Of a stretch of 47,812 nt of DNA, positions 1 through 47,812 are shown one piece after another; the stretch's first letter is position 1, and each line of letters starts with the position of its first letter. Position numbers and translations under genes: made by a program. The notes under the pieces are model-generated. The model was not told the DNA's origin. It was given only the letters and a program-made list of their open reading frames with translations, and did no database searches. The stretch comes from an uncultured Clostridia bacterium (GTDB lineage Bacteria > Bacillota > Clostridia > Christensenellales > Borkfalkiaceae): NCBI GenBank assembly GCA_947625245.1, contig CANQNO010000013.1:1-47812 (forward strand), in the 5' to 3' direction.

Positions 1-60
1 TTATTACGCACATAATTTATATTTAAACAATCAACTTGTAACCGAGCTTACCGCCGAAAT
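1..60 (+). repeat. 60-bp segment identical to 1681-1740
   Basis: Bases 1-60 are identical to 1681-1740, and a nearly identical copy lies at about 2248-2307. All three encode the same 'YYAHNLYLNNQLVTEL' cassette of the leucine-rich-repeat gene in the same frame. Such long exact repeats allow copy-number change by recombination or slippage. Confidence 0.85.
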
Positions 61-2968
61 GTTGCAAGGAGTTACCACAATTAAAGAATATGTGTTCTTT
101 GGTTATACAAGCCTTACAAGCGTAACCATACCTGATAGCGTAACTACTATCGGCGATAGGGCGTTCGAGGGTTGCGAAAGCCTTTCAAGCATAACCATAC
201 CTGACAGCGTAACTTCTATCGGCAGTTATGCGTTCCGGGATTGCAAAAGCCTTTCAAGCATAACCATAGGCAATGGCGTAAAATCTATCGGGTATAGTGC
301 TTTTAGTGGTTGCACAAGCCTTACAAGCATTTATATAACTGATATGAAGGCATGGTGTAGTATTCACTTCCGGTATACAGGAATATTTAATGAAATGGCT
401 TTTGAAACGAATTATAAACTTTATTTGAATAATGATCTTGTTTCCGATCTTCGGATACCAGACGGCATAACCGAAATCGGCGTTTATGTATTTGCAAGTT
501 GTGTAAGTCTTGAAAGTGTAACCGTACCAAGTAGCGTAACTAAAATAGCTCCGTATGCGTTCTATAATTGCACAAGCCTTACAAGCATAAACATAGATAG
601 CGTAACTTCTATCTATGGTGGTGCGTTCTGGGGTTGCATAAATCTTGAAAGTATTACGGTAGCGGATGACAATACGGAATATTCAAGTCAGGAAGGAATT
701 TTATATAACAAAGATAAAACAGATATTCTTTGTGTACCTATAGCAATTAAAGGTTCAGTAACCATACCGAACAGCGTAACTTCTATCGGCGAGCGGGCGT
801 TCTATAGGTGCACAAACCTCGAAAGCATAAACTTCGACGATAAATCCCAACTTGCTTCTATCGGCGATGAAGCGTTCGTTGGTTGCACAAGCCTTACAAG
901 CATAACCATACCCGAAAACGTAACTTCTATCGGCGAATATGCGTTCGAAGGTTGCCATAAATTAGTTGAAGTCGTTAATTTGTCAAGTTTGCCTATTCAA
1001 AAGGGAAGTTCCGATTGCGGTCATGTCGCTGAATATGCCAAAGACGTATACAACACTGCCGAATTTGAAAGTAAGATTAAAACCCAGGGCGACTACATAT
1101 TTTACGAGGACGGCGGAACGGTATATTTGTTGGGCTATAAGGGAAACAATACCGAATTGCAATTACCCGATAAATTTGGAGGAAAAACTTACAAAATTTA
1201 TGATTATGCCTTTTATAACAACGATAAAGTAACCAAAGTAACCATACCGGACAGCATAACTTCCATCGCCTATGCGTTCCGTGATTGCACAAGCCTTGAA
1301 AGCATTACGGTATCGGATAACAATACTGAATATGCAAGTCAGGACGGAATTTTATATAACAAAAATAAAACAGATATTATTTTTGTACCCAAAGCTATTA
1401 AAGGTGCAGTAACCATACCCGACAGCGTTACTTCTATCGGTCAAGAAGCGTTCTATGGTTGCACAAGCCTTAGAAGCATAACCATCCCCGACAGCGTTAA
1501 ATCTATCGGCAATATTGCGTTCGCGGATTGCTTCAACCTTACAAGCATAACCATAGGCAACGGTGTAACTTCTATCGTCAGTTATGCGTTCTATAATTGC
1601 ACAAATCTTGAAAGCGTATACATAACGGATATAGCCGCCTGGTGCAATATTTCTTTTGACAATAGTGGAGCCAACCCGCTTTATTACGCACATAATTTAT
1701 ATTTAAACAATCAACTTGTAACCGAGCTTACCGCCGAAATGTTACAAGGAGTAACAAAAATTAAAAAGTATGCGTTCTATGGTTGCACAAGCCTTAAAAG
1801 TGTAACCATATCCGACAGCGTTACTTCTATCGGCGATGAAGCGTTCGATGGTTGCACAAACCTTGAAAGCATTACGGTAACGGAAAACAATTCTGCATAT
1901 TCAAGTCAGGACGGAATTTTATATAACAAAGATAAAACTCAAATAATTTTTGTTCCGAAAGCGATAAAAGGCGCCGTAACCATACCGAACAGCGTAACTT
2001 CTATCGGTGATCAGGCGTTCGAAAAACGCACAGGTCTTACAAGCGTAACCATACCTTACAGTGTAAGTTCTATCGGCAAATATGCGTTCTTGGATTGCGA
2101 AAGTCTTACAAGCATAACCATACCCGATAGCGTAACTTCTATCGGCGAGAGGGCGTTCTATAATTGCACAAACCTTAAAGGCGTATATATAAATGATATA
2201 GCCGCCTGGTGCAATATTGATTTTGGAAGTGATGACGCAAACCCGCTTTATTATGCACATAATTTATATTTAAACAATCAACTTGTAACCGAGCTTACTG
2301 CCGAAATGTTGCAAGGTGTTACCACAATTAAAGAGTATGCGTTCTATGATTGCGACAGCCTTACAAGCGTAACCATACCCGACAGCGTAACTTCTATTGG
2401 CTATGAGGCGTTCTCGAATTGCACAAATCTTGCAGACATCATCATACCTGACAGTGTTACTTCTATCGGCAATTATGCGTTCAGTGGTTGCACAAACCTT
2501 ACAAGCATAACCATACCCGACAGCGTAACTTCTATCGGCTATAGTGCGTTCTGGGATTGCACAAATCTTGAAAGTATTACGGTCGCGGATGGCAATACGG
2601 AATATTTAAGTCAGGAAGGAATTTTATACAACAAAGATAAAACAGGTATTCTTTTTGTACCTATGGCAATTAAAGGTTCAGTAACAATACCAAACAGCGT
2701 AACCTCTATCGGCTATAAGGCGTTTGAAAATTGCAAAAACCTTACAAGCATAACCATACCCGACAGCGTAACTTCTATCGGCAATTATGCGTTCGATGGG
2801 TGTACAAGCCTTGAAAGCGTGATATTTGAAAATCCCAACGGATGGCACATCAATAATGCAAGTGTTTACATTGCATTTTTGAGTGAAGATTTGCAAAATA
2901 CCGAAACTGCCGCTACATATCTTACAGACACTTACAAATATTACTATTGGAAACGCAAAACAACTTAA
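2..2968 (+). CDS. BspA-like leucine-rich-repeat surface protein (5' end outside window)
   Basis: The reading frame is already open at base 2, so the gene begins upstream and its signal peptide and start are not visible; the first in-window ATG at 59 is not the start. The product is built almost entirely of BspA/LRR_5-type repeats with the core pattern 'IPDSVTSIGxxAFxxCxxL'. Two longer cassettes are interleaved. One carries 'EYSSQ(E/D)GILYNK' followed by 'FVPxAIKG' and occurs four times; the other carries 'AAWCNI' and 'YYAHNLYLNNQLVTEL' and recurs about three times. In known BspA-like proteins such repeats form an extracellular solenoid used for adhesion to host or bacterial partners. The C-terminus, ending WKRKTT, shows no LPxTG signal or cell-wall repeat, so the anchor must be at the N-terminus or absent. 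The gene is AT-richer than its neighbours, consistent with transfer or relaxed repeat evolution. Family call is firm; adhesion is inference. Confidence 0.9.
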   Translation, partial: YYAHNLYLNNQLVTELTAEMLQGVTTIKEYVFFGYTSLTSVTIPDSVTTIGDRAFEGCESLSSITIPDSVTSIGSYAFRDCKSLSSITIGNGVKSIGYSAFSGCTSLTSIYITDMKAWCSIHFRYTGIFNEMAFETNYKLYLNNDLVSDLRIPDGITEIGVYVFASCVSLESVTVPSSVTKIAPYAFYNCTSLTSINIDSVTSIYGGAFWGCINLESITVADDNTEYSSQEGILYNKDKTDILCVPIAIKGSVTIPNSVTSIGERAFYRCTNLESINFDDKSQLASIGDEAFVGCTSLTSITIPENVTSIGEYAFEGCHKLVEVVNLSSLPIQKGSSDCGHVAEYAKDVYNTAEFESKIKTQGDYIFYEDGGTVYLLGYKGNNTELQLPDKFGGKTYKIYDYAFYNNDKVTKVTIPDSITSIAYAFRDCTSLESITVSDNNTEYASQDGILYNKNKTDIIFVPKAIKGAVTIPDSVTSIGQEAFYGCTSLRSITIPDSVKSIGNIAFADCFNLTSITIGNGVTSIVSYAFYNCTNLESVYITDIAAWCNISFDNSGANPLYYAHNLYLNNQLVTELTAEMLQGVTKIKKYAFYGCTSLKSVTISDSVTSIGDEAFDGCTNLESITVTENNSAYSSQDGILYNKDKTQIIFVPKAIKGAVTIPNSVTSIGDQAFEKRTGLTSVTIPYSVSSIGKYAFLDCESLTSITIPDSVTSIGERAFYNCTNLKGVYINDIAAWCNIDFGSDDANPLYYAHNLYLNNQLVTELTAEMLQGVTTIKEYAFYDCDSLTSVTIPDSVTSIGYEAFSNCTNLADIIIPDSVTSIGNYAFSGCTNLTSITIPDSVTSIGYSAFWDCTNLESITVADGNTEYLSQEGILYNKDKTGILFVPMAIKGSVTIPNSVTSIGYKAFENCKNLTSITIPDSVTSIGNYAFDGCTSLESVIFENPNGWHINNASVYIAFLSEDLQNTETAATYLTDTYKYYYWKRKTT

Positions 2969-3014
2969 AAACGGCGGAATTTGGAAACGCAAAACAACTT
3001 AAAAACGGCGGAAT
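2947..3014 (+). repeat. 34-bp perfect tandem duplication over the stop codon
   Basis: Copy one is 2947-2980 and copy two 2981-3014; they are identical. The first copy encodes the last residues (WKRKTT) and stop codon of the BspA-like protein, and the second lies just downstream as a non-coding echo. It looks like a recent slippage duplication. Confidence 0.9.
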
Positions 3015-3023
3015 AAAGTGTGT

Positions 3024-3056
3024 GCCCCGCGGCGAAGAATTCGCCGCGGGGCTATT
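3024..3056 (+). terminator. Intrinsic terminator of the BspA-like gene
   Basis: A perfect 13-bp GC-rich stem (3024-3036 with 3040-3052, three-base loop) is followed by a short T-containing tail. It lies about 55 bases after the stop codon of the repeat protein. Confidence 0.75.
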
Positions 3057-3060
3057 TCTA

Positions 3061-3330
3061 AAATAATTCTGCGCCCATTACGAGAGTGTCATTTCGAGGG
3101 ATATGAGACCCGCGAAGCGGGCGATTGACCGAGAGTTTTCAAAAGGCGTAATGGCAACGCCTTTTTCGGTAAGGCATAAAGCCTTCGGTACGACACCGTT
3201 CGAGCGGAACGTATGCGCTCACTCATCCCGCGCGGCAAAACAGCACACTGTGCTGTTTTGAGAAATCCGCGCTCGTCCCACCGTGGTCTGCTTTAGGTTA
3301 TTACGAAGCCTTTCGCCATGTAAAATTTAA
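3061..3330. repeat. Gene-free stretch with serial hairpins (dispersed-repeat-like)
   Basis: No plausible gene is seen. The stretch holds several short perfect inverted repeats in series: 3109-3113/3117-3121, 3141-3148/3158-3165, 3171-3175/3181-3185, and an 11-bp stem 3237-3247/3249-3259 with a one-base loop. The phrase 'TGTCATTTCGAGG' near 3087 resembles intergenic dispersed repeats I know from other uncultured bacterial genomes, but its copy number here cannot be judged from one window. It sits between two convergent terminators. What it does is unknown. Confidence 0.5.
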
Positions 3331-3359
3331 GCGGCGGGCGCGAAATTCGCGCCCGCCGC
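3331..3359 (-). terminator. Terminator of glyA
   Basis: A 14-bp perfect GC-rich stem (3331-3344 with 3346-3359) lies about 30 bases downstream of the glyA stop on the minus strand, followed in that direction by a T-rich run. Confidence 0.75.
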
Positions 3360-3389
3360 CGTACGGCTTTGCCGAAAATTTTTTTCAAA

Positions 3390-4640
3390 TCACTTTACGC
3401 AGTCGGCGTAGAGGGGGAAAGCCTTGCAGAGTTTTGCAACTTCTTTCGAAACATATTCCGCAGCGCCCTCGCGCTCGTCTATTACCTTTGCGATAAGCTG
3501 TGCAATCTTGCGCGCTTCGGGTTCCTTCATCCCGCGCGAAGTCATTGCGGGCGTACCTACGCGTATGCCCGACGTTACAAACGGCTTCTGCGTGTCGAAA
3601 GGTATTGCGTTCTTGTTTACCGTAATATGCACTTCGTCCAAAAGCTTTTCAAGCTCTTTGCCCGTAATGTTCTTTTCCGTGAGGTTCAAGAGTATAAGGT
3701 GATTATCCGTTCCTCCGGAAACCATTTTTATGCCCAGCTTGTTCCACTCGTCCGCCATAGCCGCGGCGTTCTTTACTATCTGCTTTTGGTATTCCTTGAA
3801 TTCGGGGGCAAGCGCCTCTTTAAAGGCAACGGCTTTTGCCGCTATTATGTGCATAAGGGGACCGCCCTGCAAGCCGGGGAATACCGCCTTGTCTATCGCC
3901 TTGCCCCACTCTTCCTTGCACATTATAACGCCGCCGCGGGGTCCGCGGAGAGTTTTGTGGGTGGTGGAAGTTACAAAGTCCGCATAGGGCACGGGCGAGG
4001 GGTGGAGACCCGCCGCAACAAGCCCCGCTATGTGCGCAATATCCACCATCATCAAAGCGCCGCACTTGTCGCAGATTTCGCGTATGCGCTTAAAGTCTAT
4101 AACGCGGGGATAAGCCGACGCGCCCGCGATTATGAGTTTGGGCTTGCAGTCCATAGCCGTTTTTTCCATTTCGTCATAGTCTATGGTCTGCGTATCCTCT
4201 CTTACGCCGTAGGGCACGATATTAAAATAATTACCCGAAATGTTTACGGGCGACCCGTGCGAAAGGTGTCCGCCGTGCGCGAGGTTCATGCCCATAACCG
4301 TGTCGCCGGGTTTGCAGGTTGCATAGAGGACGGCGAGGTTTGCGCTCGCGCCCGAGTGGGGCTGTACGTTGCAGTATTCGCAGCCGAAAATTTCTTTAAG
4401 GCGGTTTCTCGCCAAATCTTCTGCAATGTCAACAAACTGGCACCCGCCGTAGTAACGGTGTCCGGGATAGCCTTCGGCATATTTGTTTGTAAGGTGGCTG
4501 CCCGCCGCCGCCATAACCGCGGGAGAAACGAAGTTTTCGCTTGCGATAAGCTCTATATTGTTCTGCTGGCGCGAAAGTTCGAGTTTCAAAGCTTCGGCGA
4601 GTTCGGGGTCTGTTTTTTCGATCAAAGAGATATCTATCAT
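3390..4640 (-). CDS. glyA: Serine hydroxymethyltransferase
   Basis: PLP-dependent enzyme interconverting serine and glycine with transfer of a one-carbon unit to tetrahydrofolate; cytoplasmic. The 416-residue length is normal for bacterial GlyA. The PLP-lysine motif '[14 protein letters not shown]' places the Schiff-base lysine at residue 229. N-terminal 'ELIASEN' and '[15 protein letters not shown]', and 'VDIAHIAGL' near residue 199, are hallmark signatures. The start ATG at 4640 has an AAAGGAG ribosome binding site. The gene is monocistronic, between its own promoter and a strong terminator. A long open frame on the opposite strand across the same bases is a codon-usage shadow. Confidence 0.97.
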
Positions 4641-4667
4641 AAAATGCTCCTTTATTTTATATTTCGG

Positions 4668-4696
4668 ATTATATCATAACCGCCGTAAAATAACAA
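4668..4696 (-). promoter_or_regulatory. Sigma-A promoter of glyA
   Basis: On the minus strand TTGTTA (4691-4696) and TATAAT (4668-4673) are separated by exactly 17 bases, about 28 bases upstream of the glyA start codon. Confidence 0.75.
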
Positions 4697-4714
4697 GCTA
4701 AATCATAAAATAAG

Positions 4715-4743
4715 TTGAAATTTTAATTGTATGGTGATATAAT
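4715..4743 (+). promoter_or_regulatory. Sigma-A promoter of the DegV-family gene
   Basis: TTGAAA (4715-4720), 17-base spacer, TATAAT (4738-4743). Transcription would begin near 4750, leaving a short leader with an AAAGGTG-type ribosome binding site before the start at 4769. Confidence 0.8.
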
Positions 4744-4768
4744 TGATATATTAAAAAAGGTGACATAT

Positions 4769-5614
4769 ATGAAAATAAAAATTACTGCCGATTCAACCTG
4801 CGATTTAAGCCCCGAACTCATCAAAAAATACAACGTCGGCATCATGCCCCTGCATGTGGTGCTGGGCGACAAGACCTGCCGCGACGGCGTGGACATCACC
4901 CCGCAAGACATTTTCGAATACGTAAGAAAGACGGGCGTTTTGCCCAAAACCGCGGCTGGCTCTGTGGAGGAATTCAAAGAGTTTTTCCTTAAAGAGTCGG
5001 AGGGGTACGACGCGCTGATACATTTTAACATATCTTCTAAGGCGTCGTCCTCGCACGACAACGCGGTGGTGGCTTCCAAAGATTTCGGCGGAAAAGTCGT
5101 TGCCGTCGATAGCCTCGCTCTTTCCACGGGGCAGGGATTGCTGGTTTTAAAGGCTTGTGACCTTGCCGCCGGGGGCAAGAGCTGCGAAGAGATAGTTAAG
5201 ACTACGGAAGCGCTCCGCACTAAACTCAACACTTCGTTCGTGCCCGACGTTTTGGACTACCTGCACAAGGGCGGCAGATGTTCGCTTGCCGCCTTGCTGG
5301 GCGCAAAAGTTTTAAAACTGCACCCTCTGATTTCCATGAAAGACGGGCAGATGTACGCCAAAAAGAAATACGCCGGCGGGCTTGAGGGCTGTTTGAAAAA
5401 ATATATAAAGGACTTGGCGGCGGAATATCCGCATTACGACAAGACCCGCTGTTTTATAACCCACTCCTGCTGCGAACCGCCCGTCGTCGAAGAGGTGAAG
5501 AGGATAGTAAAAGAGACTTTCGACTTCAACGAAATACTCGAAACAAAGGCGGGTTCGGTTGTTACGAGCCATTGCGGCAAAAACACTTTGGGCGTTTTGT
5601 TTATTTTTGAATAA
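4769..5614 (+). CDS. DegV family protein (FakB-type fatty-acid-binding)
   Basis: DegV proteins bind a single fatty acid; in Firmicutes FakB presents it to the kinase FakA for phosphorylation and entry into phospholipid synthesis. The N-terminus 'ITADSTCDL' and the motifs 'TAAGS', 'LDYLHKGGRCS' and C-terminal 'HCGKNTLGVLF' match the family. I chose ATG 4769 (281 residues) over an upstream in-frame ATG at 4727, because the latter lies inside the promoter and 4769 has a good ribosome binding site. The FakA homologue is about 21 kb away at 26151, so a kinase-binding protein pair can be proposed, but the cognate partner is not shown by sequence. Fatty-acid specificity cannot be read from the sequence. 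Confidence 0.9.
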   Translation: MKIKITADSTCDLSPELIKKYNVGIMPLHVVLGDKTCRDGVDITPQDIFEYVRKTGVLPKTAAGSVEEFKEFFLKESEGYDALIHFNISSKASSSHDNAVVASKDFGGKVVAVDSLALSTGQGLLVLKACDLAAGGKSCEEIVKTTEALRTKLNTSFVPDVLDYLHKGGRCSLAALLGAKVLKLHPLISMKDGQMYAKKKYAGGLEGCLKKYIKDLAAEYPHYDKTRCFITHSCCEPPVVEEVKRIVKETFDFNEILETKAGSVVTSHCGKNTLGVLFIFE

Positions 5615-5620
5615 AGCCAT

Positions 5621-5653
5621 AAAAAATTCTCCGCGGCGCGGGGAATTTTTTTT
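5621..5653 (+). terminator. Terminator of the DegV-family gene
   Basis: A 14-bp stem (5621-5634 with 5638-5651, one wobble pair) with A-run on the 5' side and T8 on the 3' side is a textbook intrinsic terminator directly after the gene. Confidence 0.9.
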
Positions 5654-5660
5654 CAAACGC

Positions 5661-5689
5661 TTGACAGGGCTTTTGCAGCGCGTTATAAT
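5661..5689 (+). promoter_or_regulatory. Consensus promoter of the riboflavin transporter
   Basis: TTGACA (5661-5666), 17-base spacer, TATAAT (5684-5689): a full sigma-A consensus. The predicted start near 5696 lies just ahead of the FMN riboswitch. Confidence 0.9.
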
Positions 5690-5706
5690 CAATTTACAAT
5701 TCAAGG

Positions 5707-5820
5707 TTTTCTTTGGGGCGGGGTGAAATTCCCCACCGGCAGTAAAGTCTGCGAAGTTCTTCGGAACCCGAACGGGTGAAATTCCCGTACCGACGGTAAA
5801 GTCCGGACAGGAAAAGAAAA
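5707..5820 (+). ncRNA. FMN riboswitch (RFN element)
   Basis: The conserved RFN core is visible: 'GGGGTGAAATTCCCCACCGG', 'CAGTAAAGTCTGCGAAG', 'GGGTGAAATTCCCGTACCG', and 'ACGGTAAAGTCCGGA'. The closing helix P1 is a perfect 8-bp pairing of 5707-5714 with 5813-5820. RFN elements bind flavin mononucleotide and shut off riboflavin synthesis or uptake genes. Here the regulated gene is ribU, and a large terminator between the aptamer and the gene is the likely expression platform. Confidence 0.95.
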
Positions 5821-5843
5821 ACGGCGTGTTTCGCTTTATTTCG

Positions 5844-5864
5844 CCCCGACGCATTGCGCCGGGG
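5844..5864 (+). promoter_or_regulatory. Hairpin between FMN aptamer and terminator
   Basis: A 9-bp stem with one mismatch (5844-5852 with 5856-5864) follows the aptamer and has a weak T tail. It could be part of the switching region or a first, weaker terminator; its role is inferred only from position. Confidence 0.4.
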
Positions 5865-5893
5865 TTATTTAAAAGAAAAAACGCAAATATTTC

Positions 5894-5930
5894 CGCCGCC
5901 CCGAAAAAAATTTTTTCGGGGCGGCGTTTT
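5894..5930 (+). terminator. Riboswitch-controlled intrinsic terminator
   Basis: A 16-bp stem (5894-5909 with 5911-5926) with GC-rich base, A/T-rich top and T4 tail precedes the ribosome binding site of ribU. Its position after an FMN riboswitch argues for premature termination when FMN is abundant. Confidence 0.8.
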
Positions 5931-5972
5931 GCAAAGAATTACTTTGAAAATAATTTTTCGGAGAGTTGGTTT

Positions 5973-6641
5973 ATGGAACAATTGCAGAACGCCGCGGCGG
6001 CGGAAGATTCAGCGGCGGCGGGAACTAAGAGGACGGCGAAAGAGTTTTTTAAAAGCTATTTTTCGGCGACGAGGGTGGCTTATATGGCTATATTTACCGC
6101 CATATCTTTTGCGTTGCGCTTTCTTGAAATACCCCTTTTGATAGGCACCCCCGTGTCCTTTTTAAAACTTGACTTTTCAAACGTTTTCCCTTTGATAGGC
6201 GGATACGCGCTGGGTCCCGTCGCCGGCACGATAATAGGCGTTTTAAAGGAAGTTTTGTGGATATTCTTTTCCACCACAATGGGCGTGGGCGAAGCCGCCA
6301 ACATTTTGGTGATGCTGCCTTTTGTGCTGATTCCCTCGATAGCCTATAAATATCATAAGGGCATAAAGAGCGTGCTCGTCTTCCTGTTGATAGGCTGCGT
6401 CGGGCAGGTGCTGTGGTCTTTCCCCGTAAACTGGCTTTTGAATTTCCCCGTTTTTGTCGGGTTCAACTGGAAGCTGGGTATGGATATATTTATGGCAAGC
6501 TGGTATTGGGTAATGCTTTTCAACCTTATAAAGTCGGTCGCGCTCGGTATAATAGTTTTGCTTTTATATAAGTCGATATCGCGGCTTATCAAGCTCACTA
6601 ACGCCAAATTCGCAAAAAAATCCAAAGCCGAAAGCAAATAA
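5973..6641 (+). CDS. ribU: Riboflavin ECF transporter S component RibU
   Basis: Membrane-embedded substrate-binding subunit of an energy-coupling-factor transporter that takes up riboflavin. The 222-residue product has a hydrophilic N-terminal tail followed by five or six hydrophobic segments. The segment 'AIFTAISFALRFLEIPLLIG' then 'LKLDFSNVFPLIGGYALGP' is typical of RibU. I chose ATG 5973, preceded by CGGAGAG, because the longer open frame starts inside the riboswitch. Control by an FMN riboswitch supports the substrate assignment. No EcfA/A'/T genes are nearby, so this is a group-II arrangement with a shared energizing module elsewhere. Confidence 0.93.
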   Translation: MEQLQNAAAAEDSAAAGTKRTAKEFFKSYFSATRVAYMAIFTAISFALRFLEIPLLIGTPVSFLKLDFSNVFPLIGGYALGPVAGTIIGVLKEVLWIFFSTTMGVGEAANILVMLPFVLIPSIAYKYHKGIKSVLVFLLIGCVGQVLWSFPVNWLLNFPVFVGFNWKLGMDIFMASWYWVMLFNLIKSVALGIIVLLLYKSISRLIKLTNAKFAKKSKAESK

Positions 6642-6644
6642 TCA

Positions 6645-6673
6645 TTGCAAAATGCCGCCGCGGGGTTTATAAT
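6645..6673 (+). promoter_or_regulatory. Promoter abutting the tsaE start codon
   Basis: TTGCAA (6645-6650), 17-base spacer, TATAAT (6668-6673). The -10 box ends only eight bases before the tsaE ATG at 6682, so the transcript should begin at or within a couple of bases of the start codon. No ribosome binding site is visible. Confidence 0.7.
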
Positions 6674-6681
6674 AAATCCGT

Positions 6682-7086
6682 ATGGCGGTATTTTTTTCGA
6701 AAAACGCGCAGGAGACCGTAAAATACGGTTTCGAATACGCCAAAACCTTAAAGCCCGGCGACGTCGTCCTTTTAAAGGGCGAGATGGGCGCGGGCAAAAC
6801 GCAGTTTGCCAAAGGCGTCGCGCGGGGGCTGGGCATAGAGGACGAGATCTTAAGCCCCACGTACGCCTATATGAACGAATATTCGGGTAAGCTGTACCAC
6901 TTTGACTGCTACCGCCTTAAAAGCGGCGCGCATGCCGAAGCCCTCGGGCTGTGCGATTACTTTTATGCGGGCGGCATATGTATTATAGAGTGGGCTGAAA
7001 ATATCGCCGGCGTTCTGCCCGAAAATTGCAAGACGGTAGAAATTGAAAAAATTTCCGACAGCGGAAGGCGTATAGAATATGAGTGA
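6682..7086 (+). CDS. tsaE: tRNA threonylcarbamoyladenosine biosynthesis ATPase TsaE
   Basis: TsaE is the P-loop ATPase that assists the TsaB-TsaD complex in making the t6A modification at position 37 of ANN-decoding tRNAs; cytoplasmic. The 134-residue length is typical. The Walker A motif 'GEMGAGKTQFAKGVARGLG' lies near residues 32-50, followed by 'SPTYAYMNEY' and 'YHFDCYRL', both family signatures. It overlaps tsaB by eight bases, giving an operon with tsaB and rimI. The start lacks a ribosome binding site and sits just behind a -10 box, so it may be translated from a leaderless message. Confidence 0.95.
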   Translation: MAVFFSKNAQETVKYGFEYAKTLKPGDVVLLKGEMGAGKTQFAKGVARGLGIEDEILSPTYAYMNEYSGKLYHFDCYRLKSGAHAEALGLCDYFYAGGICIIEWAENIAGVLPENCKTVEIEKISDSGRRIEYE

Positions 7087-7672
7087 TTTTTTGTTTTTGG
7101 ACACCTCTTCCGGCTATCTTGCGGCGGCGGCGAAGAAAGGCGATAATTTTGCCGTAAAATATATCGGCGACTGCGCTATGCGGCACTCCGTCGTATTGAC
7201 GGACGCCATAGAAGAGGTAATGTCAAAGACCGGGCTCACTTGCCCCGAATGCGACTTTTTTGCGGCGGTGACCGGTCCGGGTTCTTTCACGGGCATAAGA
7301 ATAGGCATATCCACCGCAAAGGGGCTGGCGCTGGGCGCGGGCAAGCCCGTTATGGGCATAACTTCTTTCGAACTCGCCGCATACAATGTAGATAGCGATG
7401 ATTTTTGTGTGGTCATAGACGCGGCGCACTCGCATTTTTACGCGCAGCGCTTCGGCAAACACCCTTCCGCACCCGCATACCTGAGCCTTGAAGAGGTGCA
7501 AAATTCGGGCTGTCCCCTTTACGGTTTTGAAAATCTCTCTCTGCCGCGGTATACCGCGCTGGACGTAAAGGACTGCATTTTCCCCGCCGTGTCCCGCGGG
7601 AAGATTTGCCCGCCCGCGGAACTTAAAGCTCTGTACGTGCGCAAATCGCAGGCGGAGGAGGGCAGAAAATGA
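7079..7672 (+). CDS. tsaB: tRNA threonylcarbamoyladenosine biosynthesis protein TsaB
   Basis: TsaB (YeaZ) is the non-catalytic ASKHA-fold partner of TsaD in t6A formation. The N-terminus 'LFLDTSSGYLAAAAKKG' and the segment 'VTGPGSFTGIRIGISTAKGLA' near residues 62-82 are diagnostic. Its 197 residues are slightly short of some homologues but complete. It overlaps tsaE upstream and rimI downstream (ATGA). The catalytic subunit tsaD, often the next gene in Firmicutes, is not in this operon. Confidence 0.95.
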   Translation: MSDFLFLDTSSGYLAAAAKKGDNFAVKYIGDCAMRHSVVLTDAIEEVMSKTGLTCPECDFFAAVTGPGSFTGIRIGISTAKGLALGAGKPVMGITSFELAAYNVDSDDFCVVIDAAHSHFYAQRFGKHPSAPAYLSLEEVQNSGCPLYGFENLSLPRYTALDVKDCIFPAVSRGKICPPAELKALYVRKSQAEEGRK

Positions 7673-8103
7673 CTTTCCGCCAATGGAGATATTCCGATAT
7701 CCTTAAAATTTCGGAAATGGAAAAGGAGTGTTTCCCGCAGGAGCCCTGGTCGTTCAAAACGCTTGCATCCTGTTTCGGCAGCGACAACTTTTACGGGATA
7801 ATCGCCGAAGAATGCGGCGAAACGGCGGGTTACGGCAGTATTTCGCTCGCCCCCGATACGGCGGACATAGGCAATATAGCCGTAGCCGAAGTTTACAGGC
7901 GTTGCGGCGCGGGCAGCGGCATTTTGAGCCGTCTTACGGAGTACGCGGGTGCGCACGGCGCAAAAAAAGTATTTTTGGAGGTGCGCGTTTCCAATTCCCC
8001 CGCTATAGCCATGTATTTAAAACATGGTTTTAAGGGAGTTTACGCGCGTACGCGTTACTATACGGACGGCGAGGACTGCCTCGTTATGGCAAAGGAGCTT
8101 TGA
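7669..8103 (+). CDS. rimI: Ribosomal protein S18-alanine N-acetyltransferase RimI
   Basis: GNAT-family acetyltransferase of 144 residues acting on the N-terminal alanine of ribosomal protein S18. The start 'MTFRQWRYSDILKISEMEKE' is followed by 'CFPQEPWS', the standard RimI substrate-side motif. The acetyl-CoA loop lies in 'VAEVYRRCGAGSGILSRL', and 'LEVRVSNSPAIAMYLKHGF' is the conserved C-terminal motif. Overlap with tsaB by four bases and the tsaE-tsaB-rimI order support the assignment. It ends immediately before the hydrolase gene in the same frame, separated by a single TGA. Confidence 0.93.
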   Translation: MTFRQWRYSDILKISEMEKECFPQEPWSFKTLASCFGSDNFYGIIAEECGETAGYGSISLAPDTADIGNIAVAEVYRRCGAGSGILSRLTEYAGAHGAKKVFLEVRVSNSPAIAMYLKHGFKGVYARTRYYTDGEDCLVMAKEL

Positions 8104-8832
8104 ATTTTAGTAGACGGCAAATTCGTTTCCGCTATACGCCGCGGCAAGGGCGAAAAAATAGTTCTGCTTCACGGCTATCTTTCCTGCAAAGAAAGTTTTT
8201 ACTACCAAACCGAATTTTTAAAGGAAAACTTTGAGGTAATAGCCTTCGATTTCCCCGGGTTCGGGGCGAGCGCGCCGCTTTGCGAACCGTGGGACGTGGG
8301 CGACTATTCCAAATGGTTCGTGCGCTTTTTAAAGGCGGAAAATTTAAACCGTGTGCACATTTTGGCGCACTCTTTCGGGGCAAGGGTGGCGTTTAAAACC
8401 ATCTGCAACCATCCCGGTATGGCAAAAAGCCTAATAGTTACGGGCGGGGCGGGGATAGTAAAGCCGCGCTCGGAAGAATATCTCAAAAGCGTCGCCCGTT
8501 ACAGGCGCATAAAAAAATTTTTTCCGAAGTTTGCCGAAAGGCATTTCGGGAGCGAGGAATACCGCTCGCTTTCCCCGCTCATGCGTGAAAGTTATAAAAA
8601 AATAGTCAACGAGGATCTGTCGGGTTGCGCTGCCCGCGTAAACTGCGGCACCCTTTTAATATACGGCGAAAACGACACGGTGACCCCTCCGCACGAAGAG
8701 GGCGAAACCTTCAGAAAGCTGATCGGCGGCAGTGTGTTAAAAACAATTGCGGGCGGGCATTTCTGCTTTTCGGAAAACCCCGCGGTTTTCAATTCGATAA
8801 TCTTTGATTTCCTTCGGAACGGGGGAGAGTGA
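8104..8832 (+). CDS. Alpha/beta hydrolase, apparent ATT start
   Basis: An alpha/beta-hydrolase-fold protein of 242 residues with 'LLHGYLSCKESFYYQ' (oxyanion region), the nucleophile elbow 'LAHSFGAR', and a late histidine in 'AGGHFCF' with an acid in 'YGENDTVTP'. Substrate is unknown. An in-frame ATG at 8296 would delete the oxyanion loop and first strands, so it cannot be the start. Homology extends to the codon directly after the rimI stop. There ATT at 8104 lies six bases after AAAGGAG (8091-8097), and no ATG, GTG or TTG is available in frame upstream. I therefore annotate an AUU start coupled to rimI termination. The alternative is a sequence error or stop readthrough. Confidence 0.8.
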   Translation: MLVDGKFVSAIRRGKGEKIVLLHGYLSCKESFYYQTEFLKENFEVIAFDFPGFGASAPLCEPWDVGDYSKWFVRFLKAENLNRVHILAHSFGARVAFKTICNHPGMAKSLIVTGGAGIVKPRSEEYLKSVARYRRIKKFFPKFAERHFGSEEYRSLSPLMRESYKKIVNEDLSGCAARVNCGTLLIYGENDTVTPPHEEGETFRKLIGGSVLKTIAGGHFCFSENPAVFNSIIFDFLRNGGE

Positions 8833-10433
8833 TGGGAATTTTTATATCCGTACCCAAAACAATAGAGTGCATTGTGGCGGCGGTTGTATTCGCAGCCGCG
8901 TTTTCGGCTACCTATATAAGGCTTGCCGGCATTTTGCAGGCTTTCGGATACAGCGGCAAAAAGCTGTTCGGCTGGGCGCGCAAAAAGAGCAACGCCCTAT
9001 TTAAAAGGCTTACCATGCTGTTTATGCTGTGCGCGCTGTCCTGCGCCGCGGTCGCGCTGTGCTTTTCGTTCGCAAACGAATATGCTGCGGTCATCTCGCT
9101 TGTTCCCTGCATTTTGTTCTTTATTCTCTATGCCGTTGCCGATAAAAAGCTGGCGTTGCGCTCGCCCGCAACTTTTACGCCCCGCCTTAAAAGGTTTTAT
9201 GCGGCGCTGGCGCTGCTTACGGCGATTTTTGTTTACCTTGCCGTCACCTTGCTCAACTTTGCCGATTATATCTGGGGCAACGCCATGTTCAACAGGTTGA
9301 GATATCTTCCCCTTACGGCGTTCCCGCTGCTGTCTTTGCCGCTTGCCGCGCTTGCAAATCTTATATGCAAAATTTACGAAACGCCCCGCAACAAATCGTT
9401 TGTGCGTTCGGCAAAGAAAAAGCTGTCCGCCTCTTCCTTAAAGGTAATAGGCATAACGGGCAGCTACGGCAAGACGAGCTGCAAGCAGATCCTTGCGGGC
9501 ATACTCTCAAAAAAGTACAGGGTCTTGTCCACGCCCCGCTCGCACAATACGCCTTTGGGTATAGCGCTTACTCTTAACTCTTCCGGTTTGGAAAAGTACG
9601 ATATATTCATAGCCGAAATGGGCGCGAGGAACGTGGGCGACATAGCGGAGCTGTGCGAGTTTTGCCCGCCCGACTATTCGGTAATAACGGGCATATGCCC
9701 GCAGCATCTCGAAAGTTTCAAAACCGAAGAGAACATAGTCAGGGCAAAGGGCGAAATTCTTTCCGCTACAAAGTATAAGGCGGTTATCGCGGCGGACTGC
9801 TTTGAAAAATTCGGCGCGTACGGCTGCGACAAGGTGCGTGCGGACTGCGTTTCGGACATATCCGTTTCACCCGCGGGAACGTCTTTCAAGTTGACTTTAG
9901 GCGGGGAAAGCGCTATTGTGCACACAAAGCTTTTGGGCGCGCACTCTGCGCAAAACATAGGCCTTGCCGCCGAAGTCGCGCATATACTCGGCATGAGCGT
10001 TGGCGAAATCGCCGCGGCGGCGGAAGAGCTGGACTTTGTGGAGCACCGTTTACAGCTGATAGAGAGCAACGGGGTTAATATCCTCGACGACGGCTATAAT
10101 TCCAACGTAAAGGGGGCTGCCGCCGCGCTCGAAGTGCTGCGCTCTTTCGGCGGCGCAAAAATCGCAGTTACACCGGGGCTGGTGGAGCTGGGGGTGCTGG
10201 AAGAGAGCGAAAACTATATTTTGGGCAAATCGCTCGCCGGGCTTGACAGGGTAATTCTGGTTGGCGAAACATTGGTCGCGCCCGTCAAAAAGGGCTATCT
10301 GGAAAACGGCGGCGACCCGTCCGTTCTTTATACCGTTCCCACGCTGTCCGCGGCGCAGGAGCTGCTCAAACAATTTTTGGCGGCGGGCGACTGCGTGTTG
10401 TTTTTAAACGACTTGCCCGACATTTACAGATAA
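8832..10433 (+). CDS. Membrane-anchored MurF-like Mur ligase
   Basis: About 190 N-terminal residues carry several hydrophobic segments; the rest is a Mur ligase with P-loop 'GITGSYGKTSCKQ' near residue 205, then 'PRSHNTPLGIALTL', 'IAEMGARNVGDI' and 'ITGICPQHLESF'. MurF adds D-Ala-D-Ala to UDP-MurNAc-tripeptide in peptidoglycan synthesis. The gene is followed by ddl, which makes D-Ala-D-Ala, so a MurF role is likely. The long membrane domain is absent from classical soluble MurF but is seen in a clostridial MurF-like subfamily. I prefer ATG 8832, overlapping the hydrolase stop by one base (TGATG) after GGGGGAGAG, over GTG 8829. Another substrate for the ligase cannot be excluded. Confidence 0.8.
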   Translation: MGIFISVPKTIECIVAAVVFAAAFSATYIRLAGILQAFGYSGKKLFGWARKKSNALFKRLTMLFMLCALSCAAVALCFSFANEYAAVISLVPCILFFILYAVADKKLALRSPATFTPRLKRFYAALALLTAIFVYLAVTLLNFADYIWGNAMFNRLRYLPLTAFPLLSLPLAALANLICKIYETPRNKSFVRSAKKKLSASSLKVIGITGSYGKTSCKQILAGILSKKYRVLSTPRSHNTPLGIALTLNSSGLEKYDIFIAEMGARNVGDIAELCEFCPPDYSVITGICPQHLESFKTEENIVRAKGEILSATKYKAVIAADCFEKFGAYGCDKVRADCVSDISVSPAGTSFKLTLGGESAIVHTKLLGAHSAQNIGLAAEVAHILGMSVGEIAAAAEELDFVEHRLQLIESNGVNILDDGYNSNVKGAAAALEVLRSFGGAKIAVTPGLVELGVLEESENYILGKSLAGLDRVILVGETLVAPVKKGYLENGGDPSVLYTVPTLSAAQELLKQFLAAGDCVLFLNDLPDIYR

Positions 10434-10514
10434 AATTTAAAATAAAAAATCAAAAGATAAATTGATTTTTTCACCAAAGCTTAAAAAATATTTTTCGGCG
10501 GAGGTGATTTTTTT

Positions 10515-11597
10515 ATGTCCGAAAGGATAATTACGGTATTCGGCGGAGTTTCGAGCGAGAACGAAATTTCGGTGATTACGGGCGCAATGGCTTGCAACGT
10601 CCTCGCATACGGCGGGGAAGAGGTCCTGCCCGTGTACATCTCGCAAAAGGGAGAATTTTATGCGGGCGAAGGGCTTGAAGACCTGTCTGTTTACAGGGAA
10701 AACGGTTTTGAAAAGTTTCCCCGCGCGGTGATAGCGGACGGCGGCGCGTACATATTCGGGCGGCGCGGCAAAGTCAAAAAGTTTTTTGCGGCGGACTGCG
10801 TTGTCAACTGCTGCCACGGCGGCTTCGGCGAGGGCGGCGGGCTTTCGGGGATATGCGCGGCGGCAAGACTGCCCCTTGCGGGCGCGGGGATTTTTGAATC
10901 ATCGGCTTTCCTCGATAAATATCTCACCAAAACGGTGTTAAAGGGATTGGGCGTCAAAACGGTGCCGTACATATACGTAAGGCAGGGGGAGGAGCCCCCG
11001 CGGGAGCTGTCTTTCCCCGCGATCGTAAAGCCCGTATCCCTCGGTTCCTCGATAGGCATAGCTAAGGTTTCGGACGCGGAAGAGCTTGAAAACGCGCTCT
11101 TGTGCGCTTTCGAATACGATACCGCCGCGATAGTGGAAAAGTATATAGGCGGCAGGCGCGAAATAAATTGCGCCGCATACTTTGCCGACGGTGAAATCCA
11201 CGTTTCGCAATGCGAAGAGGCGTTTACGAACGGGGATATCCTTAGCTACGAAGATAAGTACGACGGGGGCGGCAGTTCGCGTATGCCCGCGGATATCCCC
11301 AAAAAAATTTCAGATAAGATCCGCGATATTACCCGCAAGGTGTACGGCAAGCTGAATATGCGCGGGATAGTCAGGTTCGATTTTCTTCTTTCGGACGAAG
11401 TGTATCTGAGCGAAATAAACACCGTGCCCGGCTCCATGGCGTATTACCTGTTCGCCAAAGATTTCAAATCCTTTTACCCCGTTTTGAAATCGGTAGTCGC
11501 ACAGGCGGAGTGTGATTTCAACAATTCCCGCAAAACGCTGCTGAGTACGGGCATATTGCAAAATTTTACCCGTAAATCCTTTAAAATGCAAAAATAA
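10515..11597 (+). CDS. ddl: D-alanine--D-alanine ligase
   Basis: ATP-grasp enzyme making the D-Ala-D-Ala dipeptide for peptidoglycan. The N-terminal 'VFGGVSSENEISVITG', the ATP-grasp region 'FPAIVKPVSLGSSIGIAKV' near residues 168-186, 'REINCAAYF', and C-terminal 'LSEINTVPGSMAYYLFAK' are all family signatures. A near-perfect GGAGGTGAT ribosome binding site precedes the ATG. The 360 residues include a short basic C-terminal extension. It lies 81 bases after the MurF-like gene, with no terminator seen between them, so the two are probably co-transcribed. Confidence 0.95.
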   Translation: MSERIITVFGGVSSENEISVITGAMACNVLAYGGEEVLPVYISQKGEFYAGEGLEDLSVYRENGFEKFPRAVIADGGAYIFGRRGKVKKFFAADCVVNCCHGGFGEGGGLSGICAAARLPLAGAGIFESSAFLDKYLTKTVLKGLGVKTVPYIYVRQGEEPPRELSFPAIVKPVSLGSSIGIAKVSDAEELENALLCAFEYDTAAIVEKYIGGRREINCAAYFADGEIHVSQCEEAFTNGDILSYEDKYDGGGSSRMPADIPKKISDKIRDITRKVYGKLNMRGIVRFDFLLSDEVYLSEINTVPGSMAYYLFAKDFKSFYPVLKSVVAQAECDFNNSRKTLLSTGILQNFTRKSFKMQK

Positions 11598-11612
11598 AAT
11601 AAAAAAATAAAA

Positions 11613-11629
11613 GCGGGCTTGCCGCCCGC
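11613..11629. terminator. Bidirectional terminator between ddl and the ECF gene
   Basis: A 6-bp GC stem (11613-11618 with 11624-11629) between convergent genes is followed on the minus strand by CTTTTATTTTTTT, a good terminator for the ECF gene, and by a weaker tail on the plus strand. Confidence 0.65.
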
Positions 11630-11638
11630 AATTATCCT

Positions 11639-12268
11639 TTAATCTCCGTCCGCCGTGTCTTCGCGGGCGGGGATTTTGTCTTCGTCCACTTTATCCTTTT
11701 CGCCCTCTTTATCTTTTACCTGCCGCACTTCCCGTTTGAAATCGGGCAAAAGGTGGTTTTTGGCAAGCTGTCTTTTAAAGGTAGTCGCATAGCAAATGAC
11801 CATACCTATGGAAATGCCTATAACTTCCTGTATTACGTTTCTCGCAATATTTAACGCCGCGGTGGGAACCCCGAGCGTGATCGTCCTGTATATAAAATAT
11901 CCCAAAACCACTTCCACGGCTCCCGCCAGCGCCGATATGGCTGCCCACAGCGGCTCTGCCTTTTTGGGGAATACGTAGTGCAACAGGGCAGAAACTATCG
12001 CGCCCTGCAAGCCGTGGATCAAAAGGGAGGGAAGCATCATCGCGGGCGACTGCAGTACGTCGTACAAAAGCGAGCCCAGCCCGCCCGCTATAAACGCCGC
12101 AAGCGGGTCCATAAGGAACGCCGCAATCAGCACCACGCCGTCCACCCAATAAATTCTCCCCGCCGGCGTGGGTATGGGCGGTATAAAGTTCGTCGCCACC
12201 ACAAGCGCTGTCAACACCGCGGTGTAGGTTATCCACTTTGTCGTGAACATAATTTTGCCGTTTTTCAT
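11639..12268 (-). CDS. ECF transporter S component, probably for vitamin B6
   Basis: A 209-residue membrane protein with five or six hydrophobic segments. The pattern 'PTPAGRIYWVDGVVLIAAFL' followed by 'GGLGSLLYDVL' is that of ECF substrate-binding S components. The last 45 residues are a highly charged cytoplasmic tail. It is divergently transcribed from a MocR/PdxR-type regulator, and in Firmicutes such regulators commonly control PLP synthesis or pyridoxine uptake; this makes a pyridoxine/pyridoxal transporter (PdxU-like) the best guess. Thiamine precursors or another vitamin remain possible. The start ATG at 12268 has AAAGGAG. No energizing subunits are nearby. Confidence 0.75.
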   Translation of the reverse strand: MKNGKIMFTTKWITYTAVLTALVVATNFIPPIPTPAGRIYWVDGVVLIAAFLMDPLAAFIAGGLGSLLYDVLQSPAMMLPSLLIHGLQGAIVSALLHYVFPKKAEPLWAAISALAGAVEVVLGYFIYRTITLGVPTAALNIARNVIQEVIGISIGMVICYATTFKRQLAKNHLLPDFKREVRQVKDKEGEKDKVDEDKIPAREDTADGD

Positions 12269-12317
12269 TTTTTTACTCCTTTGAAATGTCTTACGGTTGA
12301 CTATTATAAGCCTTTGT

Positions 12318-12352
12318 GATATTATTTAAATAATCAAATCGATATTATTTAA
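12318..12352. promoter_or_regulatory. Direct-repeat operator between the ECF gene and the MocR regulator
   Basis: The 12-mer GATATTATTTAA occurs at 12318-12329 and again at 12341-12352, 23 bases apart, about two helical turns, in the divergent promoter region. MocR-type regulators often bind direct repeats as dimers, so this is the likely binding site. On the minus strand a TATAAT (12303-12308) for the ECF gene lies next to it. Confidence 0.6.
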
Positions 12353-12368
12353 TAATACCAGAACAGTT

Positions 12369-13745
12369 ATGCCGATTTACGAACTGAATTGCGGGAACAA
12401 ATATTACACGCTCTACAAAAACATCCGCCGTGATATTTTGTCGGGAAGGTTGAAAGGGGGCGAAAAATTGCCGTCAAAGCGGGTATTTGCGCGCGAGTTG
12501 GGGGTGAGCGTCGTCACCGTGCAGCTCGCATACGAACAGCTTTTGGCAGAGGGCTATATATTGAGCCGCGAGAGAAGCGGTTATTATGTGGAAAAGATTT
12601 TGCCGCAGGATACGCCCGCGGACCTGATTGCGCAAAACCGCGAAAACCGTGCACGGGAGCAAACGGCGCAAAGCGAAGGGGAAGAGGGCGTAAAGATAAA
12701 AGCCGACTTCGTAAAAGGGGCAACGCCCGCAAAGCTTTTCCCCTTTTCGGTATGGGCTAAGCTGATGCGTTCGGTGCTCAACGACTGCGGCGAGCACCTG
12801 CTCGAACGGGTGCCCTGCGAGGGCGACGCGGAGCTGAGGGGAGAGATAGCCGAATATTTATACCGTTCCCGCGGGATAACGGCCGACCCGCGCAATATAG
12901 TAATAGGCGCGGGCGCGGAATATCTGTACGGGGTGGTTGTGCGGCTTATCGGGCGGAACAAACTGTATGCCGTGGAAAATCCCGGTTATCCCAAAATAGC
13001 CGCCGCATATTCTTTGAACGGCGCAAAATTTTTGCCCGTTGCCGTAAAAGAGACGGGCATATGCGTGGAAGAATTGCAAAACTCCGCGGCGGACGCCCTG
13101 CACATTTCGCCTTCGCACCAGTTCCCCACGGGCGCGGTGACACCCGCCCCCGCCCGTTCGCGCATAATAGAGTGGGCGCGGGCAGGCGGGAAGTACATAA
13201 TAGAGGACGATTACGACAGCGAATTCAGGCTGGCGGGCAAGCCTTTGCACAGCCTGTACAGCCTTTGCCCCGAAAGGGTGATTTACATGAATACCTTTTC
13301 CAAAACCCTCGCCCCGTCCATGCGCATGGGCTATATGGTTTTGCCGCCTGCGCTTTTTGCGCGGTTTTTGGATATGTTTTCGGAAAGCGCCAACGTGGTT
13401 CCCCTTTTCGAGCAAAAAACTCTGGCGCTTATGCTCAAGGGCGGGTATTTCGAAAGGCACATAAACAGGCTTAAAAACTATTACCGCGGCATAAGGCGCG
13501 CTATATACGGCGCGCTTGAAAAGTCGGGCGCGGACTGCGAAATTTACGATACGGGCAGCGGGCTGCACCTTCTTGCAAGGTTTAACGGCGCGGCTTCGGA
13601 CGTGCAGATAAAAGAGGAAGCTGCAAAGCGCGGCATAAGGCTTAAATGTCTTTCGGACTATCTTTCCGCGCCGTTGGAGGGAGTGGAAAAATTCGCCGTG
13701 ATAAATTATTCGGGCGTCACGTACGAACAGCTTTCAAAGCTTTAA
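12369..13745 (+). CDS. MocR/PdxR-type regulator (GntR domain fused to aminotransferase)
   Basis: Residues 1-75 are a GntR winged helix: 'YKNIRRDILSGRLKGGEKLP', 'SKRVFARELGVSVVTVQLAY' and 'EGYILSRERSGYYV'. Residues from about 120 on are a class-I aminotransferase fold with 'VENPGYPKIAAAYSLNGA', 'SPSHQFPTGAV', 'IEDDYDSEFR' and the PLP-lysine motif 'TFSKTLAPSMRMGY' (K312). Such chimeras sense PLP or amino compounds rather than catalyse transamination. Family members named PdxR control vitamin B6 genes. The divergent ECF gene and shared direct repeats suggest the target. No ribosome binding site is evident before the ATG. Ligand assignment is inference. Confidence 0.88.
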   Translation: MPIYELNCGNKYYTLYKNIRRDILSGRLKGGEKLPSKRVFARELGVSVVTVQLAYEQLLAEGYILSRERSGYYVEKILPQDTPADLIAQNRENRAREQTAQSEGEEGVKIKADFVKGATPAKLFPFSVWAKLMRSVLNDCGEHLLERVPCEGDAELRGEIAEYLYRSRGITADPRNIVIGAGAEYLYGVVVRLIGRNKLYAVENPGYPKIAAAYSLNGAKFLPVAVKETGICVEELQNSAADALHISPSHQFPTGAVTPAPARSRIIEWARAGGKYIIEDDYDSEFRLAGKPLHSLYSLCPERVIYMNTFSKTLAPSMRMGYMVLPPALFARFLDMFSESANVVPLFEQKTLALMLKGGYFERHINRLKNYYRGIRRAIYGALEKSGADCEIYDTGSGLHLLARFNGAASDVQIKEEAAKRGIRLKCLSDYLSAPLEGVEKFAVINYSGVTYEQLSKL

Positions 13746-13750
13746 TAATA

Positions 13751-13789
13751 TAACGCCGCCGCGGGCAACAAAAGCCCGCGGCGGCGTTA
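13751..13789. terminator. Bidirectional terminator after the MocR regulator
   Basis: A perfect 16-bp stem (13751-13766 with 13774-13789) with a seven-base loop lies between the regulator gene (plus) and the convergent 31-codon gene (minus). Confidence 0.75.
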
Positions 13790-13807
13790 ATTACCGTGTG
13801 TTTTAAG

Positions 13808-13903
13808 TTATTGCCTTGCACTGTTCAAAAATAAACTGAAATAGGGGAAAAGGCAATCCGTTCTCTCTTCATAGTCGCTCAGCTTCTCAAAATTTATTTT
13901 CAT
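13808..13903 (-). CDS. Small 31-residue protein of unknown function
   Basis: A short ORF encoding 'MKINFEKLSDYEERTDCLFP' followed by 'YFSLFLNSARQ'. It would be ignored on length, but it has every signal of a real gene: AGGAGGT six bases before the ATG, a strong promoter (TTGACT-17-TATACT), and a strong hairpin after the stop. The peptide has a charged N-terminal half, one cysteine, and a hydrophobic/aromatic C-terminal half with a basic end. I do not recognise it. It could be a small membrane-associated or signalling peptide, or a truncated remnant of a larger gene. The surrounding DNA is AT-rich. Confidence 0.6.
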   Translation of the reverse strand: MKINFEKLSDYEERTDCLFPYFSLFLNSARQ

Positions 13904-13956
13904 ATATCTACCTCCTGAAAGACGAAATTCAATTCATTGCCCCAATGGCGAAACGA

Positions 13957-13985
13957 AGTATAGCACCAAAAAAATTGTCAGTCAA
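13957..13985 (-). promoter_or_regulatory. Promoter of the 31-residue gene
   Basis: On the minus strand TTGACT (13980-13985) and TATACT (13957-13962) are exactly 17 bases apart. The message would start near 13950 with a leader of about 46 bases containing AGGAGGT. Confidence 0.75.
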
Positions 13986-14109
13986 TCACTTTTTGAAAAA
14001 ATTTTTAATGAAAATTTCTAACATTATCATATGTAATCGGCTTTAAAAGTTGTTAATTTTTTTAAGATAAGATAAAAAATGTATTTTTTTAACATAAATA
14101 CGCAAAAGC

Positions 14110-14145
14110 GCGGGGCGGTGCATAAATAATTATGCACCGCCCCGC
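14110..14145 (-). terminator. Terminator of the M23 peptidase gene
   Basis: A perfect 16-bp stem (14110-14125 with 14130-14145, four-base loop) lies downstream of the M23 gene on the minus strand and is followed by a short T run. Confidence 0.75.
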
Positions 14146-14167
14146 CTTTAAAAGTTTTTGGGGGGAA

Positions 14168-14827
14168 TTATTTGGAAATGAGGTTAAGATATTCGTCGGG
14201 GTCGACGGGTTCGCCCGCCTTCCACACTTCGAAGTGGAGGTGGTCGCCGTCCTCGTGTTCCACGCCCGAAGCGGAGGCAATTCTGCCTATCACCTGACCG
14301 CGGCTGACTTCCTGCCCCGCCCTGAGGTCTTCCACGGGGTCGATGAACTTATAAACGGTGGTGAGGTTGTTTGCGTGCTCTATCTCTATTACCGCGTAAT
14401 CGAGCATGTCGCTCGTCACAACAGAAACGATTTTGCCGTCAACCGCCGCCAAAACTTCCGTGCCCACGGGCGCGCCGAAGTCCATTGCCTGATGCAGGCA
14501 ATACCAGCTCATGGTCTTGTCCCAATTGAATTCATGGCTCTTTATAAGGCTTACATCCTTTATGGGCGCTATAAATTCGTATTGGGAAGAGGTGTTCTGC
14601 TCCCCGCCCGAGGGCTTGTCCTCTTCTTCGGGCTTATTATCTTCCGCGGGGGGAGGGGGCACTTCGGAACCTTGCTGGAAGTTGTCCGCCGAAAGGGTCT
14701 GCCTGTTGCCGCGCAAGCCGAAAATCAAGCCCAGCGTGATTGCGGCAACGATAAGTAAAAACGCCGCTGCCGAAAGCCAATACCAAAGCTTTCTTCTTTT
14801 GGTGGGATTTTGTGTTTTGTCTTTCAT
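14168..14827 (-). CDS. Membrane-anchored M23 (LytM) peptidase, SpoIIQ candidate
   Basis: A 219-residue protein with one N-terminal transmembrane segment (about 15-38), a proline/glutamate-rich linker (50-80) and a C-terminal LytM domain. The zinc ligands appear intact: H112 and D116 in 'HQAMD', and 'HLHFE' near 196-200. LytM proteins cleave peptidoglycan cross-bridges or act as scaffolds. In clostridia a protein of this layout, SpoIIQ, forms the mother-cell/forespore channel, and it often follows ywmB- and spoIID-type genes. The upstream neighbour here may be YwmB-like, and spoVM occurs in the same window, so SpoIIQ is plausible. A general cell-wall hydrolase is the alternative. AAGGAG precedes the start. 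Confidence 0.8.
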   Translation of the reverse strand: MKDKTQNPTKRRKLWYWLSAAAFLLIVAAITLGLIFGLRGNRQTLSADNFQQGSEVPPPPAEDNKPEEEDKPSGGEQNTSSQYEFIAPIKDVSLIKSHEFNWDKTMSWYCLHQAMDFGAPVGTEVLAAVDGKIVSVVTSDMLDYAVIEIEHANNLTTVYKFIDPVEDLRAGQEVSRGQVIGRIASASGVEHEDGDHLHFEVWKAGEPVDPDEYLNLISK

Positions 14828-14872
14828 AATTTAACTCCTTGACTTGTTTATTGACCGTTTTAAAAACTTTAT

Positions 14873-15286
14873 TCAATATCCGCCGAAAATTATCGGCGAC
14901 GCCGCTTTTGCACTGCCGTCCTTTATGCAGACGTGCAGGTTTATATCGTGACCGTACAACTTTACCGAGTAGGGCAAATCGGCTGTGCAGTAGTAATTTA
15001 CGGAATCCGAAAGCTCTTCCATGAAAACCACTTTGCCGTTTACGCTCTTTAAAAAGCTTTCCAAATCGAAGTTTTCGTATTCGGCGCTTTCCCCGCACAC
15101 GTCTTTTATGAACAGCCTCTTTACGTCGGGAGAGGAGGTAAGCACTTCGCGGCAGTCCGCCGAACTCGACCCGCAGTAAAATGTGTAGTTTTTACCGCCC
15201 TTAAAACACAGGCGCGGCGGCAAAACGGTAAAAGCCGCTATCGTTATGCAGGCAAAAACAGCCGTTAAAACGCATGCAAGTTTCAT
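14873..15286 (-). CDS. Secreted or membrane-anchored protein of unknown function (YwmB-like?)
   Basis: 137 residues with an N-terminal hydrophobic signal or anchor segment ('ACVLTAVFACITIAAFTVLP'). The mature part contains 'FYCGSSSADCREV', 'CGESAEYENFDLESFLKSVN', 'EELSDSVNYYCTADLPYSV' and ends 'SPIIFGGY'. Several cysteines suggest an extracytoplasmic location with disulfides. The 'SGES/CGES' and 'DSVNYYC' pattern recalls clostridial YwmB-like sporulation-locus proteins, but the match is from memory and weak. It lies 45 bases upstream of the M23 gene on the same strand and has GGGAGG before its ATG, so the two probably form an operon. Confidence 0.65.
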   Translation of the reverse strand: MKLACVLTAVFACITIAAFTVLPPRLCFKGGKNYTFYCGSSSADCREVLTSSPDVKRLFIKDVCGESAEYENFDLESFLKSVNGKVVFMEELSDSVNYYCTADLPYSVKLYGHDINLHVCIKDGSAKAASPIIFGGY

Positions 15287-15415
15287 TTTCGCCTCCCCGC
15301 CGGTTGTTTGCCCTTTGATTATTGACGGGCGGCAAAATATTAAACTTCCGCCGCCATAATTTTTTTTCGGGTTTGCGGTTTAAACCCGTCTTTGATAAAT
15401 TTAACGCGTAAACGC

Positions 15416-15444
15416 TTGTAATTTACCGATTAAGTTGATATAAT
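15416..15444 (+). promoter_or_regulatory. Promoter of the yicC-gmk-rpoZ-priA operon
   Basis: TTGTAA (15416-15421), 17-base spacer, TATAAT (15439-15444), followed by an AGAGGGA ribosome binding site and the ATG at 15483. The rest of the 15287-15482 gap holds a 7-bp hairpin at 15368-15388 and nothing else recognisable. Confidence 0.8.
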
Positions 15445-15482
15445 GTTAGTACTTGAAATTTCGGGTAAAGAGGGAATAAATT

Positions 15483-16358
15483 ATGCTGAGCATGACCGGT
15501 TACGGCAACGGCGAATACAATTCGGAAGGAGTGAGGCTTACGGTTGAAATAAAGACCGTAAACAACAGATATCTCGACGTATCGGTAAAAGCTCCCCGCA
15601 TTTTCGCCGCGCACGAAGAGACCGTCCGCGGCATCATACGCGGAAAGCTCACGCGCGGGCATGCCGACGTATATATTTCATATACCGATTCCCGCCCTCG
15701 CGAAAAGACGTACAGCCTCGACGAAAACACCGCCCGCGCCTACGTGGGCGCGGCGGAAAAAGTTGCGGCTATGTTCCCCGGTCTCCAGAACGACGTGACG
15801 GTAAGCTCCGTTCTGCGGTTCCCCGAAACGCTCCGCGCGGACGACTCCGTTTCCGCCGACGGGGAACTTGTATCGGCTATGGAAACGGCTTTAAACGCCG
15901 CGCTCGACAAGCTCAATTCAATGCGGGGCATCGAGGGCGAAAAACTCAAAAAAGACATGCTTTCGAGGATAGACGTTATAGAGGAGACGGTGGGCGAAGT
16001 GGAAAAACGCGCGCCCGAAGTGGTGCGCAACTACGCGTTAAAGCTCGAAGCCAAAATTTCCGCGGTGCTCGGCGGCGTGGAAACGGACAAAGCCCGTATA
16101 CTTACCGAAGCGGCTGTCTTTGCGGATAAATGCAACATAGACGAAGAGCTCACCCGCCTTAAATCGCATATCGGGCAATTCAGGACGATCTGCGGGGAAA
16201 AGCTGGTGGGGCGGAAGCTCGATTTTCTTGTGCAGGAATTCAACAGGGAGACCAATACCATCTGTTCAAAATCCAACGACCTGGAAATAACCCGCCTCGG
16301 GCTTGCCCTCAAAAACGAAATAGAAAAGATCCGCGAACAGGTTCAGAACGTGGAGTAA
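15483..16358 (+). CDS. YicC family protein (putative endoribonuclease)
   Basis: A 291-residue member of the YicC/YloC family, reported as endoribonucleases acting in RNA turnover. The start 'MLSMTGYGNGEYNSEGVRLT' and 'EIKTVNNRYLDVSVKAPRIF' are diagnostic, as is the C-terminal 'EELTRLKSHIGQFR' with 'GRKLDFLVQEFNRETNTICS' and 'KNEIEKIREQVQNVE'. It leads the operon directly before gmk, four bases away, which is its usual Firmicutes neighbour. The remA gene often found between them is absent. Confidence 0.93.
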   Translation: MLSMTGYGNGEYNSEGVRLTVEIKTVNNRYLDVSVKAPRIFAAHEETVRGIIRGKLTRGHADVYISYTDSRPREKTYSLDENTARAYVGAAEKVAAMFPGLQNDVTVSSVLRFPETLRADDSVSADGELVSAMETALNAALDKLNSMRGIEGEKLKKDMLSRIDVIEETVGEVEKRAPEVVRNYALKLEAKISAVLGGVETDKARILTEAAVFADKCNIDEELTRLKSHIGQFRTICGEKLVGRKLDFLVQEFNRETNTICSKSNDLEITRLGLALKNEIEKIREQVQNVE

Positions 16359-16362
16359 ATTT

Positions 16363-16914
16363 ATGCGCAATCTTCTTATAGTTTTGTCGGGACCTTCGGG
16401 AGTGGGCAAGGGCACGATAGTAAAAGAACTTTTAAAACGGGGCGATTACAGCCTTTCGGTTTCCTGTACCACCCGCCCCCCGAGAGAGGGGGAAAAGGAC
16501 GGCGAAGCCTACTTCTTTTTGACGGCGCGGGAGTTTGAAAAGAAAATCGCCGAAGGCGGATTTTTGGAATATTCGAGGCACTTCGGCAATTATTACGGCA
16601 CTTTAAAAGATTTTGTGCTGGAAAAGCTTAAATCGGGCGACGTGATTCTGGAAATAGAAGTGGACGGCGGGTTGCAGGTAAAAAGCTCGCACGGCGACGC
16701 CCTGCTTATAATGATAGCCCCGCCCGACGTCGGCGCGCTGCGCACAAGGCTTGCGGGCAGGGGAACGGAGAACCCGCAGGAGATCGAAAACCGCCTTAAA
16801 AGGGCGGAATACGAGCTTAGCAAAAGCAATTTATACGACTATGTTGTAGTAAACGACGATTTGGAACGCGCCGTTTCGGAAATAGAAAATATAATAAAAA
16901 GGGAAAAGGAGTAA
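16363..16914 (+). CDS. gmk: Guanylate kinase
   Basis: Phosphorylates GMP to GDP in purine nucleotide metabolism. The 183-residue protein begins with P-loop 'LSGPSGVGKGTIVKELLK', followed by the GMP-binding 'SCTTRPPREGEKDGEAYFFL' and 'FLEYSRHFGNYYGT', then 'DVILEIEVDGGLQVK' and the lid region 'RLAGRGTENPQEIENRLKRA'. The spacing to yicC and rpoZ is only a few bases. All core motifs are intact. Confidence 0.97.
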   Translation: MRNLLIVLSGPSGVGKGTIVKELLKRGDYSLSVSCTTRPPREGEKDGEAYFFLTAREFEKKIAEGGFLEYSRHFGNYYGTLKDFVLEKLKSGDVILEIEVDGGLQVKSSHGDALLIMIAPPDVGALRTRLAGRGTENPQEIENRLKRAEYELSKSNLYDYVVVNDDLERAVSEIENIIKREKE

Positions 16915-16917
16915 ATT

Positions 16918-17136
16918 ATGATAAATTCACCTTCGGTAGATACATTGATAACCCAGCTCAGCTCCGACGGGCAGCCCGTTTCGCGCTATGCGCTGTGCGT
17001 GGTAGTCGCCAAACGCGCCCGCCAGATAATTGAAGCCACGCAGGGCACCGCCACATCCTGCACGGACGTAATAAAGGAGATAGCCATCGCCAGCCGCGAA
17101 ATAGCGGCGGGCAAGATAAAGTGCGTAAAGGACTGA
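16918..17136 (+). CDS. rpoZ: RNA polymerase omega subunit
   Basis: Small 72-residue subunit that helps assemble and stabilise RNA polymerase by clasping the beta-prime C-terminus. The central 'SRYALCVVVAKRARQIIE' followed by 'KEIAIASREIAAGKIK' matches the omega fold. It has AAAGGAG before the ATG and lies between gmk and priA, its standard place; the coaBC gene commonly found between rpoZ and priA is missing here. Confidence 0.93.
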   Translation: MINSPSVDTLITQLSSDGQPVSRYALCVVVAKRARQIIEATQGTATSCTDVIKEIAIASREIAAGKIKCVKD

Positions 17137-17159
17137 CAAGTCTTTTGGGAATTGCCTAA

Positions 17160-17177
17160 GCCGCGGCGCGCCGCGGC
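17160..17177. repeat. 18-bp perfect GC palindrome ahead of priA
   Basis: The bases 17160-17177 are fully self-complementary (GCCGCGGCG and its complement) and are followed by a short A/T run, just before the preferred priA ATG at 17188. It could fold as a tight hairpin attenuating or spacing priA translation; with no loop and few Ts it is a poor terminator. Confidence 0.5.
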
Positions 17178-17187
17178 GCAAATTTTT

Positions 17188-19359
17188 ATGTATGCTCAGG
17201 TAATAGTAGACATCGCGCATAGCAGCGTCGACAGAGTTTTCGATTATTCCTGCCCCGACGATATCGTTGTAGGGAGCCGCGTAAAGGTGCCTTTCGGTAA
17301 CAGGCTCATAGACGGTTTTGTAATAGGAAAGTCTGAAGTCTGTTCGGCTCCCGCGGGCAAAATAAAGCCCGTGTTTTCGGTTTTTGACGAATTGCCCGCC
17401 CTTGTTCCCGAGTGCTTTACCCTTATGGAGCGCATTTCCGCCCGTTACAGGGTGCCTAAGGCGGCTTCGCTTAGGCTGTTCGTTCCGTCCGAAATGCGGT
17501 TGGGAAAGGTGCGCGAAGCGTATAAAAACTACGCCGTTTTGAAAGACGCCGCGATTCCCCTTACCAAAGCCGCAAAAAAGCAGGGCGAAGCTTTGGCGTA
17601 TTTTGCCGCTAACGGCGAGTGCGAGCTTTCGGCGGCGGCGGAAAAATTCGGCAGGGGAGCGGTGGAAGCCCTTGTAAAAAAGGGTGCGCTCGCCATCGAA
17701 AAAAGGCGGATAAACCGTATTCCTTCGGGCGGTTCCTTCGGGGAGGTTTTGCCCAAAACACTAACTACAGACCAGCAAAACGCCATAAAGTCGATAGAAG
17801 AATCTAAAAAATGCGTACAGCTTTTGCACGGCGTTACGGGAAGCGGCAAAACGGAGATATATCTCAGCATTATTGCCGACGTCATTAAAAAGGGCAAGAC
17901 CGCTGTTTTTCTGGTGCCAGAAATATCGCTCACCCCGCAGATGCTGTCCCAACTCAGGGCGCGTTTCAAGGGCGAGGCGGCTATATTGCACTCCGGGCTT
18001 TCCGCGGGCGAAAAGTTCGACGAGTGGTGGCGGCTACGCTCGGGCGAAGCCAAAATAGCCATAGGCGCGAGGAGCGCGGTGTTCGCCCCTCTCGAAAACA
18101 TAGGCGCGATAATTATAGACGAGGAGCACGATTCTTCCTATATTTCCGAATCGGCGCCCCGTTATTCCACCCTCGACATAGCGAGGTGGAGAGCCGAATA
18201 CAACGGCTGTAAACTGATACTCGGAAGCGCTACTCCCTCGATGGAGAGCTTTTTAAAGGCGGAAGTGGGAGAATACAACCTGATAACCCTGCCCGAAAGG
18301 ATAAACAAAAAGCCTCTGCCCGAAATAATAATAGCGGACATGCGCAAAGAGGTAAAGCGCGGCAACAACTCGCCGTTTTCGCTCGCCTTGCGGGGGGAAC
18401 TTACCGCCGCGCTCGAAAGCGGGAACCAGTCGATAATTTTTTTGAACAGGCGGGGATATTCCCAAACGGTAATTTGCCGCGACTGCGGGTACGTGGCTAA
18501 GTGCGTAAACTGCGACGTAACGTTGACCTACCACAGCGAGGACAACTGCTTAAAATGCCATTACTGCGGCGCGAGATACAAGATGCCCGAAGCCTGCCCG
18601 GAGTGCGGCGGGCGGCACATACGTTACAGCGGCACGGGTACGCAGAGGGTTGTTGCGGAGCTTAAAGAGCTTTTCCCCTCAGCACGAATATTGAGGATGG
18701 ACAACGACACGGTTTCGGGCAAGGACGGGCACTTTAAAATACTTTCGGCGTTCGCCGCCCACAAAGCCGATATCCTTGTGGGAACGCAGATGATAGCAAA
18801 GGGGCACGACTTCCCCGCGGTGACGCTTGTGGGAATTCTCGACGCCGACATGAGCCTTCACTTTTCCGATTACCGCAGCGGCGAGCGCACTTTCCAGCTG
18901 ATAACGCAGGTTGCGGGCAGAAGCGGCAGGGCGGGGCTTAAAGGCAAAGTGGTTCTGCAGACCTACTGCCCCGAAAATTACATACTGCGCTATGCGGTGA
19001 ATTACGACTACTACGGCTTTTACAAAAACGAAACTCAGCTCAGAAAAGCCACCTGCTTTCCGCCCTATTCTTTGATATGCAGGGTTATGGTGACTTCGGA
19101 AAAGGACGCGCCCGCGCTCGAAGCTTTAAAAAAAGTATATACGGGCATCAACGCCATAAGGGAAAGAAATCCCGATAAATTCATATTTTTAAACAGAATG
19201 CACTCCCCCATAAAGAGGTTGCAGGGCAAATTCAGGTATCAGGCGCTTATGCGGCTCACCGACGGAAGCCTGTTGCCCGAAATTTACGACATCGCGGCGG
19301 AGAACAGCTCTGCGGAAGTATTGTGTTACGTAGAGGAAAATCCGTCCAATTTATCTTAA
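17188..19359 (+). CDS. priA: Primosomal replication-restart helicase PriA
   Basis: Superfamily-2 DNA helicase that reloads the replisome at stalled forks. The N-terminus 'MYAQVIVDIAHSSVDRVFDY' is the 3'-DNA-binding domain start. Helicase motifs include 'HGVTGSGKTEIYL', 'DEEHDSSY' and 'LGSATPSMES'. Paired zinc-binding cysteines follow in 'CRDCGYVAKCVNC', 'CLKCHYCG' and 'CPECGG', then 'TQMIAKGHDFP' and 'QVAGRSGRAG'. I prefer ATG 17188 (723 residues) because conserved sequence begins there, although a TTG at 17152 would add 12 residues. Neither has a clear ribosome binding site; an 18-bp palindrome lies between them. Confidence 0.95.
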   Translation: MYAQVIVDIAHSSVDRVFDYSCPDDIVVGSRVKVPFGNRLIDGFVIGKSEVCSAPAGKIKPVFSVFDELPALVPECFTLMERISARYRVPKAASLRLFVPSEMRLGKVREAYKNYAVLKDAAIPLTKAAKKQGEALAYFAANGECELSAAAEKFGRGAVEALVKKGALAIEKRRINRIPSGGSFGEVLPKTLTTDQQNAIKSIEESKKCVQLLHGVTGSGKTEIYLSIIADVIKKGKTAVFLVPEISLTPQMLSQLRARFKGEAAILHSGLSAGEKFDEWWRLRSGEAKIAIGARSAVFAPLENIGAIIIDEEHDSSYISESAPRYSTLDIARWRAEYNGCKLILGSATPSMESFLKAEVGEYNLITLPERINKKPLPEIIIADMRKEVKRGNNSPFSLALRGELTAALESGNQSIIFLNRRGYSQTVICRDCGYVAKCVNCDVTLTYHSEDNCLKCHYCGARYKMPEACPECGGRHIRYSGTGTQRVVAELKELFPSARILRMDNDTVSGKDGHFKILSAFAAHKADILVGTQMIAKGHDFPAVTLVGILDADMSLHFSDYRSGERTFQLITQVAGRSGRAGLKGKVVLQTYCPENYILRYAVNYDYYGFYKNETQLRKATCFPPYSLICRVMVTSEKDAPALEALKKVYTGINAIRERNPDKFIFLNRMHSPIKRLQGKFRYQALMRLTDGSLLPEIYDIAAENSSAEVLCYVEENPSNLS

Positions 19360-19378
19360 AAAACAGTGTAGGTGAAAT

Positions 19379-19843
19379 ATGGCACAGCGATACGTTTTGC
19401 AGGCGGGCGACCCGGTTTTAAGACAGGTCTGCGCGCCCGTTAAAAATTTCAACGGGGAACTCTTTGCCCTTCTCGACGATATGAAAACAACCGTCCGTGC
19501 CGAAAACGGCGCGGGTCTCGCCGCGCCGCAGATAGGCGTTGCCTTACGCGCGGCGGTGGTGGACGTCGCTGAGGGATATTACGAGCTGTTAAATCCCGTA
19601 ATAGTCTCTGCCAAGGGCGAACAGAAGGGCGAGGAAGGCTGCCTTTCGGTAAAGGGCAAACAGGGCACGGTCACCCGCCCCATGCGCGTAAAAATAGAAT
19701 TCCGCGACCGCACGGGCAAAAAACATAAATTGACAGCGGAAGGCTTTTTCGCGAGGGCGGTCTGCCACGAACTCGACCACCTCGACGGCATATTGTATAC
19801 GGACAAGGCGGAGGAAGTTTACGACCTCCCGCCCGAGGACTGA
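19379..19843 (+). CDS. def: Peptide deformylase
   Basis: Metalloenzyme removing the formyl group from nascent proteins. The three signature motifs are intact: 'GAGLAAPQIG' (44-53), 'EGCLSV' with metal ligand C88, and 'HELDH' with H130, H134 and catalytic E131. Length, 154 residues, is normal for the smaller class. It precedes fmt by one base, pairing deformylation with formylation as in many bacteria. Confidence 0.97.
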   Translation: MAQRYVLQAGDPVLRQVCAPVKNFNGELFALLDDMKTTVRAENGAGLAAPQIGVALRAAVVDVAEGYYELLNPVIVSAKGEQKGEEGCLSVKGKQGTVTRPMRVKIEFRDRTGKKHKLTAEGFFARAVCHELDHLDGILYTDKAEEVYDLPPED

Positions 19844-19844
19844 T

Positions 19845-20762
19845 ATGAAAATAATTTATGCGGGCTCGCCCGAATTTGCGGTAAAGCCCCTTAAAAGGCT
19901 TTTGGAGTGCCCCCGTTGCGAGGTCGTCGCGGTAATAACCCAGCCCGACCGCCCAGTGGGCAGAAAAAAAGTGCTTACCCCCACTCCCGTAAAGCGCTTT
20001 GCGCAAGAGCACGGGATAAAGACCTATGATTTTGAAAAGATCGGCGACTGCGCGGCGGAGATTGCGGCGGCGGGCGCCGATATTATGATAACCTGCGCTT
20101 ACGGGCAGATACTCACCCAAAAAATTCTCGACTGTTTCAAAATGGGGGTATGGAATTTACATGCCTCGCTCCTGCCCGAATTCAGGGGCGCTTCGCCCGT
20201 GCAGTCGGCTATACTCGCCGGCAAAAAATATACGGGCGTGACCGTTATGAAAACGGAACTCTCGCTCGACGCCGGCGGCATTTTGCTTGCAAAACGTTGC
20301 GAAACCGGCAATAAGACCTGCGGCGAACTTTCGGAAGAACTCTCTCTCCTCGCGGCGGACGCGGCGGAAGAGGCGGTCGCGCGGCTCGAAAGCGGAGACG
20401 CGGAACTTTTATTGCAGGACGACAGCGCAGCGACGTATTGCCGCAAGATACGCAAAGAGGACTGCAAGCTCGATTTTACGCGCCCCGCCGAAGAAGTTTT
20501 AAGAAAAATAAAGGCGTTCAGCCCATCGCCCGCGGCGTTTTGCGGTCTTTGCGGCACGCTTTTAAACGTGCTCGACGCCATGCCCGCACAGGGTTCGGGC
20601 AAAGCGGGGGAAGTCATAGCCGCGGACAAGCGGGGGATAACCGTCGCATGCGGCAAAAACGCAGTTATTATAACGCTTTTGCAGCCCGCGGGCGGAAAGG
20701 TAATGCCCGCGCGGGATTTTGTAAACGGCAGAAAAATAAAGGCGGGCGACATACTTGAATAA
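19845..20762 (+). CDS. fmt: Methionyl-tRNA formyltransferase
   Basis: Formylates Met-tRNAi using 10-formyl-tetrahydrofolate. The N-terminus 'MKIIYAGSPEFAVKPLKRLL' and the tetrahydrofolate/active-site segment 'NLHASLLPEFRGASPVQSAI' with 'GVTVMKTELSLDAGGIL' are diagnostic. The C-terminal OB-like domain follows from about residue 205. 305 residues. It overlaps the TTG start of rsmB by eight bases, so the two are translationally coupled. Confidence 0.97.
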   Translation: MKIIYAGSPEFAVKPLKRLLECPRCEVVAVITQPDRPVGRKKVLTPTPVKRFAQEHGIKTYDFEKIGDCAAEIAAAGADIMITCAYGQILTQKILDCFKMGVWNLHASLLPEFRGASPVQSAILAGKKYTGVTVMKTELSLDAGGILLAKRCETGNKTCGELSEELSLLAADAAEEAVARLESGDAELLLQDDSAATYCRKIRKEDCKLDFTRPAEEVLRKIKAFSPSPAAFCGLCGTLLNVLDAMPAQGSGKAGEVIAADKRGITVACGKNAVIITLLQPAGGKVMPARDFVNGRKIKAGDILE

Positions 20763-21975
20763 CCCTCTCGCCGATCCCTATCTGGCGCTTTCAAAAGTCT
20801 ATAAAGAGGGCGCGTATTTAAAACAGGCGCTTTCGTCCGTGCCGCTGGAACCGCTGTATAAAGCGCGCACGGTAAAAATATGTTACGGCGTTATGGAAAA
20901 GGACATATATCTCGAATCCGTAATCGCCGCAAACACCCGCAAACAGCCCAAAGTTTCGGTTAAAATCATACTTAAAATAGCCCTGTACATGCTCGAATTT
21001 ATGCAGAAGAACGATTTTATGGTCGTGGATTTTGCCGTGGAGCTTTCAAAAAAGGCGGGCAAAGAGGGCGCTTCGGGGTTTGTGAACGCCTTTTTGAGAA
21101 GTTACAAACTTCCTCCCGAACCGCAGAACGCCGACATGAGGATTTCGTTGGCTTGCAGCGCGCCGCTATGGCTCGTAAAAAAACTGCGCAGGAGCTATAA
21201 GGGCGAAGCCGAAGCCATATTAAAGGCGGAGAGCCGCGGCATATGCGTACGGTTTGAGCGCAACGCCGAAAAGTACCTCAAAAACCCGCACACCGAAACC
21301 CCTTTCAAAGACGTTTACATCTTTCCCAATTTCGTGAGGGACGAGGGGTTTTTTGCGGGGGATTACACCTTCCAGTCCGTGGGTTCGGTCGCCATATGCG
21401 GCATTGTGGAAAAGGGCGAAAATCTTTTGGACGCCTGCGCCGCACCGGGCGGAAAATCAATTCTGCTTTCAAAAAAGTTCAAAAACGTCCTCTCCTGCGA
21501 GCTGCACCCGCACAGGGTAGAGCTTATCCGCGCCTATGCGGGGAGGATGGGGGCAAACAACGTCACCGCGGTATGCGGCGACAGCTCGGTCTACAATCCC
21601 CTGTACGCCGAAAAATTCGACGCGGTGCTTGTGGACGCGCCCTGTTCGGGAACGGGCGTCATAAACGAAAATCCCGATATAAAGTATTTCAGGAAAGAGA
21701 GCGACATAGAGGAACTTGCCGCCTTACAGCTTAAAATTTTAAACAACTGCGCCCGCTATGTAAAGAGTGGCGGCTCGCTGTATTATTCCACCTGTTCGGT
21801 TCTGCCCGAAGAAAACGACAGCGTCGTGCACGGCTTTTTGGAAGCGAACGAAAATTTTACGCTCAACGTTCCCCGATCGCCGCTGCCGCACGTTAGGGTC
21901 AAAGCGGGGCTGCGGTTTTTGCCGCACATTTCGCTCGGCGCGGGATTTTTCGTAACGGGATTTATAAAAAAATGA
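20755..21975 (+). CDS. rsmB: 16S rRNA m5C967 methyltransferase RsmB
   Basis: SAM-dependent methyltransferase. Residues 1-125 resemble a NusB-like RNA-binding domain ('VVDFAVELSKKAGKEGASGF', 'VNAFLR'); the catalytic part has 'LLDACAAPGGKS' (SAM site), 'VDAPCSGTGVINENP' and 'YYSTCSVLPEEN' with the two catalytic cysteines of the NOL1/NOP2/Sun family. The start codon appears to be TTG, inside the end of fmt. 406 residues, somewhat shorter than E. coli RsmB. Its stop overlaps the rlmN start (ATGA). Confidence 0.93.
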   Translation: MNNPLADPYLALSKVYKEGAYLKQALSSVPLEPLYKARTVKICYGVMEKDIYLESVIAANTRKQPKVSVKIILKIALYMLEFMQKNDFMVVDFAVELSKKAGKEGASGFVNAFLRSYKLPPEPQNADMRISLACSAPLWLVKKLRRSYKGEAEAILKAESRGICVRFERNAEKYLKNPHTETPFKDVYIFPNFVRDEGFFAGDYTFQSVGSVAICGIVEKGENLLDACAAPGGKSILLSKKFKNVLSCELHPHRVELIRAYAGRMGANNVTAVCGDSSVYNPLYAEKFDAVLVDAPCSGTGVINENPDIKYFRKESDIEELAALQLKILNNCARYVKSGGSLYYSTCSVLPEENDSVVHGFLEANENFTLNVPRSPLPHVRVKAGLRFLPHISLGAGFFVTGFIKK

Positions 21976-23024
21976 AAAAAATTTTGCAGGATTTGTCTTT
22001 CGCACAACTAAAAAGCCTTGTCGAAAGTTACGGCGGGTTGCCTTTCCGCGCAAAACAGCTTTACGACGGGCTTATGCGGGGCAAGGCGCTCTCGCAAATA
22101 AACATAAACCCCGAACTCCGCGCGCGGCTTTCGGAAGAGTATGAGGACGACCCCGTAAAGACCGAAAAAATCTTCCGCTCAGCCGACGGCTCCGAAAAAT
22201 ATCTGTTCAGGCTTGCCGACGGGAATATCGTGGAAGGGGTTTTGATGAAATACAAATACGGCAACACGCAGTGCGTTTCCACGCAGGTAGGGTGCCGTAT
22301 GGGCTGTAAATTTTGCGCCAGCACTTTGGGCGGGCTGGTGCGCAACCTCACTTCGGGCGAAATTCTCGCGCAGGTATTAAAGATAAACGCCATGCACGAA
22401 AAGGGCAAAGAGCGCGGCGTTACCAACATTGTGTTGATGGGCAGCGGCGAACCTTTGGATAACTTCGACGCAACGGCGGATTTTTTGAAGAACGTTACGG
22501 CGGAAGGCGGCATAAACGTTTCCGCGCGCAACATTTCCCTTTCCACCTGCGGGCTGGTGCCCCAAATTTACAAACTTGCAGAACTCGGCATACCCGTAAA
22601 CCTCACTATCTCATTGCACAGCCCCACGGACGAGGGGCGGCGGCGCATTATGCCCGTTGCAAATAAATATTCCATAGCCGAAATTTTAAAGGCGTGTGAT
22701 TTTTACTTCGGCAAGACGGGCAGGAGATATATCTTCGAGTATTCCCTGATAAAGGGCGAAAACTGCGACAAACCCCGCGCGGAACAGCTTACTGCTCTTT
22801 TGAAAGGCAGACCCTGCCACGTGAATTTGATACGGCTGAACGAAGTAAAGGAGCGCGAACTCAAAGGCGTTTCCGAAAAGGAAGCCTACCGCTTTATGGG
22901 GCTTTTAAAGGACGGCGGGCTTTCGGTAACTTTAAGGCGGATAATAGGCTCCGACATAGGCGGGGCTTGCGGACAGCTCAGGGCGGGCTATATAAACACG
23001 CCCTACAAAAACAGCGAGGAATAG
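21972..23024 (+). CDS. rlmN: Dual-specificity 23S rRNA/tRNA adenine-C2 methyltransferase RlmN
   Basis: Radical-SAM enzyme methylating A2503 of 23S rRNA and A37 of some tRNAs. The 4Fe-4S cluster cysteines are C108, C112 and C115 in 'CRMGCKFC', and a late 'GGAC' cysteine near residue 333 fits the resolving residue of the family. The motif 'TNIVLMGSGEPLDNFD' is characteristic. 350 residues, full length. It overlaps rsmB by four bases. In Bacillus the PP2C phosphatase, PASTA kinase and RsgA genes follow; here rpe follows after three bases. Confidence 0.95.
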   Translation: MKKILQDLSFAQLKSLVESYGGLPFRAKQLYDGLMRGKALSQININPELRARLSEEYEDDPVKTEKIFRSADGSEKYLFRLADGNIVEGVLMKYKYGNTQCVSTQVGCRMGCKFCASTLGGLVRNLTSGEILAQVLKINAMHEKGKERGVTNIVLMGSGEPLDNFDATADFLKNVTAEGGINVSARNISLSTCGLVPQIYKLAELGIPVNLTISLHSPTDEGRRRIMPVANKYSIAEILKACDFYFGKTGRRYIFEYSLIKGENCDKPRAEQLTALLKGRPCHVNLIRLNEVKERELKGVSEKEAYRFMGLLKDGGLSVTLRRIIGSDIGGACGQLRAGYINTPYKNSEE

Positions 23025-23027
23025 ACT

Positions 23028-23693
23028 ATGAAAATAAAAATTGCGCCTTCGATACTTTCCGCGGACTTCTCCGAAATGGGCAAGGCGGTAAATATGACTG
23101 AAGAGGCGGGCGCCGACCTTATACACTGCGACGTGATGGACGGCAGCTTTGTGGAACCCATAACTTTCGGCGGGCAGATGGTAAAAAATATCCGCCCGCT
23201 CACCAAACTTCCGCTCGACTGCCACCTTATGATAGAGCATCCGCAGACGCAGATAAAATTTTTTGCCGGGGCGGGCGCGGACATTATAACCGTGCATTAC
23301 AAGGCATGCAAAAAAATATCCGAAGGATATCTCAAAGATACCCTCGCAATGATAAAGAGTTTTAATATAAAGTGCGGCGTTGCCATAAACCCCGACGTGC
23401 CCGTCGAAAATATATACGACGTATTTCCCCTGTGCGATATGGTGCTCGTCATGAGCGTATATCCGGGTTACGGCGGTCAGAAATTCATACCCGAAACGCT
23501 TGAAAAAGTAAAAAAAGCCCGCGCGTACGCCGTAAAAACGGGAAGGGGAGATATGGATATCGAAATCGACGGCGGCGTTATGGTGGAAAATGCAAAGACC
23601 ATCCGCGACGCGGGCGCAAACGTGCTCGTAGCGGGCTCCGCGGTTTTCCGTTCCCCCGACCCCGCCAAAACCATAGCGGAACTCAAAAGATGA
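23028..23693 (+). CDS. rpe: Ribulose-phosphate 3-epimerase
   Basis: Interconverts ribulose-5-phosphate and xylulose-5-phosphate in the pentose phosphate pathway. A TIM-barrel protein of 221 residues with 'IAPSILSADFSEMGKAV', 'HCDVMDGSFVEPITFG', 'DCHLMIEHPQ', 'VMSVYPGYGGQKFIPE' and 'EIDGGV', which supply the metal and phosphate ligands. It starts three bases after rlmN and overlaps thiN by four bases. Confidence 0.97.
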   Translation: MKIKIAPSILSADFSEMGKAVNMTEEAGADLIHCDVMDGSFVEPITFGGQMVKNIRPLTKLPLDCHLMIEHPQTQIKFFAGAGADIITVHYKACKKISEGYLKDTLAMIKSFNIKCGVAINPDVPVENIYDVFPLCDMVLVMSVYPGYGGQKFIPETLEKVKKARAYAVKTGRGDMDIEIDGGVMVENAKTIRDAGANVLVAGSAVFRSPDPAKTIAELKR

Positions 23694-24292
23694 AAGGCAT
23701 ACTGCTTTTGAACGGCGAACCGTATCCGGGAAAAATAGAGGACGGCGGCGCGCTTGTCTACTGTTGCGACGGCGCGTACGCATGGGCGCGGGGCAAAGTC
23801 CGCATAGACAAAAACGTGGGCGATTTCGACAGCCTCGGCTATATGCCCGACCCTCCGCCCGATGAAATTTATCCTTCCGAAAAGGATTATACCGACGGCG
23901 AAATAGCCCTTTTTAAACTTATTGCGGCGGGCGCGGACGAAATTGAAATTTACGGCGGCGGCGGGGGCAGAGCCGACCATTTTTTGGGAAATCTGCAGCT
24001 TTTGCACTATGCGCACACCCACGGCGTAAAGTGCTCCCTCATAACCGGCGGCGAAATAATTTTCGCGGCGGAAGGCAAAACAGACTTCCGCGGATCGCGC
24101 GGCAAAACCGTGTCGGTGTTACCTTTCGGCGACAAGGTGCGTATAATGGATTACAGGGGGCTGAAATATCCCTACCCGCCCGCCCTCGTTTTGGGCGAGT
24201 GCCGCGGGATATCCAACGTCGTTCTGGAAGATACTGCGTACATAGTGACGGAAGGCGTTGCCCTTGTAATCGTTAATAAGGGGGAAGTATGA
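23690..24292 (+). CDS. thiN: Thiamine pyrophosphokinase
   Basis: Transfers pyrophosphate from ATP to thiamine to make the cofactor thiamine diphosphate. The 200-residue protein has 'CCDGAYAWA', 'VGDFDSLGYMP', 'SEKDYTDGEIAL' and 'GGGGGRADHFLGNLQLL', the substrate-binding motifs of this family. It lies between rpe and spoVM, the order also seen in Bacillus. Confidence 0.95.
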   Translation: MKGILLLNGEPYPGKIEDGGALVYCCDGAYAWARGKVRIDKNVGDFDSLGYMPDPPPDEIYPSEKDYTDGEIALFKLIAAGADEIEIYGGGGGRADHFLGNLQLLHYAHTHGVKCSLITGGEIIFAAEGKTDFRGSRGKTVSVLPFGDKVRIMDYRGLKYPYPPALVLGECRGISNVVLEDTAYIVTEGVALVIVNKGEV

Positions 24293-24360
24293 CTATAATC
24301 TGTATAAAACCGCCTTTGCCCGTGCGCAAGATAATAAGGCTGGTTTGCCGTAAAAAGTGA
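24289..24360 (+). CDS. spoVM: Stage V sporulation protein SpoVM
   Basis: A 23-residue peptide starting 'MTIICIKPP' and ending 'IIRLVCRKK'. Aligned without gaps to Bacillus subtilis SpoVM (26 residues, from memory), I6, K7, the functionally important P9, I15 and R17 coincide. SpoVM is an amphipathic peptide that binds the curved forespore membrane and anchors SpoIVA for coat assembly. The gene overlaps the thiN stop (ATGA), has AGGGGGAA as ribosome binding site, and overlaps the next gene's GTG. Its place directly after thiN is the Bacillus position. It is usually missed by gene callers because of size. It is the clearest sign of sporulation in the window. Confidence 0.82.
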   Translation: MTIICIKPPLPVRKIIRLVCRKK

Positions 24361-25241
24361 GGGCGGACCTTCACTGCGACTCTCTCACTTCAAAGCCCGC
24401 TTTCGCACAATTCGATTTAAAGGGTTTCAGGGCGGAAAAGGCATTTCAGTGCTTTGCGGTATTCACCCGCGGCAACGACGGGGCGGCATACGGCGCGGCT
24501 GCCGATTTGTTCCGCCGTATTTTTATCCCTCAAAACGGGTTTATGGCATACAAAAGCTATAAGGATTTGGATTACGCCGTAAAAAACGGGCTTGCCTGCT
24601 GCGCCCTGACCTGCGAGAACATAGGCTTTACCGACGGGCGTTACGAAGAGATTTTGCGTTTAAAGCGCGACGGCGCGGTTATGGCGTCGCTCGTCTGGAA
24701 CGAAGAAAACCCGCTTGCCTATCCCAATTCGCGCGGCGGCGGGAGGGAGAGACGCGGGCTCAAAAAAAAGGGCTTCGAAGCGCTGGAAGCGTTAAAATCG
24801 CTGGGCATCATAGCCGATATTTCCCACCTGTCGGACGGCGGCGCCGTACAGGTGTTAAAGAGCGGGGCGGTAGCGGTTGCAAGCCACTCCTGCGCCGACG
24901 CCGTATGTAAAAATCCCCGCAATCTTACCGACGGCCAGCTCAGACTTCTGGCGGACGCGGGCGGAGTTGCGGGAATTAATTTTTATGTAAAGTTTTTGGG
25001 CGGCGACGGCGGTTTTGCCGCCGTCGCCGCCCATTTAAAGCATATTATAAAGGTCGCGGGGGAAAATACGCCCGCCTTAGGGAGCGATTGGGACGGGGTT
25101 CCCCGCGGCGGCATAAAAATACTTCCGCGCGACATGCCCGCACTCTATTCCCATCTTTTAAAAGAGGGGTTCACCCCGCGGACGCTCGACAAAGTGTTTT
25201 ACAAAAATTTTTTCCGCGTATTGCAAATTGCGGGCGGCTGA
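24357..25241 (+). CDS. Membrane-dipeptidase family (M19) metallopeptidase
   Basis: A renal-dipeptidase-like zinc hydrolase of 294 residues starting with GTG overlapping the spoVM stop. The N-terminal 'RADLHCDSL' carries the first metal ligands (HxD); 'CENIGF', 'IADISHLSD', 'ASHSCADAV' and 'LGSDWDGV' provide the others. Such enzymes cleave dipeptides, sometimes including D-amino-acid or peptidoglycan-derived ones. It has no signal peptide, so it is probably cytoplasmic. Its place between spoVM and rpmB is not the Bacillus arrangement; a role in sporulation or peptide recycling is speculation. Confidence 0.88.
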   Translation: MRADLHCDSLTSKPAFAQFDLKGFRAEKAFQCFAVFTRGNDGAAYGAAADLFRRIFIPQNGFMAYKSYKDLDYAVKNGLACCALTCENIGFTDGRYEEILRLKRDGAVMASLVWNEENPLAYPNSRGGGRERRGLKKKGFEALEALKSLGIIADISHLSDGGAVQVLKSGAVAVASHSCADAVCKNPRNLTDGQLRLLADAGGVAGINFYVKFLGGDGGFAAVAAHLKHIIKVAGENTPALGSDWDGVPRGGIKILPRDMPALYSHLLKEGFTPRTLDKVFYKNFFRVLQIAGG

Positions 25242-25261
25242 AATGTAACTTTATATAAACT

Positions 25262-25293
25262 TAAGCGCGCGGGCTTTTGTGCCCGCGCGCTTA
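25262..25293. terminator. Bidirectional terminator between dipeptidase and rpmB
   Basis: A perfect 13-bp stem (25262-25274 with 25281-25293) with a six-base loop separates two convergent genes and would end both messages. Confidence 0.75.
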
Positions 25294-25309
25294 GCTTTAT
25301 GAATTTTGT

Positions 25310-25492
25310 TTAAGCTCTTTCTATTGATTTAAGGCATCTTGCGCACACATAGCCCGTAACGGTTTTGCCGCCGGATATATACGACACCTTCTGCACGTTG
25401 GCTTTAAAGGTCCTTCTGGTTCTTCTTTTGGAATGGCTCACGTTGTTGCCCGAAGTCTGACCCTTTCCGCATACTTCGCAAACTCTCGACAT
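25310..25492 (-). CDS. rpmB: 50S ribosomal protein L28, zinc-ribbon form
   Basis: Component of the large ribosomal subunit, 60 residues plus stop. '[20 protein letters not shown]' then '[14 protein letters not shown]' are the conserved start; 'CEVCGK' and 'CARC' form two CxxC pairs, the zinc-binding C+ form. I chose ATG 25492 over a TTG at 25498, because GGAGGT lies seven bases before it. The gene is on the opposite strand from the surrounding operon, a local inversion relative to Bacillus or an independent transcription unit. Confidence 0.95.
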
Positions 25493-25674
25493 ATTCAATA
25501 CCTCCGTGGGTTAAAATCGTTAAAAATAAAGCCGTTTTTTTACGACCTTTTTTAATATAACACGCCTTTTAAAAAAAATCAATCAAAAATCAATGCGGAA
25601 ATCTTTATTTTTTAATTAATTTTACAAAAAATCAAAGTCTGTGCAACGAAATTGATATATTTGTCGGTAAATAC

Positions 25675-25703
25675 TTGCAAAATACTTTTAAATGGTATAA
25701 AAT
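25675..25703 (+). promoter_or_regulatory. Promoter of the Asp23-fakA operon
   Basis: TTGCAA (25675-25680) and TAAAAT (25698-25703, within TATAAAAT) are 17 bases apart, upstream of the ATG at 25725. The other sequence between 25499 and 25674 is AT-rich and shows no gene. Confidence 0.65.
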
Positions 25704-25724
25704 AGCAAAAGGACAGGAGCTAAT

Positions 25725-26075
25725 ATGTCAGTAAACACAAGCAACGCATACGGCAAAATTTCCATATCCGATTCCGCCATCGCCAAAGTGGCAAAAAACG
25801 CAACGCTTGAATGTTACGGGATCGTAGACACCGTGTCAAGGCGTCTTTCCGATTCCCTGTCCGAGCTTTTGAAAAACCGTTCCGACGGCAAAGGCGTTAA
25901 AGTGATCACCAGCGGCGACAGGATTTTTATCGACGTAAACGTAATTATAAAATACGGCGTCTCCATAAACGCCGTCGCGGAGTCGCTCAAAGAAAGTATT
26001 AAATATAAAGTGGAACGCTTTACGGGCATGATAGTGGATACGGTAAACGTAAACATTATCGGCGTAAAGCTTTAA
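25725..26075 (+). CDS. Asp23/Gls24 (YloU-like) family protein
   Basis: 116-residue member of the alkaline-shock-protein family. 'GKISISDSAIAKVAKNATLE' and 'GDRIFIDVNVIIKYGVSINA' with 'VKYKVERFTGMIVDTVNVNI' like spacing match the fold; members are small cytoplasmic or membrane-associated proteins linked to envelope stress, with unknown biochemistry. It precedes fakA, as yloU precedes yloV in Bacillus. Alternative functions cannot be told from sequence. Confidence 0.88.
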   Translation: MSVNTSNAYGKISISDSAIAKVAKNATLECYGIVDTVSRRLSDSLSELLKNRSDGKGVKVITSGDRIFIDVNVIIKYGVSINAVAESLKESIKYKVERFTGMIVDTVNVNIIGVKL

Positions 26076-26150
26076 GCGCGCAATTCTTTTTCGGGTTGCG
26101 CTCTTTCTCTATGCGCGTTTTCTTCCGCGCACCTTATAACAAGGAGTAAT

Positions 26151-27806
26151 ATGCAAAAAACGGTAAACAGCACCGAATTCCGCAAGATGGTGGCTTCGGG
26201 CGCCAGAATGCTTGAAATCAACAGGGCAAAAGTTGACGCTTTAAACGTTTTCCCCGTTCCCGACGGGGATACGGGCACAAATATGTCGCTCACTATGCAA
26301 TCGGCTGTAAAGGAGATGAACGCCTGCGCTTCAAACCGCTTTGACGAGATTTGCAGTGCGGTGTCAAAGGGCGCTTTAAAGGGCGCGCGCGGCAATTCGG
26401 GAGTTATTTCTTCGCAGATTTTTAAAGGCATTTGCGAAGTTTTGAAAAACACCAAAGACGGTTTCGATACAAAGACTTTTGCAAAGGCGATGGAGGCGGG
26501 CACCAAAGTGGCTTACGGCGCCGTCTCTATTCCCAAAGAGGGCACCATATTAACGGTTATGCGCCTTATGAGCGAATCGGCAGGCTCGCTTGCCGGCAAG
26601 CACAGGGACTTTGTGGATTTCCTCACTGCGTTGATAGCCGTCGGCGACGAAGCGCTTGCCAAAACCCCCGATCTTTTGCCCGTATTAAAAAAGGCGGGAG
26701 TTGTGGACTCGGGCGGCGTGGGGCTTATGACCATAATGCGCGGATTTTTAGCCGCGCTTTCGGGCGAAGAGAGCGATTTGGGCGATATCCCCACCGAAGC
26801 CGCAACCGAAGTTAAGAGCGACGAGGACCTTTTCGGCGACAACTCCGACATAATAAACCTCGATTTGGGCGATATCGAATTTGCCTATTGCACCGAATTT
26901 TTCGTAATCAACTTAAAACAGATGACCACCCTCGCCGATATCGACAGGCTCAAAGAAAAGCTGATGCAGATAGGCGACAGCGTAATCTGCATAGGCGACC
27001 TCGAGCTCATTAAAGTGCACGTCCACACCAACACCCCGGGCATTGCGCTCACATATGCGCTGGAACTGGGCGAGCTGGACAGAATAAAAATAGAAAACAT
27101 GCTCGAAGAGAACCGCGCGCTAAAAGCCAAACTCGAAGCCGAAAAGAAAGAGATGGGTATGCTGGCGATTTGTGCGGGCGCGGGGCTCGAAGAGATTTTC
27201 AAAGACCTATTGTGCGACAGGGTGATAGAGGGCGGACAGACCATGAACCCCTCCGCGCAGGATATAGCGGACGCGGTGCAAAAGATAAACGCTTCCAACG
27301 TATTTGTGTTCCCCAACAACTCCAACGTGATTTTGGCTGCGGAACAGGCTAAAGCGCTTGTAAATAACCGTACTATTCACGTAATACCCACCAAAAACGT
27401 GCCTCAGGGCTTTGCGGCGGCGCTCGCCTTCGACCCCGAAGCTTCCGTTCCCGAAAACAAGACCAATATGACCCATGCCATAGACAACGTCGCCTCAGGG
27501 CAGGTAACCTACGCGGTGCGCAACACCACGATGAACGGGTTCAAACTCAAAGAGGGCGACATTATAGGTTTGGACAACAAGCGTATTCTCGCCAAAGGCG
27601 ACAACATAGACGATACAACTTTAAAGCTTATTAAGGCTTTAAAGGACGACGAACACGAGATGATAACCCTTTATTACGGCGAGGGCGTAACCGAGGAAGA
27701 GGCGCAGGCGCTTGCCGACAAGGTATCCGCCGAATACCCCGATTGCGACGTGGACTTCCACTGCGGCGGCCAGCCCGTTTACTACTATATGGTTTCGCTC
27801 GAATAG
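26151..27806 (+). CDS. fakA: Fatty acid kinase catalytic subunit (FakA/YloV-like)
   Basis: 551 residues. The N-terminal DhaL-type nucleotide domain has 'VDALNVFPVPDGDTGTNMSL' (residues about 25-44) and 'KGALKGARGNSGVISSQIF'; a middle domain follows and a DegV-related C-terminal domain ends the protein. FakA phosphorylates fatty acids held by FakB (DegV) proteins so they can enter phospholipid synthesis. A DegV-family protein is encoded at 4769. AAGGAG lies before the ATG. It follows the Asp23 gene by 75 bases, the order known from Bacillus and Staphylococcus. Confidence 0.93.
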   Translation: MQKTVNSTEFRKMVASGARMLEINRAKVDALNVFPVPDGDTGTNMSLTMQSAVKEMNACASNRFDEICSAVSKGALKGARGNSGVISSQIFKGICEVLKNTKDGFDTKTFAKAMEAGTKVAYGAVSIPKEGTILTVMRLMSESAGSLAGKHRDFVDFLTALIAVGDEALAKTPDLLPVLKKAGVVDSGGVGLMTIMRGFLAALSGEESDLGDIPTEAATEVKSDEDLFGDNSDIINLDLGDIEFAYCTEFFVINLKQMTTLADIDRLKEKLMQIGDSVICIGDLELIKVHVHTNTPGIALTYALELGELDRIKIENMLEENRALKAKLEAEKKEMGMLAICAGAGLEEIFKDLLCDRVIEGGQTMNPSAQDIADAVQKINASNVFVFPNNSNVILAAEQAKALVNNRTIHVIPTKNVPQGFAAALAFDPEASVPENKTNMTHAIDNVASGQVTYAVRNTTMNGFKLKEGDIIGLDNKRILAKGDNIDDTTLKLIKALKDDEHEMITLYYGEGVTEEEAQALADKVSAEYPDCDVDFHCGGQPVYYYMVSLE

Positions 27807-27822
27807 ATTTTTAAAAGGTACA

Positions 27823-27844
27823 AAAGGGAGCTTCGGCTCCCTTT
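27823..27844 (+). terminator. UUCG hairpin after fakA
   Basis: A 9-bp stem (27823-27831 with 27836-27844) capped by a TTCG tetraloop lies between fakA and recG. It lacks a long T tail, so it may only attenuate or stabilise the mRNA end. Confidence 0.55.
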
Positions 27845-27862
27845 ATTGATAATACGCAAAAT

Positions 27863-29869
27863 ATGAAGCTCACTTCTTTGAAGTTCGTCTCCGAAAAGAG
27901 GGAAAAGGACTTTAACAAACTTAATATCTACACCGCCGAACAGCTTTTAAAGCTCTACCCGCGCGACTACCTCGACCTTACGCACGTCACGCTCTTGCGC
28001 GACGCATATCACAACGACAAAATACTGACGGTGTGCGAGGTTTTAAACGTAGAGGCAAACAGGTATTCAAAGCGCCCTTACGTAAAGGCGTTATGCCAGC
28101 AAAGCGGGCAAATTTTTACGGCTATATGGTTTAACCAGCCCTACGTCGCGCAAAAGCTGACCACGGGTGAATATCTGTTTTACGGGCGGGTGCAAAACAA
28201 GTACGGCATGGGCTGCCAAATGGTGAACCCGTCTTTCGAAAAAGCCGAAAAATCCCAACGTTTACAGGGAATAATCCCCGTATATCCCCTTTCGGGTTCG
28301 CTCACGCAGGGGGTAGTGCGCACGGCGGTGATGCAGGCGCTGCAAAAAGTGGATTGCCCCGCATATATCCCCCAGCCATTGCAAAAAAAATACAACTTGA
28401 TTCCCCTTTCCGAGGCATATTTCAAGTTGCACTCTCCCGCCTCGCAAAGAGATATAAAGGAAGCTTCCGAAAGGATAGCGCTCGAAGAGTACTTTTTGCT
28501 TATTTCGGCTTTTAAAGTAATAAAGGGCGACAGGGACGACGCCCGCATGAACGCCTATCCCGTGACCCGCGCGGAAGTGGAGAGCTTTATTTCCCGCTTT
28601 CCCTTTGAATTTACGGCGGGGCAAAAGGAAGCGGTGGAGGATATTTTCAAAACGGTAAAATCCCCCCGCAAAATGAACAGGCTGTTGCAGGGCGACGTGG
28701 GCAGCGGCAAAACGGCTGTCGCGCTCGCGGGCATATATATGGCGGTAAAATCGGGATACCAGGCGGCAATGATAGCCCCCACCGAAGTGCTTGCCGTGCA
28801 AAACGGCGGGCTTTTGAAAAAGTATTTCCCCGAATATACGGTAAAGGTTTTAACGGGCTCGACACCCGCCGCCGAAAAGCGTGAAATAAAAAAGGGGCTT
28901 GCAAGCGGCGCGGTGGATATAATCTGCGGCACCCACGCCGTAATACAGGACGACGTGGAGTTTAAACGGCTCTCTTTCGTCGTCTGCGACGAACAGCACC
29001 GCTTCGGCGTGGCGCAGCGCTCTTCCCTCACCGAAAAGGGCGACGGCTGCGACGTCCTCGTAATGTCGGCAACGCCTATCCCGCGCACCCTCTCGCTCAT
29101 TTTTTACGGCGATCTGGACATAACCACAATTAAAGACAAGCCCCGCTCGCGTCAGGAGATCTCAACGTCGATAATACCCGAAAGAAAGTACAAAGATATG
29201 CTGCGCTATGTTGCGGAACAGGCGGCAAAGGGCTTGCAGACATATTTTGTGTGCCCTAAGATAGAGGGCGACGACGAGGGCACCGTAATGTCGGTTACCG
29301 AGCTGTTTGAAGATCTTAAAGAAAAGATGCCGGGCGTACGGTTGGCGCTCCTGCACGGCAAAATGCGCGACAAGCAGAAAAACGAAATTATGGCGGCGTT
29401 TAAGGCTAAGGAATACGACTGCCTTGTGTCCACCACGGTAATAGAAGTGGGTGTGGACGTGCCCGACGCAACCACAATGATAATTTACAACGCCGAACGC
29501 TTCGGGCTTTCACAGCTCCACCAGTTGCGGGGCAGAGTGGGCAGGAGCGACAAAAAGAGCTATTGCTTTTTACTGCCGGGTTCTGACACGGAAGAGGCGC
29601 GCGAACGGCTCAACGTAATAAAGAACAGTTCGGACGGCTTCGAAATAGCCGACGCCGACCTCAAACTCCGCGGCGGGGGCGACTTTATGGGTACGCGGCA
29701 GTCGGGCAGGATGCTTTCCGAAATCAAAAATTTAAAATTCCCCGTCTCCACCGTATTTCTCGCAAAAGCCATTTCGGACGAAGCCTTTTCGGGTGCGTTC
29801 GATATAAAGCTTCTATCGCGCATAGCCGCCGAAAAGTACGAAAGTTTAAAGGACGTAATTTTAAATTGA
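27863..29869 (+). CDS. recG: ATP-dependent DNA helicase RecG
   Basis: Branch-migrating helicase that remodels stalled forks and recombination intermediates. 668 residues: an N-terminal wedge/OB domain, then helicase motifs 'GDVGSGKTAVALAG' (Walker A), 'GTHAVIQDDVEF', 'DEQHRFGVAQR', 'MSATPIPRTLSL', 'VSTTVIEVGVDVPDATTM' and 'HQLRGRVGRSDKKSYC'. The N-terminus is a little shorter than in E. coli. No ribosome binding site is clear before the ATG at 27863; a GATAAT lies nine bases upstream, so a leaderless message is possible but not well supported. Confidence 0.96.
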   Translation: MKLTSLKFVSEKREKDFNKLNIYTAEQLLKLYPRDYLDLTHVTLLRDAYHNDKILTVCEVLNVEANRYSKRPYVKALCQQSGQIFTAIWFNQPYVAQKLTTGEYLFYGRVQNKYGMGCQMVNPSFEKAEKSQRLQGIIPVYPLSGSLTQGVVRTAVMQALQKVDCPAYIPQPLQKKYNLIPLSEAYFKLHSPASQRDIKEASERIALEEYFLLISAFKVIKGDRDDARMNAYPVTRAEVESFISRFPFEFTAGQKEAVEDIFKTVKSPRKMNRLLQGDVGSGKTAVALAGIYMAVKSGYQAAMIAPTEVLAVQNGGLLKKYFPEYTVKVLTGSTPAAEKREIKKGLASGAVDIICGTHAVIQDDVEFKRLSFVVCDEQHRFGVAQRSSLTEKGDGCDVLVMSATPIPRTLSLIFYGDLDITTIKDKPRSRQEISTSIIPERKYKDMLRYVAEQAAKGLQTYFVCPKIEGDDEGTVMSVTELFEDLKEKMPGVRLALLHGKMRDKQKNEIMAAFKAKEYDCLVSTTVIEVGVDVPDATTMIIYNAERFGLSQLHQLRGRVGRSDKKSYCFLLPGSDTEEARERLNVIKNSSDGFEIADADLKLRGGGDFMGTRQSGRMLSEIKNLKFPVSTVFLAKAISDEAFSGAFDIKLLSRIAAEKYESLKDVILN

Positions 29870-29885
29870 CGGCATAAAACCCACA

Positions 29886-29916
29886 CGGCGGGCGGCGCAT
29901 TTTGCGCCGCCCGCCG
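29886..29916 (+). terminator. Terminator of recG
   Basis: A GC-rich stem (29886-29898 with 29904-29916, at least 13 bp) with a T-rich loop and a short T tail lies just after recG. Confidence 0.7.
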
Positions 29917-29967
29917 CCGTTTATGGCGGATATTTCTAAGGCGCTTTCAGGTTTAGCCAACCCCGTA

Positions 29968-29996
29968 TTGACTTTAATACGTAATTGTGTTAAACT
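29968..29996 (+). promoter_or_regulatory. Promoter of the GH13 gene
   Basis: TTGACT (29968-29973), 17-base spacer, TAAACT (29991-29996), followed by AAAGGAC and the ATG at 30031. Confidence 0.6.
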
Positions 29997-30030
29997 TTAT
30001 TGCGTACAATAAAGGCGTAAAGGACAGACC

Positions 30031-32079
30031 ATGATAGACAAAACCGCGCTTTTCAGCGACGAAACAGAACTTTTCAAAACTCCGTACAACTCTTCGCGGG
30101 GGGATACCGTAACGTTGCGCCTGCGCGCGCCCGCCGCGGAGTACTTAAACGTTTTTGTGGCGGTAAACGGAGTAAAACGGCGCATGAAAAAGGCAAAACC
30201 GCCATTTAAAAACGCGGATTGCGGCGGAATATTCGACTTTTACGAATACTCTTTTAAATGCAACGCCAAAACCGCCTCGTACCACTTTATTGTATCCGAC
30301 AGGGACGGGCAGCTCTACTACAACCGTTCGGGCGCGGGCGACGCGTTGAAAACGGAATACGATTTTAAAATAATAAACGGCTATTCCGTGCCCGACTGGG
30401 TGAGGGGCGCGGTGTTTTACCAAATTTTCCCCGACCGCTTTTTTAACGGCAACCCCGCAAACGACGTTAAAAACAACGAATTTTATTACACGGGCGGGCA
30501 CTCGGTGGAAGTGCGCGACTGGAACTCCCCGCCTTCCGCAACCGACGTAAACCGCTTTTACGGCGGCGACCTGCAGGGCGTGGAGCAAAAGCTGAACTAT
30601 CTTGCGGGTTTGGGAGTGGAGGCTATTTACTTAAACCCCGTATTCGTGGCGCCCTCCAACCACAAGTACGACGTGCAGGACTACGACTATATCGACCCGC
30701 ACCTCGCCGTTATTTCGGACGACCTCGAATACCGCATGCAGGATTGGGAAAAGCACAACGGCTACGCCCCCATGTATATCCGTCGGACTACTTGCAGGGA
30801 AAATCTCGAAGAGAGCAACCGCTATTTCTGTTCCCTCGTACAAAAAATACACAAAGCGGGCATGAAAATCATACTCGACGGCGTATTCAACCACTGCGGG
30901 TCTTTCAACAAGTGGATGGACAAGGAGGGAGTATATCTCAACAAAAAGGGATATAAAAAAGGGGCGTACCAATCGGTGAAAAGCCCTTACCGCAAATTTT
31001 TCAAATTCGACGACCCCGCCGAAGCGCACAGCGGTTACGAGGGCTGGTGGAATTATCCCACTTTGCCCAAACTCAATTACGAAAACAGCCGCGGGCTTGT
31101 AAACCGCATACTTAAAATAGGCGCAAAGTGGGTTTCCGCGCCGTTCTGCGCGGACGGCTGGCGGCTCGACGTAGCGGCGGATTTGGGGCACGGCGAAGAG
31201 TTCAACCACAAATTCTGGAAAAAATTCCGCAAAGCCGTAAAAACGGCAAATCCCGAAGCCTTTATCCTCGCCGAACATTACGGCTCGCCCGGAAAGTGGC
31301 TTAACGGCGGGGAGTGGGATTCGGTGATGAATTACGACGCCTTTATGGAGCCTGTAAGCTGGTTTTTGACGGGCATGGAGAAGCACTCGCGCGCGTTCGA
31401 CCCCGAAAAATACCGTAACGGCGAGGCGTTTTTTGCGGCTATGACAAAGAATATGGCAAAATTGCCCCGGCCCGCCCTCGATTCTGCTTTAAACCAGCTC
31501 TCCAACCACGACCATTCGCGGTTTCTCACCCGCACCAACCGCACCGCGGGTTCGGTTGCGGCGGACGGGACGGAGGCGGCGGATAAAAATACCGACAAGC
31601 GGATAATGGAGCTTGCCGTGCTCATACAGATGACCTGGCCGGGCGCGCCCGGAATATACTACGCCGACGAGGCGGGGCAGACGGGCTGGACTGATCCCGA
31701 CAGCCGCCGCACCTATCCCTGGGGCGCAGAGGACAAAGGGCTTTTGGAATTTCATAAAGCGGCGGTAAAACTCAGAAAAAAAATTTCCTGCCTCAAATGC
31801 GGCAGTATTATGCCCCTGTGCGCGGGGGACGGATATATCGCTTACGGCAGGTTCGACGCAAAGTCGGCTTGTATAGTCGCGGTAAACTGCTCTGACAAAC
31901 AAATAGAAATATCCCTGCCCGTAATGAGGCTCGGCTTGCCCGACGGCGCAAAAATCGTGCCCGAATTTTTATGCGCGGACGAAAATATAAAAAGCGGCGG
32001 GGAGATAATAATCGCCGCAAACGGGCTGGCGCAGATTTCCCTGCCTGCGGCGGGCGGCGCGGTTTATGTATGCCGTTAA
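30031..32079 (+). CDS. Glycoside hydrolase family 13, neopullulanase/cyclomaltodextrinase-like
   Basis: 682 residues, no signal peptide, so probably cytoplasmic. Residues 1-115 resemble a CBM34-type beta-sandwich; the barrel begins with 'GAVFYQIFPDRFFNGNP' and has 'FYGGDLQGVEQKLNYLAGLG' and 'NPVFVAPSNHKYDVQDYDYI'. The catalytic triad reads D380 ('DGWRLDVA'), E415 ('ILAEHYG') and D494 ('LSNHDHSR'). Enzymes of this group hydrolyse maltodextrins, pullulan or cyclodextrins. A tryptophan/tyrosine-rich insertion at about 230-265 and another at 295-345 are longer than usual. With glgB next door it likely works on glycogen or imported maltodextrin; exact specificity is open. Confidence 0.88.
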   Translation: MIDKTALFSDETELFKTPYNSSRGDTVTLRLRAPAAEYLNVFVAVNGVKRRMKKAKPPFKNADCGGIFDFYEYSFKCNAKTASYHFIVSDRDGQLYYNRSGAGDALKTEYDFKIINGYSVPDWVRGAVFYQIFPDRFFNGNPANDVKNNEFYYTGGHSVEVRDWNSPPSATDVNRFYGGDLQGVEQKLNYLAGLGVEAIYLNPVFVAPSNHKYDVQDYDYIDPHLAVISDDLEYRMQDWEKHNGYAPMYIRRTTCRENLEESNRYFCSLVQKIHKAGMKIILDGVFNHCGSFNKWMDKEGVYLNKKGYKKGAYQSVKSPYRKFFKFDDPAEAHSGYEGWWNYPTLPKLNYENSRGLVNRILKIGAKWVSAPFCADGWRLDVAADLGHGEEFNHKFWKKFRKAVKTANPEAFILAEHYGSPGKWLNGGEWDSVMNYDAFMEPVSWFLTGMEKHSRAFDPEKYRNGEAFFAAMTKNMAKLPRPALDSALNQLSNHDHSRFLTRTNRTAGSVAADGTEAADKNTDKRIMELAVLIQMTWPGAPGIYYADEAGQTGWTDPDSRRTYPWGAEDKGLLEFHKAAVKLRKKISCLKCGSIMPLCAGDGYIAYGRFDAKSACIVAVNCSDKQIEISLPVMRLGLPDGAKIVPEFLCADENIKSGGEIIIAANGLAQISLPAAGGAVYVCR

Positions 32080-32123
32080 GGCAAATTGTAGGTCTTAAAC
32101 TCAATACAGGTATCGTTTTTTGA

Positions 32124-32129
32124 TATAGT
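32124..32129 (+). promoter_or_regulatory. Extended -10 element just before glgB
   Basis: TG-A-TATAGT (extended -10 form) lies ten bases before the glgB ATG at 32140; no convincing -35 is seen. An AAGGTC that might act as ribosome binding site falls in the ten bases. If this promoter is used, the leader is only a few bases long. Confidence 0.4.
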
Positions 32130-32139
32130 AAAGGTCATT

Positions 32140-34023
32140 ATGGAAAAATTTTTCGGCGACGCGGACAGATATCTTTTTCACCGCGGCACTCATTACAGGC
32201 TCTATGAAAAGATGGGCGCGCACCCCGTTGAGGAAAACGGGGTCAAAGGCGTACGGTTTGTGCTGTGGGCGCCCTCCGCGCGGGCTGTGTGCGTGGTTTC
32301 GGACGGTAACGGCTGGACGCCCTGGCAAGACGTAATGCAAAAGACCGACGACTCTGTGTGGGAGCTGTTCGTACCCGGCATGTGCGAGGGGGTAAAATAC
32401 AAATTTTTGGTTGTCCGCGCCGACGGGAGCGAAGTGCTTAAAACCGACCCGTACGCCTTTTCGTTAGAACTCCGCCCGAATAACGCCTGCATAGTGTTCG
32501 ACACGGACAAATTCGTGTGGAACGACGGGGAGTGGCTTAAAGAAAAGAGAGAGGAAAACTTTTTAAAAAAGCCCATGGCGGTGTACGAAGTGCATTTGGG
32601 CAGCTGGAATAAGGACTTGTCCAAAGAAGATGAGGATAAATTCTTCAACTACCGCGAGCTTGCGCACCGGCTTGCCAAATACGTAAATTATATGGGCTAT
32701 ACCCACGTAGAGCTGATGGGGATATGCGAATACCCTTACGACCCCTCGTGGGGGTATCAGGTGACGGGCTATTTTGCGCCCACGGCGCGTTACGGTTCGC
32801 CAAAAGATTTTCAATATTTTGTGGATTACATGCACAAAAACGGGATAGGGGTCATCCTAGATTGGGTGCCCGCCCATTTTCCCAAAGACGAATCGGGGCT
32901 TGCCCGTTTTGACGGAACGCCCCTTTACGAATATGCCGACCCGCTGCGCGCCGAATACCCGGAGTGGGGCACGGTGGCGTTCGACCTCGGCAAAAAAGAA
33001 GTTTCGGGGTTTTTAATCGCCTCCGCCCTGTTTTGGGTGGAAAAATATCATATAGACGCTTTGCGCGCGGACGCCGTGGCGGCTATGTTCTTCAACAGCT
33101 TCGGCAGAAAGGAGTGGCGCCCTAACATATACGGCGGAGACGAAAATCTGGAAAGTTACGAGTTTTTCCGCCACCTTAACAGCATATTGCGGGAGCGCAC
33201 CTCCGCGTACCTTATAGCCGAGGACAGCTCTATCGTAGCGGGGGTGACCAAACCCGTAAAAGAGGGCGGGTTCGGCTTCGGTTTAAAATGGAATATGGGC
33301 TGGATGAACGACACCCTCGCCTATATCAAAAAAGACCCCGTATACCGCTCCTATCACCACGGTCTGCTCACCCATACGTTCGACTACATTTACGATGAAA
33401 ACTATATTCTCGTGCTCTCGCACGACGAGGTAGTATACGGCAAGGGCAGCATGTACCGCAAGTTCGCCGGCAACGATATGGACAAGTTGGGCAGTTTAAA
33501 GGCGCTGTACACCATGATGGCGGGGCACCCGGGCAAAAAATTGCTGTTTATGGGGCAGGACTTTGCGCAGATAAACGAGTGGAATTTCCGCACGGGGCTC
33601 GATTGGTATCTTGCCGACGATATTGGTCACCGCGACGTAATGGATTGCGTACGCGCCCTTTTGCACTTATACAGAGAGCGCCCCGTTTTATATGACGACT
33701 GCGGCAATCCCAAAACTTTTGAATGGATAAACAGCGGCGATTACAACCGCAACATATTCACTTTTATACGTCGCAACCCGTGGAATTATAACGACGCCCT
33801 AATCTTCGTAATAAACTTCGCGCCCGTTTTCAGGGAAGATATGGGGGTGGGAGCGCCGCACGGCGGAATATACAGGCGAATTTTTTCCACTTATCCCGAC
33901 GGCTCGCCCCTGAATATCAGGGCTAAAAAAGAGCTTTGCGACGGCAGGGAATACAAGCTCATATTCGGGCTTCGCCCCTTTGAAGGGGTAATCTTCGAAA
34001 TTCCTCCCGAAAAGGACGTTTGA
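32140..34023 (+). CDS. glgB: 1,4-alpha-glucan branching enzyme
   Basis: Introduces alpha-1,6 branches into glycogen. 627 residues: an N-terminal CBM48 domain ('GVRFVLWAPSARAVCVVSDG', 'NGW'), then a GH13 barrel with 'ELMGICEYPYDPSWGYQVTG' and 'GVILDWVPAHFPKDESGL'. Catalytic residues are D311 ('LRADAVAAM') and E361 ('YLIAEDSS'), with the third acid in 'LSHDEVVYGKGSM'. Most GlgB have 'LRVDAVASM', so the core is standard. Other glycogen genes (glgA, glgC) are not in the window. It follows the GH13 gene on the same strand but has its own -10-like element. Confidence 0.95.
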   Translation: MEKFFGDADRYLFHRGTHYRLYEKMGAHPVEENGVKGVRFVLWAPSARAVCVVSDGNGWTPWQDVMQKTDDSVWELFVPGMCEGVKYKFLVVRADGSEVLKTDPYAFSLELRPNNACIVFDTDKFVWNDGEWLKEKREENFLKKPMAVYEVHLGSWNKDLSKEDEDKFFNYRELAHRLAKYVNYMGYTHVELMGICEYPYDPSWGYQVTGYFAPTARYGSPKDFQYFVDYMHKNGIGVILDWVPAHFPKDESGLARFDGTPLYEYADPLRAEYPEWGTVAFDLGKKEVSGFLIASALFWVEKYHIDALRADAVAAMFFNSFGRKEWRPNIYGGDENLESYEFFRHLNSILRERTSAYLIAEDSSIVAGVTKPVKEGGFGFGLKWNMGWMNDTLAYIKKDPVYRSYHHGLLTHTFDYIYDENYILVLSHDEVVYGKGSMYRKFAGNDMDKLGSLKALYTMMAGHPGKKLLFMGQDFAQINEWNFRTGLDWYLADDIGHRDVMDCVRALLHLYRERPVLYDDCGNPKTFEWINSGDYNRNIFTFIRRNPWNYNDALIFVINFAPVFREDMGVGAPHGGIYRRIFSTYPDGSPLNIRAKKELCDGREYKLIFGLRPFEGVIFEIPPEKDV

Positions 34024-34070
34024 GCTTTTCCCAAATAAAAAAAGCAAAAATGATTTTTTAAGCCGGGTTG

Positions 34071-34099
34071 TTGATCTTTTAAAAAATATATAGTATAAT
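34071..34099 (+). promoter_or_regulatory. Promoter of nadA
   Basis: TTGATC (34071-34076), 17-base spacer, TATAAT (34094-34099). Transcription would start near 34106, inside the first Rrf2-type palindrome. Confidence 0.65.
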
Positions 34100-34121
34100 T
34101 CCCATATAACCGATAGGATTT
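34097..34121. promoter_or_regulatory. Rrf2-type operator 1 of nadA
   Basis: An inverted repeat in 10-5-10 layout: AATTCCCATA, five bases, GATAGGATTT (7 of 10 positions symmetrical). It covers the -10 end and expected start of the nadA transcript, so a bound repressor would block transcription. Same layout as the site at 35514. Confidence 0.65.
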
Positions 34122-34130
34122 ATATAATAT

Positions 34131-34155
34131 AATTCCTTTATAACTTGCAGGATTC
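34131..34155. promoter_or_regulatory. Rrf2-type operator 2 of nadA
   Basis: A second, weaker 10-5-10 inverted repeat (AATTCCTTTA / TGCAGGATTC, 6 of 10 symmetrical), 34 bases centre-to-centre from the first, just before the nadA start codon. Confidence 0.5.
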
Positions 34156-34164
34156 AGGTACGAT

Positions 34165-35079
34165 ATGATCAAAGATTTACAGCAAAAAATCATCGAACTC
34201 AAAAAGCGGAACGACGTGTGTATCCTTGCGCACAGCTATATGCCCGAGGAAATTTTGGAAGTGGCGGACTTTTCGGGGGACAGCTATGCCCTTGCGGTAA
34301 AAGCCAAAACCGCGCCGCAATCGCAGGTGATAATGTGCGGGGTGCGCTTTATGGCGGAGACTGTAAAAATGCTTTCCCCGCAAAAGCGGGTAATTTTATC
34401 TAATCCGCAGGCGGGTTGCCCCATGGCGGAACAGATGGACAAAGAGGTTATATCGGAAGTCAAAAAAATGTATCCCGGTTATGCGGTGGTCGCGTACATA
34501 AACACCACGGCTGACCTCAAAACGGTTGCCGACTATTGCGTCACCTCGTCCAGCGCGGTCAAAATTTGCCGTGCAATTCCCCAAAAGGACATACTCTTTA
34601 TACCCGATATAAATTTGGGCGCATACGTCAAAAAGCAGGTGCCCGAAAAGAATTTCAAATTGCTTTCGGGCGGCTGCCCGACCCATGCGAGAATTGAGCG
34701 TTCCGACGCGCTCGAAGCAAAAAAACTGCACCCTTCGGCGCTTTTGCTCGTCCATCCCGAATGCCGTCCCGAAGTCGCCGGACTTGCCGACTATGTAGGC
34801 TCCACTACGGGCATTATGGACTTTGCGCTCAACTCAGACGCGGAAGAATTTATAATAGGCACCGAAAATTCCATAGTACAGCACTTGCAGTACAGGCGTC
34901 CCGACAAAAAGTTTTATCCCCTTTCAAAGGACCTTGTGTGCCACAACATGAAGCTTACTACCCTGCCAGACGTCTATGCCTGCCTTACGGGCGGGGGCGG
35001 GGAAGAAATTTTCCTTGCCGAAGAGACGCGCGTAAAGGCGGTAAAGTGCATAGAGAGGATGATAGCCCTCGGCGGTTAA
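34165..35079 (+). CDS. nadA: Quinolinate synthase
   Basis: A 4Fe-4S enzyme condensing iminoaspartate with dihydroxyacetone phosphate to quinolinate in NAD synthesis. 304 residues with the cluster cysteines in 'IMCGVRFMAET', 'SGGCPTHARIE' and 'YACLTGGGGEEIFL'. The N-terminal 'ILAHSYMPEEILEVADF' and 'GDSYALAVKA' are characteristic. No nadB or nadC is in the window. It precedes the Fe-S regulator gene by 21 bases, and both are probably co-transcribed. An oxygen-labile cluster explains regulation with the Fe-S assembly genes. Confidence 0.96.
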   Translation: MIKDLQQKIIELKKRNDVCILAHSYMPEEILEVADFSGDSYALAVKAKTAPQSQVIMCGVRFMAETVKMLSPQKRVILSNPQAGCPMAEQMDKEVISEVKKMYPGYAVVAYINTTADLKTVADYCVTSSSAVKICRAIPQKDILFIPDINLGAYVKKQVPEKNFKLLSGGCPTHARIERSDALEAKKLHPSALLLVHPECRPEVAGLADYVGSTTGIMDFALNSDAEEFIIGTENSIVQHLQYRRPDKKFYPLSKDLVCHNMKLTTLPDVYACLTGGGGEEIFLAEETRVKAVKCIERMIALGG

Positions 35080-35100
35080 ATCCGCGCAGGAGAAAAGGTT

Positions 35101-35499
35101 ATGATGATCACCACAAAGGGCAGGAACGCCCTTAAAGTTATGATAGACCTTGCGCGGCACGAAGGCGAGGGGTTTATTTCCCTTTCGGACATAGCGGCAA
35201 GGCAGAACGAAAGCTTAAAGTATCTCGAAGCTTCCGCAAAACAACTCACGCAGTCCAACCTGATAGTTTCTGCGCGGGGCAAGAGCGGGGGCTATAAGCT
35301 CGCCCGTCCCGCAGAAAAGTACACCGCCGCCGAAATTCTCCTTTCGGGCGAGGGCTCCCTCGCACCCGTAAGTTGTCTTTCCGAAGGCTCCGCCCCTTGC
35401 GAAAACGCCTGCACCTGCGCCACGCTTCCCCTTTTTAAGGAACTTGACGACGTTATAATGGGCTTTTTGAAGTCCAAAACGCTGAAAGATTTAATTTAA
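35101..35499 (+). CDS. Rrf2-family Fe-S-sensing regulator (IscR-like)
   Basis: 132 residues with a winged-helix N-terminus ('MMITTKGRNALKVMIDLARH', 'ISLSDIAARQNESLKYLEAS' and 'SGGYKLARP'). The C-terminal part holds cysteines C92, C100, C104 and C106; E. coli IscR ligates its 2Fe-2S cluster with C92, C98 and C104, so cluster binding is likely here too, with somewhat different spacing. It lies between nadA and the cysteine desulfurase, both preceded by paired palindromes, and would thus be autoregulated through nadA read-through. CymR-like cysteine regulators lack such cysteines, which argues against that alternative. GCAGGAG precedes the ATG. Confidence 0.88.
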   Translation: MMITTKGRNALKVMIDLARHEGEGFISLSDIAARQNESLKYLEASAKQLTQSNLIVSARGKSGGYKLARPAEKYTAAEILLSGEGSLAPVSCLSEGSAPCENACTCATLPLFKELDDVIMGFLKSKTLKDLI

Positions 35500-35513
35500 T
35501 TGAAAATGTACAT

Positions 35514-35538
35514 AATTCCTATTGACAAAATAGGAATT
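35514..35538. promoter_or_regulatory. Rrf2-type operator 1 of the cysteine desulfurase gene
   Basis: A perfect 10-5-10 inverted repeat: AATTCCTATT, five bases, AATAGGAATT. It overlaps the -35 box at 35522-35527 and is the best-conserved of four such sites in the window. Confidence 0.8.
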
Positions 35539-35550
35539 AAAATTTATAAT
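35522..35550 (+). promoter_or_regulatory. Consensus promoter of the iscS-iscU operon
   Basis: TTGACA (35522-35527), 17-base spacer, TATAAT (35545-35550): a full sigma-A consensus, embedded between two palindromic operators, so strong when derepressed. Confidence 0.9.
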
Positions 35551-35551
35551 G

Positions 35552-35576
35552 AATTCATACTAATCGGATAGGAATT
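35552..35576. promoter_or_regulatory. Rrf2-type operator 2 of the cysteine desulfurase gene
   Basis: A second 10-5-10 inverted repeat (AATTCATACT / GATAGGAATT, 7 of 10 symmetrical), centred 38 bases after the first and just past the -10 box. Confidence 0.6.
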
Positions 35577-35581
35577 GAATT

Positions 35582-36775
35582 TTGGAAAAGATCATTTATG
35601 CCGACAATGCGGCGACAACGGCTATGAGCGACGCCGCGATAGAGGCGATGGGCGGATATTTCAAAAAAATATACGGCAATCCCTCGTCCCTGCACACAGT
35701 GGGGCAGATAGCAAAGGAACACCTTGACGCGGCGCGCGCGAAAGTGGCGCAATGCCTTAACTGCGAGCCGAACGAAATTTATTTTACTTCGGGCGGCAGC
35801 GAGTCCGACAACCAGTGCATACGTTCCGCCGCTCTGCAGGGCGCAAAAAAAGGTAAAAAACACATAATCTCCACGGCTTTCGAGCATCACGCCGTTTTGC
35901 ACACCCTTAAAAAGCTTGAAAAAGAGGGGTTTGAGGTAACTTATCTCGACGTGCACGGCAACGGGCTGATAACCGCGGAGGAGGTAAAGGCGGCGATACG
36001 CCCCGATACGGCGCTCGTCACCGTAATGTACGCCAATAACGAAATAGGCACTATCCAGCCGGTAAGAGAAATAGGCAAAGTTTGCCGCGAGGCGGGCGTT
36101 CCTTTCCATACCGACGCCGTGCAGGCTGTGGGGCATATTCCCGTGGACGTCAGGGCGGACAACATAGATATGCTCTCCCTTTCCGCGCATAAATTCCACG
36201 GTCCTAAGGGAGTCGGCGCGCTGTATTGCAGGCGTTCGCTTCCCCTCGTTACGTTTATAGAGGGCGGCGCGCAGGAACGCGGCAAACGTGCAGGCACCGA
36301 AAACCTTGCGGGGATTGCCGGGATGGCGGCGGCGCTCGTCGAGGCTTGCGCAAATCTTAACAAAAACGCCGCGCACCTTACGGCTCTTCGCGACAAGCTC
36401 ATTAAAGGGCTTTTAAAAATTCCTCACTCCCGCCTTAACGGCGACCCCAAAAACAGGCTGCCCGGCAACGTAAATATGTGCTTTGAAGGGATAGAGGGAG
36501 AAAGCCTTTTGTTGCTTTTGGACCAAAAGGGGATATGCGCGTCGTCGGGTTCGGCTTGCACTTCGGGGTCTCTGGATCCCTCGCACGTGCTGCTTGCTTT
36601 GGGGCTCCCGCACGAAGTCGCGCACGGCTCGCTCCGTCTCTCGCTTTCCGAAACCAATACGGAAGAGGAAGCAGACTATATTATCGCCGAAGTGCCCAAA
36701 GTAGTGGAATATTTAAGAAGTATTTCGCCCGTATGGGAAGAACTCGAAAAGGGCATACGCAAACATCTGATATAA
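35582..36775 (+). CDS. iscS: Cysteine desulfurase (NifS/IscS family)
   Basis: PLP enzyme that takes sulfur from cysteine as a persulfide for Fe-S cluster assembly. 397 residues: PLP lysine K204 in '[12 protein letters not shown]', and catalytic cysteine C326 in '[12 protein letters not shown]', with the longer loop typical of group-I (IscS/NifS) enzymes. The likely start is TTG at 35582, six bases or so after AGGAA. It is followed by the IscU scaffold after 13 bases, forming an operon controlled by the upstream Rrf2 regulator. Confidence 0.95.
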
Positions 36776-36788
36776 AGGAGAAGTATTT

Positions 36789-37226
36789 ATGCTGTACAGT
36801 GAAAAAGTAATGGACCATTTCACAAATCCCCGCAACGTGGGAAAAATAGACGACGCGGACGGTATAGGCGAAGTGGGCAACGCCAAATGCGGCGACATAA
36901 TGAAAATTTATCTCAAAATCAAAGACGACGTTATAGTGGACGTAAAGTTCAACACTTTCGGGTGCGGCAGCGCGATAGCTTCGTCGTCCATGGCGACTGA
37001 AATGATAAAAGGCCAGCCGCTTTCCAAAGCGCTGGAGCTCACAAACAAAGCCGTTGCCGAAGCTTTGGACGGCTTGCCCGCGCACAAAATGCACTGCTCG
37101 GTTTTGGCGGAAGAAGCAATACGGGCGGCTATAAAGGACTATTACGACAGGCACGGCATTGCCTACGACAAGTCGCAGTTTCCCGACCCGCACGACGAAG
37201 AAGAGGAACACCGCAGCGAGGACTGA
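36789..37226 (+). CDS. iscU: Fe-S cluster assembly scaffold IscU/NifU N-terminal type
   Basis: 145-residue scaffold on which clusters are built. Ligands C34 (with D36 in 'AKCGD'), C59 ('FGCGS') and C103 ('MHCSVLAEEA') are in the conserved positions. The C-terminal 20 residues are very acidic with histidines, an extension not in E. coli IscU. AAAGGAG is close to the ATG. It follows the desulfurase directly; no hscA/hscB or ferredoxin genes are present, as is common in Clostridia. Confidence 0.94.
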   Translation: MLYSEKVMDHFTNPRNVGKIDDADGIGEVGNAKCGDIMKIYLKIKDDVIVDVKFNTFGCGSAIASSSMATEMIKGQPLSKALELTNKAVAEALDGLPAHKMHCSVLAEEAIRAAIKDYYDRHGIAYDKSQFPDPHDEEEEHRSED

Positions 37227-37231
37227 AAATA

Positions 37232-37258
37232 CAAGAGGACGCAAAGTCCTCTTGTTTT
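37232..37258 (+). terminator. Terminator of the iscS-iscU operon
   Basis: A 9-bp stem (37232-37240 with 37246-37254), five-base loop and T4 tail right after iscU. Confidence 0.8.
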
Positions 37259-37284
37259 CGTAAAACAAAATTTAGGGGGTCATA

Positions 37285-38409
37285 ATGGCTGAATACGATT
37301 ATCTGATTGTCGGCGCGGGGCTTTACGGGGCTGTTTGCGCGGCGGAGTTGACAAAAAAGGGCTATAAGTGCCTTGTCGCCGAAAAACGGGCGCACGTAGG
37401 CGGCAACATTTACACGGAAGAGACGGAGGGAATAAACGTTCACCGCTACGGCGCGCATATATTCCACACTTCGGACGAACGCGTATGGCAATACGTGAAC
37501 GGCTATGCCGAATTCAACAATTTTATAAACAGCCCGATTGCGCGGTATAAGGACGAGTGTTACAACCTGCCCTTCAACATGAACACCTTTACAAAGTTAT
37601 GGCGGGATGTGTTTACCCCCGCGGAAGCGCGGGCGAGGATAGAAGAAGAGAGGGCGGGCGGCTATACCGAAAACCCCTCAAACCTCGAAGAGCAGGCAAT
37701 CAATCTGGTAGGCAGAACAATTTACGAAAAGCTGGTAAAAGGATATACCGAAAAGCAGTGGGGCAGACCGTGCAACGAGCTTCCCGCGTTCATAATCAAG
37801 CGGCTGCCCGTCAGGTTCACTTTCGACAACAACTATTTTTCCGACCGTCGTCAGGGCATACCCGAAGGCGGTTACACCAAAATGGTAGAGCGCATGCTCG
37901 GCGGGGTAAAAGTCATAACGGGGTGCGATTTCAACGCCCGCCGCGCCGAACTTTCGGCGCTTGCCGATAAAATTATTTATACGGGCGCGATAGACGCCTA
38001 TTTCGGCTATAAGCTCGGCGCATTAAGCTGGCGCGCGGTGCGGTTCGAAACGGAAGTGCTCGACATGCCCGACTTTCAGGGCAACGCCGTGGTCAACTAC
38101 ACCGCTTCGGACGTGCCCTACACAAGGATAATCGAACACAAGCATTTTGAGGGAGTACAGAGCGGTAAAACGGTTATTTCTCGCGAGTATCCCGCAGAGT
38201 GGAAGCAAGGCGACGAGCCGTATTATCCCGTAAACGACGCCCGCAACGAAAAGCTGTACGCGGACTATGCCGCTCTCGCCGCGCGTGAAATGAACGTGCA
38301 TTTCGGCGGCAGGCTCGGCGCGTATAAGTACGCCGATATGGACGACACCGTGGCGGCGGCGCTGGAATTCACCGATAAAATTTCCGCTAAAACAGCAAAA
38401 GGCAAATAA
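37285..38409 (+). CDS. glf: UDP-galactopyranose mutase
   Basis: FAD enzyme converting UDP-galactopyranose to UDP-galactofuranose, a precursor of surface glycans. 374 residues with the Rossmann motif 'YLIVGAGLYGAVCAAEL', 'EKRAHVGGNIYTEE', 'HRYGAHIFHTSDERVW', and 'YTEKQWGRPCNELP', all strong Glf signatures. AGGGGG precedes the ATG. No glycosyltransferase genes are nearby, so the galactofuranose acceptor is unknown. It is a single gene between two hairpins. Confidence 0.96.
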   Translation: MAEYDYLIVGAGLYGAVCAAELTKKGYKCLVAEKRAHVGGNIYTEETEGINVHRYGAHIFHTSDERVWQYVNGYAEFNNFINSPIARYKDECYNLPFNMNTFTKLWRDVFTPAEARARIEEERAGGYTENPSNLEEQAINLVGRTIYEKLVKGYTEKQWGRPCNELPAFIIKRLPVRFTFDNNYFSDRRQGIPEGGYTKMVERMLGGVKVITGCDFNARRAELSALADKIIYTGAIDAYFGYKLGALSWRAVRFETEVLDMPDFQGNAVVNYTASDVPYTRIIEHKHFEGVQSGKTVISREYPAEWKQGDEPYYPVNDARNEKLYADYAALAAREMNVHFGGRLGAYKYADMDDTVAAALEFTDKISAKTAKGK

Positions 38410-38460
38410 AAAAATACCCGCAGCTTCCGTTTTATGCGGGGTAATATAAAAGGACAAACC

Positions 38461-38491
38461 TGCATACTTTACAAGAGAGGTAAAGTATGCA
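38461..38491 (+). promoter_or_regulatory. Hairpin enclosing the start codon of the Ca2+-ATPase gene
   Basis: A perfect 12-bp inverted repeat (38461-38472 with 38480-38491) has the AGAGAGG ribosome binding site mainly in its seven-base loop and the ATG (38487-38489) in its 3' arm. As RNA it would sequester the start codon; as DNA it could be a dimeric regulator's operator. Confidence 0.65.
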
Positions 38492-41090
38492 GAATTTTTG
38501 TTTTGAGGACAAAAAGCAGGTTTTAAAGGAACTCGGCAGCTGCAACGAGGGTTTGACGGACGCCGACGCCGCCGAAAGATTGAAAACTTACGGCAAAAAC
38601 GCCATCGAAAGCGGCAAAAACCCGGGCGTAGTCAAACTGTTTGTATCGCAGTTTTCCGATTTTATGACAATACTTCTGATGGCGGCGGCAGCCGTGTCGG
38701 GGATAATCGCCTTTATTTCAAAGGACAAGAGCGACCTCACGGATACCTTTATAATATTGTTCATAATTTTTTTGAACGCCCTCGTCGGCGCCGTACAGCA
38801 GTTCAGGGCGGACAAGGCGATAGAAAATTTAAAAAAGCTGTCGGCTTCGGTATGTAAAGTGCGGCGGGGCGGCAGGGAAAAGACAGTCCCCTGCGAGGAA
38901 TTGACCGTGGGCGACATAGTGCTCCTCGAAGAGGGCGACGTTATCCCCGCCGATTGCCGTATTCTCGAAGAAAACGCGTTGAAGTGCGACGAAGCCGCCT
39001 TGACGGGCGAAAGCATAAGCGTGGAAAAGAACTCCGAAAGAATACGCGGCAACAAAGTGAGTTTGGGCGGTATGACCAACACGCTGTTCGGTTCCACATA
39101 CGTCGTCGGCGGAAATTGCACCGCGGTAGTCACGGCTGTGGGCATGGGCACCGAAATGGGCAAGATCGCCGAAATGCTCAAAGGCGCAAAGTCCGATAAA
39201 ACCCCGCTCGAAAACAGCCTTGCCAAACTGGGCAAAATAATCACCTTTTGCGTTTTGGGCATATCCGCGCTCATATTCATTTTGGGCGTCACCGTGCGCG
39301 GCGGGGGGATTTTAAAAAACTTTATGACCGCCGTCGCCATAGCCGTAGCCGCCATCCCCGAAGGTCTGCCCGCCGTGGTAACCATTATAATGGCAATGGG
39401 CGTACAGAAGATGAGCAAAAAGCACGTCGTGATACGCAAATTGAAATCTGTGGAAACTTTGGGCGGCTGTTCGGTTATATGCACCGACAAGACTGGCACC
39501 CTCACCCAAAACAAGCTTAAAGTCGTGCGCGAGTGGGGGCTTTACGACCCTTCGCTGGGGGATATGTGCGGGGCAAACCAAAAACTTTACGGGTGCATGT
39601 CGGTGTGTTCGGCGGTAAAAGGCGATAAGGGAAAGTACATAGGCGACCCCACCGAAGTCGCGCTCGTGCGCCATGCCGCGGGCAAGGGCTTTAACGGCGG
39701 CTTAAAAAAGATTGCCGAGATCCCGTTTTCTTCGGAGCGGAAGATGATGTCCGTAGCCGCCGAAACGGAGAGCGGTTACATCACGTTTACCAAGGGCGCG
39801 CCCGATATTTTGATAAACAAATGCGCGTACGTGTGCGATAATACGGGCGTGCGCCAAATAACCGAAGAGGATAAACGGCAAATCTTATTCCAGAACGACT
39901 CCATGTCGGGCGAAGCTCTGCGCGTACTCGCTTTTGCGTACAGCCCGTATGCGGGCAAAATAAGCGAAGAAGGGCTTGTGTTCATAGCGCTTGCGGGAAT
40001 GTCCGACGGTATAAAAGCGGGGGTCGAAGAGGCGGTGGAGGAGTGCCGCACGGCGGGGATTTCCACCGTAATGATTACGGGCGACAACGTAAAAACGGCG
40101 CTTGCCGTTGCGCGTAAACTGAACATAGCGCACAGCGAAAACGAAGTTGCAACGGGCGACGAGCTGGACGGGCTTTCCAAAGCCGGACGCGAAGAGCTGA
40201 TATTAAGATGCCGCGTGTTTGCAAGGGTTTCGCCCAAGCACAAGAATATGATAGTAAAATGCCTTAAAAAGCACGGCAAAGTAGTTGCTATGACGGGCGA
40301 CGGCATAAACGACGCCCCGGGCATAAAGAGCGCGGATATAGGCATTGCAATGGGCATATACGGCACCGACGTCACAAAAAGCGCTTCGGATATGATTATC
40401 ACCGACGACAACTTTGCCACTATAGTTTCGGCTGTTCGCGAGGGCAGGCGGATATCCGAAAATATAAAAAAGACTATACAGTTCTTCATTTCCACCAATC
40501 TTGCCGAAGTTTTGGCGATATTCATTGCCTCGATATTCTTTTTCAGATATGACTTTTTGCTCTCTACGCAACTTCTTTGGCTCAACCTCATAACGGACAG
40601 CTTCCCCGTGCTCGCGCTGGGCGCCGAAAAGGAGACCCCCGACATAATGCGCACCCCGCCCGTCCGCGCCGAAAAGAGCCTGTTTTCCAAAACTTCCGTT
40701 GCGGGTATAGCCTATGCGGGCGGGTATATGACGGCGGCTACAACGGCCGTATACGCAATTTCCCTCTCACTGTGGGGCAACGCCGCGGCAACCACAATGA
40801 CTTTTTTAACCATATCCTTTTTGGAACTTTTCCACGCCTTCAATATCCGTTCGGAGCGCTCTTCGGCGCTTAAAAACCTGTTCGGCAACAAAATCCTCGT
40901 TGCCACCGTTGCGGCGGGAATTTTAATAAACGTTCTCCTGTGCGTCACCCCGCTCAATTCGGCGTTCTCGCTGGTGCGGCCTACGGGCGTACAGTGGGTT
41001 ATCGTTTTTGCCGTTTCCCTGTCGGTGATACCCGCGTTCGAATTGCTCAAACTCGTACTGCGCGCAATAAAAAAACGCCGCAACCGTTAA
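38487..41090 (+). CDS. Calcium-translocating P-type ATPase
   Basis: 867-residue P2-type pump with an N-terminal cation-ATPase domain, then membrane helices, 'ALTGESISVEK' (actuator loop, TGES), 'PEGLP' at 291-295 (cation site in M4), phosphorylated D334 in 'CTDKTGTLT', 'KGAPD' (nucleotide site), 'MITGDNVKTALAVA' and 'MTGDGINDAPGIKSADIGIA'. The PEGLP sequence and lack of Na/K-specific features favour Ca2+ export, as in bacterial SERCA-like pumps. It spans the cytoplasmic membrane with about ten helices. The start codon lies in a stable hairpin, an unusual control element. Confidence 0.93.
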   Translation: MQNFCFEDKKQVLKELGSCNEGLTDADAAERLKTYGKNAIESGKNPGVVKLFVSQFSDFMTILLMAAAAVSGIIAFISKDKSDLTDTFIILFIIFLNALVGAVQQFRADKAIENLKKLSASVCKVRRGGREKTVPCEELTVGDIVLLEEGDVIPADCRILEENALKCDEAALTGESISVEKNSERIRGNKVSLGGMTNTLFGSTYVVGGNCTAVVTAVGMGTEMGKIAEMLKGAKSDKTPLENSLAKLGKIITFCVLGISALIFILGVTVRGGGILKNFMTAVAIAVAAIPEGLPAVVTIIMAMGVQKMSKKHVVIRKLKSVETLGGCSVICTDKTGTLTQNKLKVVREWGLYDPSLGDMCGANQKLYGCMSVCSAVKGDKGKYIGDPTEVALVRHAAGKGFNGGLKKIAEIPFSSERKMMSVAAETESGYITFTKGAPDILINKCAYVCDNTGVRQITEEDKRQILFQNDSMSGEALRVLAFAYSPYAGKISEEGLVFIALAGMSDGIKAGVEEAVEECRTAGISTVMITGDNVKTALAVARKLNIAHSENEVATGDELDGLSKAGREELILRCRVFARVSPKHKNMIVKCLKKHGKVVAMTGDGINDAPGIKSADIGIAMGIYGTDVTKSASDMIITDDNFATIVSAVREGRRISENIKKTIQFFISTNLAEVLAIFIASIFFFRYDFLLSTQLLWLNLITDSFPVLALGAEKETPDIMRTPPVRAEKSLFSKTSVAGIAYAGGYMTAATTAVYAISLSLWGNAAATTMTFLTISFLELFHAFNIRSERSSALKNLFGNKILVATVAAGILINVLLCVTPLNSAFSLVRPTGVQWVIVFAVSLSVIPAFELLKLVLRAIKKRRNR

Positions 41091-41107
41091 AAATTCGTTC
41101 CACGGAT

Positions 41108-41136
41108 TTGACATTGCGGCAAAGGAGTGATACAAT
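41108..41136 (+). promoter_or_regulatory. Promoter of the cobalamin-riboswitch operon
   Basis: TTGACA (41108-41113), 17-base spacer, TACAAT (41131-41136). The start would be near 41143, about ten bases before the riboswitch. Confidence 0.85.
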
Positions 41137-41152
41137 ACGCTTAAAACTGAAT

Positions 41153-41271
41153 AAAATACGGTTTGAAAGGGGAGCCCCCGAGTAAATTAAAAGGGAATCC
41201 GGTCAAAGTCCGGAACAACCGTCATTACTGTGATTGCGCGGCGCGCAAAAGTCAGAATACTGCCGTATTTT
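41153..41271 (+). ncRNA. Cobalamin riboswitch
   Basis: The conserved order of a B12 riboswitch is visible: 'GAAAGGGGAGCC', 'AAAAGGGAATCCGGTC', 'AAAGTCCGGAAC', 'CATTACTGTGATT' and the B12 box 'AAGTCAGAATACTGCC'. The closing helix is a 9-bp pairing of 41153-41161 with 41263-41271. At about 119 bases it is compact compared with the classical btuB type. A terminator at 41369 lies before the first gene of the operon, giving cobalamin-dependent repression. Confidence 0.9.
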
Positions 41272-41368
41272 TTTGGATTGTCACGTATTTTGGGCGAGAA
41301 AGGGTGCAACCGATTTCAAAAGGCTGTATTTTCGGCGCCAGAACGCCCGTTCCTTAAAAATCCGTTGT

Positions 41369-41396
41369 ACTCTTCCTCCGGGAAGAGTTTTTTTAT
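41369..41396 (+). terminator. Riboswitch-controlled terminator of the B12 operon
   Basis: An 8-bp stem (41369-41376 with 41381-41388) followed by a run of T with one A. It is the likely expression platform, closing the operon when cobalamin binds. The 97 bases between aptamer and terminator hold no gene. Confidence 0.8.
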
Positions 41397-41421
41397 TTTA
41401 TCCGCACCCGCGGGGGAGCTT

Positions 41422-41622
41422 ATGGCGGTATTCAATTTAAAGGAAAAAAATTTTAAATGGGCGGTCGAAACTTTGCAAAACAAGAGCAAAGAATTGGGCA
41501 GACTGCCAAAAAAAGCCGACTTCGACGAAATAACGCGCTCGCGCATAAAGTCCTTTTTGGGACCGTGGCCGCGCGCCCTTGAAGCGGCGGGACTAAAACA
41601 ACCGAAACAGGAGGAGGAATAA
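41422..41622 (+). CDS. Small HNH-repeat-like DNA-binding protein
   Basis: 66 residues from ATG 41422 after GGGGGAG. The longer open frame upstream runs through the riboswitch and is not real. The sequence 'ETLQNKSKELGRLPKKADFD' followed by 'FLGPWPRALEAAGLK' matches one unit of the homing-endonuclease-associated repeat (HNH_repeat), a small helix-turn-helix-like fold. There is no nuclease domain. It is the first gene of a B12-riboswitch operon; DNA binding or regulation is inference. It could be a degenerate endonuclease remnant or a small regulator of the transport genes. Confidence 0.65.
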   Translation: MAVFNLKEKNFKWAVETLQNKSKELGRLPKKADFDEITRSRIKSFLGPWPRALEAAGLKQPKQEEE

Positions 41623-41627
41623 AAGTT

Positions 41628-42095
41628 ATGAAAGGTTTAAAAAAAGCGGCGGCGGTGTTTGCGGCGGCGTTGGCGGCGGGGCTTGCCGCGGCGTTCTGCC
41701 TTACGGCATGCCGCAAAAACCCCCAAGGCACGGCAAAGCTTGTAAGCGCCGAAGGCAACACCATAGTTATAGAGGGGTTGCGCACGGATACTTCCGTTAG
41801 CCTTGCCGACGTATTGTACTCTTTTAAAGAGGAAGGCAAACTCACTTTCGAAGCGCAGGACGGCGATTACGGGTGGCAGATCATGTCCGTAAACGGCTAT
41901 GTGCCCGACGCAGCCAAAAACGAATTTTGGGCAATATATACCACGCTGGAAGAATACGGCGGCGATTTGTATTCCGATACGAGCTGGGGAACGTTCGTGT
42001 ACGACGGAAAGACCCTCGGCTCTGCGGCTTACGGCGCTTCGGGAATGCCCGTTATAGAGGGCGAGCTGTATATTTTAACTCTTTCTACTTATTGA
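41628..42095 (+). CDS. DUF4430 (transcobalamin-like) lipoprotein
   Basis: 155 residues: a lipoprotein signal peptide with lipobox 'LTAC' (cysteine at 28), then a domain with 'GLRTDTSVSLADVLYSFKEE' , 'GYGWQIMSVNGYVPD'-like spacing ('GDYGWQIMSVNGYVPDAAKN') and 'EFWAIYTTLEEYGGDLYSDT'. This is the DUF4430 pattern, which resembles the C-terminal domain of transcobalamin and intrinsic factor. AGGAGG lies before the ATG. Under a cobalamin riboswitch and followed by an ECF S component, it is likely a surface protein capturing cobalamin or cobinamide for uptake. Binding itself is inferred. Confidence 0.82.
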   Translation: MKGLKKAAAVFAAALAAGLAAAFCLTACRKNPQGTAKLVSAEGNTIVIEGLRTDTSVSLADVLYSFKEEGKLTFEAQDGDYGWQIMSVNGYVPDAAKNEFWAIYTTLEEYGGDLYSDTSWGTFVYDGKTLGSAAYGASGMPVIEGELYILTLSTY

Positions 42096-42096
42096 T

Positions 42097-42810
42097 ATGA
42101 ACGGACGCCGTATAGCCTTATGCGCGGTATTTGTGGCGCTGCTGATTTCCGTGCAATATGTTTTCGGTTTCGTGCCGGGGGTGGAGCTGGTCACGGTATT
42201 TTTGCTGTGCTTTTGTTATGCCGCCGGTCCGTTCGCGGGTATGGTTACGGCAACCGCGTTTTCGCTGTTGAGGTGTCTGGTTTTCGGCTTTGCCCCCAAC
42301 GTGATAATTTTATATCTCGTCTATTACAATTTATTCGCCCTATTGTTCGGCTTGACGGGCAAAAAAACCGCGCCGCCCTTTCTGTGCATAGGCATGCTTG
42401 CGGTAATAGCGGGGCTAAGCGCTTATTTCGCGGCGGCGGGTCTGCCAGTAAGCATACTGTATAAAACCCGCGTTTCGGTATTGCTGTGGATAGTTTTCGC
42501 CGTGTCCGTTGCGGTGCTCGCAGTTTATGTTGCCCTGCTTTTGGCGGACAAATCGCGTAAAGGCAGGGAGCTTGCCTTTATCACCGCGCTGGCGGTAGTG
42601 TGCACGGTTTTATTCACTCTTGCGGACGATTTAATAACCCCGCTGTTCTACGGGTATTCGGCGGACGCGGCGGCGGCTTATTTTGCGGCTTCGCTGTATA
42701 CCATGGCGGCGCAGTCCGTGTGTACGCTTATAAGCGTATTGCTGCTCTTCGGACCCCTTTCAGCAATATTTATACGGGCTTTCGGAACGCCTGTAAACAA
42801 AAAGGTTTAA
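42097..42810 (+). CDS. ECF transporter S component, probably for cobalamin
   Basis: 237-residue membrane protein with about six hydrophobic segments and short loops. The opening 'IALCAVFVALLISVQYVFGF' and 'GVELVTVFLLCFCYAAGPFA' are typical of ECF S components. It starts one base after the lipoprotein stop with no ribosome binding site, so it depends on coupling. The B12 riboswitch and the DUF4430 lipoprotein point to cobalamin or a precursor; CbrT of lactobacilli is a known ECF cobalamin S component, but homology to it was not tested. The energizing subunits must be encoded elsewhere. Confidence 0.8.
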   Translation: MNGRRIALCAVFVALLISVQYVFGFVPGVELVTVFLLCFCYAAGPFAGMVTATAFSLLRCLVFGFAPNVIILYLVYYNLFALLFGLTGKKTAPPFLCIGMLAVIAGLSAYFAAAGLPVSILYKTRVSVLLWIVFAVSVAVLAVYVALLLADKSRKGRELAFITALAVVCTVLFTLADDLITPLFYGYSADAAAAYFAASLYTMAAQSVCTLISVLLLFGPLSAIFIRAFGTPVNKKV

Positions 42811-42841
42811 AAAAAGCAAGGGAGATTCCCTTGCTTTTTTT
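42811..42841. terminator. Terminator of the B12 operon and zinc-ribbon gene
   Basis: A 13-bp stem (42811-42823 with 42827-42839), three-base loop, A5 on one side and T7 on the other: a strong bidirectional terminator between convergent genes. Confidence 0.9.
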
Positions 42842-42851
42842 ATGCTATGTA

Positions 42852-43244
42852 CTAATCTTTATCAAAACACATAAGTATGCCGCCTATAAGGCTAACAAAC
42901 AGGGCGGAGCAAATTTTAAACCCCGTGCCTACGGGAAGGTTGTCTCTTGTCCTGTTAAAATAATAAACCGTCATCGGTATGGTCCAGCAAAGGGGAATAA
43001 GATAAAATCCCGAAAGTACACAGCCTAAAACCATAAATACTTTTGTTACGGTGCAAATGGCGGTGTCGTGCGGGGTTGCGGGCGGCGCGTAAGTGTTGTT
43101 TTGCCCGTACTGCGGCTTAACTTCCGCGTTCCCCGCGGCAAGGTCGTCAAAAGGTTCTTCGGGCGCGGAAACGGGCTGACCGCATTTATCGCAAAAATTG
43201 AAATCGTCCCTTAGCTGTGCGCCGCATTTGGTACAATACTTCAT
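42852..43244 (-). CDS. Zinc-ribbon membrane protein
   Basis: 130 residues. The N-terminal 'MKYCTKCGAQLRDDFNFCDK' with the following CGQ makes a double-CxxC zinc ribbon; after a proline-rich linker two hydrophobic helices follow (about 63-85 and 110-126). Such proteins are common and of unknown function in Clostridia. AAAGGAG lies before the ATG. It lies 50 bases downstream of the restriction gene on the same strand, but nothing ties it to restriction. Confidence 0.85.
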   Translation of the reverse strand: MKYCTKCGAQLRDDFNFCDKCGQPVSAPEEPFDDLAAGNAEVKPQYGQNNTYAPPATPHDTAICTVTKVFMVLGCVLSGFYLIPLCWTIPMTVYYFNRTRDNLPVGTGFKICSALFVSLIGGILMCFDKD

Positions 43245-43294
43245 AACACTCTCCTTTTAAATTTTTACAATTAAATAATAGTTCTTAAATATAA

Positions 43295-44248
43295 TTAATG
43301 CCAGTGACAATCTATCGAAGCTATTGCGGCAGGCATACCGACTATTTGAATATCAAATTTAAGGCTTGTTTCTGCCGTTTTTGAAGCGTTATGTATTCTA
43401 AAGTCAAACTGCCAGCCTTTATCCATATATAATTCAACAGTGGTGGTGCTGTTTGGTTTAAATTCAAGACTTACAATTCGAGTAGGCAGGCAGGCTATGG
43501 GTATATGAATTTTCGGCTTTATAGTTTTGCTTGCATGGTTAAGCTTACCGTGCAAATTAAAGGTCTGTATACGTGTAATTCGTTTTGTATCTATGCTGAT
43601 TATCTTGTAAAAATCAAATCTTCCGAGTAAATATTCAACCAACCGTTGGGGAACGGCAGGGTCTGAAATATTGCTGCGGTTAAGTTCGTCTATAAATGCC
43701 TGCAAGAGCGGAATATAAACCGTTTTGTTTTTCAAAGGTAGCTCGTTCCATTTTTTGCCGGCGGATTTTTGTAGTGCCAGATAATCGAAAATGTGCTTTA
43801 CGTCGTTCCAATATTTTTGGGAACAGGGAATATCAAACCATTTATTGCCAAAATCCAAACTGGACGACAAACGGCTATGCTTTACGGCAAAATGGTTATG
43901 CTTTAAACTTAGTCCGATTTCCCATTTAACATCTTTTCGGCAAATAACTATATCGCGTACGTCGCCTTTTTTGCCTTCGCTGTCGGTTTGGATTTTCAGC
44001 ATAAGAATATCGTCGCCGTTTTCGGTTATCATTGGTTCCATATCAAAAACGGTGGATATTGCTGCGTCCGCGCTTTGTGTTAATATATACTGTAATTCGT
44101 CGGACAACGTATTCCAGGCGTGTTCCGCAGCATGATAGGCGCTGTTTGTTTCAATTTCCGCTTTGCGTATTTTATTGATTTCTTTATGCAAAGTCATCAA
44201 ACAAATAAATTCATAAGCACGACCTTGCTGATTGCTTCGTTCGCTCAT
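43295..44248 (-). CDS. HaeIII-like type II restriction endonuclease
   Basis: 317 residues starting '[20 protein letters not shown]', like the 'NKQGRAYEY' start of the HaeIII family (RE_HaeIII). The core '[20 protein letters not shown]' followed by LKHNH supplies candidate PD-(D/E)xK residues (D99, E110, K116). The partner is a close relative of M.HaeIII, so the recognition site should be GGCC. The gene overlaps the methyltransferase stop by four bases (ATGA), so enzyme synthesis depends on prior translation of the methylase. Base composition is visibly AT-richer than the chromosomal backbone, a sign of transfer. Activity and cleavage position are untested. Confidence 0.85.
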
Positions 44249-45249
44249 TTTTTCTCCGCATTAATTAATGACTGTTTTATTGCTGTCGCTACCTCGTATG
44301 CAAGATTTACGGGAACTGCATTGCCAATCATTTTATAGGCATTATCGGTGTAGTCATAAATGAATTTGAACGTGTCGGGAAATCCTTGAATACGTGCAAT
44401 TTCACGTATTGTCATTCTACGGTACAAATATTCTTTGCCTTTTACGAATTCACGGTGGTTCTGTGAAATAAAAGTCATTTTCGGCGCTTGCGGATGTAAT
44501 TGACATTGACGTCCCGAAGCTTGCACTGTAAATGCCTGTTCGTCCCAGGATTTTACTCTGTTGCGGCTCATGAATATGGGCGAATATGCGCCTGTAAAAT
44601 ATTCGTTGTTATTAATTGCGTTAGGGTTATGCAAATTTTTTAAGCCTGCGGGAACAGCCGTAAATTGTAAGTCCCAAATCGTATCGCGTAGTGTCAATTT
44701 TTTGTCGTTCTCTTTGGTTGAACCCTGAGGAAATTTAAAATCGATATTTAAATTATCTTTGAAACCTATATAAAAAACACGCTTGCGTTCCTGCGGTGTA
44801 CCGTAATCTTTGGCGTTTACCAACGTAACAGTCACGTTATAACCGCAATTTTTGAACATTTCTATAATGTTATTAACTGCTTTGGAATGCCTGCCGAGTA
44901 ACATACCGCTCACATTTTCCGCCAGGAAAAATTTAGGTTGTTTACTTTTCAGTATTCTTATATATTCATAAAAAAGCTGTCCGCGCAGATCATCGATTCC
45001 GCGTTGTGCTCCTGCTTCCGACCAGGATTGGCAGGGCGGACCGCCGATTATGCCGCAAATATTATCGGGGAATTCAGTATCTTTTATTTTACGTATATCG
45101 CCTTCGATCAATTTTGTTTTGGGATGATTGACCTTAAACGTAGCCCAAATTGTAGGATCGTATTCGTTAGCGGCAACGACGTTAAAGCCGGCTTTTTCAA
45201 AACCCAAATCCAACCCGCCACAACCGCTGAATAAACTGATTATGTCCAT
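44245..45249 (-). CDS. DNA cytosine-5 methyltransferase, M.HaeIII-like (GGCC)
   Basis: 334 residues with all m5C motifs: I '[17 protein letters not shown]', IV '[10 protein letters not shown]' with catalytic C73, VI 'FFLAENV', VIII '[11 protein letters not shown]', IX/X '[18 protein letters not shown]' and '[20 protein letters not shown]'. The target-recognition region, including '[20 protein letters not shown]' and then QCQLHPQAP, is nearly the same as I recall for M.HaeIII, arguing for methylation of the inner C of GGCC. It protects DNA from the endonuclease it overlaps. A GGAGG ribosome binding site and strong promoter precede it, ensuring the methylase is made first. Confidence 0.93.
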
Positions 45250-45278
45250 TTTAGGCTTCCTCCGATTATTGTTTTTAT

Positions 45279-45307
45279 ATTATATCATATTTTTTGGAAT
45301 TTTTCAA
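45279..45307 (-). promoter_or_regulatory. Promoter of the restriction-modification operon
   Basis: On the minus strand TTGAAA (45302-45307) and TATAAT (45279-45284) are 17 bases apart, 30 bases ahead of the methyltransferase start. No controller-protein gene or C-box is seen. Confidence 0.8.
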
Positions 45308-45323
45308 CTTTCAAGCGGCATTT

Positions 45324-45896
45324 TTACCTGAAATCGCAGCAAAGCAGGTGGTCGTTGATAATGCCTATGCCCTGCAAATAGGAGTATATAATCGTAGGAC
45401 CCGCATACTTGAACCCGCGCTTTTTCAATTCATTGCTGACCCTTTCCGAAAGCCCGTCTCTGGCGGGCATCTCCTTTGCGTCCTTCAGGCGGTGGTCAAT
45501 AGTTTTCCCGTCCGTAAATCCCCAAATAAATTTGTCAAAACTCCCAAATTCCTCTTGCACTTTCAAAAATGCCCGCGCATTTGTAACCGCCGCGTTAATT
45601 TTATTGCGGTTGCGTATTATTCCCTCGTTCCGCATAAGCTCTTCAACCTTGTTTTCGCCGTATGCCGCCACAATTTTTGGGTCAAAGCCGTCAAACGCCT
45701 TGCGGAAATTCTCTTCCTTGTCCAAAATCAAATCCCAGCTCACGCCCGCCTGCATGCCCTCCAGCACAAGCATCGCAAAAAGCTCATTGTCACGGTGTTC
45801 GGGCTTGCACCAGCGGGTATCGTGGTAGAGTAAAGATTTATTTAAAAAACGGCTTCCCTTAACCCAAAAACCGAAATCGCACCTCTTTTTTTCCAT
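45324..45896 (-). CDS. tag: DNA-3-methyladenine glycosylase I
   Basis: Base-excision enzyme removing 3-methyladenine from DNA. 190 residues with 'LLYHDTRWCKPEHRDNELFA', 'MLVLEGMQAGVSWDLILDKE' and 'AFDGFDPKIVAAY', the Tag signatures; the zinc-snap residues (an early Cys, H in YHD, and H/C near the C-terminus in 'INDHLLCC') are present. The N-terminus differs from E. coli Tag, with an extra ten or so residues. AAAGAGGG precedes the ATG. It is a single gene, on the same strand as the restriction pair but with its own promoter. Confidence 0.93.
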   Translation of the reverse strand: MEKKRCDFGFWVKGSRFLNKSLLYHDTRWCKPEHRDNELFAMLVLEGMQAGVSWDLILDKEENFRKAFDGFDPKIVAAYGENKVEELMRNEGIIRNRNKINAAVTNARAFLKVQEEFGSFDKFIWGFTDGKTIDHRLKDAKEMPARDGLSERVSNELKKRGFKYAGPTIIYSYLQGIGIINDHLLCCDFR

Positions 45897-45916
45897 AGCG
45901 CCCTCTTTTTTTTTAA

Positions 45917-45945
45917 ATTATATCACGCCCTTTAACTTTATTCAA
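45917..45945 (-). promoter_or_regulatory. Promoter of tag
   Basis: On the minus strand TTGAAT (45940-45945) and TATAAT (45917-45922) are exactly 17 bases apart, just upstream of tag. Confidence 0.75.
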
Positions 45946-45987
45946 TACTATTTCCCAACCCATTTAAATAGTCACTATAAAAATTTA

Positions 45988-46016
45988 TTGATATTTTAAA
46001 ATAAACGTGTTATAAT
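45988..46016 (+). promoter_or_regulatory. Promoter of the structured leader RNA
   Basis: TTGATA (45988-45993), 17-base spacer, TATAAT (46011-46016). Predicted start at 46021-46024, the very first base of the closing helix of the RNA. Confidence 0.85.
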
Positions 46017-46020
46017 ACCA

Positions 46021-46210
46021 TTGCGACGTCAAATTGAATAGATGTTTTTTATCTTCTTTAAGAGATAGTATAGCTATGTAGAAAAAACAGAAGAATAATG
46101 GTAGAAATACCTGTTTCCAATCTGTTTTTTCTACAAAAATAGTTATTTGGCGTCGCAACCGAGGAACGGTATTCTACGGGCGCCGTTCCTTAGGGAGCGG
46201 CGCTTCTTTT
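46021..46210 (+). ncRNA. Structured RNA of unknown class, possible orphan riboswitch or small RNA
   Basis: Folding by eye gives a 14-bp closing helix (46021-46034 with 46145-46158, one U-G pair) and, inside it, a 15-bp helix (46077-46091 with 46121-46135) that encloses a GGTA/TACC hairpin with a GAAA tetraloop. A further small hairpin lies on the 5' side near 46050-46067. Downstream, 46162-46169 can pair with 46183-46190, which is mutually exclusive with the terminator stem 46180-46189/46194-46203. That is an antiterminator/terminator layout ahead of a 68-residue gene. I find no signature of known riboswitches or T-boxes. Length near 190 is also that of 6S RNA, but the central-bubble design does not fit well. 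Confidence 0.7.
46180..46210 (+). terminator. Terminator or attenuator at the end of the structured RNA
   Basis: A 10-bp stem (46180-46189 with 46194-46203, one wobble pair), loop TTAG, tail TTCTTTT. The 5' arm can alternatively pair with 46162-46169, so termination may be regulated. Confidence 0.75.
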
Positions 46211-46251
46211 ATGCCGCGGGTTCGTGGCGAAAAAAACCGGAGTATTGTACT

Positions 46252-46458
46252 ATGAAAAATTTTTTTAAAACAGTTTGGGATTATATCCGTTTGCCTTTCC
46301 TTGTATTGTCCACAAGAAAAACCGAAAAAAAGCTAAAGCGGGCGGCTGCCGAGGACAGGGCGGAAATTCTTACCGAAAAGGATGTGGAATTTTTAAAGAG
46401 CGTAGGCGTGGAAACCGATTTGGAAAGCTTGAAAGACAATTGTAAAAATGCAAAATAA
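46252..46458 (+). CDS. Small 68-residue protein of unknown function
   Basis: Begins 'MKNFFKTVWDYIRLPFLVLS', an aromatic, hydrophobic stretch with interspersed basic residues, then a charged helical part 'EKKLKRAAAEDRAEILTEKD' and a mixed C-terminus. It could be peripherally membrane-attached. I do not recognise it. ATG 46252 has GGAG ten bases upstream; a longer frame starting at 46147 runs through the RNA and is rejected. It is the only gene between the structured leader RNA and a strong terminator, so it is the likely target of that RNA. Confidence 0.65.
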   Translation: MKNFFKTVWDYIRLPFLVLSTRKTEKKLKRAAAEDRAEILTEKDVEFLKSVGVETDLESLKDNCKNAK

Positions 46459-46486
46459 ACGGCGCATTTCCGCCGTTTATTTTTTT
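46452..46486 (+). terminator. Terminator of the 68-residue gene
   Basis: A 13-bp stem (46452-46464 with 46471-46483) ending in a run of T, overlapping the stop codon. Confidence 0.85.
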
Positions 46487-46504
46487 GAAATACCATAAAT
46501 GCCT

Positions 46505-46532
46505 TTGAAAGCCGATGGGAATATGCTATAAT
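46505..46532 (+). promoter_or_regulatory. Promoter of the BRO-N/Fic gene
   Basis: TTGAAA (46505-46510) and TATAAT (46527-46532) with a 16-base spacer, about 36 bases before the ATG at 46568. Confidence 0.65.
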
Positions 46533-46567
46533 AAAATAAAAGCATATCAAAGGTTCGGGCAGAAATC

Positions 46568-47419
46568 ATGATAAAAACATCGATACGGTTTTTTGAAGAT
46601 ATTCCCGTAAGAGCCGTTTGGAACGACGAGGATTCCAAATGGTGGTTTTGCGCTGCCGACATAGCCGAAGCGCTTACAAAGAGCAAAAACCCGCGCTCAT
46701 ATTGGAATGCGGTAAAACGCCGTCACAATGAGTTGTCGACAATTTGTCGACAACTGAAACTTGCGGCTCGGGATGGGAAATTCTATCTCACCGATGTGGT
46801 AGACGCGGGCGGGGTGAATACCGTTGTAGCGCTTATCCCCGCGAAAAATCGCGAGAATTTTGTCCGTTGGCTTTCGGGTATGGGCAGTACGGTGGACGAG
46901 AAGAGCAAGCGTAAAGCGTACGAACTGTTCGAAAGCGGCGTTATAAGTGAGGTTGAAGTGGGCACGGTAAAGGGCTTGCAACAGATCCACGGCTACATTT
47001 TCGGCGGGTTGTTTGACTTTGCGGGGCAAATCCGTGGTTTAAATATCGCAAAAGGCGGCTTTGCGTTTGCGCCGGCTATGTATTTAAAAGAAAATCTCGC
47101 GCTTATCGAAAAGATGCCCGAAAAAACGCTTGAAGATATCGTAAAAAAATACGTTGAAATGAATATCGCCCACCCGTTTATGGAAGGCAACGGTCGCAGT
47201 ACGCGCATCTGGCTCGACCTTATTTTAAAAAAGAATTTGCACAGGTGCGTCGATTGGAGCAAAATCGACAAGCGCGCCTATCTCGACGCCATGAAAAAGA
47301 GCCCCGTAGACGCGTCGGATATCTTCAACCTCATCGGGGGCGCGTTGACCGACCGGATAAGCGACCGCGAAATGTTTATGAAAGGCATAGATTATTCCTA
47401 TTATTACGAGGAAGAATAA
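46568..47419 (+). CDS. BRO-N/Fic domain protein (putative protein AMP-transferase)
   Basis: 283 residues. Residues 1-105 resemble a BRO-N domain, a phage-derived DNA-binding-like module ('[20 protein letters not shown]', '[14 protein letters not shown]'). Residues from about 115 form a Fic domain with '[20 protein letters not shown]' and the complete active-site motif '[14 protein letters not shown]' (H202-R210 core), so AMP or another nucleotide-group transfer is possible. No separate antitoxin is seen; I do not see a clear inhibitory (S/T)xxxE(G/N) motif. The combination is known in gut Clostridia, where its target is unknown. It may act as phage defence or a toxin, which is inference. Confidence 0.88.
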
Positions 47420-47423
47420 GACC

Positions 47424-47690
47424 GCGGATTCGAACACGCTTCGCGGTATATGAGCGGCATTGCGCAATTTAGTAAAAAGATAGTCTGCCGTTTCCCATAA
47501 ATGGGAGCCCTCGGCAGAGCGTCGCGGGCTTTGCCCGCTCGCGCGGATTCGAACCGCTTCGTCGGTATATGAGCGGCATTGCGCAATTTAGTAAAAAGAT
47601 AGTCTGCCGTTTCCCGCAGGCGGGAACCTTCGGCAGGGCGTCGCGGGCTGTGCCCGCTCGCGCGAATTCGAACACGGCTTCGCCGTTTCT
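47424..47690. repeat. 119-bp tandem repeat, about 2.2 copies, structured
   Basis: Copies begin at 47424, 47543 and 47662 (partial); the period is 119. A core of over 50 bases is identical in the first two. Between copies, hairpin arms differ in matched fashion: CCCAT/ATGGG in copy one against CCCGC/GCGGG in copy two (near 47494 and 47614), and the CTTCG-capped stem also varies in matched pairs. Several palindromes, GCGGGC/GCCCGC among them, fill each unit. The minus strand holds GGTTCGAATCC, like a tRNA T-arm, but no tRNA fits. Function unknown; reading frames through it look spurious. Confidence 0.75.
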
Positions 47691-47698
47691 CATACAGG

Positions 47699-47747
47699 CT
47701 CCACCAAAAAACAGAGGCGCACAAAGCGCCTCTGTTTTTTGGTGGAG
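47699..47747. terminator. Large 22-bp bidirectional terminator
   Basis: A perfect 22-bp inverted repeat (47699-47720 with 47726-47747), loop ACAAA, with A6 and T6 runs inside the stem. In either direction it yields a GC-rich hairpin followed by T6, so it likely ends a minus-strand gene entering from the right. Confidence 0.8.
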
Positions 47748-47812
47748 TTGCTCCATCCAAATCCGAACTCAATTCTTCTTCCAATTCTTTTAAGGTCAGC
47801 TCTCGTGTGCCG
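47748..47812 (-). CDS. Possible 3' end of a gene entering from the right
   Basis: On the minus strand one frame reads 'TRELTLKELEEELSSDLDGA' with normal-looking composition and then runs into the terminator and tandem repeats, where no credible protein is seen. It may be the tail of a gene whose stop codon was lost to repeat insertion, or chance. Confidence 0.25.

Follow-up and report, generated by a model that had tools for sequence, protein, structure and literature searches.

We have found that a structured RNA element in a 47,812-nucleotide stretch of DNA from an uncultured Clostridia bacterium (hereafter the window) belongs to a family of orphan leader RNAs that match nothing in Rfam 15. 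Very probably it forms the 5' leader of a transcription unit with a single gene and acts as a cis-acting transcription attenuator. The linker that follows the closing helix P1 is predicted to have two competing partners. These are the apical strand of the P3 arm, with which it would form a pseudoknotted helix, and the 5' arm of the terminator, with which it would form an antiterminator. The pairings, conservation, covariation, promoter, terminator and placement before genes are all taken from sequence and its comparison.

The features of the window element and its copies are collected in Table 1. An initial annotation had described a TTGATA-17-TATAAT promoter, a 14-bp closing helix with one U-G pair, a 15-bp helix with a GAAA-capped hairpin, and a downstream segment able to pair either with part of the linker or with the 3' arm of a terminator. 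The promoter is present in the sequence at that position, and transcription would start at about 46023. Folding places the 15-bp helix and its hairpin as described, and all 14 bp of the closing helix can pair, the minimum free energy (MFE) structure using 12 of them. The leader has an MFE of -75.7 kcal/mol compared with -39.9 (sd 3.8) for 200 dinucleotide shuffles (z = -9.4), none of which is as good. Strand 1 can form 15 pairs with 46163-46177, giving a duplex of -16.0 kcal/mol. We folded nine truncated transcripts. The alternative pairing of the initial annotation, the antiterminator A:B, is present in those ending at 46190, 46193, 46196 and 46200, and the terminator helix (46180-46189 with 46194-46203), which agrees with the one proposed, in those ending at 46204 and 46210. 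When A:B is imposed on the full-length leader, the energy penalty is 4.8 kcal/mol. The annotation had missed that the linker can also pair with the apical strand of P3, and it had missed the second and the diverged third copy in the same genome and the family elsewhere.

Table 1. Features of the window element, its transcription unit and its copies in the same genome
Feature	Position	Strand	Remarks and basis
Promoter	45988..46016	+	-35 TTGATA 45988-45993, 17-nt spacer, TATAAT 46011-46016; read from sequence
Extended -10, TGTTATAAT		+	TG before TATAAT 46011-46016; read from sequence
P1-closed domain	46021..46158	+	P1 = 46021-46034 : 46145-46158; fold and covariation
P3 arm	46077..46135	+	15-bp helix 46077-46091 : 46121-46135; fold and covariation
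P3 apical hairpin GGUA-GAAA-UACC	46100-46111	+	Fold
Strand 1 (AL)	46101..46118	+	Apical loop of P3 with the 3' strand of the internal loop; complement of linker
Linker after P1, whole span	46159-46179		
Strand 2 (linker LN)	46162..46177	+	46163-46177 : strand 1; 5' part A 46162-46169 : strand 3
Intrinsic terminator, whole span	46180-46210		
Strand 3 (B)	46180..46190	+	Terminator 5' arm 46180-46189; 46183-46190 antiterminator partner of A
Strand 4	46194..46210	+	Terminator 3' arm 46194-46203 and U-tract
68-aa ORF	46252..46458	+	GGAG resembling a ribosome site, 9 nt upstream of ATG; matches no family
Intrinsic-terminator-like hairpin	46457..46487	+	Would close the transcription unit; sequence
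Second copy	C10:29108-29305		Window's genome
Diverged third copy	C10 ~28765-28976		Just upstream of second copy

No Rfam family matches the leader element of the window at the gathering threshold, and in 20 loci with diverged members only 5S and tRNA were found, none of them on the elements. T-box RNA was sought in the gathering and permissive scans of the window and at gathering in the 20 loci, and gave no match. The four best matches in a permissive scan of the window region (STnc240, Leu_leader, STnc50 and sraL) include the ORF's own terminator and were rejected, as were weaker ones overlapping the leader (e.g. mir-4922, PK-PYVV, suhB and RsaF), which are far below gathering. The same applies to the 1, 8 and 5 matches from permissive scans of three diverged members. 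These results agree with the initial annotation, which had recognised no known aptamer. Elsewhere in the window an FMN riboswitch (5705-5822) and a cobalamin riboswitch (41142-41281) score above the Rfam gathering thresholds. Among the titles and abstracts of open-access papers listed by literature searches, we recognised none describing the motif. A published structured-RNA survey reports thousands of candidates (PMC8040213).

Scanning the GTDB species collection for an exact motif yielded 13 loci, each in a MAG titled Clostridia or Clostridiales, and four of the 13 contain at least two copies of the motif. The covariance model R1, built from 12 window-type sequences, has matches in 20 of the 93 genus genomes, in 37 of 396 genomes of the order (13 of 142 genera) and in five of a class-wide sample of 391 genomes, two of the five lying outside the order; the window's own genome is counted each time. 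Model R2 was built from 13 diverged members with no window-type sequence. It recovers the window element at E = 2.7e-8, the two models not being independent in origin since the R2 training set was found with R1. R2 matches 35 of 297 genomes of the order (own genome counted), and over 299 genomes sampled across the phylum it matches in the window's own genome only. We worked with 131 element sequences, which come from uncultured Clostridia and, where kinship is given, almost all from one order. They may represent 129 or 130 independent places, because L017 is a cut copy of the L048 element and L018, located where its contig ends, hardly differs from one in L021.

The elements have a common anatomy, comprising a promoter at fixed distance, a covarying P1, a covarying P3 arm and an intrinsic terminator. 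TATAAT with at most one mismatch lies 2-9 nt before the element in 115 of 127 distinct upstream regions (mononucleotide-shuffle expectation 25.8), and in 104 of those 115 the gap is exactly 4 nt. Both hexamers (at most two mismatches, spacing 16-18) are found in 112 regions, where 13.1 are expected. Covariation was analyzed in 57 distinct rows aligned with R1, the alignment being fitted to the P1, P1b, P2, P3 and terminator helices and not to the helix of strands 1 and 2 (1:2). When the latter is included 91.9% of cells are paired, and 45 of 63 pairs are changed on both sides. There are 577 doubly changed cells compared with 174 (sd 14.5) after shuffling, a value reached in none of 500 shuffles, and slid controls give at most 140. 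Changes on both sides occur in 7 of 10 model pairs of P1 (98.1% of its cells being paired), all eight of P1b, all four of P2, all 12 of P3 and 10 of 14 in the terminator helix. They occur in 4 of 15 pairs of the 1:2 helix, the strands of which are nearly invariant in the window-type members. This strong covariation favors the initial annotation. A first MAFFT/RNAalifold pass missed P3 because its strands were out of register, and this was mended by subset alignment and a covariance model. Of 109 elements, 68 have a short AAUA motif following the P1 5' strand, where shuffles would give 35.9; we regard this as suggestive only.

Pairing statistics were calculated for 113 elements with a P1 and terminator that could be located by script; 19 others failed the P1 criterion and were left out. 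A further four, including the third copy of the window's genome, were dropped for mis-parsed linkers to give a set of 109. The best duplex between the interior of P1 and the linker includes a loop motif of the GGUA, GUAG, GGCA, GUGA or GUGG type in 108 of the 113. In 93 elements no more than 5% of 200 linker shuffles match this duplex, and in 22 none does; the corresponding numbers for the A:B duplex are 91 and 32. In 98 of 109 elements the 1:2 duplex is 14-20 pairs long, the median being 17. We then exchanged linkers between elements, using 24 linkers more than 7 edits apart and 2000 permutations. The mean energy of 1:2 is -19.4 kcal/mol for the native pairs compared with -13.7 when permuted (z = -9.5), and that of 2:3 (strands 2 and 3) is -14.3 compared with -9.4 (z = -8.6). 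No permutation reaches the native value in either case, nor when the threshold is lowered to 3 edits (59 linkers) or 5 edits (41 linkers), although these values are not strict probabilities because related elements stay in the set. Taken singly, 11 of 24 elements pair best with their native linker for 1:2, and 6 of 24 do so for 2:3. Pairs crossed between elements of one genome, in the 17 genomes having several elements, average -15.7 kcal/mol. For native pairs the average is -19.2, and the native pair beats all others outright in 31 of 49 elements. For the window-type members alone, 2:3 has three doubly changed pairs, a number reached in 113 of 500 shuffles, and slid versions give 1 to 4. The comparative support for 1:2 and 2:3 comes from the diverged members. 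Since both pairings fit element by element far better than permuted partners, we propose a four-strand attenuator.

The genome of the window has three copies of the leader, one of them diverged. This third copy is weak by R1 (E = 0.0065), and is found by R2 with E = 7e-5. A blastn comparison of the two main copies with 45600-46799 as query gives a match spanning only 45985-46456, which reaches from the -35 hexamer to where the ORF ends. Promoter, leader and ORF have been duplicated together. The two ORFs differ by 13 synonymous and 7 nonsynonymous codon changes, with 6, 2 and 13 differences at the three codon positions in order. Since the changes are mostly synonymous and in the third position, the ORF looks to be coding and to travel with the leader. 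The initial annotation could not identify the 68-residue protein, and it still has no family. It gave no match in NCBIfam, PHROGs or PADLOC, and the best Pfam match (E = 0.061) is below cut-off and was taken as chance. A protein search of 40 relatives besides the window's genome found no homologues. A weak similarity to a 51-aa ORF behind the L050 element (26 residues, E = 1e-4, a single pair) is not claimed.

The gene after the unit (46568-47419) encodes a Fic domain (Pfam 2.5e-10) with a Bro-N N-terminus (8.3e-7), and its best PADLOC candidate is PDC-S04 at 6.4e-129. A KilA-N-like ORF, recognised by reading, lies upstream of the second and third copies (G000:C10:27783-28586, corresponding to L008 3784-4587), so that both places adjoin such genes. 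Two similar intergenic repeats of roughly 110-120 nt each are seen by eye in tandem at ~47420-47690. On the minus strand at 43295-45249 there are two adjoining ORFs, the translations of which read as restriction enzyme-like and cytosine-C5 DNA methyltransferase-like.

What follows the 131 elements is a gene with a SLOG-like N-terminus in 42 cases (three being fragments of <100 aa), another element in 17, no clear ORF in nine, and another ORF in 63, some of which may be chance. Because 17 precede another element and nine have no clear ORF, some copies may act alone. A same-strand ORF, with a minimum of 40 aa or running open to where the locus stops, starts within 160 nt of 105 of the 131 elements, some likely by chance. 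We aligned 40 SLOG-type proteins, comprising 38 of the 40 of at least 40 aa and two from the list of other ORFs. Pfam YpsA (PF06908) is matched at E <= 0.01 by 18 of these, the remaining 22 being placed by alignment and N-terminal motif only, and a joint profile of the 40 finds the YpsA structure 2nx2 at 2.7e-5. The one PF06908 gene of the window's genome (C11:13860-14258) has no such leader within 326 nt upstream. To our knowledge the ligands of SLOG proteins are mostly unknown. An ATG lies within 5 nt of the end of 36 elements, and in 34 of them a purine-rich candidate ribosome site ends 10-16 nt before it, inside the terminator. In SLOG-type members the start codon is typically at the U-tract, with the ribosome site inside the terminator.

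A domain scan of 52 of the 63 other ORFs (E <= 0.001, overlapping counts) gave 14 with BspA-type leucine-rich repeats, 11 with Listeria-Bacteroides repeats, seven with zinc ribbons, four with collagen repeats and two with SPFH domains. The other downstream genes include some predicted to encode secreted surface-repeat or zinc-ribbon proteins, and the downstream genes have no one common pathway. Locus L014 (4981-6684) has three leader copies in a row. Behind each of the first two lies an ORF of 83 aa that begins like a SLOG protein but is otherwise unrelated, and a full-length SLOG-type gene follows the third. In two genomes a similar 44-residue protein is encoded directly behind the element (L019 4359-4490 and L071 723-854).

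The mechanism that we propose is as follows. The RNA would begin at P1, and P1 and P3 would fold first. The single-stranded linker (strand 2) would then choose between strand 1, forming a pseudoknotted helix of ~15 bp, and strand 3, with which it would pair through its 5' part. If 1:2 forms, strand 3 would be free to pair with strand 4, transcription would stop at the U-tract and the gene would be off. If strand 1 is unavailable, the 2:3 antiterminator would form and the polymerase would read into the gene. We infer this direction of switching, with 1:2 as the off state, and the tip of P3 would reach the linker to make a pseudoknot in three dimensions. The balance would be set by a signal, be it a small molecule, ion or protein, at P3 or the P1-P3 junction. 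In the SLOG-type members the ribosome site lies in strand 4, and so the switch would also gate translation by hiding or showing the start. Tandem copies with their own promoters could sharpen or add up the response, or might indicate a second role for the short terminated RNA.

The initial annotation had seen the layout of a riboswitch or attenuator, and this is supported by the strong covariation, the two covarying alternative pairings and the placement directly upstream of genes. As in an attenuator, a covarying intrinsic terminator lies upstream of the gene and is co-directional with it, and there is a mutually exclusive antiterminator (A:B, 0/2000 permutations; weak in the window-type members alone). 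As in a riboswitch, a conserved structured sensor domain is separate from the platform, with P1, P1b, P2 and P3 covarying in an alignment fitted to these helices; no known class was matched in Rfam by the window element or the diverged members. We therefore file the elements as a new orphan cis-regulatory attenuator family, and possibly a riboswitch. More speculatively, and in our judgment rather doubtfully, they could be a new riboswitch class, perhaps for a nucleotide-derived signal, that ties SLOG proteins to surface-protein expression in these gut Clostridia. Sensing would then be the exchange of an 'address' helix, i.e. a long, sequence-variable helix exchanged between sensor loop and linker, with each subfamily having its own code, and one copy's terminated leaders could additionally affect other copies in trans.

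The promoter at fixed position, the tandem arrays of up to four copies, and the 17 of 131 elements that precede another element plus nine with no clear ORF would also suit a small RNA that stands free, has a promoter and terminator of its own, and either works in trans on other mRNAs or binds a protein, with the downstream genes as bystanders. However, a plain small RNA would not need a covarying antiterminator. Nor would it account for the ATG within 5 nt of the end of 36 elements with a ribosome-site-like motif within the terminator in 34, the last copy of the L021 array preceding the start of a SLOG gene, or the duplication of promoter, leader and ORF as one unit in the window's genome. We consider this explanation unlikely. 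The initial annotation had offered a 6S-like RNA as its alternative. The element is indeed long and mostly helical, and resembles 6S RNA (RF00013) in its size and possession of a promoter. Yet the RF00013 match of this genome lies elsewhere (G000:C7:18076-18254, 55.4 bits against a cut-off of 46.4), and the element has no 6S match and has a conserved terminator and antiterminator, so that the probability of a 6S-like RNA is negligible.

Copies before unrelated genes, tandem copies and patchy presence might instead reflect a mobile attenuator or promoter-terminator cassette, a repeat that spreads and by chance lands upstream of genes; cassettes of this kind are described in PMC2965389. This could overlap with the attenuator explanation. 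But an exact search of viral contigs with one window-type motif came back empty, as did blastn of the window unit against phages and plasmids, and no transposase was noticed among the ORFs read. The elements diverge strongly in sequence yet keep their pairings, which disfavors a passive repeat, and we regard the cassette as distinctly improbable. Lastly, ribosome stalling on a leader peptide could drive attenuation. An ATG ORF of at least 8 codons with a Shine-Dalgarno-like motif is found in 26 of 109 elements by a loose criterion applied without a chance control, and the conserved 3' segment is open in some copies. However, the other 83 have no such ORF, it is not conserved, the frame through the GCAACC..GGAACGG segment meets TAG in several copies, and an ATG directly precedes GUAG in 10 of 59 aligned rows. 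With no conserved leader ORF among the 109 elements, this mechanism was rejected as highly improbable. Attenuation by strand exchange remains the preferred reading.

The family adds comparative support for a sensor domain and two competing platform pairings, and the strength of that support makes the strand-exchange model directly testable by mutation. Its link to SLOG and surface-repeat proteins gives a handle on the signal sensed by these uncultured bacteria. Across subfamilies the sensor-linker helix varies in sequence but keeps its complementarity, so that nature may here provide a set of RNA switches that are partly orthogonal.

In trp-type attenuators strands exchange by 1:2, 2:3 and 3:4 logic. 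The element is similar in that a strand with two partners would decide between terminator and antiterminator, but its 1:2 helix would be long and pseudoknotted and extend into a closed domain resembling an aptamer, and there is no conserved leader peptide in the 109 elements. The cobalamin riboswitch makes a loop-loop contact with its expression platform, and the fluoride and preQ1 riboswitches contain pseudoknots. With transcriptional riboswitches the element shares a P1-closed domain, a predicted pseudoknot to a downstream segment, a terminator platform and several genes for one RNA class. It differs from these riboswitches in having no Rfam riboswitch match, and in a platform helix that is mostly 14-20 bp and sequence-variable yet complementary. 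The DUF1646, nadA, thiS and similar motifs are reported to have been found by comparative genomics (PMC11109978; PMC6478431; PMC9337991). Like the element they are leader RNAs with a ligand that was at first unknown, and they take their names from the downstream gene. The element differs from them in sequence, having no Rfam match, and in having two unrelated classes of downstream gene, encoding SLOG proteins on the one hand and surface-repeat and zinc-ribbon proteins on the other.
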